A DNA stretch of 40,968 bases, from positions 1 to 40,968 of IMG/VR virus record IMGVR_UViG_3300047509_000145, one strand, 5' to 3'. Below, piece by piece: positions 1 through 40,968 of the stretch. This stretch comes from a virus. Position numbers and translations under genes: made by a program. The stretch's first letter is position 1. The number at the start of each line of letters is the position of its first letter. The notes under the pieces were generated by a model. That model was not told the origin of the DNA and did not search any database. It saw only the letters and a list, made by a program, of their open reading frames with translations.

Positions 1-298
1 CGCTGACGCTGACGCTGCCGCTGCCGCTGCCGCTGCCGCTGACGCTGCCGCTGCCGCTGTCGCTGACGCTGCCGCTGCCGCTGCCGCTGACGGGGCCGCT
101 GTCGCTGCCGCTGTCGCTGTCGCTCCGAAGTACGGCACCAAGGCGTACTGGGCGTGGCGCTCGGACCTCCGTAGCAAGGTCTACGCGGCGGTGCGTGAGC
201 GCCTGACTGTTGTCTACGCCGAGAAGTTCGCGGAGGCCGGCGTCCCGTCGTTCAAGGGGTCGGCTATCGAGATCCTTGACCGGATGGTGTCGCTGTGA
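1..298 (+). CDS. Ala-rich repeat protein, C-terminal part (continues from window end)
   Basis: Open from the first base with no start; bases 2-121 are 20 hexamer units coding Ala plus Ala, Asp or Val (one unit, at 92-97, reads Gly-Ala). A unique C-terminus of about 58 residues follows, with the motif YWAWRSDLRSKV and ending RMVSL. The N-terminal part is at 40140-40968 in a compatible frame, so I read both as one gene split by the contig ends. The C-terminal motif repeats YWAWRSELRAKV found just before the array on the other side. Function unknown; the N-terminal half resembles a widespread actinobacterial/phage hypothetical family with Ala-rich tails. The next gene overlaps by 4 nt (GTGA). 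Confidence 0.8.
   Translation, partial: ADADAAAAAAAAADAAAAAVADAAAAAAADGAAVAAAVAVAPKYGTKAYWAWRSDLRSKVYAAVRERLTVVYAEKFAEAGVPSFKGSAIEILDRMVSL
2..121 (+). repeat. GCTGNC hexanucleotide array, right part
   Basis: Twenty tandem 6-mers of form GCTGNC. The variable base reads A A C C C C A C C T A C C C A, then one deviant unit (GGGGCC, 92-97), then T C T T. N is never G. The array continues at the other end of the window (40686-40968). Confidence 0.95.
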
Positions 299-420
299 TT
301 CTCCAACTGGCAGCCCTGCTCGGGATTGTCGCCATCGTTTACCGGCGTGAGCATCGCGCCTACCGCCGCCACCAAGCCCGCGCAGACGTCATCCGCCGCA
401 ACAGGCCCAGGCTCCCGTGA
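295..420 (+). CDS. Small single-pass membrane protein
   Basis: GTG start overlapping the previous stop by 4 nt; 41 aa. Residues 1-16 (VILQLAALLGIVAIVY) are a hydrophobic segment and the rest is strongly basic (RREHRAYRRHQAR), as in a small inner-membrane peptide with a cytoplasmic basic tail. The following gene again overlaps by GTGA. I do not recognise a family; expression is inferred from the perfect overlap chain. Confidence 0.55.
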   Translation: MILQLAALLGIVAIVYRREHRAYRRHQARADVIRRNRPRLP

Positions 421-590
421 AGGCCCGCGAACGCCACACCGAACTCCTGCTCGCAGCGATCCGCGCCGACGCCCTAGCCGATCGGATGGACGACAAGAAC
501 TTCCGCGAGTACGTCATCGAACTGAGCGAGAACCTGGATCTGCCTGACCGGCGGTTCATTGTTCTCCCTGGTGGCGGGGACGCCGCCTGA
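417..590 (+). CDS. Hypothetical early protein, 57 aa
   Basis: GTG start in a GTGA overlap with the preceding gene, ATG of the next gene overlaps its stop (TGATG). Charged helical N-terminus (KARERHTELLLAAIRADALA) and a Gly-rich end (PGGGDAA). No family recognised. Its place in an unbroken chain of overlapping genes is the main evidence for coding. Confidence 0.55.
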   Translation: MKARERHTELLLAAIRADALADRMDDKNFREYVIELSENLDLPDRRFIVLPGGGDAA

Positions 591-658
591 TGGTCTTCAC
601 GGTCCTGCTCTGGATGGCGCTGATCGTCGTGTGCTTCATGCCAAGGCGGTCCCGGTGA
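590..658 (+). CDS. Micropeptide with one membrane segment, 22 aa
   Basis: ATG overlaps the previous stop by one base and the stop overlaps the next ATG. MVFTVLLWMALIVVCFM is hydrophobic and the tail is PRRSR, so a tiny membrane peptide with a basic end is likely. Supported only by its exact fit between two genes. Confidence 0.45.
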   Translation: MVFTVLLWMALIVVCFMPRRSR

Positions 659-1092
659 TGGCCACTTACACCGTCACGGAGATTCGCAACCAACGTCCGT
701 GGCCGTCCCAGGAAGACCTCCAAGTTGTCTACTACGACTTCCTGGTTGAGGGCGAAGAGCGGATCGTCAACGTCGGGCGCAAGCCCACCAATCCGCTGAC
801 CGTCGGCACGGTCCTTGAGGGCACGCTTGAGGCTGCGGGTGGTGCGCGTGGCGGCTTGAAGTTCGTCAAGTCCCAGAACGGATTCGGCGGCGGTGGCGGC
901 GGTGGCGGTGGGCGTGGTGGCAAGTCGCCAGAAGAGTCGGCCCGCATCACGCAAATGCACTCGCAAGACATGGCCCTGCGCTACGCCGAGTTGCAGCACA
1001 CACGCGGTGCCCTGCCCGAGACCTTCAACCTTGAGCAGCTCTTGGTGATCGCCGGCAAGTTCACGGCTGACGCGAAAGCAGCGAAGCCGTGA
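658..1092 (+). CDS. Putative single-stranded DNA-binding protein (OB-fold-like)
   Basis: 144 aa from the ATG that overlaps the preceding stop. The N-terminal half (residues 1-75) reads as a small beta-rich domain with repeated Val/Tyr/Phe strands (VVYYDFLVEG, ERIVNVGRKP), followed by a glycine-rich linker (GFGGGGGGGGGRGG, about residues 79-92) and a helical C-terminal half starting KSPEESARITQMHSQ. The beta-domain/Gly-linker layout and the location next to a resolvase and replication genes suggest ssDNA binding; related phage proteins with the KSPEESARI tail occur in actinophages. No acidic SSB tip is present, so the assignment is moderate. Confidence 0.55.
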   Translation: MATYTVTEIRNQRPWPSQEDLQVVYYDFLVEGEERIVNVGRKPTNPLTVGTVLEGTLEAAGGARGGLKFVKSQNGFGGGGGGGGGRGGKSPEESARITQMHSQDMALRYAELQHTRGALPETFNLEQLLVIAGKFTADAKAAKP

Positions 1093-1262
1093 GTAATCCG
1101 TCAGGACTCTGCAAGTGCGGTTGTGGTGGCGCGACACGGCTCTCGCATCAAGACAATCGCAGGTGGGGTCACGTAAAAGGCCAGCCGCGTGATCATCTCG
1201 AAGCTGTCACGCAAAGCGAGAACGTCCTGCGTGGCTACCGAGCGCGGGCGGTGGCAGCGTGA
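1089..1262 (+). CDS. Zinc-finger protein with CxCGCG motif
   Basis: 57 aa, GTG in a GTGA overlap. CKCGCGGATRLSHQDNRRWG at residues 8-27 is the compact CxCxC zinc motif also seen at the N-terminus of phage HNH-type proteins, and of the fragment at 27420 in this window. The rest of an HNH domain is absent, so it may be a stand-alone knuckle or a reduced HNH derivative. Confidence 0.55.
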   Translation: MSNPSGLCKCGCGGATRLSHQDNRRWGHVKGQPRDHLEAVTQSENVLRGYRARAVAA

Positions 1263-1471
1263 GCGTTTACGTCCACACGAACCGTGCGCTGTCACGACTC
1301 GCGAACCTCACCTGCGCCCTTGAAGACTGCCAGGCGTTCGCCGAGTCCGGTGAGACTGAACTGCTGCTCAGGTCCGCCCAGATCGCCCGTGAGAACGCGA
1401 CAGCCATCCGTGACGCCCTCGACCAGATCGAGCGTCAGCTTCCGACCACGGAAGACGTGGCGGTCGCATGA
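1259..1471 (+). CDS. Hypothetical coiled-coil protein, 70 aa
   Basis: GTG start in a GTGA overlap; ends in an ATGA overlap with the next gene. Mostly helical (LLLRSAQIARENATAIRDAL). No family recognised. Confidence 0.6.
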   Translation: MSVYVHTNRALSRLANLTCALEDCQAFAESGETELLLRSAQIARENATAIRDALDQIERQLPTTEDVAVA

Positions 1472-1749
1472 GCCGCAACTGGGAAGCGTGGGACCAAGAG
1501 ATCGAAGAAGACCTTGAGGACTACTACGCCGGCAAGACCGACCCCCCGCCAGGCCACCCGGACGCGCTTGCTGAGGCCGCGTTGGAGGAGGAGTCGCACG
1601 CCCGATTCGGCCCCCCGGAGAGCACGTTCACGGTGCCGCCGTGTCCTGACCGGGTGCCCGACGAGACACCGGCACCACACCGGACGGGCAGCGACGAGTA
1701 CGACCCGTTCACTGAGTACCCCAGCTTTGCGTCGGAGATGGGCGCATGA
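1468..1749 (+). CDS. Hypothetical acidic protein, 93 aa
   Basis: ATG in an ATGA overlap. Strongly acidic N-terminus (WDQEIEEDLEDYY) and a Pro-rich middle (GKTDPPPGHPDA); probably disordered. No domain recognised. The acidic, low-complexity make-up would suit a host-interaction or DNA-mimic role, but that is speculation. Confidence 0.6.
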   Translation: MSRNWEAWDQEIEEDLEDYYAGKTDPPPGHPDALAEAALEEESHARFGPPESTFTVPPCPDRVPDETPAPHRTGSDEYDPFTEYPSFASEMGA

Positions 1750-2132
1750 GTTCAACGTTCCTAGGGCCGCTGCTCCTTGAGCAACCGTTGGCAATTGACG
1801 AGGCCCGTCGCGCCTCTCACGCGCTTGCACAGCAGCGCAGAGCGGCCGAAGGCGAACTCGATCGTCTCACGCGGGAAGCAGCAGAGGCCGAACGCATCGC
1901 TCGCAAGGAACTCGCCCGCTCATTTCTTGTCGCTGAGGGTGACACCGCGGCGATGCGCGAGGCCCACGCCCGCTCCTTGGCTGCTGACGCCTTCTACAAA
2001 CGTGACCTAGGTGTCGGCCTTGTGAAGGCGTGCATTGAGCGACTCAGGGGTCTTGAGGGTGAGCGCGCGCAGCTTCGTCAGCTCTCGGATTGGTCGATGC
2101 GGATGAGTCTCGATATGCCGGTGCTGGCATGA
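1746..2132 (+). CDS. Hypothetical coiled-coil protein, 128 aa
   Basis: ATG in an ATGA overlap on both sides. Residues 18-60 form a long Ala/Arg/Glu helix (RRASHALAQQRRAAEGELDR) and a second helix follows (CIERLRGLEGERAQLRQL). Placed directly before the resolvase-like gene. Function unknown. Confidence 0.65.
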   Translation: MSSTFLGPLLLEQPLAIDEARRASHALAQQRRAAEGELDRLTREAAEAERIARKELARSFLVAEGDTAAMREAHARSLAADAFYKRDLGVGLVKACIERLRGLEGERAQLRQLSDWSMRMSLDMPVLA

Positions 2133-2515
2133 GCCTTGAGCGGCGGATACCGCTACGAGCGCAACCGCGCGCTAAGGGCAATCGTGCTGAGCGCGAAGTC
2201 ATCGACCTTTTGCATGAGTACGGTTGGAAGAGCGCTAGGCGCAACTTTCAATCCGGTGGGCAGGGTGGCGGCGACATCATCGCCGGCCCGACTGATGTGC
2301 ATGTTGAGGTCAAGCATCGCGAGCGCGCTGCGATCTGGGAGTGGATCAGTCAGGCTGAGAGCGAGGCGCGCCCGACCGACATTCCGCTCGTCGCGTTTCG
2401 GCGCAACCGCTCTCAGTGGTATGCGGCTGTTCCGCTTGATGAGTTCCTGGCTCTCGTGAAGCTGCGGGAAACGGGGGCATCAGCTGTGAAAACTAACCAA
2501 CCAAAGGTGCAATAG
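2129..2515 (+). CDS. Holliday junction resolvase-like PDDEXK nuclease
   Basis: 128 aa from the ATG in the ATGA overlap; an in-frame upstream GTG at 2090 is less likely. The PD-(D/E)XK layout is visible: KGNRAEREVIDLL (E21/E23), GGGDIIAGPTDVHVEVKH with D49, E60 and K62. Length and motif spacing match archaeal-type/phage Hjc-like resolvases that cut branched DNA during recombination or before packaging. No other recombination enzyme is seen nearby apart from the SSB-like protein. Confidence 0.75.
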   Translation: MSLERRIPLRAQPRAKGNRAEREVIDLLHEYGWKSARRNFQSGGQGGGDIIAGPTDVHVEVKHRERAAIWEWISQAESEARPTDIPLVAFRRNRSQWYAAVPLDEFLALVKLRETGASAVKTNQPKVQ

Positions 2516-2517
2516 CT

Positions 2518-2826
2518 ATGGAAATCTCGTTGCAGGACGTTCTCGCGCTCGCCCATTCAGGAGAGGTAGCGGTTCCGAACCTTGTTGGCAAGGCGTTCTT
2601 CTTCCGTACGGTGACCTATCACATCGTGGGTCGCGTCGATGAGCAGTACGGCAACATTCTCAGGCTCGGTGATGCGGCATGGATTGCCGACTCGGGACGG
2701 TTCACACAGGCGATCTCCGAGGGCAAGCTGGACGAGGTCGAGCCGGTGGATGTGGCTTATGTCAACCTCGACTCCGTGACCGACTTCTACCCGTGGAACC
2801 ATGCGCTTCCGCTGGAGCAGAAGTAG
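2518..2826 (+). CDS. Conserved phage protein of unknown function, 102 aa
   Basis: ATG two bases after the previous stop. The segment AAWIADSGRF is a recurring signature of small actinophage early proteins, as is the PWNHALPLE end. Its stop TAG overlaps a GTG by one base (TAGTG), the usual coupling in this genome. Confidence 0.65.
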   Translation: MEISLQDVLALAHSGEVAVPNLVGKAFFFRTVTYHIVGRVDEQYGNILRLGDAAWIADSGRFTQAISEGKLDEVEPVDVAYVNLDSVTDFYPWNHALPLEQK

Positions 2827-3062
2827 TGAACGCCGCCGTAAGAGGGTCGCGGTCGCGGTCGCGGTCGGGGTCGCGGTCGTGGTCGCGGTCGGGGTCGCGG
2901 TCGGGGTCGGGGTCGCGGTCGGGGTCGGGGTCGTGGTCGGGGTCGTGGTCGGGGTCGCGGTCGGGGTCGTGGTCGGGGTCGCGGTCGTGGTCGCGGTCGC
3001 GGTCGGGGCCGCTGTCGCTGTCGTGGTCGGGGTCGCGGTCGGGGTCGCGGTCGTGGTCGTGA
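2826..3062 (+). CDS. Ser-(Arg/Gly/Trp) dipeptide-repeat protein
   Basis: GTG overlaps the previous stop (TAGTG). After VNAAVRG the 78-aa product is almost only SR, SG and SW dipeptides; one short break reads GPLSLSWS. It ends with TGA at 3060-3062, overlapped in GTGA style by the winged-helix gene at 3059. Both junctions fit the operon pattern, so I favour this frame for the array over the (Val-x)n frame that runs into the winged-helix gene. The Ser-Arg runs recall RNA-binding RS domains, but that is analogy only. Alternatively the array is an untranslated spacer or the N-terminus of a 195-aa fused protein started at 2801. Confidence 0.5.
   Translation: MNAAVRGSRSRSRSGSRSWSRSGSRSGSGSRSGSGSWSGSWSGSRSGSWSGSRSWSRSRSGPLSLSWSGSRSGSRSWS
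2845..3060 (+). repeat. GGTCGN hexanucleotide array
   Basis: Thirty-six tandem 6-mers of form GGTCGN. N uses C, G and T and never A. Three consecutive units deviate (GGCCGC, TGTCGC, TGTCGT at 3007-3024) and there resemble the GCTGNC array at the window ends. No stop codon in plus frame 2 or in the minus-strand frame through the array. Confidence 0.95.
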
Positions 3063-3388
3063 TCCAGCGTCAGCGTGTCCTGGCCGCTCTGCGCCGTGCC
3101 GGCCCCGGCGGGATCACCCAAGTCAGTTTCCTCGGGCCGTTCACCGCCGATGGTGGTCCGCCGATCACGCGGCTTGCTGCCCGTGTCGGTGAGCTTCGCG
3201 ATGAGGGCTATGAGATCGTTCAGACGGGGTTGCGGGACAAGTGTGCCGTCTACGTGTTGAAGGGCGCTGTCGCGGCTCCTGTGCGTGTCGCTGAGCCCGC
3301 TCCAGAGAAGCCTGTGGGGTTGTTTGACCCTGCTACTGCGAGCCGCCCTCTGGGTGCGTATGACGATTACGACGCTGATGCCGCGTGA
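3059..3388 (+). CDS. Winged-helix DNA-binding protein
   Basis: GTG in a GTGA overlap gives 109 aa. Residues 1-70 form a winged helix common in actinophage early regions: RQRVLAALRRAGPGGITQ, then PPITRLAARVGELRDEGYEI and a hairpin ending KCAVYVLKG. The tail is acidic (AYDDYDADAA). The same frame is open upstream through the repeat array to an ATG at 2801, so an N-terminally extended form with (Val-Ala/Gly/Val)n cannot be excluded. Each T-type unit of the array supplies an in-frame GTG in this frame. Confidence 0.7.
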   Translation: MIQRQRVLAALRRAGPGGITQVSFLGPFTADGGPPITRLAARVGELRDEGYEIVQTGLRDKCAVYVLKGAVAAPVRVAEPAPEKPVGLFDPATASRPLGAYDDYDADAA

Positions 3389-3744
3389 GTTGGGTCAAAC
3401 TCGATGACGGGTTCGAAACCAATCCCAAGATCGTTCGCGCTGGCAACGAAAGCGCTGGCATCTTCTGTCGCATCCTCGCCCACTGCGGGCGCCACCTTAC
3501 GGACGGCAAGATCGTCTCAGAGGTCGCTGTCTCTATCGCTGGCTCCAAAGCCAAGGTTGACAAGCTCGTGGAGATCGGCCTGCTGGAAGTCCTCCACGAC
3601 GGTCGGTACCACGTGCGCGACTTCCTCGAGTTCAACCCGTCAGCAGATGAGGTTGAAGGGAAGAGAGAGGCCAAGCAGCGCGCTGGACGTGCTGGTGGTC
3701 GTGCTTCAGCTGATGGCCGAAACGGAAGGCAAGCACATGGTTAG
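3385..3744 (+). CDS. Replisome-organiser-like protein, probably frameshifted C-terminus
   Basis: GTG in a GTGA overlap; 119 aa. The start SWVKLDDGFETNPKIVRAGN and the helix-turn-helix-like segment (AVSIAGSKAKVDKLVEIGLL, HDGRYHVRDFLEFNPS) match phage replication-initiation/replisome-organiser N-terminal domains that recruit host helicase at the origin. The frame stops at 3744, leaving 162 nt before the next gene in an otherwise overlapping operon. Frame +1 stays open to 3910, reads NPVPSRPVPV (a Pro/Ser/Arg tail typical of such proteins) and ends in ATGA overlap with the next gene, so a one-base indel or programmed shift near 3690-3740 is likely. Confidence 0.65.
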   Translation: MSWVKLDDGFETNPKIVRAGNESAGIFCRILAHCGRHLTDGKIVSEVAVSIAGSKAKVDKLVEIGLLEVLHDGRYHVRDFLEFNPSADEVEGKREAKQRAGRAGGRASADGRNGRQAHG

Positions 3745-3906
3745 CACCTGCTGGCGGTTTGCTTGGCGTTTGCTTGCAGAAAGTTTCAACCCCGTCCCGT
3801 CCCGTCCCGTTCCCGTTCTCTCTCTCGAGGTTGGAAGACGTTTCTTTTCCTCCTTGATGAGTAGTTCGTTGCGGGCGCGAGCGCGGCGCGTCACTGGTCA
3901 AGTCGC

Positions 3907-4290
3907 ATGAGCCGCTCGCTTCCTCTTGCCGCGTCGGCCCGGACGCTCGAGCAGCGAATGGCCGCGCTCGCAACTGCTAATGAGATCCGGTTCTACCGCG
4001 CCCAACTCAAGCGCGACATCGCGATCGGTGAGGTTGATGCGTTGGCGATCCTTCGCCGCCCAAATCAGAAGGTCCAGACGATGAAGATCTGGGACCTACT
4101 GCGCGCCATCCCCGGCGTCGGCGTGACGAAGTCGAGCGCTGCGCTTCGCAAGGCTGGTGTGTCGCCGTCGAAGACGCTTGGCGGCCTGACTGCCCGTCAG
4201 CGGCGTGAGCTTGCGATTCATGTGCGGCCCCGGTTTGGGTTGGTCGCGCAGCGCCAGGAGCGGCTGGAACGGGAACGGCGGGCGGTATGA
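3907..4290 (+). CDS. Integration host factor-like protein (mIHF, H2TH)
   Basis: 127 aa. Layout of actinobacterial mIHF: N-terminal helix with ANEIRFYRAQLKRDIAIGEV, a linker (MKIWDLL) and an H2TH DNA-binding region (IPGVGVTKSSAALRKAGV, then TLGGLTARQRREL at about residues 88-100). mIHF binds and bends DNA and in hosts is needed for integration and nucleoid structure. No integrase is present here, so a role in replication, packaging or gene control is more likely. ATG and stop both overlap neighbours. Confidence 0.8.
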   Translation: MSRSLPLAASARTLEQRMAALATANEIRFYRAQLKRDIAIGEVDALAILRRPNQKVQTMKIWDLLRAIPGVGVTKSSAALRKAGVSPSKTLGGLTARQRRELAIHVRPRFGLVAQRQERLERERRAV

Positions 4291-4556
4291 ACGTCATCGG
4301 CCTTCCCGTCCCCGAAGCCGAGCGGTACGTCAACCGCCGGCAGCTCGCGACCCTGATGGGCGTCAGTGTCGCCACCGTCGCCGCTGAGTTGTACCGGCTG
4401 CGGACCCTGGGGTTCGAGATCCCCGCTGCCAACTACAACAACGCGAAGCTGGCTGAGTCTCGCGGCTTTTCGCCAGAGGCCGTTGTGCTGGGCCGGTCTC
4501 TTGCGGAGCGCGGCATCACCCCGGCCAGCTTCGCTCTCGGTCAGGAAGAAGCGTGA
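4287..4556 (+). CDS. HTH DNA-binding protein (excisionase/MerR-like)
   Basis: 89 aa, ATG in an ATGA overlap. YVNRRQLATLMGVSVATVAA (residues 12-31) is the helix-turn-helix of excisionase-like/HTH_17 proteins; the C-terminal half (FSPEAVVLGRSLAERGITPA) is not the usual one for that family. Its last 16 nt overlap the 3' end of the minus-strand HTH gene. No integrase, so an Xis function is unlikely and a regulator is more plausible. Confidence 0.6.
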   Translation: MNVIGLPVPEAERYVNRRQLATLMGVSVATVAAELYRLRTLGFEIPAANYNNAKLAESRGFSPEAVVLGRSLAERGITPASFALGQEEA

Positions 4557-4717
4557 ACGATCTGCGCGATGCGCTGGTGGCTCAGGCCGGCGATCTCGGC
4601 GATTGCCCGGTAGGTCATGCCGGACGCGCTCGCCTCGCGGATCGCGGCGTCACGGGCTGCCTTGGCATCCACGTAGCGCGCGGCGGCCCTGGCGAGTGCC
4701 TTGGCATGGTCAGCCAT
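4541..4717 (-). CDS. Small HTH regulator, divergent
   Basis: 58 aa read leftward from ATG at 4717 to TGA at 4541, too short for ordinary ORF cut-offs but clearly protein-like: a basic Ala-rich helix (MADHAKALARAAARYVDAKA) followed by a sigma-region-4-like HTH, TYRAIAEIAGLSHQRIAQIV (residues 35-54). It is the only minus-strand gene in the early region and its promoter overlaps that of the zinc-finger gene on the plus strand. A repressor of the plus promoter or of itself is a reasonable inference. Its start lies 6 nt after a TAGACT -10 box, so the mRNA would be leaderless. Confidence 0.7.
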   Translation of the reverse strand: MADHAKALARAAARYVDAKAARDAAIREASASGMTYRAIAEIAGLSHQRIAQIVHASS

Positions 4718-4723
4718 AAGGCC

Positions 4724-4752
4724 AGTCTAGGAAACTTGACAAGCCCATGCAA
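4724..4752 (-). promoter_or_regulatory. Leaderless promoter for the minus-strand HTH gene
   Basis: On the minus strand: -35 TTGCAT (4752-4747), 17-nt spacer, -10 TAGACT (4729-4724), then 6 nt to ATG (4717). TTGCAT with a 17-nt spacer also occurs at 11039. No Shine-Dalgarno is possible, so translation would start at the 5' end. Confidence 0.6.
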
Positions 4753-4764
4753 GTCGTCTATAAA
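4736..4764 (+). promoter_or_regulatory. Near-consensus leaderless promoter
   Basis: -35 TTGACA (4736-4741), 17-nt spacer, -10 TATAAA (4759-4764), then 7 nt to ATG at 4772. The -35 lies in a 9-nt palindrome CTTGACAAG (4735-4743), operator-like. It overlaps the divergent promoter of the minus-strand HTH gene, so the two cannot be fired freely at the same time. Confidence 0.75.
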
Positions 4765-4771
4765 ACTAGAT

Positions 4772-5311
4772 ATGGACATCGGGACTCGGTACATGCAGAT
4801 CAACGCCGCTGGCGAGAACGTTCGCAAGGTCGCCATCGTGGCCGTCAACGACACAAGCGTCACCGTGCGCGCCCTGTACGGCCCCCTCAAGGGCACCACG
4901 TACGAAGTCGCCCCCAGCCTCCTCAAGGGACGGGGGGCAGGTCTGATGCTGCCGCTTGGCAAGCGCAAGGACGGCAGCACCGTGGGGCCGTCGCCTGCCC
5001 AGCGCGGCGTCAACGCGCGGCGCGCAGCCCGCTACCCGCTGCGCAAGGTCGTCGAGGCCGGGATTGGCGCGGACCCCGAGCGGCCCTACGCCGATGTGGA
5101 CGTGTTGGAGTGCGGCCACGTCCTGAGCGGCGCGAGCGACATGGTGGGCCGTCGCTATCCCGAGCGCAGGCGTTGCCACAGGTGCGAGGTGCGCCCGTGC
5201 CCCCACCTGTGGGAGGAAAAGTACGTCGTAGGCGGCGGCACGGTCGAAGTCTGCCCCGTCTGCGGCGAGCAGCGCGAGCCCGTCCCTGCTTCCAAGGAGC
5301 AGCAGAGCTAA
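4772..5311 (+). CDS. Zinc-finger protein, leaderless
   Basis: 179 aa from the ATG at 4772; the frame is open upstream to 4553 but the perfect promoter at 4736-4764 fixes the start. Residues 1-60 (MDIGTRYMQINAAGENVRKV) form a beta-rich region; the second half carries cysteine pairs CGH/CHRC and CPH/CPVCGEQ that should hold one or two zinc ions. Function unknown; as first gene after a strong promoter it may be an early host-takeover or regulatory protein. Confidence 0.7.
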   Translation: MDIGTRYMQINAAGENVRKVAIVAVNDTSVTVRALYGPLKGTTYEVAPSLLKGRGAGLMLPLGKRKDGSTVGPSPAQRGVNARRAARYPLRKVVEAGIGADPERPYADVDVLECGHVLSGASDMVGRRYPERRRCHRCEVRPCPHLWEEKYVVGGGTVEVCPVCGEQREPVPASKEQQS

Positions 5312-5538
5312 TGGGCCACTTCTTCCACGATCCGAAGGTGGACAGCCGTTTTTATGAGGCCGCTGCACATGCGGTCTACGCCGCTCCCGGCTATGCCGTC
5401 TTCCTTGAGGGCCACACCGACGGCAAGCGGCAGCTCGTCGCTATCGACCCGGACCACGTCGATGAGGTCTGCCGGCGTCTTCACCAGGCCAAGCGGTACG
5501 CCAACACGCCCGCTTCCAGCACGAGGAACCAGCCGTGA
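5311..5538 (+). CDS. Hypothetical protein, 75 aa
   Basis: ATG overlaps the previous TAA by one base. Contains HAVYAAPGYAVFLEG and QLVAIDPDHVDEVCRRL, suggesting a small alpha/beta fold. No family recognised. Confidence 0.6.
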   Translation: MGHFFHDPKVDSRFYEAAAHAVYAAPGYAVFLEGHTDGKRQLVAIDPDHVDEVCRRLHQAKRYANTPASSTRNQP

Positions 5539-5864
5539 GCCTGAGCGCCATCGTCCGCGCCGCTGCCGACGACCTCGCCGCCCTGGAGGAGCGGTGTCAG
5601 GAACTCGAACGCCTCAACGATCTTCTCCTAGAGCGCATCGACGAACTGGAGGCAGGCAGCGTGGAAGAAATCAGGCAGGCGTACCGCAAGGGCTACCGCG
5701 CTGGCTGGGGCACCGGGAAGGCCGGGAGGGACGCGGAAACCGCACCTGAGCGCCACGCCCGGACTGGCATTCGCCGGGCGCTAGGCGTAGGATCACCGCA
5801 CAACACAAATCGGGGCCGCGCTGCGCTAACAGCCGGCCCCACGGCAACAGGAGGTTGGTCCTGA
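5535..5864 (+). CDS. Hypothetical coiled-coil protein, 109 aa
   Basis: GTG in a GTGA overlap. Residues 12-45 are a heptad-like helix (DLAALEERCQELERLNDLLL), followed by YRKGYRAGWGTGKAGRD. The last 25 codons run through a promoter-like sequence and a GC hairpin belonging to the next gene, so the true functional part is the N-terminal two thirds. Confidence 0.6.
   Translation: MSLSAIVRAAADDLAALEERCQELERLNDLLLERIDELEAGSVEEIRQAYRKGYRAGWGTGKAGRDAETAPERHARTGIRRALGVGSPHNTNRGRAALTAGPTATGGWS
5765..5793 (+). promoter_or_regulatory. Candidate internal promoter
   Basis: TGGCAT (5765-5770), 17 nt, TAGGAT (5788-5793); similar in spacing to the other promoters of this genome. A hairpin GGGGCC/GGCCCC (5812-5817 with 5834-5839) and a strong Shine-Dalgarno AGGAGG (5849-5854) follow before ATG 5864. 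Confidence 0.4.
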
Positions 5865-6070
5865 TGCAGGCAGAGCGTAACCGCTACGCCCACACCCAAG
5901 ACGCGCACTACCGCGAGTGCGTCCAGAAGGCAATCCGCCAGCTCGAAGCCGCGCTGAGCGCGACCGCGATTGAGCACTACGCAGCCGAGAAGCTGCACAA
6001 CGCGAGCACCTGGATCGACTGCGCCCGCGACCGCTTCGACCATCTGCATCCGGGGGTGCGCGAGCTATGA
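5864..6070 (+). CDS. Hypothetical protein, 68 aa
   Basis: ATG 9 nt after AGGAGG, the strongest ribosome site of the early region, probably first gene of a sub-operon. Helical with Cys/His (YRECVQKAIRQLEAAL, IEHYAAEKLHNASTW). Function unknown. Confidence 0.65.
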   Translation: MQAERNRYAHTQDAHYRECVQKAIRQLEAALSATAIEHYAAEKLHNASTWIDCARDRFDHLHPGVREL

Positions 6071-6327
6071 AGACCGTCCCCGAGCTTCGCGCCGAGCTGT
6101 ACGACAAGACGCAGGAGGAGTTGGAGGCGCTGTACGCCGCCGCCGAGGCCGGGAGGGAGCGTGCGGCGCAGTACGCGGAGGAGTGCGTCAGGCGGGCGGG
6201 CAACCGCTGGCTTGCCATCCACGGTCGGCTCTTCCCGATGATGGAGGCCGAGTTCGCCGACCTCGACGCGCATCCGATCCCCGAGGCCGTGCCCGTCCTC
6301 GCTTCCGAACGAAGGGACCCGTTGTGA
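6067..6327 (+). CDS. Hypothetical coiled-coil protein, 86 aa
   Basis: ATG in an ATGA overlap. Highly charged helix KTQEELEALYAAAEAGRERA, then FPMMEAEFADLDAHPIPEA. No family recognised. Confidence 0.6.
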   Translation: MKTVPELRAELYDKTQEELEALYAAAEAGRERAAQYAEECVRRAGNRWLAIHGRLFPMMEAEFADLDAHPIPEAVPVLASERRDPL

Positions 6328-6584
6328 ACGCCGCAGAGTTCCGGTCGCGCCTCGGCGCCCTACACGACGAGGTCGTGGCGCTGCGTGACGCCGCTCGCGC
6401 GTATGCCGAGGAGGACCGGGTTTGGAACTACGGCTGGCAGATCGCCGCGTTCTACCTCGATCGCGCCCGCCGAGCGATAGGCACGGCCGACCGCGAGGCG
6501 CGCAAATCGGCCGATCCACGGGACGGCGTTCAGGCCGCACCGATCCCTCGAGAGAGGCGCAGGCCGAGGAGGCGGACCGCATGA
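6324..6584 (+). CDS. Hypothetical protein, 86 aa
   Basis: GTG in a GTGA overlap. Helical (HDEVVALRDAARAYAEEDRV) with a very basic end (RERRRPRRRTA), compatible with nucleic-acid contact. No family recognised. Confidence 0.55.
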   Translation: MNAAEFRSRLGALHDEVVALRDAARAYAEEDRVWNYGWQIAAFYLDRARRAIGTADREARKSADPRDGVQAAPIPRERRRPRRRTA

Positions 6585-6856
6585 AAAAGCGCACGGATGG
6601 CGTGGCTGTTCCTCTACGCCGTATCAGGGCTGGCATCTACGAGACGCCGGACGGTGAGCATCGCATCATGCGCACCGACGGGTGGGAGGGGCCCAAGGGC
6701 GGGCGGCTGTTCCTGTGGGAACACGCGCAGCGCGATGCGACCGGGGACACCTGGACCTTGGACAACCAGTTCTTCGCCACGACGAAGCGCGAAGCCCAGG
6801 CCGAGTTGACGGCTCTTCTGATCGAGAGCGTCGCAAAGACGAAAGAGGGTCACTAG
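6581..6856 (+). CDS. Hypothetical protein, 91 aa
   Basis: ATG in an ATGA overlap. Beta-rich, with aromatic residues (GIYETPDGEHRIMRTDGW, LFLWEHAQRD), like many small actinophage early proteins of unknown role. Stop TAG overlaps the next GTG. Confidence 0.6.
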   Translation: MKKRTDGVAVPLRRIRAGIYETPDGEHRIMRTDGWEGPKGGRLFLWEHAQRDATGDTWTLDNQFFATTKREAQAELTALLIESVAKTKEGH

Positions 6857-7098
6857 TGCCTACTCGATTCGGTGTTCGCTCAGGCGGCGTCCACGATGGC
6901 CGCAAGCTGCGGAAGGTCGTCGGGACCGTGTTCGGCCCGCACCCCACGGGCCGCGAGCCGGGCCGACTCTGGGAGCTTCTGGACTGCGGACACGAAGGGC
7001 GGCCCGTCCCCGCTGACGACCGCCGCGCCACGCAGCGATGGTGCGACGGCTGCAAGAACGGCTGGCCCACGATTGCTGAGAGCGAGAAGCGTCCATGA
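6856..7098 (+). CDS. Zinc-ribbon protein, 80 aa
   Basis: GTG in TAGTG overlap. LLDCGHEG and WCDGCKNG provide C-x-H and CxxC ligands for one zinc ion. Resembles the C-terminal half of the gene at 4772 (same CGH...CxxC order), possibly a paralogue. Confidence 0.6.
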   Translation: MPTRFGVRSGGVHDGRKLRKVVGTVFGPHPTGREPGRLWELLDCGHEGRPVPADDRRATQRWCDGCKNGWPTIAESEKRP

Positions 7099-7340
7099 CT
7101 CTGCGAATGCAGGACCGTGTGCTTGTCGAGCTTCAACGCCGACGCTATCCCGCGACCGTCGCTGAACTTGCCGGGGCATGCGGACTGAACGAGAAGGCAA
7201 CGCTCACGATGCTCAGGCGCCTGAGCGATACCCGCTGCGCCAAGCGCGACGCCTTGACAGGGCGTTGGTTCGCGCTGTATGGAGAACGAGCGTTGCCGCC
7301 GGGCGTCGCTCCTTGGAACCAGGAGGATTCGCATGATTGA
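7095..7340 (+). CDS. Winged-helix/HTH protein, 81 aa
   Basis: ATG in an ATGA overlap. RYPATVAELAGACGLNEKAT with TLTMLRRLSDTRCAKRDALT fits a helix-turn-helix plus wing, followed by an aromatic strand (GRWFALYGER). A small transcription factor is likely; target unknown. Confidence 0.6.
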   Translation: MTLRMQDRVLVELQRRRYPATVAELAGACGLNEKATLTMLRRLSDTRCAKRDALTGRWFALYGERALPPGVAPWNQEDSHD

Positions 7341-7464
7341 CACAGGCACGAAGGACATTGGTCCACTGATCGACCGCTGTCCGCAATGCGGGCAGACTGA
7401 CTGCTCGCGGCTACTAGCCAACCTCATGTCGTTTTGTAGGCGGTGCAAGATCAGGTGGCTATGA
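7333..7464 (+). CDS. Small zinc ribbon, 43 aa
   Basis: ATG after AGGAGG (7321-7326), overlapping the previous gene by 8 nt. RCPQCGQTDC and FCRRCKIRW form a CxxC...CxxC ribbon. Too short for anything but a single zinc knuckle. Confidence 0.6.
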   Translation: MIDTGTKDIGPLIDRCPQCGQTDCSRLLANLMSFCRRCKIRWL

Positions 7465-7767
7465 CGCGCGCGCTCCGCGCCGCCCTTGTTGGCCCTGCCC
7501 ATGCTGCTCTTGAGGACCGCTTGGCGAAGGCCGAGGCTGAGCGCGACCGGCTGCGCGTCGTGGAGGGCGCAGCCGCCTGCGTCGTGGACACCTACCGGGG
7601 CGACGGCGGGCATGCGGATGGGCTGCGCGCCGCGATCAACGACTTGGCTGACGCTCTGTGCTGGCCTCGTGGACGATGGCCTAGCCGAAGTCCGAACGCA
7701 GGGCACGACGGGCATGTACCGGGCGCTCTACCCCTGGGCCAACACCTCGGGGGAGCAGCAGGCATGA
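7461..7767 (+). pseudogene. Hypothetical early gene with probable frameshift near 7661
   Basis: ATG 7461 (ATGA overlap) opens MTRALRAALV and continues DGLRAAINDLADAL. In the next frame, open to TGA 7765-7767, the text GLVDDGLAEVRTQGTTGM and WANTSGEQQA reads as natural protein and ends in ATGA overlap with the gene at 7764. Skipping one T at 7662 joins both halves into one 101-aa protein. Either a sequence error, a real frameshift mutation, or two overlapping short genes. The original frame stays open to 7940, so a fusion with the next gene is also formally possible. Confidence 0.5.
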
Positions 7768-7940
7768 TCAACCTCTTCATGCTCAAGGAGGCGATCCATT
7801 CCACGGCCCTGTCGTGCGGCTGCGGCACTTGCACCGCTTGTCGCGCTGCTGCCGGTGACAAGCAGGCGTGGTCGCGGATGGTGGACCTGCTGGCAGCGGA
7901 CCGGGCGACCCCACCGGACGCGAAGGAGTCGTCGGCGTGA
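7764..7940 (+). CDS. Cys-rich hypothetical protein, 58 aa
   Basis: ATG 7764 in ATGA overlap with the shifted frame of the preceding gene. SCGCGTCTACRAAAGD (residues 16-31) carries four cysteines, a likely zinc site. In frame with the ORF from 7461, see there. Confidence 0.5.
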   Translation: MINLFMLKEAIHSTALSCGCGTCTACRAAAGDKQAWSRMVDLLAADRATPPDAKESSA

Positions 7941-8515
7941 GCATGGCTCGCAAGCTCTCGGCTCGCATCGGTGGACCGGGCAGCCCCGGCCCGAACCGGC
8001 ACATGCCACCACAGCCTGTCCACACCGCACTAGTCGAGGCCATCTTCAACACGCCCCCGATGCCGTGGTATCGCCGCGCCGCCTCGCACGTCGCGTGGGG
8101 GCTGCGGCACCCGTACTGGGCGCTGTGCATGAACGTCGCCCGCTCGCGCCGAATTCGCAAGTACGTTCTCGACACGACTGCCCCTGCCGCACTGTCGCCG
8201 ATGCTCAAGCGCATGGTGCTGGTCACCACGCCGCACGAGAAGCTGCTCGACACGCTGTGGGACGTGATCCCCCGTCGTGATGGCTGGCCCAACGTCACCC
8301 GCGAGTTTCGCGGCAGGGCGCTCGCGTTGGTCGGAAGCCGTGACGAGTCGATCTGGTGGGTCTACGAGCGCGAGCCGGGGCTGTGGTACGCGGACGAGGT
8401 CGAGACGGATACGGGCGCGTGGGGCTACTCACCGGCAGAGGCCATCGCCAACTACTACGCCGGGAACTTCGACAAGCCCGCCCCTCCTTTGCCACCTTTG
8501 GACTCGTCCGAGTGA
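7937..8515 (+). CDS. Hypothetical protein, 192 aa
   Basis: GTG 7937 in a GTGA overlap (ATG 7943 also possible). Rich in Trp/Arg (PWYRRAASHVAWGLRHPYWA) with a second half of aromatic strands (ESIWWVYEREPGLWYADEV). No domain recognised. One of the larger early proteins. Confidence 0.6.
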   Translation: MSMARKLSARIGGPGSPGPNRHMPPQPVHTALVEAIFNTPPMPWYRRAASHVAWGLRHPYWALCMNVARSRRIRKYVLDTTAPAALSPMLKRMVLVTTPHEKLLDTLWDVIPRRDGWPNVTREFRGRALALVGSRDESIWWVYEREPGLWYADEVETDTGAWGYSPAEAIANYYAGNFDKPAPPLPPLDSSE

Positions 8516-8961
8516 GCTTGCAACTGGTACCCGTGTCGTTTGATGAAGCCTGCGGGTTCGTCGCCATGTGGCACCGCCACCACATGCCGCCCATCGGCCA
8601 CAAGTTCTCCATCGGGGTAGCCGACGACGACAAGCTCGTGGGCGTGGCCATCGTCGGCAGGCCCGTCGCTCGCCACTACGACGACGGCCGCACGCTGGAA
8701 GTCAACCGCACGGCGACGGACGGGACCAGCAACGCAAACTCGATGCTCTACGGGGCCGCACAGCGCGCCTCATGGGCACTCGGCTACCGCCGCCTCATCA
8801 CCTACACCCAGGCCGGCGAATCCGGCGCGAGCCTGCGCGCAGCTGGCTGGAAGGTCGTTGCCTCTCGCCCGCCGCGCACCGGATGGACGACTCCCTCACG
8901 GCCGCGTGACGGCAAGGGCGTGGACGGCATCGCTCGCACACTCTGGGAGGTCGCAGCGTGA
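8512..8961 (+). CDS. XF1762-family protein (GNAT-like fold)
   Basis: 149 aa, GTG in a GTGA overlap. The sequence follows the XF1762 family: MWHRHHMPPIGHKFSIGVAD, then VGVAIVGRPVARHYDDGRTL, EVNRTATDGTSNANSMLYGA and GYRRLITYTQAGESGASLRA. This family has an acetyltransferase-like fold and is common in phages and prophages; its substrate is not known. Confidence 0.8.
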   Translation: MSLQLVPVSFDEACGFVAMWHRHHMPPIGHKFSIGVADDDKLVGVAIVGRPVARHYDDGRTLEVNRTATDGTSNANSMLYGAAQRASWALGYRRLITYTQAGESGASLRAAGWKVVASRPPRTGWTTPSRPRDGKGVDGIARTLWEVAA

Positions 8962-9218
8962 GCGGCAGGATCGACGGCCCGTGGCGCTCCTGGCCGATCC
9001 TCGGAGGGCTCTACGCGGAGCGCAAGACCGGACGCCGCGTCGAGGTCATCAACGTCAGCAGCAGCGACACCCACGTCATCATCATCCGAGTGGACAACGG
9101 CTCCAACCGGCACACAAAGATCAGAGGCGAATCGCTGCTCGATGAGAATCGGTGGCACTTCCTTGGCATTAGCTACGCATCGGCATCAATCGACTCACGA
9201 ACGGAGGACGCATCATGA
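8958..9218 (+). CDS. Hypothetical protein, 86 aa
   Basis: GTG in a GTGA overlap. Beta-rich, with GGLYAERKTGRRVEVINVSS and KIRGESLLDENRWHFL, like a small SH3-type barrel. No family certain. Confidence 0.6.
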   Translation: MSGRIDGPWRSWPILGGLYAERKTGRRVEVINVSSSDTHVIIIRVDNGSNRHTKIRGESLLDENRWHFLGISYASASIDSRTEDAS

Positions 9219-9397
9219 CCCAGCAGGACGCCATCCGCTATGAAGAACTGCTCGACCAGGCCGACCAGTGTCGGGCGTTGGCAGCGGACGCGCTCAGGGC
9301 CGAATCGCCAGTGGGCGTCCGCGAGTGGATGGAGGCCCATGACGCCGCACGACGAGCCGCGCACACGCTCAAGTACCCGTCAGGTGAGTCAGTTTGA
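9215..9397 (+). CDS. Hypothetical helical protein, 60 aa
   Basis: ATG in an ATGA overlap. Two helices (RYEELLDQADQCRALAADAL, VREWMEAHDAARRAAHTL). Stop overlaps a TTG start (TTGA). Confidence 0.55.
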   Translation: MTQQDAIRYEELLDQADQCRALAADALRAESPVGVREWMEAHDAARRAAHTLKYPSGESV

Positions 9398-9558
9398 GAC
9401 AACTGGACGCTGACCATTGGGCAGCTCTTGCCGATGGCCTCATGGCGGCCGGCGATCGGCTGGCCGAGAAGCTACGTGAGCTAGACGACTCGCCGTGGAC
9501 CGAGCAGATCTTGGCGGAATGGGCGCAGGCCAAGAACATCGAGGCGGTGCTGCCATGA
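9394..9558 (+). CDS. Hypothetical helical protein, 54 aa
   Basis: TTG start in a TTGA overlap; stop overlaps the next ATG. LADGLMAAGDRLAEKLREL then WTEQILAEWAQAKNIEAVLP: amphipathic helices. Similar in size and style to the preceding gene. Confidence 0.5.
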   Translation: MRQLDADHWAALADGLMAAGDRLAEKLRELDDSPWTEQILAEWAQAKNIEAVLP

Positions 9559-9770
9559 CACGCCCCGATCCAGAGCAAACGAGTGACGCCCACGTCGTGA
9601 TAGCTCTCAACGACATAGCCGTGAAGTGCGGGCAGCCCGACTGCAACGGAGATTGGGCGCAGGCCATCGACCCCGCCGCCCGGATCGGCTGGCTCGTCTG
9701 CCCGGTCTGCACCCACGCGGCCCCGGTGACGTTTGCTTACGAACTGCTCGACCAGTACGCCACGCGATGA
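9555..9770 (+). CDS. Zinc-ribbon protein, 71 aa (MTRPDP start)
   Basis: ATG in an ATGA overlap. VKCGQPDCNGDW and VCPVCTHAAPVT form a CxxxxC/CxxC zinc ribbon. The first 18 nt are identical to those of the next gene (see findings). Confidence 0.6.
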   Translation: MTRPDPEQTSDAHVVIALNDIAVKCGQPDCNGDWAQAIDPAARIGWLVCPVCTHAAPVTFAYELLDQYATR

Positions 9771-9979
9771 CACGCCCCGATCCACGCGGAAGCACTCGTG
9801 CTATCTGGCGCTGTCCAAGATGCGGTGTCGAACGGGCGACCGAGTTCTCTTGGGCGCACCGTCCGCTGGGCAGCGACATCCGCACCTGTGGCGGCGACCC
9901 CGCCAAGGTGGTCGTGCCAGTAGGCCACGAACTAGTCGTGGACCCGATAGTCGTGGACCCGAGGTTCCCAGATGCGTGA
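9767..9979 (+). CDS. Zinc-ribbon protein, 70 aa (MTRPDP start)
   Basis: ATG in an ATGA overlap. WRCPRCGVERATEF holds the CxxC, with a further Cys in DIRTCGGD. Shares the MTRPDP start with the gene upstream. Tail repeats VVDP (VVDPIVVDPRFP). Confidence 0.6.
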   Translation: MTRPDPRGSTRAIWRCPRCGVERATEFSWAHRPLGSDIRTCGGDPAKVVVPVGHELVVDPIVVDPRFPDA

Positions 9980-10220
9980 TGAGGCGGCGTTGGCAGCGAT
10001 TGACGAGGTTCGCGCCGACCGCGATCGGCTGCGTGAGCAGCTCGACACCTATCGGACGCGCCCACTTGCCGAGGAGCGTGACCGTCTACGCCGGGCCATC
10101 GTGGAGCACCGCACGACGATTCGCAACGCTGGCACCGTTCGCGTCGATAGCCGTGACGAGGAAGCGGCGCAGGCGAAGCATGCCGCCGATCAACGACTCT
10201 GGGCAACGGTCGATGCCTAG
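9972..10220 (+). CDS. Coiled-coil protein, 82 aa
   Basis: ATG overlapping the previous gene by 8 nt. Residues 1-50 are a charged coiled coil (VRADRDRLREQLDTYRTRPL, EERDRLRRAIVEHRTTI). Last gene of the tight early chain; a 200-nt looser region follows. Confidence 0.6.
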   Translation: MRDEAALAAIDEVRADRDRLREQLDTYRTRPLAEERDRLRRAIVEHRTTIRNAGTVRVDSRDEEAAQAKHAADQRLWATVDA

Positions 10221-10231
10221 AGAATAAACGC

Positions 10232-10376
10232 ATGGACCTTCTTACGACTCCCGAGATCCAAGCGCGGTATGCACGGATGGTGCTGCGCGAGTACGGCACA
10301 TACCTGAGGGCTGAGTAGCCCTGAGGACTACGCCTACTGGCTGAGGCTGGCACAGATGCCGGGAGAACGCCCCTAG
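10232..10376 (+). pseudogene. Broken small ORF
   Basis: ATG 10232 gives MDLLTTPEIQARYARMVLRE then GTYLRAE and stops at 10318. The next frame, from about 10301 to a TAG at 10374-10376, reads PEDYAYWLRLAQMPGERP, natural in composition. One indel near 10298-10316 would join them to about 48 aa. Weak evidence; otherwise bases 10221-10416 hold nothing recognisable. Confidence 0.3.
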
Positions 10377-10416
10377 AACGACCAAAGCCCGCCGACTGGC
10401 GACGAGCCTTGGACGA

Positions 10417-11046
10417 TTGTCCACCGCCCATTTCAGCAACTCGTCAGGACGGAACGCTTTGCGGCACAGCCTCGACAACCAGATGCGAGCCTTGCTAGCG
10501 CAGCTCGAGCTCATCTCAGCAATCCCTGCAGCCAACTACGACACCGGCCACGGAACCGACGATGACCCGCTAGGCCGGCGGCCACCAGGCGACTACGGCT
10601 ATCGAACGTTCGCTGAGATGTATGGCCCGCCATTCGCTGAACCGTCGAATGGGTGCGCGGTCACGAACGCTGAGCGCGAAGACGTGATCGAGCACGCCAG
10701 ACGCGAACTGGCTCACCTACGCAAAACTGCGCAGCGTGATCCGGACACGTTCGAGACACCAGACCAGACCCGTAAGAGTTTGCTTGCCGAGACGGCTGGT
10801 TGGAGCCTTCAGGACATCGCCACAAGCCACTGGAAGCTCAGTACGACCATTGTCCGCCGGATGCGTATTGCGGACGGCAGAGACGCTGAGAGCGGCTTGT
10901 ACGTCGAACTCACCGACGAGGGCCTAGACCTCGCCAGCCGTGCCCGCGAGATGAAAGGCGCCGGCATGAGCGTACGCGCAATCGGGATGGCACTCGGCGG
11001 CATCCACAGCTACCAGGTGCAACGTCTGCTCAAGCGCGTTGCATGA
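10417..11046 (+). CDS. DNA-binding protein with two HTH-like segments
   Basis: 209 aa if the TTG at 10417 is used; ATG at residue 22 (MRALLAQLELISAIP) is an alternative, and no good ribosome site decides. Two helix-turn-helix candidates: LAETAGWSLQDIATSHWKLS (about 128-147) and the C-terminal AREMKGAGMSVRAIGMALGG followed by YQVQRLLKR, a resolvase-type HTH. It lies just before the late promoter at 11039, so a switch from early to late expression is a possible role. Confidence 0.6.
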   Translation: MSTAHFSNSSGRNALRHSLDNQMRALLAQLELISAIPAANYDTGHGTDDDPLGRRPPGDYGYRTFAEMYGPPFAEPSNGCAVTNAEREDVIEHARRELAHLRKTAQRDPDTFETPDQTRKSLLAETAGWSLQDIATSHWKLSTTIVRRMRIADGRDAESGLYVELTDEGLDLASRAREMKGAGMSVRAIGMALGGIHSYQVQRLLKRVA

Positions 11047-11067
11047 CGTCCGCACACTTGGTAAAGT
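11039..11067 (+). promoter_or_regulatory. Promoter upstream of the terminase region
   Basis: TTGCAT (11039-11044), 17 nt, TAAAGT (11062-11067), overlapping the end of the HTH gene. An untranslated leader of about 50 nt follows with GGAGG (11117-11121) before the TTG start at 11128. Same -35 and spacing as the minus promoter at 4747. Confidence 0.55.
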
Positions 11068-11127
11068 GCACAGCGCGTTGGCACCCGCACGCCCAAACGG
11101 CGACGGCCCGCTAACCCGGAGGTTCTC

Positions 11128-11406
11128 TTGGACTGCAAAAACTCGGCTGAGGCTGGATGCTTGTGCTGGCAGCATGCCGCCGGCCTGTCCAAGCACGCAC
11201 CAGACCAGGCCCGCTACCTCACCTTTCTAGAAGCCTGCCGTCCCACCCGAGTACAACTCAGCGTCCTCACAATGGACGAACCCGTCCCACTCCTTGTCGA
11301 GCCGTGTTCTGGCGGCTATCTCTGCGACTGCACCGAATGCGACACAGAACGGGCTGCTAGGAAGCCAAGCGACCCACGGCAACCATGGCAGGCGAAAGCC
11401 GCATGA
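11128..11406 (+). CDS. Cys-rich zinc-binding-like protein, 92 aa
   Basis: TTG start 6 nt after CCGGAGG. Cysteines in CKNSAEAGCLCWQHAA and CSGGYLCDCTECDTERA suggest a two-part zinc site. First gene after the promoter at 11039. The plus strand becomes strikingly C-rich from here to about 12060. Confidence 0.55.
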   Translation: MDCKNSAEAGCLCWQHAAGLSKHAPDQARYLTFLEACRPTRVQLSVLTMDEPVPLLVEPCSGGYLCDCTECDTERAARKPSDPRQPWQAKAA

Positions 11407-11555
11407 GGGTCCGCATAACCCCAGCGACCTACCTCAAGATCACTCACCACTGTCTGCACTGCGGCATGCCAGCCCACCACCACAACGGGAAGACATGCAC
11501 CACCCAACTCGTCCGCATCCTGGAACTCATACGGACAAGACACGGCCTCTCCTGA
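11403..11555 (+). CDS. Small zinc-finger protein, 50 aa
   Basis: ATG in an ATGA overlap, stop overlapping the next ATG. HHCLHCGMPAHHHNGKTC supplies CxxC, a His cluster and a further Cys. Fits between two genes exactly. Confidence 0.5.
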   Translation: MRVRITPATYLKITHHCLHCGMPAHHHNGKTCTTQLVRILELIRTRHGLS

Positions 11556-12100
11556 TGGGCAAGAGCGTCACCAGCCCACGCAAATACACCGAAGACACGC
11601 TCGAGCTCGCCCTCAACGTCCTCGCCCAAAACGGCGGACGACCCACCTACGCATCAGCCGCACTCGCCCAACAACACGGCATCAACATCCCACACCAAAC
11701 CCTCAGCGAGTGGAAGCACAACTACCACCCCGACCGCTACGACCAAATCTGCACCGCACTCCAAGACCAACGCGCCGAACGCATGGCAGCCCGAGCCGAA
11801 GACGTCGCCCTCGCCGCCACCGACCTCGAATTACTACTCCTAGACGACCTACGCGCCACCAGACACAACCTCAAACCAGCCGAGGTAGCCGGCGCCGTAA
11901 GAAACGTCACCACAACCAAAACCCTGAACGTAGAGAAGGTCATCAACCCCCTCAGGAACAGACCTAGCCGCATCACCGCGATCCGCTCAGCCGACGAAAT
12001 CCTGAAAGCCCTAGAAGCAAAGACCCACAACACCATCAACAGCAGCGCCCAACTCATCAGTACAGAGATCGAACCGGCTTCTGTTTCTGTCGGCGAGTAA
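11555..12100 (+). CDS. Putative terminase small subunit
   Basis: 181 aa, ATG overlapping the previous stop. The N-terminal segment RKYTEDTLELALNVLAQNGG with SAALAQQHGINIPHQTLSEW is a helix-turn-helix, followed by a central helical region (LLLLDDLRATRHNLKPAEV), the order of small terminases, which recognise the packaging site. It is followed by structured non-coding DNA and, 2.1 kb on, the large subunit. Codon use (C- and A-ending, C-rich) differs from its neighbours. Confidence 0.6.
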   Translation: MGKSVTSPRKYTEDTLELALNVLAQNGGRPTYASAALAQQHGINIPHQTLSEWKHNYHPDRYDQICTALQDQRAERMAARAEDVALAATDLELLLLDDLRATRHNLKPAEVAGAVRNVTTTKTLNVEKVINPLRNRPSRITAIRSADEILKALEAKTHNTINSSAQLISTEIEPASVSVGE

Positions 12101-12768
12101 TTGCGATAACGCGCCCGAGTTGCTCTTCTGGACCCCGGTCCGCTTGGTCGATGGTATGCGCGTGATAGCAACTAACCCCACAGAACCGGGCTGTTTGCCG
12201 TGTGCGCGAGCGGTCTTGTGGGCGGCGTGCACAACCCTGAACCCTGCCGGCCAGCCCTGAAGCCTGCACACGCACAAGCCTGGGGGCGGGGATGTAGGCA
12301 ACCGTTGACGCGGGCCTGCTCTTCTTCGGGTGCTTGTCTGTGGTTTCTGCTAGTAACGGCCTTGTTGGTACATGTCGTAACTTGTTGGTACAGTTGGGTG
12401 TGTGAAGGTGTGTTCTGTTTGGAAGATTATCCCCTAGAGGTAGGTAAGATCGTGGCGCATGGCAAGCAGGGCCGGTCTTGTGCAATCCCGCACTTTCCGT
12501 CCGAAGCGATCCATACCGTTGGAGGACGGTCAACGACAAGCGCCGCCCCCGTGGCAGGAGCGGCGCAAGCGAGTCAGAAGTAGAGTGGCGGGCCGAAGGG
12601 TGCTAATCCAACGTGATCGAGCCGGTGTTCTTGACGGGACGCTCACCCTCTCGGGTGGCTGGCTGACCGGCTAAATCGCGTTCCCTGCACCCCTCCCGGG
12701 GAGTACCGTTCGGAGCACAGGGTTCGACCCGTGCTTGAAGCCTAAAAACTCCATCGGACAGCTAATTA
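12101..12768. other. Structured non-coding region, candidate packaging site
   Basis: No convincing gene. Contents: 12-nt direct repeat CTTGTTGGTACA at 12361-12372 and 12381-12392; hairpins GCGCCGC/GCGGCGC (12540-12546 with 12560-12566), AGCCGGT/ACCGGCT (12620-12626 with 12666-12672) enclosing CACCC-TCTC-GGGTG (12644-12657), and GCAC-A-GGG/CCC-GTGC (12715-12734). A 14-mer GCGATAACGCGCCC at 12103-12116 recurs at 12797-12810. Position between small and large terminase suggests cos or pac. Confidence 0.45.
12459..12674 (+). CDS. Uncertain small basic ORF
   Basis: 71-aa frame from ATG 12459, very basic (PPWQERRKRVRSRVAGRRVL, then DGTLTLSGGWLTG). A competing GTG frame starts at 12452 closer to the GAGGTAGG (12434-12441). 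It runs through the hairpins described for this region, so it may be only a chance frame or a worn HNH gene. I cannot decide. Confidence 0.2.
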   Translation: MASRAGLVQSRTFRPKRSIPLEDGQRQAPPPWQERRKRVRSRVAGRRVLIQRDRAGVLDGTLTLSGGWLTG

Positions 12769-12909
12769 ATGACGGATGCCACTAAGTCGCCGTCCGGCGA
12801 TAACGCGCCCACTCAGAGGACACCGAAGGGTCATGAGATCCCGGTCCCGAAGCGGGCCGACTTCATGCGCGACTTGAAGAAGGTCGCGCCGCCTCCACCG
12901 AAGAAGTAA
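12769..12909 (+). CDS. Conserved small phage protein, 46 aa
   Basis: ATG after AT-rich AGCTAATTA. MTDATKSPSGDNAPTQRTPK then GHEIPVPKRADFMRDLKKVA: the KG.EIPVPKR.DF..DLKK pattern is a recurrent small protein of actinobacterial siphoviruses and podoviruses, of unknown function. Its codons 10-14 contain the second copy of the 14-mer repeat. Confidence 0.6.
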   Translation: MTDATKSPSGDNAPTQRTPKGHEIPVPKRADFMRDLKKVAPPPPKK

Positions 12910-12919
12910 AGGAGACGCC

Positions 12920-13090
12920 ATTACCCGGCCGACCGATGGTCTGCCGGTGGTCTCGGGCCTAACGGCCCATTACGACGCAAGTTCCCTTGAGTTGGAGGAC
13001 GGCGCTTCCGTGCGCCTGTCCGACCTGCTCAAGCCGAAGCTGCCCCTCAGTTCTAGCCAGTCTGAACCCTCGGAACGTCGGTCCGGCTGA
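12920..13090 (+). pseudogene. N-terminal fragment of a LamG-like protein (start codon ATT)
   Basis: Five nt after GGAG (12911-12914) the frame ATT-ACC-CGG reads ITRPTDGLPVVSGLTAHYDA and SSLELEDGASV, the usual N-terminus of phage LamG/concanavalin-like tail or decoration proteins (compare WWDASALSLTDGTAVATW in the gene at 17744). The expected ATG is ATT, and the domain breaks off after about 45 residues; the matching C-terminal LamG half lies inverted at 13053-13600. I read this as a disrupted gene. Confidence 0.5.
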
Positions 13091-13559
13091 ACTGGACGTA
13101 CTTCCCGCCCTCTTTCAACTTGAAGTAGGGCAGGAACTTGGCGGCGTCTGCGTCTGAGATTGCCTGCTCGAAGACCAAAAGCTCACGCATCCCACCGTCC
13201 ACGTCACGCATGACGCGGATGCCGCTCGGCGGCGTCCCCGCGCTTGCGTTCCACTGGTCGATCTGCTCCCCATCGATCCACAACTCGACGTTGGTCTCAG
13301 AGCGGCGCAGCATGACCGCTGCCCACCGGCCCGCGAGCGATGCAACATCGAGTGGCGTGACCCGAACCTCGCCGGCCACTCGGGACGCGAGAAATCCGTC
13401 ATGGTCGAACGCGACTTGCAGGCTTCCGTCGAGGCTTTCAACCAGCGGGCCCGGACCATCGTCGCGGCGGAACGCGCCGACGACGGTCCAGCTTCCCTCC
13501 GAAAGCGCAAACTCTTGTGTCTCCATCGAGGTCATCAGGACGCCGCGCGCAACAGCCAT
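13053..13559 (-). CDS. LamG-like (concanavalin-type) domain, inverted, probably partial
   Basis: Read leftward, residues from MAVARGVLMTSMETQEFALS through SEGSWTVVGAFRRDDGPG, RWAAVMLRRSETNVELWIDG, SGIRVMRDVDGGMRELLVFE to ISDADAAKFLPYF form the C-terminal two thirds of a LamG domain (168 aa). No ribosome site precedes ATG 13559, and the open frame continues upstream (PVRSTASESSYSL), suggesting the true N-terminus was cut off near 13600. The only minus-strand gene of the structural region that is not HNH-like. Confidence 0.6.
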   Translation of the reverse strand: MAVARGVLMTSMETQEFALSEGSWTVVGAFRRDDGPGPLVESLDGSLQVAFDHDGFLASRVAGEVRVTPLDVASLAGRWAAVMLRRSETNVELWIDGEQIDQWNASAGTPPSGIRVMRDVDGGMRELLVFEQAISDADAAKFLPYFKLKEGGKYVQFSRTDVPRVQTG

Positions 13560-13609
13560 CAGCGAGTACGACGACTCCGATGCGGTGGACCTGACCGGAT
13601 GGTTGCGAG

Positions 13610-14059
13610 ATGTGTGGGGCGTCTGATGCTCCGCCGCAGGCTCATCATTCCGACTATGCCAAGCGGTTTGATGTGGCTTGGCTTTGTGTGAGGTGTCACG
13701 CTGCTGTGCATACTGATACGCCGGTTCGGGTTCGTACGGGGTTTCGTTTGCCTGCCGATCTGTTAGCGGCGGTGGATGCGGCCCGGGGCGACGTGTCGCG
13801 AACACAGTTCGTGGTGCGGGCGTTGGAGCGGGCGCTGGGTGATGACTGTCCTGGGTCGTCTGTGACGCGGGAGATGTATGCGAGTCCGTTGTTGGAGCGT
13901 CAGTTGCGGGAGCCGTACATCCCGGTGTGGGAGAAACCACCTGTGTTGGATGAGGCGCAGGCCAGTGAGGTTGGCAAGGTCCGGGTGTATGGGCCAGCCG
14001 AGACGTATGGACATCTTCCGAAGTGCACTTGTGCGGTGTGTAAGCCGCCGAAGTCTTAG
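13610..14059 (+). CDS. Zinc-finger (HNH-like remnant) fused to a ribbon-helix-helix domain
   Basis: 149 aa from ATG 13610. Residues 1-33 (MCGASDAPPQAHHSDYAKRF, LCVRCHAAVH) are the second half of an HNH/zinc unit; the missing first ligand lies just upstream of the ATG in the same frame (GCEMCG), cut by a TGA at 13592. Residues 38-78 (VRVRTGFRLPADLLAAVDAA, VSRTQFVVRALERAL) form a CopG-like RHH DNA-binding domain. The C-terminus again has KCTCAVCK. 5' truncation by the rearrangement at 13.05-13.6 kb is likely. Confidence 0.6.
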   Translation: MCGASDAPPQAHHSDYAKRFDVAWLCVRCHAAVHTDTPVRVRTGFRLPADLLAAVDAARGDVSRTQFVVRALERALGDDCPGSSVTREMYASPLLERQLREPYIPVWEKPPVLDEAQASEVGKVRVYGPAETYGHLPKCTCAVCKPPKS

Positions 14060-14088
14060 GTGGGGCTTGGCCCCGGGAAGGGGCTGGG

Positions 14089-14244
14089 ATGGCCTATACG
14101 GGCTTCAATAACTTGGTTGCGAAGACGGGGATGTCGCCTGCTCTCGCAGCGTTCATTTCTCGGAAGAAGTACGGCGCTAAGGCGACCGCGAAAGCTGCTG
14201 CCACGGGGAAGAGTCTTCGGGGCGCTCCGACTGTCAAGCGGTGA
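14089..14244 (+). CDS. Conserved small protein upstream of TerL, 51 aa
   Basis: ATG after GGAAGGGG (14076-14083); a GGGGC-TTG-GCCCC hairpin lies at 14062-14074. MAYTGFNNLVAKTGMSPALA then AFISRKKYGAKATAKAAATG: Lys/Ala-rich, typical of small actinophage proteins next to terminase. Overlaps TerL by 4 nt. Confidence 0.6.
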   Translation: MAYTGFNNLVAKTGMSPALAAFISRKKYGAKATAKAAATGKSLRGAPTVKR

Positions 14245-15746
14245 GGGTTGCGGAGCGGGTTGCTGCTGCGCGCCAGGCGTTGGCTGACAACCCCGCGCTC
14301 GCGAAGGACGCCCAGTTCGTTGCTGACCTCGCCGCTCTGGACGAGTTGCTTGAGGGGAATCCTCTTCAGGGCTTTGAGCCGCATGCGGCTCAGGTCCCGT
14401 TTTTCGATGCGACGACTCGGATCATTGCGGCGTTCTGCGGCAACCGGTTCGGCAAGACGACAGCCCTGACGGTCCGGGCTCTAATCGAGTGTGTCGATGA
14501 GGAGTGCTTGCCGCCTTGGTTGCGCCGGTATAAGCGGTGGAATAAGGAGACGGCGCCCAGGGGGACGTTCGGCAGGATCGTCAACCCGTCGTTCGGGCTG
14601 CTCAACAGCGTGGTCCTTGAGGCGTTTCGTCAGTGGTGTCCGGTGGATCAGCTTGTTGGCGGGTCGTTTGACAAGGCGTTCAAGGGTGCTCCGCAGTACC
14701 GGTTGAGCTTTAGGAACGGGTCGTTCATTGAGTTCATGACTCATGAGCAGGACTTGTCGAAGTTTGGTGGCGCGGCACGCCACTTCATTGGGTATGACGA
14801 GCCGCCACCGGCGGACATCAGGCAGGAGTGCCGGTTCAGGACGATCGACTTCGGCGGGTATGAGATGTTCGCGTGCACCCCGTTGAAGGTGAACGTGGGG
14901 TGGATGCGCCGCGACATCTTCAAGAAGCGCGAAGCACCGAACATCACGGTGGTCCGCGGGTCGATCCACGACAATCCGATGCTTGACGAGCAGGCCAAGC
15001 AGGAGGCGCTGGGTGACGCCTCAGACTTGTGGCGTGCGGCCCGCGAGTCCGGTGATTTCGTTGAGATGGGCGGCCTGATCTACGCCGACTTCGAGCGGCG
15101 CATCATTCCGCAGCCTGATGGTGACCGCATCAGGGGCCTCGAGGTCGTGATCGGTATCGACCCTGGTATCAGGAATGCGGCGATCGTGTTCGCCGGCTTC
15201 GACCGGGACGGTGTCCTTGTTGTGTTCCACGAGGAGCTGTTGCAGGACAAGGTTCCGACGGATTACGCTAACGCGATCCGCGATGGTCTCGCACGATGGG
15301 ACTTGAAGCAGGACAAGGCGACGTTCGTGATCGACCCGGCCGCGAAGTCGCGCAATCAGGAGAATGCTGAGACGGTGCAGTCGGCGTTGATGCGGTTGGG
15401 GATCATCACGATCAACGGCCAGAACAGCGTTGAGGCCGGCATCCAGCAGGTCCGGACCCGGATCGCGCATAAGCGCATCGAGATCAGCCAGGACTGCCGC
15501 CGGCTGCGGGATGAGGCCGATGAGTATGCGGCTGAGGATCGGACGGATGGCGAGTTCAAGCCGATCAAGACCGACCGGATGCACCTTCTCGACAGTCTCC
15601 GGTACATAGCGATGTACCAGCCGTATGACCCTGTTGTTGAGCAGGAGGCACCAGCGCAGATGCTTGGCTGGGAGCCGGACAAGGCTTTGTCTGAGAAGTA
15701 TTTGACCCGTCAGCGTGAGGTTGCGCCGATGGGGTCGATGTCGTGA
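14241..15746 (+). CDS. terL: Terminase large subunit
   Basis: 501 aa, GTG in a GTGA overlap. ATPase: Walker A CGNRFGKTT at residues 66-74, Walker B FIGYDEPP with D186/E187. Nuclease: VVIGIDPG with D307, FVIDPAAKS with D365 and MHLLDSLRY with D451, the three acidic positions of the RNase H-like domain. This motor cuts and pumps DNA into the prohead. Followed by a minus-strand HNH gene 3 nt after its stop. Confidence 0.95.
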   Translation: MRVAERVAAARQALADNPALAKDAQFVADLAALDELLEGNPLQGFEPHAAQVPFFDATTRIIAAFCGNRFGKTTALTVRALIECVDEECLPPWLRRYKRWNKETAPRGTFGRIVNPSFGLLNSVVLEAFRQWCPVDQLVGGSFDKAFKGAPQYRLSFRNGSFIEFMTHEQDLSKFGGAARHFIGYDEPPPADIRQECRFRTIDFGGYEMFACTPLKVNVGWMRRDIFKKREAPNITVVRGSIHDNPMLDEQAKQEALGDASDLWRAARESGDFVEMGGLIYADFERRIIPQPDGDRIRGLEVVIGIDPGIRNAAIVFAGFDRDGVLVVFHEELLQDKVPTDYANAIRDGLARWDLKQDKATFVIDPAAKSRNQENAETVQSALMRLGIITINGQNSVEAGIQQVRTRIAHKRIEISQDCRRLRDEADEYAAEDRTDGEFKPIKTDRMHLLDSLRYIAMYQPYDPVVEQEAPAQMLGWEPDKALSEKYLTRQREVAPMGSMS

Positions 15747-15749
15747 TGG

Positions 15750-16232
15750 TCAGCCGTTTGCGTAGGGCATGTGCTGGCGGCGGTACTCCGCTACGGCGCG
15801 GCCCGCCTCATGCACATCTTTGAACCGGCCGATGCGCTTCTGCTTGCCGTTGATGCAACAGGAAGCTCCCCACCGCTGGCGGTCTTCCAGCCAGTGGACG
15901 CCTCGGTATCCGGACTTGTTGTTGCTGTATCCCTCCGCCGAGAAGTTCTGTCGGTTGAGGGCATCCGTTGCTGGGCGTAGGTTCTCTCGACGGTTGTCGA
16001 GGCCGTTTCGGTTGATGTGATCGGCTTGGAGGCCATCACCGGGTTGCAGGCCCAGCACCAGGCGATGTAGGTACACCGTCTTGCCGTCAATCTTCGCGGA
16101 GGCGTAGGTGCCCTTGCCGATCGCGACGATGTGCCACTTGTGGCCCTCGACTAGACGTCGGTCTGCGGCTGATACCAGCACGATGTGCTTGGACCCGTCG
16201 CGCTTGGTTATGACCTTCTCGAATGACTCCAT
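15750..16232 (-). CDS. HNH homing endonuclease with AP2-like domain
   Basis: 160 aa on the minus strand between terL and the next virion gene. N-terminal substrate/beta region (MESFEKVITKRDGSKHIVLV), HNH_3 core LHRLVLGLQPGDGLQADHIN and GLDNRRENLRPAT, then an AP2 DNA-binding region SGYRGVHWLEDRQRWGASCC with IGRFKDVHEAGRAVAEYRR. Free-standing mobile endonuclease; opposite orientation and insertion between structural genes fit a homing origin. Confidence 0.85.
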   Translation of the reverse strand: MESFEKVITKRDGSKHIVLVSAADRRLVEGHKWHIVAIGKGTYASAKIDGKTVYLHRLVLGLQPGDGLQADHINRNGLDNRRENLRPATDALNRQNFSAEGYSNNKSGYRGVHWLEDRQRWGASCCINGKQKRIGRFKDVHEAGRAVAEYRRQHMPYANG

Positions 16233-16285
16233 AGCGGCAAGTTTACCGACTTAGTACCCAAAGACCTAGTGAAAGGACGTGGCCC

Positions 16286-16540
16286 ATGGCTGCGACTAAG
16301 GCGGCAAAGGCCGCTCCGAAGAAGCCTGCCGCAAAGGCCAAGCCGGCGGCCAAGAAGCCAGTGGCGAAGCCGAAGGCCGCACCGGCCGCCAAGGCGGTCG
16401 AGCTGACACCGATCAACGATGGCGTCTCGATCGTTGTTGGTGACGCGAACGCAGTCGTGAAGATCAATGGCACGTTCGACCTCGACGGCCTCATCTCGGT
16501 CGTCAAGCAGGTCGATCATGCGCGGGCGGCGCTGTCCTGA
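16286..16540 (+). CDS. Lys/Ala/Pro-rich small protein, 84 aa
   Basis: ATG after AAAGGA (16273-16278). Residues 1-36 are histone-H1-like (AAKAAPKKPAAKAKPAAKKP), followed by a compact beta/alpha end (DGVSIVVGDANAVVKINGTF). The basic tail should bind DNA or the acidic virion interior. Stop overlaps the next ATG. Function unknown. Confidence 0.65.
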   Translation: MAATKAAKAAPKKPAAKAKPAAKKPVAKPKAAPAAKAVELTPINDGVSIVVGDANAVVKINGTFDLDGLISVVKQVDHARAALS

Positions 16541-16854
16541 TGGCCCGCACACTGACCGAAGAAATCACTGGCTGGGGTCATTGCACGAACCCGAGGTGTG
16601 AGGGTCACGCCCAGACCGAGATCCCCGTGTTCAAGGACACGGTGGAGCACACCTACGCCGATAGCGGTGGTGATCTGCCGGGTGTCGAGAAGTCCCAGGT
16701 GTATTACCGCCCGGTGAATGATGAGGACGCAACATGCCCGGTGTGTGAGGGGCAGCGCGATGTGACGGGGCAGAAGCGTCCGGTCATCATGCCGTTGTCC
16801 GGTCACGACCAGGCCGGCCTGCTTCAGTACAAGCCGCCGGAGGTTCCTGTATGA
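16540..16854 (+). CDS. Zinc-binding-like protein, 104 aa
   Basis: ATG in TGATG overlap. HCTNPRCEGHAQ and TCPVCEGQRD bracket a beta-rich middle, forming one CxxxxC/CxxC zinc site. Found in the same place in related structural operons as I recall; role unknown. Confidence 0.6.
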   Translation: MARTLTEEITGWGHCTNPRCEGHAQTEIPVFKDTVEHTYADSGGDLPGVEKSQVYYRPVNDEDATCPVCEGQRDVTGQKRPVIMPLSGHDQAGLLQYKPPEVPV

Positions 16855-17237
16855 GGTGGGTGCCGACGGCGACGATCAACCCGCACCGGTGCGCCGTCAT
16901 CCCGTTTGTGTCGGCGAGCGATCCCGAAGGGTTCATTGATACCGGTAGCGAGCTGTCCGGGTTCGGCCCAGACAAGCATGTGTACGTGTCAGTGAAGGCC
17001 GTGAACGAGATGGCGTCGCTGATTGGTCGGCCGACGATCAGCCAGTTCCGTGAGGTCGTTGACTCGAACATTGCGCTTGCCTCCAAGCTTGCGGAAGTGA
17101 CTGCTGAGCGTGACGGGCTTGAGGAGCGGTTCGCCGCGATCGACGTCCTCGCGTCAGCAGATTTCGTGGCTCGCAAGAAGCAGGGCCGCCGGCCAACAAA
17201 GAAGGACGAGACACCCGAGGAGGTTGTGGCCGCATGA
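16851..17237 (+). CDS. Hypothetical protein, 128 aa
   Basis: ATG in an ATGA overlap. Residues 1-50 have a beta pattern with GFGPDKHVYVSVKAVNEMAS, then a coiled coil (ALASKLAEVTAERDGLEERF) and a Lys/Glu-rich end (KKQGRRPTKKDETPEE). Likely virion assembly or capsid-associated; no family known. Confidence 0.6.
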   Translation: MRWVPTATINPHRCAVIPFVSASDPEGFIDTGSELSGFGPDKHVYVSVKAVNEMASLIGRPTISQFREVVDSNIALASKLAEVTAERDGLEERFAAIDVLASADFVARKKQGRRPTKKDETPEEVVAA

Positions 17238-17743
17238 GCGAGTCCAAGACAGGTGCGGCTACCCCGAGCACCGTTACCGTTATCGGTGGTGGTGATGGCA
17301 CGAACGCCAGGACGCTGAAGGTGTCATCGTCCGGTGTCGTGTCCGTTGATGGTTCGGCTGTTACGCAGCCGGTGTCGGGGACGGTTACCGCGAACGCCGG
17401 CACCGGGACGATGGTGGTTGACACTATCGGCGGTAGGACGATCCTGTTCGCTTCGATCAGTGCTGCGTCGTCAGGCAACAACACGATCATCAGCGCGGTC
17501 ACATCGAAGAAGATCACCGTCCTCGGGTACGTGCTTGTCGCTGATGGTGCGGTCACCGCACAGTGGCAGGACGGCGCCTCGGGTACCGCTTTGTCGGGGG
17601 CTATGTCGTTCGCTGCGAACGGCGGCGTGTCCGCTCATCTGGGCGGTATTCCGATGATGCAGGGCAGCACAGCCACGCTGCTGAACCTCAACCTCGGTGG
17701 GGCCGTTGGTGTGCGCGGCCACATTGCCTACTACACCGTTTAG
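17234..17743 (+). CDS. Virion structural protein, beta-rich, 169 aa
   Basis: ATG in an ATGA overlap. Ser/Thr/Gly-rich strands (NNTIISAVTSKKITVLGYVL, LSGAMSFAANGGVSAHLGGI, LLNLNLGGAVGVRGHIAYYT). The pattern of IISAV-KKI-VL and a terminal H-x-Y strand recurs in phage decoration or tail-tip proteins with a jelly-roll-like fold. Precise role uncertain. Confidence 0.65.
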   Translation: MSESKTGAATPSTVTVIGGGDGTNARTLKVSSSGVVSVDGSAVTQPVSGTVTANAGTGTMVVDTIGGRTILFASISAASSGNNTIISAVTSKKITVLGYVLVADGAVTAQWQDGASGTALSGAMSFAANGGVSAHLGGIPMMQGSTATLLNLNLGGAVGVRGHIAYYTV

Positions 17744-18469
17744 GTGACACTTCTCCTCACAGGCGCCGGGACAGCCGTTGACACGCCCCCCTACGTGCCT
17801 GATCCAACGGTGTTGGCGCTTGGGCCGGCTTGCTGGTGGGACGCCTCAGCGTTGTCGCTGACTGATGGCACAGCTGTCGCCACGTGGGCTGACGTGTCGG
17901 GTAACGCGCGAACTCTGACACAGGCCACCGGTTCTCACCAGCCGACTTACAAGACCAACATCGTCAACGGCAAGCCGGTCGTGCGGTTCTCCGGTGCAGG
18001 CAGCGCGAAGGGCATGAAGGCGTCGGCATTCACGTTGAATCAACCGTTTTCGGTGTACATGGCCGTGATGATGGTTCAGACCGCTAGCCAGGCGAGCGTG
18101 AGCCAGGCTCGCCTGTTGGACGGCAATGCGGCCGATTCGACGGTCATCTATGAGGCCTCTTCAGGTAGCTGGACCGTGTACGGCGGAACTTCAAACGGTC
18201 CGGCTGTTACGCCGGGTACCTCCATATTTCATGTTTTGACGGCTGAGTGGAATGGTGCGAGCAGCAACGAGGCTCTTGACGGGGCGGCATTCACCACTGC
18301 GAGTACTGGTACCAATAATGCTGGTGGGTTCACGCTCGGATGCCGAGCCAGCATCACTCAGGGCACTACCTCCGATGTTGCCGAGTGTCTCGTGTTTGCT
18401 TCGCAGCTGGGTTCGACTGATCGCAGCACCGTCGAGACCTACTTGAAGAACAAGTACGCCACTCCCTAA
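17744..18469 (+). CDS. LamG/concanavalin-like virion protein, 241 aa
   Basis: GTG directly after the previous stop. After a short leader, PACWWDASALSLTDGTAVAT, WADVSGNARTLTQATGS, GKPVVRFSGAG and a C-terminal strand set ending LKNKYATP give a complete LamG-type lectin domain, often used for surface-glycan binding by phage tails or capsid decorations. The broken LamG gene at 12.9-13.6 kb may be a relative. Confidence 0.75.
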   Translation: MTLLLTGAGTAVDTPPYVPDPTVLALGPACWWDASALSLTDGTAVATWADVSGNARTLTQATGSHQPTYKTNIVNGKPVVRFSGAGSAKGMKASAFTLNQPFSVYMAVMMVQTASQASVSQARLLDGNAADSTVIYEASSGSWTVYGGTSNGPAVTPGTSIFHVLTAEWNGASSNEALDGAAFTTASTGTNNAGGFTLGCRASITQGTTSDVAECLVFASQLGSTDRSTVETYLKNKYATP

Positions 18470-18491
18470 AGATCGTTCGAAAGGAACCGCT

Positions 18492-18539
18492 GTGGCAACA
18501 GTCAACGGTTACGAAGTCCGCGTCATCAAGGAGTCCTAA
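18492..18539 (+). CDS. 15-residue leader peptide coupled to the fibre gene
   Basis: GTG after AAGGA (18480-18484) gives VATVNGYEVRVIKES, and the stop TAA shares one base with the ATG of the next gene (TAATG). The ribosome site is as good as that of real genes, so it is probably translated and couples expression of the fibre gene; it may also be a conserved micropeptide. Confidence 0.45.
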   Translation: MATVNGYEVRVIKES

Positions 18540-19588
18540 TGGCACTCACGCAAGTCAGCATCAAAGCCGGCAACCAGGCAATTCCCGTCAACGCGAGCCC
18601 CAACGGGTCGGTATTCACAAATGGTGGCCCCGACACCGTCTACTACGGGCCGACCAATGTGGTTACCAGTGCGGATGGCACATCGATTGCTGCCGCCGCT
18701 ACCGCCACCCTCGTCGGCACTCAGTACCTCGTTGTCGCACCCACGGCCGGTGCCAGGGCCGACGTCCAGATCCTCGACACATACACCGGTACCGAGGAAG
18801 GCCACGTCATTGCGGACTCGCTCGAAGTTACTGGTCCGGCGGCGCTCGCATCCACGCTCGCGGTGACTGGGGCATCAACACTGACAGGTGCGGCAACGCT
18901 TGCCAGTACGGCAGCTATCGCTGGTGCCGTCACCGCAACCAAGGCGACGGGGACCGGGCTTGCTGTGACGGCGAACGAGACTGTTGGCGGCACGCTGGCT
19001 GTGACTGGTACAAGCACGCTGGCTGACACGGTGAGTGCGACGAAGGCCACCGGGACTGGTCTTGCGGTGACGGCCAACGGGACGGTTGGTGGCACCCTCG
19101 CGGTGACCGGCACCGCTTCGACCGGGGCTTTGACAAGCACAGGTGTAGCGGTCGGTGGGGCACTCACGACCGCTACGACAGGCGCATTCAGTGGCGCCGT
19201 CACAGTCGGTGGCGCACTGGGCGTAACCGGCCTGACGACCGCGACGGGCGGCCTATCGATCGCTGACGCAACCGATGTCACGATCGGCACGTCAACGGGC
19301 ACCAAGATCGGGCAAGCCTCATCGAAGGTCGGATTCTTTGGGGTTGCACCGGCCGCCCAGCCGTCCGCATACACCAAGACCTACAACACGGCTCTGAAGA
19401 CGATCGCGAACGCGACCGCTGCAAACGTCGTCACTACCGGTGCCGGTCTCGCCAGCTACGGGTACACGCAGGCGCAGGCCGATGCGATCCCGGTCGCTAT
19501 CAACGCCACCCAGGCTGATGTTCTCGCCCTGAAGAAGGTTGTTGTCGCGCTCGTGACCGATTTGCAGGCGCTTGGTCTCGCACAGTGA
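18539..19588 (+). CDS. Head or tail fibre protein with internal repeats
   Basis: 349 aa. N-terminal domain (ALTQVSIKAGNQAIPVNASP), then Ala/Thr/Gly beta repeats: a unit of about 34 residues, ATKATGTGLAVTAN with VGGTLAVTGTSTL, occurs twice nearly identically (about 18940-19140) and degenerately around it. The C-terminal part (TKIGQASSKVGFFGVAPAAQ, ADVLALKKVVVALVTDLQAL) matches the foot common to phage fibre proteins. Likely a trimeric fibre for host binding. Confidence 0.75.
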   Translation: MALTQVSIKAGNQAIPVNASPNGSVFTNGGPDTVYYGPTNVVTSADGTSIAAAATATLVGTQYLVVAPTAGARADVQILDTYTGTEEGHVIADSLEVTGPAALASTLAVTGASTLTGAATLASTAAIAGAVTATKATGTGLAVTANETVGGTLAVTGTSTLADTVSATKATGTGLAVTANGTVGGTLAVTGTASTGALTSTGVAVGGALTTATTGAFSGAVTVGGALGVTGLTTATGGLSIADATDVTIGTSTGTKIGQASSKVGFFGVAPAAQPSAYTKTYNTALKTIANATAANVVTTGAGLASYGYTQAQADAIPVAINATQADVLALKKVVVALVTDLQALGLAQ

Positions 19589-19923
19589 CGCTCGGCCTAC
19601 TCATCCTGGCCGGCGGTCTGTTGGTCGCGTTCATCTGGCAGGCCCGCCGGCACGAGCAGCGCATCGACAGCCTCCTGCGTGCTCAGCAGCGTGACCGGGC
19701 GACCCCGAACCCCGACACCGCCGCACTCACCGCCACTGTTGAGAACCTCTGCCAACGCATTCAGGCACCCCAGCAGGCCGTCATCGACCACGCCCTCGCC
19801 CAACCCGTCGGCCCCCAACCAACGGTCCCGCTACCCGATGATGACAACGCGTTCTGGGTCGGCCAAGAAACCCGCGAAGAACTAGCCGACCGGCTCCTAG
19901 CCGCAGAAGTCAACGTCGGATAG
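19585..19923 (+). CDS. Membrane-anchored coiled-coil protein, 112 aa
   Basis: GTG in a GTGA overlap. Residues 2-18 (TLGLLILAGGLLVAFIW) are a membrane segment, followed by a basic stretch and a coiled coil (HEQRIDSLLRAQQRDR). Ends with DNAFWVGQETREELADRLL. Could be an anchor or spanin-like protein, but it sits beside the portal rather than in the lysis cassette. Confidence 0.6.
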   Translation: MTLGLLILAGGLLVAFIWQARRHEQRIDSLLRAQQRDRATPNPDTAALTATVENLCQRIQAPQQAVIDHALAQPVGPQPTVPLPDDDNAFWVGQETREELADRLLAAEVNVG

Positions 19924-19926
19924 CCC

Positions 19927-22887
19927 GTGCCGCTCGAACTACCACCCAGTGTTCAGCAGGGCATGGACCGTGGCCGCAAAAAGATGCGGAAGGGTGCCGC
20001 GTCTCGCCGGTTGTGTATGCGGTTCGAGAAGGGCGACACCTACCACTACATCGACAGCAAGGGCACCCTCAACGTCCAGAGCACGGTCACGAGTATTCAG
20101 GGTGCCGGTAAGCCGCCACACCGAATCCGCAACCGGTACAACTTCATCCGCCCCATCGTTGAGGCGAAGATCAGTGCGGCTACGCAGCGCATCCCGTCGT
20201 ATGAGATCACGCCTACGACGACGGACCCCACCACCATCGCTGCCGCCTCGCTGTCGGAGCGGGTGGCGTTGTACGGGTACGACCAGTGGCGGCTCCGCAA
20301 CGTCTCGCTGAAAACAGTCAAGCTCGCCATCGCTGGTGGCGGTGACGGATTCGCCCTCCCGTACTTCGACCCGAACGTCGGCCCCTATGAGGACCCACTG
20401 GACGGTGGCCCGCCCGTTGGCCGTGGCGAGATCAAGATCCTCGTCCTGTCCGGTAACGAGGTCTACTGGGAAGCCGGCTCAACGTTCGAGGAATCCCCCT
20501 GGTACGTCGTAGAGCGCGCCCGCCCGATTGATGACGTGATGCTGACCCCGGGCATCATCCCAGGGACAAAGCTCGCACCCGACGCATCCACGAACGACAT
20601 CCCGTCAGACCGGGACGCCACTGACAACCTCGTCATGACGTCCGAGTATTTCGAACGGCCATCACCGAGGTTCACGGACGGCAGGTGCATCGTCATCGCG
20701 AACGGCAAACCAATCGTGGACTACCGCCTGGTTGATCCAACCTGCACGGATTGGTGGGGGCCGTACCCGTTGCAGGACCCGGACGGCACAGTCCTCGACG
20801 AACCCCTTCTCCACCGCTTGTCGTACACGGTGGATGCGGACACCGACCGCGACTTCGGGTTGGTGTGGCAGCTGATCGACTTTCAGCGCACCGCACAGGA
20901 CTGCGTGGCGGGCGACACACTGGTCCAAACGGCAGAGGGCCTGCGTCCGGCCCGCGACCTTGCGGGCCAGGAGATCTCCACCCTTGCGGGCGACGGTGTC
21001 TTCCGGCCCGCAAGGTGGAACTCCTACGGCAAGAAGGAACTCTGGCGCGTCACCTTCGATGACGGCACCACAGTCGAGGCAACTCAGAACCACCGCTGGA
21101 TCGTCAACCGGCGCTACGCAGGCAAGACCGAAGAGGTCACCACTCCTCTCCTCGTCGGCGAGCGCGTTCCTTACCGCTCCCTGAAGGCCCACACGCCCGT
21201 CACGGACACGCGGGACTGGTGGGCCGGTGTTCAGAACGGCTTGATGTGGGGCGACGGCACCGTCGAGCATCACAAGCGTGGCGAGCGCGAGTACGCCTAC
21301 GGCTCCATCCGCCAGTACTCGAGCGATGAAAATCTTGGACTGATCGAGAGATTCTTCCCCGATACCTGCACCGAGCGCCGCGAGTACGAGGGACGGGCGT
21401 GGATAGGCGCTCGGGGCATCGATCCGGCTCTCAAGTCCGTCCCGTCGTTCGATAAGGGCATCGATTACCTGCGCGGCTTCCTTGCCGGCGCCATCGCCTC
21501 GGATGGCACTGTTAGCACCGCCGCCACCGTGAGCATCTGCCAGAGCAACCGGCAGGAACTAGAAGCCGTCGCCACCGTAGCTCGGACCGTGGGCATCATC
21601 CCGGTTGGACTACACCATCAGGCCAAGGGCAACTGGATCTTGACGCTCGCGAAGGAAAGCTTTGTCGATGGGGCCGGCGTTGACGAAAACCTGATCCTCA
21701 AGCCTTCGCACATCAGGAAGCTGTCGAAGGCCACCGCGTATCGAAGGGTGCGTACGAGGCGCGTCGTCAGCGTCGAGCCAACAGGTCGCGTAGAGGAAAC
21801 CTTCTGTTGCGAGGAACCAGTTACACAAAGTTGGGTTATGGGCAGCGGCCTGATTACCGGAAATTGTGTAAATAAATTGTTAGAGTGGAAGAACCGTTGT
21901 TTGAATCCGCAGATGATCGCGGCAATCAACCAGCTGATCGGCACCCTCGATGATGTCCCCGGCGCGGTGCGCCTCTACCGGCCGATTGGTGGTTATCCGC
22001 CGCCGCAGTGGGAGACCCCGCCCCCCGTTCCGAAGGCGTTGTTCGACATTCTTGAGTGGACGATCAACGCCATGGCCCAGGTGGCATCAGATCAGCAGGT
22101 AGACCCGGCCCCGAACCTTGCCGCTAGGACGCTTGAGGCGGGGATTGAGCAGTCACAGAACCGGTGGCAGTCGTTCCTTGGTGACCTTGCCGAGTGGCAC
22201 TCACGGTTGATGCGCCACTGCCTTCTTCTGGTTGCCCGGTACTACACCGAACCGCGCCTGTTGGAGCTCAGGGGCCGTGACGGGTGGGAACTGGTGCAGG
22301 ACTTCCGTGGCGCTCAGCTTGAGGGGCAGACCCAGGTCCGGGTGTTGCCGAATTCGATCACTCCGATCACTAGGGCGGGGATTCAGGACCAGTTGACGTG
22401 GATCAACCAGAACTTCCCCGGGTTCCTGAACCCTGAGGCCGCGATCGCCGCGCTTGAGGCCGGTTCGATTGAGCGGTTGACGCAGTCGTATTGGCTGGAT
22501 GTCGGGAAGGCGAACACGGTCATCCAGAAGATCATGGACGGCAGCGTTCTTCAGATGCCGACCCGTCAGGACACGATGCCGGACGGCTCGACGGTTGAGG
22601 ATGTCTCGACGTACATGCCGGGGCCGGCGGACAACCTGAACGTCTGGAAGAGCGTGTTCGGTGACTTCCTGAAGACCGACAGCTTTGAGCGGTTGGAGCC
22701 GTCGTTGCAGGAGGTCACTAATCAGATTTGGTCGGGCATTCAGTTCCTTGAGACCCAGCGCGCCCAGCAACAGGCCGCACAGCAGAACGCAATGGCCAGC
22801 CAGTTGGGGATGGAGAACGCGGCGAAACCGCAGGCGAAGGGCATGCCCAGCCTGCCCGGTTCGTCCACGGTTCCTGCGGCCCGTTAG
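19927..22887 (+). CDS. Portal protein with an in-frame intein
   Basis: 986 aa, GTG start; 665 aa after removal of a 321-aa intein, a normal size for a podovirus portal. Extein features: NRYNFIRPIVEAKISAATQR near the N-terminus, DFGLVWQLIDFQRTAQD directly before the intein and CVNKLLEWKNRCLNPQ after it, then a long helical C-terminus rich in Gln (RAQQQAAQQNAMA). The portal forms the dodecameric DNA gate at one capsid vertex. The intein sits in the conserved wing/stem motif, where imperfect removal would ruin assembly. Confidence 0.9.
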   Translation: MPLELPPSVQQGMDRGRKKMRKGAASRRLCMRFEKGDTYHYIDSKGTLNVQSTVTSIQGAGKPPHRIRNRYNFIRPIVEAKISAATQRIPSYEITPTTTDPTTIAAASLSERVALYGYDQWRLRNVSLKTVKLAIAGGGDGFALPYFDPNVGPYEDPLDGGPPVGRGEIKILVLSGNEVYWEAGSTFEESPWYVVERARPIDDVMLTPGIIPGTKLAPDASTNDIPSDRDATDNLVMTSEYFERPSPRFTDGRCIVIANGKPIVDYRLVDPTCTDWWGPYPLQDPDGTVLDEPLLHRLSYTVDADTDRDFGLVWQLIDFQRTAQDCVAGDTLVQTAEGLRPARDLAGQEISTLAGDGVFRPARWNSYGKKELWRVTFDDGTTVEATQNHRWIVNRRYAGKTEEVTTPLLVGERVPYRSLKAHTPVTDTRDWWAGVQNGLMWGDGTVEHHKRGEREYAYGSIRQYSSDENLGLIERFFPDTCTERREYEGRAWIGARGIDPALKSVPSFDKGIDYLRGFLAGAIASDGTVSTAATVSICQSNRQELEAVATVARTVGIIPVGLHHQAKGNWILTLAKESFVDGAGVDENLILKPSHIRKLSKATAYRRVRTRRVVSVEPTGRVEETFCCEEPVTQSWVMGSGLITGNCVNKLLEWKNRCLNPQMIAAINQLIGTLDDVPGAVRLYRPIGGYPPPQWETPPPVPKALFDILEWTINAMAQVASDQQVDPAPNLAARTLEAGIEQSQNRWQSFLGDLAEWHSRLMRHCLLLVARYYTEPRLLELRGRDGWELVQDFRGAQLEGQTQVRVLPNSITPITRAGIQDQLTWINQNFPGFLNPEAAIAALEAGSIERLTQSYWLDVGKANTVIQKIMDGSVLQMPTRQDTMPDGSTVEDVSTYMPGPADNLNVWKSVFGDFLKTDSFERLEPSLQEVTNQIWSGIQFLETQRAQQQAAQQNAMASQLGMENAAKPQAKGMPSLPGSSTVPAAR
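20902..21864 (+). mobile_element. Intein with LAGLIDADG endonuclease in the portal gene
   Basis: Codons 326-646. Block A CVAGDTLVQTAEGLRPARDL; block B TVEATQNHRW; endonuclease motifs NGLMWGDGTV and RGFLAGAIASDGTV (two LAGLIDADG helices); block F EETFCCEEP; end SGLITGN followed by extein Cys. The usual penultimate His is Gly here (TGN). The downstream junction is AT-rich against a GC-rich background (21861-21890). Confidence 0.85.
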
Positions 22888-22996
22888 CAGCACAAGCTTG
22901 TAGTACCGCGAACATCCAGGTGCGAAAGCACCGTAAGGACTCGCGCCACTCGCGGCACCCCCACCTGGGGACCGCCAATAGGAAGGAGCCTCTCGC
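22888..22996 (+). promoter_or_regulatory. Structured leader before the scaffold gene
   Basis: 109 nt without a gene. GGTGC-GAAA-GCACC (22919-22932) is a perfect GNRA-loop hairpin; CCAGGTG (22916-22922) can instead pair with CACCTGG (22962-22968), so two exclusive folds exist. CGCG/CGCG (22942-22945 with 22951-22954) is a further small stem. GGAAGGAG (22981-22988) is the ribosome site for 22997. Confidence 0.45.
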
Positions 22997-23689
22997 ATGA
23001 GCGACGAGGAAACCACGACTGTCGAAGAGACAGCCGCCGATACCTCCACCCAGGAGACCGGCACCCAGCAGGAACAGCAGAACCAGCAGGAGACGGACTG
23101 GCAGAAGCGATATGACGACCTGCACCCCGCCTTCACACGGGCGAGCCAGGAAGCCGCGCAGCTCCGCCAGTGGCAGGAGCAGGTCCGCAACGACCCGGTC
23201 GCGCAGCGCCAGTTCCTTCAGGAGCTTGGCTATGACGTTCAGGACCCCGAGCCGGACCCGTCCCTAAACGACGACCCGGTCGCGTCCCTACAGGCGCGCC
23301 TCGATGCCATGGAGGCAGCCCAGCAAACAGCCGCCCAACAGCAGGCTGAGCAGCAGCAGATGGCTGAGGCAATGCAGGCCGGTGAGGCCCACATCGCCAA
23401 GGAGTTCGAAGCCATCGCACGTACCGATCTCGAAGACGCAGAGCAGGCGTGGATCATCAGCCGCGCACTGTCCCTGCCGCCTGACGGGAACGGCATGCCT
23501 GACGTCAAGACGGCGTACGGCGAGTTCACCGCTCTTGAGGAGCGGATCGCTAAGCGCCGCCCCGTCAGGCCAAACCCGACACACCGCGTCTCACCGAACG
23601 GTGCGGCCGGGGAATCAGTGCCCGACAAGGCCACGCATGACGGCCGTGTTGAGCACATGCTCTCGCAGCTTCAGGACGCCGCCGGCTAA
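22997..23689 (+). CDS. Scaffolding protein
   Basis: 230 aa, strong ribosome site. Acidic, Gln/Glu-rich N-terminus (TQETGTQQEQQNQQETDWQK), long helix with AMEAAQQTAAQQQAEQQQMA, basic C-terminus (KRRPVRPNPTHRV) as in scaffold proteins that bind the coat protein. Directly upstream of the capsid gene, as usual. Confidence 0.8.
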   Translation: MSDEETTTVEETAADTSTQETGTQQEQQNQQETDWQKRYDDLHPAFTRASQEAAQLRQWQEQVRNDPVAQRQFLQELGYDVQDPEPDPSLNDDPVASLQARLDAMEAAQQTAAQQQAEQQQMAEAMQAGEAHIAKEFEAIARTDLEDAEQAWIISRALSLPPDGNGMPDVKTAYGEFTALEERIAKRRPVRPNPTHRVSPNGAAGESVPDKATHDGRVEHMLSQLQDAAG

Positions 23690-23698
23690 CACCGGTCG

Positions 23699-23713
23699 GC
23701 CAGCTTTGCTGGC
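23699..23713 (+). promoter_or_regulatory. Hairpin upstream of the capsid gene
   Basis: GCCAGC-TTT-GCTGGC, perfect 6-bp stem with 3-nt loop, in the 65-nt gap between scaffold and capsid genes. No U-tract follows, so it is more likely an mRNA processing/stability element or weak attenuator than a terminator. Confidence 0.35.
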
Positions 23714-23754
23714 TGGTTGTCTGAGGGCTGCTTCACCACAAGCAAGGGGAAGTG

Positions 23755-25011
23755 ATGGCTCAGACAGCCACGACGCTCCTGAACGTGCTCAAGGAAGCCT
23801 GGACAGACGACCAGCTCCAGAAGCAGTTCGAGGACGGCAACGGTCCGCTCGCACGGATCGAGAAGGTCAAGTCAACGATGATCGGCAAGCAGGCACAGGT
23901 GCCGATCCACAAGTCCCGCAACCTCGGCGGCTACACCAGCGTCGGGGCCGGTGGCGGCTCACTCAACACCGCAGGCAGCCAGGGTGTCGATCAGGCGTCC
24001 TACACCCTCGTCTACCACTGGCTCTCCATCGCTCTCGATACGAGCGCGCTCGTCCAGGCGTCCGGGAACAACGCGCAGGCAGTCGTCTCCGCGAAGGATC
24101 TCGAGATCGAGGGTGGCATCGAGAACGTCCGCCACCAGGCAGTCCGCCAGTTGATGACGAACGGTGACGGCATCGTCGCCCTCTGCGGCACCACGTCGTC
24201 AAGCACGACCGTTGCCCTGGGTGCAAGCCCGCACGGCACACGGTACGGGTATGACGCTCTCATCAGGGGGTGGCTGGGTGTCGGGTCGGTGATCGATATC
24301 GGGACGACGGCGGATACCGATGTCGTTGTGACCGGTGCGACCGTCTCCGCCATTTCGGCGGTTGCGGCCACACCAACAATCACGATCGGCTCGTCGGTCA
24401 GCACGACGGCGGACACCCACGCGGTGTACATCGCGAACCCGAACTCGGCAACGGCAGCGAACGCGGAGACGAACGGGCTGCGGAACATCGTCAACACGTC
24501 CGGTGCGCTCGGGGGAATCAACCCCTCGACGGCCGGCGAGGAGTTCTGGGCCGCAGCGGCCAGGGACACCACAACAACGGTGTTCAGCCTGGACCTCGCG
24601 CTCTCGCTTCAGCGGAGCGTGATGCAGGCGTCAGGGAAGCCGCAGACCGACGTCTGGACCGGACTCAAGCAGCAGGCCAACTTCTACAGCCTGCTACAGA
24701 ACCAGGTCCGGTTCAGCTCGGACACGGAAGCAACAGCCGGGTCGGTTTCGACGGTGAAGTGGAACGGCATGACCGTTGACGCTTTCCCCGACGTCCTCGA
24801 TTCCGACTGGGCGTGTCTCACCCTGTCCGACCTCTGCCGCATTAGCGGCAGTCTGTCCGGCCCGACGTGGGCGACCAACCTGAGCAATTCGGGTGGGCCT
24901 CTCCAGTGGGCTGCGGACACGACGTCGTTCAAGGACGCCGTGGTCTTTCCGATTCAGGTCGGCGCGAAGCGCAGAAATACCCACTCGATGGCCAGCGGGC
25001 TAACTGCGTAG
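23755..25011 (+). CDS. Major capsid protein
   Basis: 418 aa from ATG 23755 (GTG 23752 also in frame), after AAGGGGA. HK97/P22-like coat: N-terminal helix (TTLLNVLKEAWTDDQLQKQF), EKVKSTMIGKQAQVPIHKSR and GGYTSVGAGGGSLNTAGSQG of the E-loop/strand region, P-domain text IENVRHQAVRQLMTNGDGIV, and a C-terminal strand KDAVVFPIQVGAKRR. Location after the scaffold agrees. A minus-strand HNH gene starts its 3' end on the very next base. Confidence 0.9.
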   Translation: MAQTATTLLNVLKEAWTDDQLQKQFEDGNGPLARIEKVKSTMIGKQAQVPIHKSRNLGGYTSVGAGGGSLNTAGSQGVDQASYTLVYHWLSIALDTSALVQASGNNAQAVVSAKDLEIEGGIENVRHQAVRQLMTNGDGIVALCGTTSSSTTVALGASPHGTRYGYDALIRGWLGVGSVIDIGTTADTDVVVTGATVSAISAVAATPTITIGSSVSTTADTHAVYIANPNSATAANAETNGLRNIVNTSGALGGINPSTAGEEFWAAAARDTTTTVFSLDLALSLQRSVMQASGKPQTDVWTGLKQQANFYSLLQNQVRFSSDTEATAGSVSTVKWNGMTVDAFPDVLDSDWACLTLSDLCRISGSLSGPTWATNLSNSGGPLQWAADTTSFKDAVVFPIQVGAKRRNTHSMASGLTA

Positions 25012-25641
25012 TCAGGCCGCGAAGTGGATCTGGCCTTCGAGCCGGGTTGCTTTCTTTCGGTTACAGGACCGGCATGCGAGCTGCACGTTGGCTCGCGTGT
25101 CCGGTCCGCCGAGAGCGATGGGAACGATGTGGTCGATCTCGAATCCGTAGGGCTTGTATTCGAGGGCGATGCCGCAGTAGGTGCAGGCGCCGTTGTCGCG
25201 CTGGTAGATCTCGGTGCGGGTGTAGCCGTCTGACTCTGCGTTGGCGAGTCGGGCGCGGCGCTTGTGGACGTGGTCCGCGCGTTTGGTGGGGTTGTTCTTC
25301 TCCCACTTGCGCTTGTACTCACGGGCCTTCTCCGGGTTGGCGAGTGCCCAGCGACGTGAGATAGCGATCCACTTTGCCGGGTCGTTCTGGTAGTCCTGCC
25401 GTTTGGCATCACGCTTTGCCTCACGAATGGAAGGGTCGGCAGCAACGCGCCGAGCCTCTCGTTTGCGACTGGCCTTGCGGGATTCCTGTAGGTTCGCGTG
25501 ATAGCGGGCTTTGACGTACGCGCAGTGGCAAGCCTTGCACTCGCTTCGTAGTCCAGTCTTGCTATTCGCGTTCTTCCCGTACTCGGTGAGCGGCTTGCGC
25601 TCGCCGCATTTCGTACAGGTCTTAGTATCTGGCTCGCTCAT
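25012..25641 (-). CDS. HNH endonuclease with N-terminal zinc knuckle
   Basis: 209 aa on the minus strand between capsid and decoration genes. N-terminal zinc unit TCTKCGERKP with SECKACHCAY, basic middle (SRKASRKREARRVA), C-terminal HNH core CTYCGIALEYKPYGFEIDHI, VPIALGG, LACRSCNRKKATR. A free-standing homing-type nuclease. Its start is preceded by a structured leader almost identical in part to that at 27352-27419 on the plus strand; the frame is open through the leader, so an N-terminal extension is possible. Confidence 0.85.
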   Translation of the reverse strand: MSEPDTKTCTKCGERKPLTEYGKNANSKTGLRSECKACHCAYVKARYHANLQESRKASRKREARRVAADPSIREAKRDAKRQDYQNDPAKWIAISRRWALANPEKAREYKRKWEKNNPTKRADHVHKRRARLANAESDGYTRTEIYQRDNGACTYCGIALEYKPYGFEIDHIVPIALGGPDTRANVQLACRSCNRKKATRLEGQIHFAA

Positions 25642-25715
25642 GGGGGTCGCTCCCTGTGGGCCGGCCCCTGGCACTCGCAAGGTGCGCGGGGGCGTTTTGT
25701 AGCTAGCGAAGTCTA
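25642..25715 (-). promoter_or_regulatory. HNH leader, copy A (minus strand)
   Basis: Read on the minus strand: TAGACT (25715-25710) as possible -10, then TACAAAACGCCCCCGCG, a CGCA-CCT-TGCG stem, AGGGGC and the block GGCCCACAGGGAGCGACCCC directly before ATG 25641. The first C-run can pair with the G-run; the G-run can also pair with the last C-run beside the start codon. Compare copy B at 27352-27419. Confidence 0.6.
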
Positions 25716-25744
25716 CTCCTGTAGGCGTCGTTCTTCCACCGTGG

Positions 25745-25762
25745 CCCACCCAGATTGGTGGG
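25745..25762 (+). promoter_or_regulatory. Hairpin before the decoration gene
   Basis: CCCACC-CAGATT-GGTGGG, 6-bp perfect stem, 36 nt upstream of ATG 25798. Purpose unknown; may stabilise the mRNA 5' end downstream of the HNH insertion. Confidence 0.3.
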
Positions 25763-25797
25763 ACTCCAAGTTCGAGGTTCCCTAAGGGGGAAACATC

Positions 25798-26169
25798 ATG
25801 GCCGCAGCAGTTATCACTGTCACCCGACCCAGCGATGTGCGCGGGTGCGTGATCGGCAACAAGAGGATGTCGTTCCGTGACATCACCGCCAACACTGGTG
25901 ACTATGCGGCGGGTGGGTTCACGCTCACGGCTGCGCAGCTCGTCAGCAGCGCGAAGCACATCGACTTCGTTTCGGTGGGGTCGATGGCGACCGATGGCAC
26001 GTCAGGTGCGACGTGCGAAGTGGTCGGCATCAACTACCTCTCATCGGGTACGTCGGTGCAGTTTCAGGTCTACCAGACCGGCACGTCAGCGGACGCCCCG
26101 ATGAACGAGAAGGGCGCCGAAGCCTACGCGGCAAACTTCACTTTCCGCGTGATGATCATCCACACCTAG
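25798..26169 (+). CDS. Capsid decoration-like protein, 123 aa
   Basis: ATG 8 nt after AAGGGGG (25784-25790). Small beta-rich protein (IGNKRMSFRDITANTGDYAA, TSVQFQVYQTGTSADA, FTFRVMIIHT) directly downstream of the capsid gene, the usual place for head-decoration proteins. No exact family recognised. Confidence 0.65.
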   Translation: MAAAVITVTRPSDVRGCVIGNKRMSFRDITANTGDYAAGGFTLTAAQLVSSAKHIDFVSVGSMATDGTSGATCEVVGINYLSSGTSVQFQVYQTGTSADAPMNEKGAEAYAANFTFRVMIIHT

Positions 26170-26697
26170 ATGAGCGCGCTCTGGACACCGAGAGGCACCA
26201 AGCAGGAGCATCTCGATAACACGGCCCAGTTCGCTCAGGCGGTCAGGAACGCTACGCATGAGGACCACATCTGTAGGCGGTGGAACCGAGAGCTTGAGCG
26301 CCTCGACCCGCTTCTGAGGATGGTGAAGGCTGACCACTATGTGATTGGTACCCCGCTGGTTGGGGGTGCCTATCACCTGCTGCGCGCAAACCAGGGTGCT
26401 CCGTTGTCGGTGACGCCGATCGTTGACAAGGATGGGGTGCCGTTGCCTGAACCACCCGGGCGGCTCCTTGAGCAGTTGACGTTGATGGATCTTCAGAACG
26501 AGAGCGTTGGGCGGATGCGGGAGCGGATCGCGGAGGAGGAGCGCCGCCGTGAGGAGCGGCGTAAGGAACTGGTTCGTGAGCAGAGGCAGGACACGATTCT
26601 TGAGCATTGGAAGGCCGTGTCGGAGACGAGTGTGTCGATGAACGATTCGACGCCTTGGTCGCAGAACGTCGCCGGTCGCCGGAAGGTGAAGGGCTGA
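26170..26697 (+). CDS. Hypothetical structural-region protein, 175 aa
   Basis: ATG directly after the previous stop. Helical N-terminus (HLDNTAQFAQAVRNATHEDH), middle with GTPLVGGAYHLLRANQG, then a strongly charged helix RERIAEEERRREERRKELVR. Could be a head completion or scaffold-associated protein; not recognised. Confidence 0.6.
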   Translation: MSALWTPRGTKQEHLDNTAQFAQAVRNATHEDHICRRWNRELERLDPLLRMVKADHYVIGTPLVGGAYHLLRANQGAPLSVTPIVDKDGVPLPEPPGRLLEQLTLMDLQNESVGRMRERIAEEERRREERRKELVREQRQDTILEHWKAVSETSVSMNDSTPWSQNVAGRRKVKG

Positions 26698-26700
26698 ACC

Positions 26701-27321
26701 TTGGCTCTCACCTTCGACGTGATGCTCACCATGCTCTACGCGAGAGGATTCGATTTCCTCAACGACGGGGGCGCTGGGGCTACGCGGGCGGCCCGGTTTG
26801 TGAATGATGCGATGCACCAGATCGACGACATGGAGCCTTGGCAATACCTCCAGGCTTCCACGACGGGGACGAGCCCGTTGACGATCAGCGATCTGGGTCG
26901 TATCGAGAGCGTGACTGACGTGGCGAACTTGAACGACTTGGCGTACATGCCCCGGCAGAACGTCACGACGCTGTATGCGGATCTGACGTTGACGTCGTCG
27001 GTGCCGACGTACTACTACGTCACGGGCGGCACCGTCGTCAACACGTTCCCGGTGTCGGGGGTGACGCTCACGGCGCGCTATTTCAAAGTCGCTGCGGATC
27101 TCACTGGTACGCAGGCCCCTTCGATGCCTGACCGGTTCCGGATGGCGATCGTTCACTATGCGGCGCAGTTGGCTTTTGCTGAGTCGAATATTCCGGATGA
27201 GGCTCAGTTGGCTGGGGCTGCTGGTGATGCGGTGGTGGAGCGGATGCGCGAGTGGAATCTGTTGTCCCAGGGGTCCGGGGGGCAGCAGCTCGTTACTTGG
27301 GGAACCAGCCAGGATTGGTGA
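26701..27321 (+). CDS. Head-tail adaptor (connector) protein, 206 aa
   Basis: TTG start 3 nt after the previous stop. MALTFDVMLTMLYARGFDFL, RFVNDAMHQIDDMEPWQYLQ, and the C-terminal helix FRMAIVHYAAQLAFAESNIP match the helical adaptor proteins that dock under the portal in podoviruses (P22 gp4-like/adaptor role). Its place before the nozzle gene agrees. Confidence 0.65.
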   Translation: MALTFDVMLTMLYARGFDFLNDGGAGATRAARFVNDAMHQIDDMEPWQYLQASTTGTSPLTISDLGRIESVTDVANLNDLAYMPRQNVTTLYADLTLTSSVPTYYYVTGGTVVNTFPVSGVTLTARYFKVAADLTGTQAPSMPDRFRMAIVHYAAQLAFAESNIPDEAQLAGAAGDAVVERMREWNLLSQGSGGQQLVTWGTSQDW

Positions 27322-27351
27322 TAATGAGCGTCCTCGCCGGGTGCGATAATC

Positions 27352-27419
27352 GGAGGACTTACAAAGCGCCCCCGCGACGAGTGAACGTCCGGGGGCATGG
27401 CCCACAGGGAGCGACCCCC
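27352..27419 (+). promoter_or_regulatory. Structured leader, copy B (plus strand)
   Basis: After a TGCGATAAT extended -10-like box (27342-27350): TACAAAGCGCCCCCGCG (27360-27376), loop, CGGGGGC (27390-27396), then GGCCCACAGGGAGCGACCCC up to ATG 27420. GCCCCCG pairs with CGGGGGC; alternatively the same GGGGG pairs with CCCCC at 27415-27419, next to the start codon. The last 29 nt, through the first codons, are identical to copy A. Confidence 0.65.
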
Positions 27420-27527
27420 ATGAGCGACCGGGAATCTACCGTGCCGTACGGCTATTGCCATTGCGGCTGCGGACGCAAGACGGCCCTCTCAACACAGACC
27501 CTTCCTGCCGCGATTACGTCTACATGA
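27420..27527 (+). pseudogene. Zinc-knuckle fragment of an HNH-type gene, frameshifted
   Basis: 35 aa: MSDRESTVPYGYCHCGCGRK then TALSTQT and a short unrelated end. CHCGCG is the zinc motif of phage HNH-type proteins. In another frame the text continues DPSCRDYVYMIRGGKAWREI and stops at 27557-27559, right before the next ATG, so the gene was likely about 46 aa or is a 3'-truncated HNH remnant. The frame is also open from ATG 27324 through the leader. Confidence 0.5.
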
Positions 27528-27559
27528 TTCGAGGCGGCAAGGCTTGGCGAGAGATCTAG

Positions 27560-29551
27560 ATGTCTCCGTTATTCAACGTGAGCCTGGACTCGTTTGCCGG
27601 TCTTGACCTTCGGGATGCGGTGGATGAGGGTGGCGGCGCGATCGACCTTCTGAATGTGGAGCTTGATCGGTCGGGCCGGTTGCGGTCGCGGGATGGGTAC
27701 AGGAAGGTGACGGCGTCGGCTGGGGCTACGCGGTACGACTCGGTGTACCCGGTGGCGGCGGCGGTGCCTGTCTCGTCAGTGACGGCGAGTGCAGGAACGA
27801 TGGCTGACGACAACAGCCACGGCACTATTGCCTGGTCGCCGTCGTCGTTGCCTGCGACGGTGTCCTTCAACGCGACCAGTCAAGTGTCGCATTACTTGAA
27901 GGCAACGAACTTCGGGTTCTCCGTCCCTTCGACAGCGACGATCCTCGGAGTTGTCGCCACCTTCACGCGCCAGGCTAATGACCCCGGCGCCAAGGTTGCC
28001 GATCAGTCGGTCAAGTTGTTGAAGGCTGGAAGCGTGGCAGGCACGGATCAGTCTGCAGGTGCGACTTGGCCCGGAAGTTCTGCGGCGAGCACATTCGGTG
28101 GTTCGACAAGCTTGTGGGGAACCACCCTGACTCCCACGAATGTGAACGGTTCGACGTTTGGTGTTGTGCTTGCAGCTACGTCGCTTGTGTCGCTCGTTAC
28201 GGCGACCGTCACGGCGATCACGATCATTGTCTACTACCAAGTGACTGGGCAGTTGTTCGTAGCCGGTGCCGCTGCTTCTCGACTCGACCTTGTCGCTGTG
28301 GATGGCACCGTCACCACCACGGTCAGTACCGGCAGTGACACGCAGAGCAGCTACGTTGCCTTCGGCTCCCCAACCACTAGCGCGACGTACATAGCGAACA
28401 GCGGGACCACGATCCGCAAACTCGCAGGCACCACGTTCTCGACACCGAGCGGGATGCCGAAAGCGAAGTACGTGGGGTTGCAGACTCCGGATAACCGGCT
28501 GGTGGCGGCGAACGTGAACGTGATCCCGACCGGTGCAGGCTCGACTGCGTCCACGAGCCTCGTTCACTTCAGTGATGCGGGCACACCCGAAACGTGGTCA
28601 GCCAACAACTACGTCTACCTCATCCCCGGCGACAACGAGGACATCCAAGGCGTAGCGGTTTGGCGCAACCAGCTCTTCATCTTCAAGAGCACGAAGTTCT
28701 TCGTCTTCTACGGCAACAGCACGGACTCGACTGGGAACCCGGTCTTCAACTACCGGCGCGTAGACGGCGCGGGGCTAGCAGCCCCACAAGCCATCGGTGT
28801 TAGCCCGGACGGCGTGTACTTCCTTGACCGGCGCGGGATCTACTTCACGACCGGTGGCCCAGCAGCAAGGGTCAGCACACTCATGGACCCCCTGTTCATT
28901 GGTGGGGCGTCGGCGTTCTACCAGGCCGGTGCGATCAACCCCAGCGCCCTGGCCACGTCTTCGATGTGCTGGTACAACGGCCGCCTCTACACCGGCCTCC
29001 CACTCGGCACAAGCACGGCGAACGATCACACGCTTGTCTTTGACCCGCCGTCCGGGAACTGGATGCTGTGGGACATCCCGATGGGAGCCATGGCAGCCTC
29101 GCTGACCCAGCCCGGTGTCCTGTTGTTCACGTATGCGACGGGGACGAACGATGTGGGGCAGTACGCCCCGAACTCGTACACCGACGATGCCGGGACGGCG
29201 ATCACGGCCCGGTACCGGTCGGCGCAGATCCCATTGGATTGGCGGGGCCGAAACCTCCGGTCCGGCATTCACGGCGTCGACAAGATCATCCGCGAGAGCA
29301 TGGTCGACGGGTCCGGAACCATCTCGTACACGATCGGCAACCAGTGGACCCAACCCGCCAGCCTCCCGACCGCTAGGACGCTCACGCTCGGCACCGCCCC
29401 TCAAATCCAGCAGGCTCGTGACCGGACCGCCATCAAAGGCCGAGCGTTCAGTTGGCAGATCTCGGGGACGGCTCCGTGGAGTGTTGAGAAGGTTGTGTGG
29501 GGCATCCACGGCTACGAGCCGGCGGGCGCCCAAGGGGACGAGGGCCACTAG
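27560..29551 (+). CDS. Tail nozzle/hub protein (P22 gp10-like stabilisation protein)
   Basis: 663 aa, ATG directly after the shifted-frame stop of the preceding fragment. N-terminus NVSLDSFAGLDLRDAVDEGG, GRLRSRDGYRKV, and a long beta-propeller-like part with LFVAGAAASRLDLVAVDGTV, VWRNQLFIFKSTKFFVFYGN, SPDGVYFLDRRGIYFTTGG and DPPSGNWMLWDIPMGA. This order (rich in VFYG, YFLDRRGIY) is that of P22 gp10-type tail nozzle proteins that close the portal channel. Strong support for a short-tailed phage. Confidence 0.75.
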   Translation: MSPLFNVSLDSFAGLDLRDAVDEGGGAIDLLNVELDRSGRLRSRDGYRKVTASAGATRYDSVYPVAAAVPVSSVTASAGTMADDNSHGTIAWSPSSLPATVSFNATSQVSHYLKATNFGFSVPSTATILGVVATFTRQANDPGAKVADQSVKLLKAGSVAGTDQSAGATWPGSSAASTFGGSTSLWGTTLTPTNVNGSTFGVVLAATSLVSLVTATVTAITIIVYYQVTGQLFVAGAAASRLDLVAVDGTVTTTVSTGSDTQSSYVAFGSPTTSATYIANSGTTIRKLAGTTFSTPSGMPKAKYVGLQTPDNRLVAANVNVIPTGAGSTASTSLVHFSDAGTPETWSANNYVYLIPGDNEDIQGVAVWRNQLFIFKSTKFFVFYGNSTDSTGNPVFNYRRVDGAGLAAPQAIGVSPDGVYFLDRRGIYFTTGGPAARVSTLMDPLFIGGASAFYQAGAINPSALATSSMCWYNGRLYTGLPLGTSTANDHTLVFDPPSGNWMLWDIPMGAMAASLTQPGVLLFTYATGTNDVGQYAPNSYTDDAGTAITARYRSAQIPLDWRGRNLRSGIHGVDKIIRESMVDGSGTISYTIGNQWTQPASLPTARTLTLGTAPQIQQARDRTAIKGRAFSWQISGTAPWSVEKVVWGIHGYEPAGAQGDEGH

Positions 29552-30160
29552 ATGGGTCGTCTCGCTCTCTCGAACCCGTATATCGCCGGGACTCCTGGTA
29601 GTGGTCTGGGAGACCCGGCGCAGTTCGCTGACAATGCCCAGCAGAACTTCGATGATGTCGCCCTAGCGGTCGGAGACACCCCGCTGGTGAACACGCTTGA
29701 CTCCCGCCTGTCGAATGCTCGGGCACCTACCGGTGCCGCAGGGGGCGCTCTCGCTGGAACCTATCCGAACCCGACGTTGGCTACGCATTTGGCTCAGGGG
29801 CAGTTTCAGTCGCATGGGTCTACGGGCGTCAAGGCGATCACAACCGGGTTCAAGCCCGTATTGGTCGAGTTCGACATCGTTCTCAACACGACGGTTCTTG
29901 GCGGCTCAACCTCCTTCTTTGTCGGTAAGGGCCAGATGGATAGTGCTGGCAACCAGATCGCTTTCCTTGTGTGCTGCGACCCGAACGCCCCGCTGGTTCT
30001 GACGACGGATTGGAACGCCAGCTTTTGCATCCTTTGTCGCGATCGGAGCGGGGCCGGGACATATACTGCGGTGTTCAGTTCGATGGACAGCAACGGGTTT
30101 TCTATGAATGTGACTGGTGCGAGTACTGCGTATCGCGTCCTCTATCGCGCGTACGCCTAA
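29552..30160 (+). CDS. Tail fibre/spike-like protein, 202 aa
   Basis: ATG directly after the previous stop. LSNARAPTGAAGGALAGTYP (residues 51-70) is the collar motif frequent in phage fibres (S-ART-TGAAGG-L-GTYPNP). The C-terminal 110 residues form a jelly-roll-like beta domain (VLVEFDIVLNTTVLGGSTSF, YTAVFSSMDSNGFSMNVTGA). Likely receptor-binding or spike. Confidence 0.7.
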   Translation: MGRLALSNPYIAGTPGSGLGDPAQFADNAQQNFDDVALAVGDTPLVNTLDSRLSNARAPTGAAGGALAGTYPNPTLATHLAQGQFQSHGSTGVKAITTGFKPVLVEFDIVLNTTVLGGSTSFFVGKGQMDSAGNQIAFLVCCDPNAPLVLTTDWNASFCILCRDRSGAGTYTAVFSSMDSNGFSMNVTGASTAYRVLYRAYA

Positions 30161-30175
30161 GGGAAGGATCACCGG

Positions 30176-31063
30176 GTGGCCAATTCAAAGCCTGTGGTTG
30201 CTGCGACCGATCCGAAGATTCAGGCGGCGATCGGCAAGATCAACGGGCGTCCTTCGCCGGCTCAGGTTGCTGCGTGGGTGAACGCCGGAAAGGCCGGGTC
30301 CACGCCTGCGTCTGCTCCTTCTACTGGTGGTCCCCCGGCTGCGGAGACGCCGGCTGCTGTTCCGGCGATCCCGTGGCATGACTCTGCGTACAACAACGCG
30401 ATCAGCAACATCGGCACGAACACCGCGAACCTGTTGGGCAACCTCAAGGGCCAGGCGATCGGGCTCGAGCAGGACTACGGCATCAACGGCCCCGGGTTTG
30501 ATCCCACGTCGTATGACCCGGCGAATCCGACGGGTGGGTTTTCGATCGATCCGAATGTCGATGTGTCGAACCCGTTCAGCAGGGCGGCGCTGTTGAAGAA
30601 GGCGTTCGATACGGCGCACCGCGGTGACGGCAACCGCATGGCCGCAAGTGGGCAGCTGTACAGCGGGGCGTATCAGAACGCCCAGAACGCTGACACGTTC
30701 AACTACAACGCGGGCACTGATTCGCTGCTGAAGGACTTCGGGTCACGATTCGGTGGCCTGTACGGCCAATGGCTCAACAACAACGTGGCTGCGAGCGGGC
30801 AGACATCGCAGGCTGACCAGGACGCCTTCAACCGCTACCAGGCGGGCGTGTCGAATGGGACGATCGTCCCGAGCTCACCGTATGGGACGACGGATAACCG
30901 GCCGACTCCTGGGTTCCATCCGGACCCGAACTACCAGAGCAATCCGAATGGGCTGGTTCCGGTGCAGACGGGGAAGAGCACGGCGCAGCCGACGACGGGG
31001 GCCGCGAAGTTCGCGAAGACGGTCAGGCCGAAGGTTCCTGGTGCTTTGAAGGGGGTGAAGTAG
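30176..31063 (+). CDS. Internal virion protein, 295 aa
   Basis: GTG after GGGAAGGA (30161-30168). SAYNNAISNIGTNTANLLGN and the block VSNPFSRAALLKKAFDTAHR with NRMAASGQLYSGAYQNAQ are seen in actinophage minor structural proteins. Low-complexity Ala/Pro/Gly ends. As part of the three-gene set before the lysin it probably belongs to the ejected internal proteins. Confidence 0.6.
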   Translation: MANSKPVVAATDPKIQAAIGKINGRPSPAQVAAWVNAGKAGSTPASAPSTGGPPAAETPAAVPAIPWHDSAYNNAISNIGTNTANLLGNLKGQAIGLEQDYGINGPGFDPTSYDPANPTGGFSIDPNVDVSNPFSRAALLKKAFDTAHRGDGNRMAASGQLYSGAYQNAQNADTFNYNAGTDSLLKDFGSRFGGLYGQWLNNNVAASGQTSQADQDAFNRYQAGVSNGTIVPSSPYGTTDNRPTPGFHPDPNYQSNPNGLVPVQTGKSTAQPTTGAAKFAKTVRPKVPGALKGVK

Positions 31064-32347
31064 TTGGCTGGTTCGTATGGGTCGATGACGCCGGTGCAGA
31101 TCAAGGCTTGGCAGGCTCGGGTTGCGGCGAATCCTCATGCGGCGTATGCGGCTGCCGCGGCCCACGCTGGGAAGACGGGCGGCGCTGGCACTTCGACCAC
31201 TTCCACGACACCCGCTCCGAACAAGTTGACGCCTGCGCAGGCGAAGCAGATGATCGCCAACCAGCAGGTCGTTGCCCCCGGTCTCACGCAGGGGCAGCTC
31301 AATCAGAACGTCAATGCGGCTACGGCTCAGAAGTACGGTGATGCCCAACGGCTTCTGGCTGGTGCCCCTGGACGCGCTGAGGATTTCTACTCGCAGTATC
31401 AGCAGGCGATCAAGCAGGGGCAGGCACAGCAGGCTCAGGTGAATGCTGCGGCGACCGGCGGAATCCAAGCGTTGCAGGGTGGGTTGGATCAGGCGTCGAA
31501 GAACCAGTGGGCGGGGCAGTCTCAGGCGATGCAGGACAGTGCCGCTTCCCGTGGCGCGACGGTTGATCCGACGCTGGCGGACCAGGCGAAGAACGCGAGC
31601 ACGGTCCGCGGGATCTTGACCGGTTCGTATGGGTCGATGTTGACGAATCAGGGCGCGAACGCCTCGACCAATCTTGTGAATCGTGGGGTGAATGCGAAGC
31701 AGGCTGAGGGCGAGCAGCTGTCGGCGGCGCAGCAGCAGTTGCTTCATTTGTTGCAGGACAAGGGGACGTTCAAGACGCAGGAGGCGTCGTCGCTGATTAG
31801 TGACGCTTCGAAGAACGCTCTGAATCAGGCGTTGGCGCAGAACACAATCGCGACAGGCAGCGCTAACCGGGCACTGACCAACACGGAGACAGCGACCAAG
31901 CAATTTGATCTGGCCTACACACAGAAGTACGGGCATCTCCCAACGACGAGCGCGATCGACCAGTACCGCATCCACTATGCGCAAACGCATGGCGGCAAGT
32001 TCCCCGGCACCGTCTCCACCAAGCCTGTGAACCCGACCGGCAAGGACGCCTACGGCAACACCAAAGCCCAGCGCGACTCGTACAACAACAGTTGGGATCG
32101 CGCCAAGTCCGGGGCGTCCCAGATCGGCTCGTCGGGTGACACCGTTCAGAGTCTCGCCCAATTGCTGATTGCGAAGTATCCGACGATCCCGCCGTGGATG
32201 GCTACCGCTGCGGCGCAGCAGCACGTCAACGGGTACGTGGCGCCTGGGTTCGTGCACCGGCTTGTCCAGCATGGTGTGGGCAAGGGCTACGCGACGCAGA
32301 AGCCGAAGGCCCCTGGTAACCCGACCGCGATCCCCGGGGTGCAGTAG
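31064..32347 (+). CDS. Internal virion protein, 427 aa
   Basis: TTG directly after the previous stop. Ala/Gln-rich and mostly helical (QQAIKQGQAQQAQVNAAATG, LSAAQQQLLHLLQDKG). The peptide GSYGSM occurs at residue 3 and again at about residue 189, coded by an identical 18-nt stretch. Likely coil-forming ejection protein. No enzymatic motif seen. Confidence 0.6.
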   Translation: MAGSYGSMTPVQIKAWQARVAANPHAAYAAAAAHAGKTGGAGTSTTSTTPAPNKLTPAQAKQMIANQQVVAPGLTQGQLNQNVNAATAQKYGDAQRLLAGAPGRAEDFYSQYQQAIKQGQAQQAQVNAAATGGIQALQGGLDQASKNQWAGQSQAMQDSAASRGATVDPTLADQAKNASTVRGILTGSYGSMLTNQGANASTNLVNRGVNAKQAEGEQLSAAQQQLLHLLQDKGTFKTQEASSLISDASKNALNQALAQNTIATGSANRALTNTETATKQFDLAYTQKYGHLPTTSAIDQYRIHYAQTHGGKFPGTVSTKPVNPTGKDAYGNTKAQRDSYNNSWDRAKSGASQIGSSGDTVQSLAQLLIAKYPTIPPWMATAAAQQHVNGYVAPGFVHRLVQHGVGKGYATQKPKAPGNPTAIPGVQ

Positions 32348-35300
32348 TGGCTCGGATCATTGGGACGGGTGGCAGCGCAAAGGCTGTTGTGAAGCCAGCT
32401 GCCCGACCGGTGCTCGTCAGGAAGAGTGCTGCCGCGATTCCCGGTGTCAATCAGGTCGCGAAACCTCCAAAACCGCCGAAGGTTGTCCGGAAGGCCACGC
32501 AGACGGCGGCTCCCCGCACGGACGTTCAGTCCTCGGGCGCCGACTACGGCACGAAGAACGCCACGGCCTTCAAGAAGACCCCTGTGTTCAAGCAGACCGT
32601 CGCCGCTGTCAACCGCGCACAGGCCCCGGCGGTTCGTAGTTCCACTCCGCTCGGGGTGCCTGGCTATCCCGCCCCGAACATCAAGCAGCTTGCGCAGGCC
32701 GTGAGTTCGCCCGGCCATCAGGCGTACGTCAACCGTCTCATGACCGCTGACGCCAAGGCTTGGGCGGCAGCCTCTCGGGACCCATTCGTGGGCGCCGACC
32801 TTCTGCACGCCGCGGCGCATGCGTGGTCGCGCCTGTACAACAGGGGCGGCGGCGACACCACCAAGAGCGGCGGTAGCGGTGGCGGCGCGACGATCGGGCC
32901 GATAGGTGGCGGCCCTACCGGCAAGGCGTTCGAGGCGATCAAGGCGAACGCGGAAGAGGCCTACCACCATCCGGGTTCCACGGTCAAAGGACTTGTCAAC
33001 CAGGTCACGGGTGCTGTTGGTGCTGCGGGTGATGTTGCGCTCCCTGTCCTCGATGCAGGCCAGCAACTTGTTACCGGCCACCCGGGGCGGGCGCTTGATG
33101 CGCTTGGTAGGGCGGGGCAGGGCGGTGAGCGGCTCGTCAAGGGCATGGTCAAGGACTACGAGAACCGGTACGGCCCACTCGTCGCCGGGGATTACAAGGC
33201 GTACGAGAAGAAGGTCCACCAGGTTGGTGCCGCCCCTGGCCTAACCGACATTGCGCTTGCAGCAACGGGCGGCTCGAAGCTGCTGCGTCCCGCGACCAGG
33301 GCTGCGGTAAAGCTTGTCCCTGGTGGTAAGGCTGCGCTTGAGGATGCGCGACCGGCGCTCAGGACAAGCGGTGGTGAACCGACGCCGCAAGCGTTGTCAC
33401 GCAAGCCGACGAGGGCGCTTCTTCAGCGGGCACAGGACAAGGTTCGAGTGGTTGCGAACGAGGGCGGCCACGTCCCGCTCACGAAGCGCAAGGTGAAGAT
33501 CGGACCGTTGCCGTCCCGCCGCGCGGACGAGCAGGGCCTCAAGCCTGCGTTGCAGCCTGTTCAGGCTTCGACGGTCGCTACCCGCCGCCCCGTTGAGGTC
33601 GTGCCCGTCAGCAAGCGCCTGACGGCTAAGGCGCAGCGTGTCGCCGTGTCCCGGGCATCATCGGACCTGTACATCAAGAACCGGCACGAGGCGACAACGG
33701 AGGTCCGCAAGGGCGCTGACAAAGCGTATGCGGGGTTGCCGAAGGCGCAGCAGCCTGCCGCCTTCCACACCCTCCAGGGTTTGATCCCGGTTCACGGCAC
33801 GAAGGCCGACATCGTCGCAGCGCTCAAGGAACACCAGGCGCACCTGGTAGCCAACGAGTCACCGAAGGCGATCCCGCTTCTCAGGCCGCACACGGAACTT
33901 TCGACGGTCAATCATCTGATCGCGAACGCGGACAAGGTGTTCACCCCGAAGGGGCTGGATGCGCTCCGGGCGTTCCATGCGGGCGAAGTCGCGCGGGAGG
34001 CACGGGTCGCTGAGGGCAGCCCGGTGCTGCGGTCGGCTACAGCGGAGGCCCGGAGGGTCAGGCCGCAGGGCGAACGGCTCGGCATCCCCTACAAGCCCGT
34101 CGACCAGGCCGGGGCCGAGATCAAGGGCGCGGAGCGCGACACGTACAACCGTGCCTACACCGCCCAGGTCAAGAAGGCCGCAGCCGCGAAGGGATGGCCC
34201 GACCCGGCGTACTTCCTTCACAAGCCGCTTCCGCTCGCCAAACGATCCTCAGAGACCGCCGGCAACCTGTCCAAGGCCATTCAGGGGCCGAAGCGGTCAA
34301 CCATGACGCTGTTCAACACCGGTCGCGCCATGACCACGCACGCCGCCTACCGCGAAGGCTTGTTGAACACGATCAAGGCCAAGCACCAAATCTCGGCGGT
34401 TGCTGACGTAGCGCACCAGCACGCCTACCAGTGGTCGCTTGGCCCGCAGGGTATCGGAGACACCGTCCACAACCTGCTCCTCGAGGCATACCGGCAAGGG
34501 GTCCGGCCGGACGAGTTGACGTTCGTGAACTTCGGGGCGATGCACAAGACCGCCGACGGACTTGGTGTCGCCCAGACCGCTGACCAGGCGGCCGTCAACG
34601 ACGCGCTCCGCAGTTCGGTCATCAAGGGATCGACCGCGCAGGGGATGGCTGACGCCGGGACACTCACACCCACACGCGGATTCGTCGCTGTCCCGCGCGG
34701 GGTTGGTGAGGAACTCCTCAAGGCAACGAAACCGAGCGGGAAGCTGAACCGGATAGCCGGCCGCGCACAGGGCCTTCAGTCGGCTGCGATCCTCGGATTG
34801 AACCCGTCGTGGTTGCCGATGCAGGTCGCAGCGAACACGTTGCAGTCCACGATCGGGATGCACGGCAACCTCCTCGACTACGCCCGAGGGACCAGCGACT
34901 ACCGGGCGCTCGACCCCGCCCACCAGGCCATCGTTGACAAGGCGCTGGGCGCGTCCCTGTCGGAGGGCCACTCGAACATGGCGCACCTCGGCTACCACCA
35001 GGGCCGGGTGGCGAAGGCGTTCGAGAAGGCCGGCCAGATCCCCGTCGTGAAGTTCAAGGGCAAGGCTGTCCGGTTGACGGATCTGAATCCGGTGAATCTG
35101 ACGTTCGCCGGGGACACGCTGAACAACAATTTCTTCCGCCGCAACGTCTTTCTGAACGAGATCAAGCGCCAGCAGTTCCGTGACCTCATCGGCAGTGTGG
35201 GGTTGGCGCAGGCGTCGCTCAAGCAGGTCAGCGGGTTGCTCGACAAGACCAATCGCCTTGAGCAGTTGAAGGCTGTGCTGGCCGATCCTCGGCGGGTGGA

Positions 35301-36390
35301 GGAGGCCGCCCGCTACACCGACCGGGTCCTTGGCGACTACCTCCGGTTCACGGCGAACGAAAGACGGTTCGCGAAGCCGACGATCATGTTCTACGGCTTC
35401 ATGCGCTACGCCACAAAGACGCTGTTCTATACGCTGCCTGTTCATCACCCGTTGGCCGGGGCGATCGCACTGAAGCTCGGCCAGCTTCACAACGAGGACA
35501 TCTACAAGATTTTCGGGACCCGGAATCTGCCGCCGTGGGTGCTTTCCAGGTCGTACGAGTACGACAACCACGGCAAGCTCATCGTGGACACGCATGGCAA
35601 CCCGAAGTACCGGGACCTTGCCCGGATCAACCCCGTCACCGGCCCCGTCACCGACGCGGTCACGAGCGGCTACAAGTCGCTGGCCGGCCTGATCTCACCA
35701 CTGTTCCAGGGTGCCGCTGATCTGATCGCTGGGGAGACGGTGCAGTCGGGGCTTCCGTTGCGGTTGCACGGGTCTGCTGAGAAGTCAACACCTGACCTCT
35801 TTTCAGTGACCGGGCTACGGGTGCTGCTGAACCGTGAGGCGTCCTCGACGTTCCCGGGCCGCGTGTTGATGAGCTCGAGCGGGCAGACGCAGGGCGACGA
35901 CGCTTTGCCGTTCAGTCCTCGCCCGGTGGTGTACAAGACGCAGGCCGCGCAACAGCGGGACGCGCAGCGCATCCTCGCACGGCCAACTTTGGGGCAGCAG
36001 TTGTTTCCGCTGTTCGAACCACGGACGGACACGACCAAGCAGTACCTCTCTACGCATGGGCATGGTCCGACGGCGCAGATCGACAAGCAGATCAAGGCCG
36101 GGAAGGCGCAGCTGAAACTGCTGGCTCCGGGCGGCAGGGTGCCATTGGATCAGTACGGGTATCCGGTGAAGGCGTACGCGGATGCGGCTGGCCGAGTTCG
36201 GGTGCTTGAGCAGCAGCGCGCACAGATCCTGAAGACGCCGAAGCGGCCGGTGTTGAAGCGTCGGCCGCTGACGACCCGGGCCGCGCTGATCAGGTCGATT
36301 GAGCGGGAGCGTAACGCGAATGTCAGGCAGCAGTTGCTTGATGAGGTTGCGCGTGAGCGGGAGCAGGCGAAAGTGAACGCGGGCGGCTGA
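32347..36390 (+). CDS. Large internal virion (ejection) protein, 1347 aa
   Basis: GTG in a TAGTG overlap; the longest gene of the window. Basic Lys/Ala/Pro N-terminus, Gly-rich linker at about 170-195, long helical blocks, then a region with LNPSWLPMQVAANTLQS, NLTFAGDTLNNNFFRRNVFL and FMRYATKTLFYTLPVHHPLA that looks amphipathic and could enter membranes. Ends in a charged coiled coil. Size, position and lack of tape-measure repeats suggest an ejection protein like T7 gp16-type, without its lysozyme domain, which here may be supplied by the next gene. Family not certain. Confidence 0.65.
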   Translation: MARIIGTGGSAKAVVKPAARPVLVRKSAAAIPGVNQVAKPPKPPKVVRKATQTAAPRTDVQSSGADYGTKNATAFKKTPVFKQTVAAVNRAQAPAVRSSTPLGVPGYPAPNIKQLAQAVSSPGHQAYVNRLMTADAKAWAAASRDPFVGADLLHAAAHAWSRLYNRGGGDTTKSGGSGGGATIGPIGGGPTGKAFEAIKANAEEAYHHPGSTVKGLVNQVTGAVGAAGDVALPVLDAGQQLVTGHPGRALDALGRAGQGGERLVKGMVKDYENRYGPLVAGDYKAYEKKVHQVGAAPGLTDIALAATGGSKLLRPATRAAVKLVPGGKAALEDARPALRTSGGEPTPQALSRKPTRALLQRAQDKVRVVANEGGHVPLTKRKVKIGPLPSRRADEQGLKPALQPVQASTVATRRPVEVVPVSKRLTAKAQRVAVSRASSDLYIKNRHEATTEVRKGADKAYAGLPKAQQPAAFHTLQGLIPVHGTKADIVAALKEHQAHLVANESPKAIPLLRPHTELSTVNHLIANADKVFTPKGLDALRAFHAGEVAREARVAEGSPVLRSATAEARRVRPQGERLGIPYKPVDQAGAEIKGAERDTYNRAYTAQVKKAAAAKGWPDPAYFLHKPLPLAKRSSETAGNLSKAIQGPKRSTMTLFNTGRAMTTHAAYREGLLNTIKAKHQISAVADVAHQHAYQWSLGPQGIGDTVHNLLLEAYRQGVRPDELTFVNFGAMHKTADGLGVAQTADQAAVNDALRSSVIKGSTAQGMADAGTLTPTRGFVAVPRGVGEELLKATKPSGKLNRIAGRAQGLQSAAILGLNPSWLPMQVAANTLQSTIGMHGNLLDYARGTSDYRALDPAHQAIVDKALGASLSEGHSNMAHLGYHQGRVAKAFEKAGQIPVVKFKGKAVRLTDLNPVNLTFAGDTLNNNFFRRNVFLNEIKRQQFRDLIGSVGLAQASLKQVSGLLDKTNRLEQLKAVLADPRRVEEAARYTDRVLGDYLRFTANERRFAKPTIMFYGFMRYATKTLFYTLPVHHPLAGAIALKLGQLHNEDIYKIFGTRNLPPWVLSRSYEYDNHGKLIVDTHGNPKYRDLARINPVTGPVTDAVTSGYKSLAGLISPLFQGAADLIAGETVQSGLPLRLHGSAEKSTPDLFSVTGLRVLLNREASSTFPGRVLMSSSGQTQGDDALPFSPRPVVYKTQAAQQRDAQRILARPTLGQQLFPLFEPRTDTTKQYLSTHGHGPTAQIDKQIKAGKAQLKLLAPGGRVPLDQYGYPVKAYADAAGRVRVLEQQRAQILKTPKRPVLKRRPLTTRAALIRSIERERNANVRQQLLDEVAREREQAKVNAGG

Positions 36391-37352
36391 TGGCTCTCAC
36401 GATCCCCCAACTTCAACAGCTCTGGATCAACGCCGGGGGCAGCCCGAAAGACGCGGTCGTGATGGCGAACATCGCGCAGCGCGAGTCCAGGGGCAACCCG
36501 GCCGCGCAGAATCTCAACGCTGGGACTGGGGATCATTCGATCGGGTTGTGGCAGATCAACCAGCTTGCATGGAAGGGCCAGTTCGGCAGCGATCAACAGT
36601 TGAAAGACCCGTTGGCGAACGCCAAGGCCGCCGTCGCTGTGATGAAGCGGCAGGGGCCCACTGCGTGGTCTACGTATAACCCGGCCGTGGATGCGAAGTA
36701 CATTGGCCAACTTCCCAAGGGGGTCGCTCCGTCCACGCCTGGTGGCGGCGCAGCGATGTCGAAGGCGGCTGCCCCTGCTCCCGGTGGGGTATCACGGGAT
36801 GCGTTGATGCAGTTCGTCCTGGCCGGCGGTACGGATAACGCGAGCGCGGTACAAGGACTCGCGGCCGGGTTACAAAACGCCCCGACAACCACAGCGCGAC
36901 CTAAGGCCATTCGGCCGGCGGCCGCTCCTAGTGTGGGGACGGGTGGTGTGAAGATGCTGCCCGTTGGTGGTGTCGCCGGTGGGTTCTTGCCGAAAGGCGC
37001 GACCTACAGCCCAGGACGGGCGGACCAAGGCCGCGACGGTTCCACAAGTCCCGGTGGCGCGATCGTCGCCCCCGGCGCCGGCAAGGTCCTCAAGATCGGC
37101 AGTGACCCGAACGGGTTTGGTCCACGCTACCCGATCGTGCAGTTCAGTTCGGGACCGTACGCGGGCAGGACGATCTATCTCGGGCACACCCTTGCCGCAC
37201 TGCCTGCTGGTGCGTCGTTTCAGCCTGGGACAGTGCTCTCCCACACCGGCACTCAAGGGGTTGGGAACGCGACGACTCCGGGCTGGTTTGAGATCGGGTT
37301 CGCACCCGGCGATAGTCCTGGCAAGTGGGGCCAACCAACACCGTTTCGCTGA
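36390..37352 (+). CDS. Virion-associated lysin: lysozyme-like plus M23-like domain
   Basis: 320 aa, ATG in TGATG overlap. Residues 20-110 are a transglycosylase/lysozyme-like fold: IAQRESRGNPAAQNLNAGTG with likely catalytic E32, then HSIGLWQIN. An Ala/Pro/Gly linker follows, and residues about 205-320 look like an M23-type beta domain (GRADQGRDGSTSPGGAIVAP, TIYLGHTLAALPAGASF, VLSHTGTQG, GWFEIGF). The His ligands for zinc of M23 peptidases are not at the usual places (RADQGRD in place of HxGxD), so it is probably a binding-only domain. Role: local wall opening during DNA entry. Confidence 0.75.
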   Translation: MALTIPQLQQLWINAGGSPKDAVVMANIAQRESRGNPAAQNLNAGTGDHSIGLWQINQLAWKGQFGSDQQLKDPLANAKAAVAVMKRQGPTAWSTYNPAVDAKYIGQLPKGVAPSTPGGGAAMSKAAAPAPGGVSRDALMQFVLAGGTDNASAVQGLAAGLQNAPTTTARPKAIRPAAAPSVGTGGVKMLPVGGVAGGFLPKGATYSPGRADQGRDGSTSPGGAIVAPGAGKVLKIGSDPNGFGPRYPIVQFSSGPYAGRTIYLGHTLAALPAGASFQPGTVLSHTGTQGVGNATTPGWFEIGFAPGDSPGKWGQPTPFR

Positions 37353-37768
37353 TGAATCCCGGACCGGGCGAGTCGGGTGGCCGCCGCGCCTACGAGCGGC
37401 CGATAGACCCGTCAATCGAGATCTACGTCCAAGAGCAAGTCAGTGCCACCCGCCACCTGCTGCGTAACGAGTTTACCGAGGCGCATCTCAGTCTTTCCAA
37501 TCAGGTTGCTGCGATGCGCGCCGATCTCGCCGCTGCCGCGCTTCAGAACGCTGAGGAGCACGCCGAAGTCAACGCCGGTCTCCGCGTACTGCGGTCCGAT
37601 CTGGTGGGACTCAAAGCAATGCGAAGCGACGTTGAGGCGTTGAAATCTGAGGATCTGGCCGACCAGCGTGCCGCTACCGCTGTCCGCGAACTGCGGCGTT
37701 GGATGCTCGGATTGGCAGGTCTGATCGTTGCGGCCGCTACCGCCATCGGCGCGTTCGCCGGCCACTAG
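37352..37768 (+). CDS. Holin-like or tail-anchored coiled-coil protein, 138 aa
   Basis: ATG overlapping the previous stop. Coiled coil in the middle (LSLSNQVAAMRADLAAAALQ, VGLKAMRSDVEALKS) and a C-terminal membrane segment, MLGLAGLIVAAATAIGAFAG. This topology (soluble coil plus C-terminal anchor) is common in one class of actinophage lysis-cassette proteins. Confidence 0.6.
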   Translation: MNPGPGESGGRRAYERPIDPSIEIYVQEQVSATRHLLRNEFTEAHLSLSNQVAAMRADLAAAALQNAEEHAEVNAGLRVLRSDLVGLKAMRSDVEALKSEDLADQRAATAVRELRRWMLGLAGLIVAAATAIGAFAGH

Positions 37769-37796
37769 TAGCTACTAACCAACAAACGAGGAATCC

Positions 37797-38093
37797 ATGT
37801 CTAGCCATCCTGGTTACAAGACGACCGAGTTCTGGGTCACGACGGTCCTGATCGCCCTGACGCAGCTCGACGCGCTGCATGTCGGCGGCGACAAGGGCAA
37901 GGGCATCCTGACTGCGCTACTTGCGATTGGGTATGCGCTTTCGCGGGGGCTCGCGAAGAACGGTGCCCCGGCTGGTGACGGGTCCGTGCTTCCGGGTGTG
38001 CCGGTGACCGATCCGGCCGTCGCGGCCCCGGATGTTGGGGATGCCGGTATCCCGGTTCCTGGGTCATCGAAGGCGAAGCCGGTGAAGAAGTGA
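37797..38093 (+). CDS. Holin-like membrane protein, 98 aa
   Basis: ATG after ACGAGGAATCC. YKTTEFWVTTVLIALTQLDA begins the first hydrophobic stretch and GILTALLAIGYALSRGLAK the second, followed by a hydrophilic Pro/Gly/Lys tail. The YKTTEFW start with two membrane helices is typical of actinophage holins, which time lysis by forming holes for the endolysin encoded next. Confidence 0.7.
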   Translation: MSSHPGYKTTEFWVTTVLIALTQLDALHVGGDKGKGILTALLAIGYALSRGLAKNGAPAGDGSVLPGVPVTDPAVAAPDVGDAGIPVPGSSKAKPVKK

Positions 38094-38575
38094 GCGCGTC
38101 CGGTCTCAACCTCAGAGATCGGCGGGTCGTCCGGCACATCGTTGCTCAGGGCTGCGCTCGTCTTCTCGCCAATCCCGCCGAGGTTCACTACACCCAAGGC
38201 CCAGATCGGTGGGATGGCATCGCGCATCACAAGACGCTCGGCCACCAGGTCTTGCCGTTTTACGGGGACTGTTCGAGTACCGCGACGTGGCTGTTGTGGC
38301 TTGGCCTGCATGTCCAGTTCGGGCTTGGTGACAACGTCAACGGCGCGAATTGGACGGCCGGGTACACGGGCACGATGCTCAGTCACGGCCGCGATGTGAC
38401 GCACCGGCCGTTGAATTGTGGGGATCTCGCCATCTACGGGCATGGCGCCCCCGGTGAGCATGTTGCTGTGTGTCTGGGCGGGGGGATGGTGTTTTCGCAT
38501 GGCAGCGAGGGTGGCCCGTACAAGCTGCCGCTCAGGTACCGCCCGGACCTTCTCGCCATCCGGAGGTACATATGA
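38090..38575 (+). CDS. Endolysin, CHAP/NlpC-P60-like peptidase
   Basis: 161 aa, GTG in a GTGA overlap with the holin gene. Catalytic cysteine in FYGDCSSTATWLLWLG (C61), a conserved NWTAGYTGTMLSHG stretch, CGDLAIYGHGAPGEHVAVCL with likely catalytic H124, and MVFSHGSEGGP. This is the compact actinophage CHAP/NlpC-like amidase-endopeptidase that cuts peptidoglycan stem peptides. No separate wall-binding domain. Confidence 0.8.
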   Translation: MSASGLNLRDRRVVRHIVAQGCARLLANPAEVHYTQGPDRWDGIAHHKTLGHQVLPFYGDCSSTATWLLWLGLHVQFGLGDNVNGANWTAGYTGTMLSHGRDVTHRPLNCGDLAIYGHGAPGEHVAVCLGGGMVFSHGSEGGPYKLPLRYRPDLLAIRRYI

Positions 38576-38643
38576 GCGTCAAGACGGTTCTCATTATCGT
38601 GATTCTGGTTCTGCTGGCAGTATTCCTGGCTCGCCGCGTGTAA
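38572..38643 (+). CDS. Membrane micropeptide, 23 aa
   Basis: ATG in an ATGA overlap with the endolysin, 3 nt after GGAGG. MSVKTVLIIVILVLLAVFLA plus RRV: a single membrane helix with a basic end. A good candidate for a small lysis factor (pinholin- or antiholin-like); easily missed because of its length. Confidence 0.55.
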   Translation: MSVKTVLIIVILVLLAVFLARRV

Positions 38644-38645
38644 GC

Positions 38646-39005
38646 ATGGGCACGGTCCCGCTGCGCGAACACTTCGAGGCGCTACTCAGCGAGCGTGACA
38701 AGGCGCTCGCAGTCCAGACAATGGAGTTGCACCGGCGCCTCGACGGGCTCAACCATGCTCACGACCAAGCGGTCGAAGTTCAGCGAACGTACGTCACGGA
38801 GGAGAAGTTCGATGCGTTCGTCGCCCGGTTCGAGGAGAACAAAGCGGTGACGGCTGAGGCGTTGACGCTTGCGCGGGGGAATGTGCAGGGCCGTACTGAG
38901 CGCAGGGGCGATCAGGCGCGAGGGTTGGGGTTACAGATCGCTGCCGGATCATTGTTCGTGGCGGTGTGTGCGGTCATTACGGTCGTGGCAACGCGGGGCG
39001 GCTGA
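38646..39005 (+). CDS. Tail-anchored coiled-coil protein of the lysis cassette, 119 aa
   Basis: ATG 2 nt after the micropeptide stop. Charged coil (REHFEALLSERDKALAVQTM, TEEKFDAFVARFEENKAVTA, EALTLARGNVQGR), then a C-terminal membrane helix (IAAGSLFVAVCAVITVVATR). The TEEKF...F..R..ENK..T.EAL.LARG pattern is common next to actinophage endolysins and probably acts with the holin. Confidence 0.65.
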   Translation: MGTVPLREHFEALLSERDKALAVQTMELHRRLDGLNHAHDQAVEVQRTYVTEEKFDAFVARFEENKAVTAEALTLARGNVQGRTERRGDQARGLGLQIAAGSLFVAVCAVITVVATRGG

Positions 39006-39006
39006 C

Positions 39007-39357
39007 ATGGCGACCAACCAAACATGCGCGATACCGGGCCGTCATTCCCCGAGGCCGCTCATGTGGGAATGGCACCATCTGGTTCCTCGCGCCTTTCAGC
39101 GCTCGTGGCACCCGCCCGACGTCACCCCGGTCGATGATCCCGTCTACGGCCCCGTCTGGATACCTGACGGTGTGTGGCTCTGCCGAACCCATCATGGGAA
39201 TGTTCATCAGGGCGGCATCGTCCCTCTGATGCGCGGCGTGAAGCCGACCGGCAACAGGGCTGAGGTTGCGATGGCGCAGCGGGGGCTCGACTTGTGGGTT
39301 GCTCATGGTGGCGATCTTGATAGCCTTCGGCATGCAGGTCTCTGGGGAGAAATCTAG
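39007..39357 (+). CDS. HNH-like nuclease, 116 aa
   Basis: ATG just after the previous stop. EWHHLVPRAFQRSWHPPDV and VWLCRTHHGNVHQGG give the H-H...C..HH layout of a small HNH/His-Me finger; the usual CxxC pairs are missing. It is on the plus strand within the late operon, unlike the homing-type HNH genes. Phage HNH proteins can aid terminase cleavage, but this one is far from terL. Confidence 0.55.
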   Translation: MATNQTCAIPGRHSPRPLMWEWHHLVPRAFQRSWHPPDVTPVDDPVYGPVWIPDGVWLCRTHHGNVHQGGIVPLMRGVKPTGNRAEVAMAQRGLDLWVAHGGDLDSLRHAGLWGEI

Positions 39358-39385
39358 ACCCGTAGTTGAGGGTTGCGAAATCGTC

Positions 39386-39439
39386 CGCCCTTGTTGGGCG
39401 AAGGCGCTTCGGCGCGATAGCCTCGACCAACCGTCGAGG
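39386..39439 (+). promoter_or_regulatory. Three tandem hairpins before the secreted lysozyme-like gene
   Basis: CGCCC-TTGTT-GGGCG (39386-39400), GCGC-TTCG-GCGC (39404-39415, UUCG loop) and CCTCGAC-CAACC-GTCGAGG (39421-39439). No U-tract follows. They lie in the only gap over 100 nt of this operon and are followed by GGGGGGAGAGA before ATG 39472, so a structured 5' UTR is likely. Confidence 0.5.
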
Positions 39440-39471
39440 GTTCCTACGGGGGGAGAGATCCGATCCGTTTC

Positions 39472-39882
39472 ATGTTCACCGTGGCCGCCCTTGTGGCGGC
39501 CTTCGTCGTTCCGGGGGCGTATGCGCGCCCCGCAGACCACAAGCCATGTCCTGACTCGTGCGTCGCCAGAGTCAAGCACCGCGTCCACCACCAGCACGTC
39601 GAGGCCCGTCACCGGCGGGAGGCGAGGGAGTGGCGCTATTACCGGGCACATCCGATGCCGTACTGCACCTGGGGGCCGGAGTCGGGCGGTAACTATCGCG
39701 CGATGAATCCGACCTCTAGCGCTGGCGGGAAGTATCAGATGCTCAATCAGACGTTTCATACCTATGGTGGCCCGTTTTATGGGACGGGCCATGATGCTGC
39801 GTATGCGCCTCCGTTGGTGCAGGAGCGGGTTGCGCGGCGGGTGCTTCGTGGTCAGGGGTTGGGTGCTTGGGCTAACTGCTGA
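39472..39882 (+). CDS. Secreted lysozyme/Rpf-like protein
   Basis: 136 aa. Residues 1-18 (MFTVAALVAAFVVPGAYA) are a signal peptide. A basic helix follows, then PYCTWGPESGGNYRAMN with likely catalytic E70, SSAGGKYQMLNQTFHTYGG and a C-terminal RVLRGQGLGAWANC. This is the resuscitation-promoting-factor/lysozyme-like fold of Actinobacteria (E-SGG-Y...G-YQ). Exported muralytic activity would help wall breakdown at lysis. Last gene of the late operon. Confidence 0.75.
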   Translation: MFTVAALVAAFVVPGAYARPADHKPCPDSCVARVKHRVHHQHVEARHRREAREWRYYRAHPMPYCTWGPESGGNYRAMNPTSSAGGKYQMLNQTFHTYGGPFYGTGHDAAYAPPLVQERVARRVLRGQGLGAWANC

Positions 39883-39906
39883 GGCTTTGAGAAGATGGTG
39901 GTTTGC

Positions 39907-39924
39907 GGCCCGCTTCGGCGGGCC
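39907..39924 (+). terminator. Rho-independent terminator of the late operon
   Basis: GGCCCGC-TTCG-GCGGGCC, perfect 7-bp stem with UUCG loop, followed by GTTTGCCGTT, 25 nt after the last late gene and 14 nt before the early -35. Confidence 0.8.
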
Positions 39925-39937
39925 GTTTGCCGTTCCC

Positions 39938-39967
39938 TTGACAAACCGCCGTAGGGTTGCGTAGTGT
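39938..39967 (+). promoter_or_regulatory. Early leaderless promoter
   Basis: TTGACA (39938-39943), 18-nt spacer, TAGTGT (39962-39967), then 8 nt to ATG 39976. No ribosome site is present between, so a leaderless mRNA is expected. The -35 context CTTGACAAA resembles CTTGACAAG at 4735, a possible shared operator. Confidence 0.7.
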
Positions 39968-39975
39968 ACGTTCGG

Positions 39976-40143
39976 ATGGCGACCACAGCGACGGAACCGA
40001 CCTACGTGCAGTTCTCGATTCGGGTCACCCCCGACGTGTTCGAGCGGCTGAAGGCCATCGCTGACGCCGCCGGTCGATCCATGGCATCTGAGATTCGTCT
40101 GCTCGTCAACGACCATATCGAGACCCAAAGGAACCGCACGTGA
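39976..40143 (+). CDS. Ribbon-helix-helix (Arc/CopG-like) regulator, 55 aa
   Basis: Starts 8 nt after the -10 box; an in-frame GTG at 39964 lies inside the promoter and is unlikely. YVQFSIRVTPDVFERLKAIA then AAGRSMASEIRLLVNDHIE is the RHH fold: beta strand, helix, turn (GRS) and second helix. First gene of the early operon, thus a likely autoregulator acting on the CTTGACAA sequence of its own promoter. Confidence 0.75.
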   Translation: MATTATEPTYVQFSIRVTPDVFERLKAIADAAGRSMASEIRLLVNDHIETQRNRT

Positions 40144-40968
40144 CTACCATCAAGACCAGGCTCAAGGCCGTCAAGAACATCCCCCTCAGCGCGGGCGGCC
40201 ACGACGACCCTGCCGACCACATCCCCGGCGCGTTCTGCGCGATGGAGAAGTTCGCGTACGTCACCGGCCAGTCCTGGACCGACAACCCCGCCAACTGCTG
40301 CCCGACCGTTGGAGCGTTTATCCGCCGCTACCAGGACGGGACCGACCAGGCGGGCCGTGACGATCTGGACAAGTGGATGTTCAAGCCCGCCAACCTCGAC
40401 CGCCTGTTGGCGACCGCTGGGGATGGGAAGCGCGAGCAGCGCGGCTACCTCGCCGCTGACTGGGCGATCCGTGTCGCCCTCCCCGTCTGGCTCGACGCCG
40501 CGACGTCCACCGAGGCCGCCGCGATGCTGCGCGCCCTCCCGGAGATCACGGACGCCAAGACCGCGAGCAAGGGCCGTGCGGCCGTAGCGAAGGCCCGCAA
40601 GGGACTCCCGGACTATTGGGCGTGGCGCAGCGAACTGCGCGCCAAGGTCGAAGCTGCGGTGACCGAGGCGTTGAAGGACAAGAAGGCTGCCGCTGCCGCT
40701 GTCGCTGACGCTGCCGCTGCCGCTGACGCTGCCGCTGTCGCTGCCGCTGCCGCTGCCGCTGTCGCTGCCGCTGCCGCTGCCGCTGTCGCTGACGCTGCCG
40801 CTGTCGCTGACGCTGCCGCTGTCGCTGACGCTGTCGCTGCCGCTGCCGCTGTCGCTGTCGCTGACGCTGCCGCTGACGCTGCCGCTGTCGCTGCCGCTGT
40901 CGCTGTCGCTGCCGCTGCCGCTGACGCTGCCGCTGCCGCTGCCGCTGCCGCTGCCGCTGTCGCTGACG
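40140..40968 (+). CDS. Ala-rich repeat protein, N-terminal part (continues at window start)
   Basis: GTG in a GTGA overlap with the RHH gene; runs off the end. Residues 1-182 are unique: HDDPADHIPGAFCAMEKFAY, TDNPANCCPTVGAFIRRYQD, YLAADWAIRVALPVWLDAA and MLRALPEITDAK match a common actinobacterial/phage hypothetical family whose members carry Ala-rich tails. YWAWRSELRAKVEAAVTEAL follows, then 47 GCTGNC units (Ala-Ala/Asp/Val). The rest is at 1-298. Role unknown; placed right after the early promoter, so made early and in quantity. Confidence 0.75.
   Translation, partial: MTTIKTRLKAVKNIPLSAGGHDDPADHIPGAFCAMEKFAYVTGQSWTDNPANCCPTVGAFIRRYQDGTDQAGRDDLDKWMFKPANLDRLLATAGDGKREQRGYLAADWAIRVALPVWLDAATSTEAAAMLRALPEITDAKTASKGRAAVAKARKGLPDYWAWRSELRAKVEAAVTEALKDKKAAAAAVADAAAAADAAAVAAAAAAAVAAAAAAAVADAAAVADAAAVADAVAAAAAVAVADAAADAAAVAAAVAVAAAAADAAAAAAAAAAAVAD
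40686..40967 (+). repeat. GCTGNC hexanucleotide array, left part
   Basis: Forty-seven uninterrupted GCTGNC units. Variable base by row: CCTACCACT, CCCTCCCTAC, TACTATCCTT, ACACTCTTCC, ACCCCCTA. N is C, T or A and never G. With 2-121 the array has at least 67 units, all in one reading frame. Confidence 0.95.

Follow-up and report, generated by a model that had tools for sequence, protein, structure and literature searches.

A candidate family of structured 5' leaders before homing-type endonuclease and other mobile-element genes of phages and bacteria

The locus, its two leader copies and the genes behind them

The stretch of DNA analysed here (hereafter the window; 40,968 nt) is a virus record with terminase, portal and capsid genes. 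A repeat search across the whole window returned, as its longest inverted pair, positions 25623-25701 and 27360-27438 (79 nt, 75% identity), which lie on opposite strands and are referred to below as copy A (minus strand) and copy B (plus strand). Pairwise alignment shows that the copies have in common TACAAA, CGCCCCCGCG and a 22-nt spacer of equal length, together with a 29-nt identical block, GGCCCACAGGGAGCGACCCCCATGAGCGA, that runs into the ATG as ATGAGCGA. The first-pass annotation of this DNA had reported these blocks, the equal spacer and the 29-nt identity, and all were found in place.

Behind copy A lies a 209-aa HNH endonuclease gene (25012-25641, minus strand), flanked by the major capsid gene and the gene at 25798 and on the opposite strand. 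It encodes the HNH domain looked for in a homing endonuclease gene (Pfam PF01844, 6.6e-14), and it differs by presence or absence between relatives: in two of these, L018 and L019, the site is without the HNH gene and a terminator-like hairpin follows the capsid gene instead. Copy B precedes a decayed HNH_3 endonuclease gene (27420-27559, plus strand), recognised by comparison with L018, a relative whose capsid protein is 86% identical; there the corresponding site carries an intact HNH_3 gene of 178 aa, likewise preceded by a leader of this kind. In the window there is an N-terminal 35-codon ORF (27420-27527, MSDRESTVPYGYCHCGCGRKT...) and then a C-terminal piece in another frame; thus, copy B leads a gene remnant, and the second of the two zinc/HNH-type genes described earlier is not an intact nuclease. 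A further HNH_3 gene (15750-16232, minus strand, 160 aa) had no match to the leader model ahead of it, so the leader is not on every HNH gene of the phage. By blastn, neither the HNH gene region nor the 5-kb terminase region from 13000 to 18000 had a match in phages.

Each copy has the same succession of features. In copy B, a predicted extended -10 box, TGCGATAAT (27342-27350, plus strand), proposed from the sequence and from a family-wide peak of TANNNT, stands 18 nt from the first hairpin, P1; the first base of its hexamer departs from T, and L018 has TGCGAGAAT at this position. P1 itself (GCCCCCG/CGGGGGC; 27368-27396) folds alone, with a bulged C27375, an upper stem GACG/CGTC and a 6-nt loop, and is supported by a covariance-model match (E=1e-9) and by covariation across the family. 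The second hairpin, P2 (27396-27422), also seen in the fold, pairs GGG (27407-27409) with CCC and includes the Shine-Dalgarno sequence (SD) AGGGAG, while CAT (27396-27398) faces the start codon; support for P2 is family-wide, and copy B has only three core Watson-Crick pairs there. In copy A (minus strand), a predicted -10 box, TAGACT (25710-25715), proposed on the same grounds, lies 17 nt from P1 (GCCCC/GGGGC with an internal loop; 25664-25693), which is seen in the fold and matched by the model at E=0.0066, and whose upper stem, GCAC/GTGC, has diverged. P2 and the start codon follow as GGG AGCGA CCCCC ATG (25639-25654) by sequence, alignment and fold, with the SD AGGGAG inside the hairpin and again three core pairs only. 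Folded whole, the leaders of A and B showed no stability beyond that of shuffled sequences (z -0.25 to -1.82).

Copy B thus reads as an intact leader before a decayed HNH gene and copy A as a diverged copy, whose P2/start segment, identical to that of B, suggests local copying between the two. The letters of the shared block and of the window's P2 are, by these comparisons, private to the source phage: a 22-nt shared block had no exact match in viral contigs, nor did a pattern that required the letters of the window's P2 match anything there.

Two further features of the window were noted. A portal ORF (19927-22887, plus strand, 986 aa) has what seems to be an intein-like insertion (CVAGDTLVQTAEGL...GLITGNC) between two portal parts, and a repeat family with 12/18-nt spacing occurs at both ends and once inside (2-181, 2849-3064 and 40620-40961), which suggests that the ends of the record overlap or that the coding sequence there is repetitive.

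Recognition and reach of the family

As blastn queries, the single leaders gave mostly chance matches, apart from a weak match of copy B (E=0.02) that lies 23 nt ahead of an HNH gene in Arthrobacter phage Pitbull. Comparison of copy B, L018 and Pitbull yielded a looser pattern, CCCCCGCG-N9..17-CCGGGGGCATG, that retrieved at least 120 viral stretches, nearly all with an SD and a start codon behind them. In bacterial genomes, where most matches came from Streptomyces, a pattern of this type retrieved at least 119 stretches. A consensus used as a blastn query matched 13 Arthrobacter phage records, and most of these matches run into or just precede an annotated HNH endonuclease gene. Eight pattern matches of Methylobacterium/Beijerinckiaceae type with GGGGACGCGGGACGCC were left out as another element. 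In Methylobacterium and relatives (L208, L210, L235, L239, L247, L250, L273 and L276) we observed a different conserved element, a C-run/G-run hairpin with GGGGACGCGGGACGCCGCG about 15-35 nt further on.

Twenty-two viral leaders from other contigs, with the window copies and L018 excluded, served to build a covariance model (R1). Searched against the 41-kb window, R1 matched copy B at 36.5 bits (E=1e-9) and copy A at 14.6 bits (E=0.0066), exactly in place, and gave no other credible match (next-best E=1.9). Both copies are therefore matched beyond chance by an independently built model. For leaders with the SD in the 5' arm of P2, the MAFFT alignment left P2 out of register. Rfam 15 gave no family match in the window at the gathering threshold, only tRNAs in a search at the leaders of 20 loci, and, in 20 further loci at E<=1, a tRNA and one sub-threshold match to PtaRNA1 on the opposite strand of one locus. 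No description of such a leader was found in the literature searched, which covered few subscription journals. Copies A and B thus belong to an RNA leader family that is apparently uncatalogued and absent from Rfam.

Among evenly drawn genomes, R1 at E<=1e-4 matched 22 of 247 Actinomycetota (1-5 copies each) and 7 of 151 Chloroflexota, and none of 249 Pseudomonadota. Viral matches came from over 100 contigs and from several Arthrobacter phages, at 1-3 copies per virus record. In a sample that was not chosen by the leader, namely loci retrieved by a protein search with the HNH gene of L018, an R1 match lay directly upstream of the matched gene in L161, L155, L149/L150, L158 and L018's own locus, and two more loci (L147, L156) had the same architecture by eye with different stems.

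The genes behind the leader are diverse. HNH endonucleases account for at least 23 of 83 non-redundant viral downstream genes (a single HNH family alone matches 23, HNH_3 19), which bears out the frequent link to homing-type nucleases proposed earlier. Other viral leaders precede a GIY-YIG gene (L040), integrases, Bro-N antirepressors and Endonuclease VII. In bacterial genomes we found a resolvase (L315), HTH_17/AlpA-type excisionase-like genes (L314, L319) and phage integrases (L264, L333), as well as many small proteins without a Pfam family, and most of the cargo is without known function. None of the 52 bacterial downstream proteins scanned was an HNH protein, so the leader, which the first-pass annotation had tied to HNH or zinc genes, is not restricted to them; its suggestion that the leader is kept or moved independently of the coding part fits the unrelated genes found behind it. 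Cas1 genes were also observed behind four genomic leaders of Actinomycetota/Chloroflexota, L320 (263-1141, plus strand), L321, L325 and L332 (681-1502, minus strand), those of L321 and L325 with a Cys-rich N-terminal stretch. In Streptomyces loci such as L202, L213 and L216, small proteins without a Pfam family have a common C-terminal LVRPY...HGIDIGPRxIHG, and many chromosomal leaders precede proteins of this kind.

Pairing, ribosome site and predicted promoter

The family layout is a TANNNT box, hairpin P1 (a C-run/G-run stem with a bulged C) and hairpin P2 with the SD, about 60 nt in all or about 80 nt with the predicted promoter. The P1 loop is mostly of 6 nt and CNNNAA-type, and preferences are seen at both bulge and loop, although the C-run pattern used for collection inflates the apparent sequence conservation of P1; P2 mostly has 3-6 core pairs.

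In the R1 alignment (MAFFT, 22 sequences), two-sided changes occur in 7 of 19 pairs, a count that none of 500 shuffles reached. A second set of 28 sequences, most of which are model matches in genomes sampled evenly across the phylum, shows compensatory changes in 15 of 19 pairs (9.3 expected from shuffling) and a covariation score of 0.413, against 0.129+-0.013 for shuffled and at most 0.043 for slid partners, in an alignment that was fitted to the structure and so favours covariation. The lower stem of P1 takes part as well, with CG changed to GC in 8 sequences at one pair. At P1 pair 2 the usual exception is A.C (41 of 149 leaders) and not G.U; A.C would be a wobble pair on the opposite strand.

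P2 was examined independently of any model in 149 non-redundant leaders. The best Watson-Crick stem in the interval from P1 to the start codon has a mean length of 4.29 bp, compared with 3.06+-0.07 bp when 3' halves are swapped between sequences. These leaders hold 75 different P2 stems, and in 134 of them the SD overlaps the hairpin. In the commoner layout (96 of 149), the SD lies in the loop and 3' arm; in the other, which includes the window copies and L018, it forms part of the 5' arm and immediately precedes the start codon, with stems of 4.37 bp against 3.70+-0.16 bp when swapped. In many copies a CAU that directly follows P1 pairs with the start codon. Within the R1 alignment the base after CATG co-varies with the base before the start codon (ACC with GAT, GCC with GAC), and the P2 stem should therefore continue to CAU opposite AUG. 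Judged from these alignments, P1 and P2 are kept by compensatory change, P2 being tied to the SD and the start codon.

Pair covariation above both shuffled and slid controls, with the independent-model matches to both copies, upholds the earlier view of a structured leader with a hairpin at the ribosome site. Coding conservation without pair covariation would have spoken for an N-terminal peptide instead; the opposite was found, and a peptide is out because the downstream proteins are unrelated and a recurrent TA is not tied to one codon phase. An upstream ORF beginning at the CATG motif's ATG was likewise rejected, its frame relation to the main start being near random (59/47/43). The recurrent dinucleotide, UA in the RNA, is found 13-17 nt after P2 across the 149 leaders in more than one codon phase (T at gene base 12 in 88 of them), and in the window at 27437-27438 (plus strand) and 25624-25623 (minus strand). 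One part of the first-pass annotation, a switch between two mutually exclusive stems, fails because the second C-run was not found elsewhere: its pairing with the G-run is confined to the source phage, CCCC within 8 nt of the start was seen in just one leader out of 149, and the corresponding letters of L018 are GCCTC. The closing hairpin common to the family is, on the pairing evidence, P2.

A -10-like box is enriched shortly upstream. TANNNT occurs 10-24 nt before P1 in 64 of 149 leaders, compared with 16.7+-3.8 in shuffled sequence, and peaks at 12-15 nt. The transcript should therefore start a few nucleotides before P1, and the leader seems to carry its own promoter. Separately, L281, L283 and L290 have an operator-like inverted repeat, GGAGAG...CTCTCC, just upstream of the leader.

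Possible roles and comparison with known leaders

Taken together, we consider it probable that copies A and B belong to a family of structured 5' leaders that moves about as a self-contained expression cassette and restrains translation. Transcription from the predicted promoter would begin just before P1; P2 would limit ribosome access or make it conditional, and enzymes that cut or join DNA, which are potentially harmful, would thus be made sparingly; and P1 may protect or position the 5' end or serve as the recognition site of a factor. The leader sits before genes of unrelated kinds, a good number of which encode mobile-element nucleases or recombinases. In the commoner P2 layout, the loop-exposed SD could instead help initiation. 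If the leader does set the expression of nucleases, integrases and Cas1, it would offer one handle on how mobile elements restrain DNA-breaking enzymes, as well as a ready mark for finding such genes.

A rather less likely proposal is that the family constitutes an undescribed, widespread riboregulator class with its own promoter, a cassette portable between phages and hosts. P1 would then sense a common signal for mobile-element genes (homing endonucleases, integrases, resolvases, excisionases, Cas1) and for many small actinobacterial proteins. The corresponding molecular reading, in which P1, with its bulged C and CNNNAA-type loop, binds a ligand or protein signalling to phage and host genes alike and P2 is the expression platform, seems to us rather doubtful. 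It would make sense of the P1 bulge and loop preferences, the UA about 13-17 nt after P2 and the occurrence of one leader before unrelated genes; however, sequence conservation is low for a small-molecule aptamer, that of P1 being inflated by the way sequences were collected, and no conserved alternative pairing was seen.

It is unlikely that the leader is instead a 5'-end stabiliser and translation enhancer, with P1 shielding the mRNA end and the P2 loop presenting the SD without repression. The predicted position of P1, a few nucleotides from the transcript start, and the placement of the SD from the loop into the 3' arm in the commoner layout would suit such a role, whereas the covariation of P2 extends to SD bases and the start codon, and in the other layout, to which the window copies belong, it is the 5' arm of the stem that contains the SD.

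A site acting as DNA, either an operator or a protein-binding inverted repeat as proposed for the ESAS repeats of cluster K mycobacteriophages, appears very unlikely. The leaders do lie upstream of start codons, hairpins are inverted repeats in DNA too, and the exceptions are A.C rather than G.U, but a DNA site would conserve sequence, and here the stems change by compensatory pairs while the position of P2 is fixed relative to SD and start codon. Hardly credible is an intrinsic terminator read on the opposite strand: copy A on the plus strand does give a G-rich stem and then GGCGTTTTGT, but an A-run of four (the T-run of the other strand) lies within 10 nt of P1 in only 14 of 149 leaders, which largely refutes it, TTTT on the opposite strand is found in copy A alone, there is no T-run on the sense side, and P2 and the promoter would be left unexplained. 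A plain recent duplication or gene conversion within the source phage, without RNA function, is as improbable: it accounts for the 29-nt block identical in A and B and not in L018, but not for the family outside the phage, and as a full explanation it is refuted by the match of a model from other genomes to both copies.

The closest parallels are the homing endonuclease genes of T4-type phages (I-TevI, I-TevII, I-TevIII, segB and Aeh1 mobE), in which an RNA hairpin hides the ribosome site; this hairpin forms on long early/middle transcripts but not on the late transcript, whose promoter is positioned to prevent it (PMC2988022). The comparison with T4 drawn earlier stands as regards the ribosome site, which the leader likewise hides in a hairpin before homing-type endonuclease genes, with the SD within it, and fails as regards the promoter, since the -10-like boxes of the predicted promoter lie upstream of P1 and of the whole leader and not inside P2. 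The leader further differs in its extra hairpin P1 and in being common to unrelated genes and two phyla. In Aeromonas phage 25, a stable hairpin lies just upstream of the ribosome site of the homing endonuclease gene seg43(25) (PMC2988022), but it leaves that site unhidden, and the description mentions neither a second hairpin nor a family.

A second point of comparison is the Start-Associated Sequence (SAS, 5'-GGGATAGGAGCCC) with its extended form (ESAS), described in cluster K mycobacteriophages (PMC3203893) and in Microbacterium cluster EF (PMC7302621). Like the leader, SAS/ESAS are repeated at the ribosome site of several genes, have GGG...CCC symmetry around the SD and, in cluster K, an upstream inverted repeat. 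The 13-bp GGGATAGGAGCCC-type consensus is not present at the ribosome site here: the window has CAGGGAGCGACCCCC, and the P2 stems of the family are of 75 sequences. Within a single phage cluster SAS/ESAS are conserved as a sequence consensus, whereas the leader varies its sequence and keeps its pairing, and for the ESAS repeats the authors found little support for RNA pairing (PMC3203893).

Leaders that conceal the ribosome site are known from a small number of T4 homing endonucleases, every one of which has a hairpin of its own. Here a single leader architecture recurs before unrelated mobile-element genes, in phages as well as chromosomes, and in both Actinomycetota and Chloroflexota. Since the leader hides the SD as in T4 without the T4 promoter placement, since SAS/ESAS keep sequence and not pairing, and since Rfam holds no match, we regard it as a probable new leader family of unusual portability.
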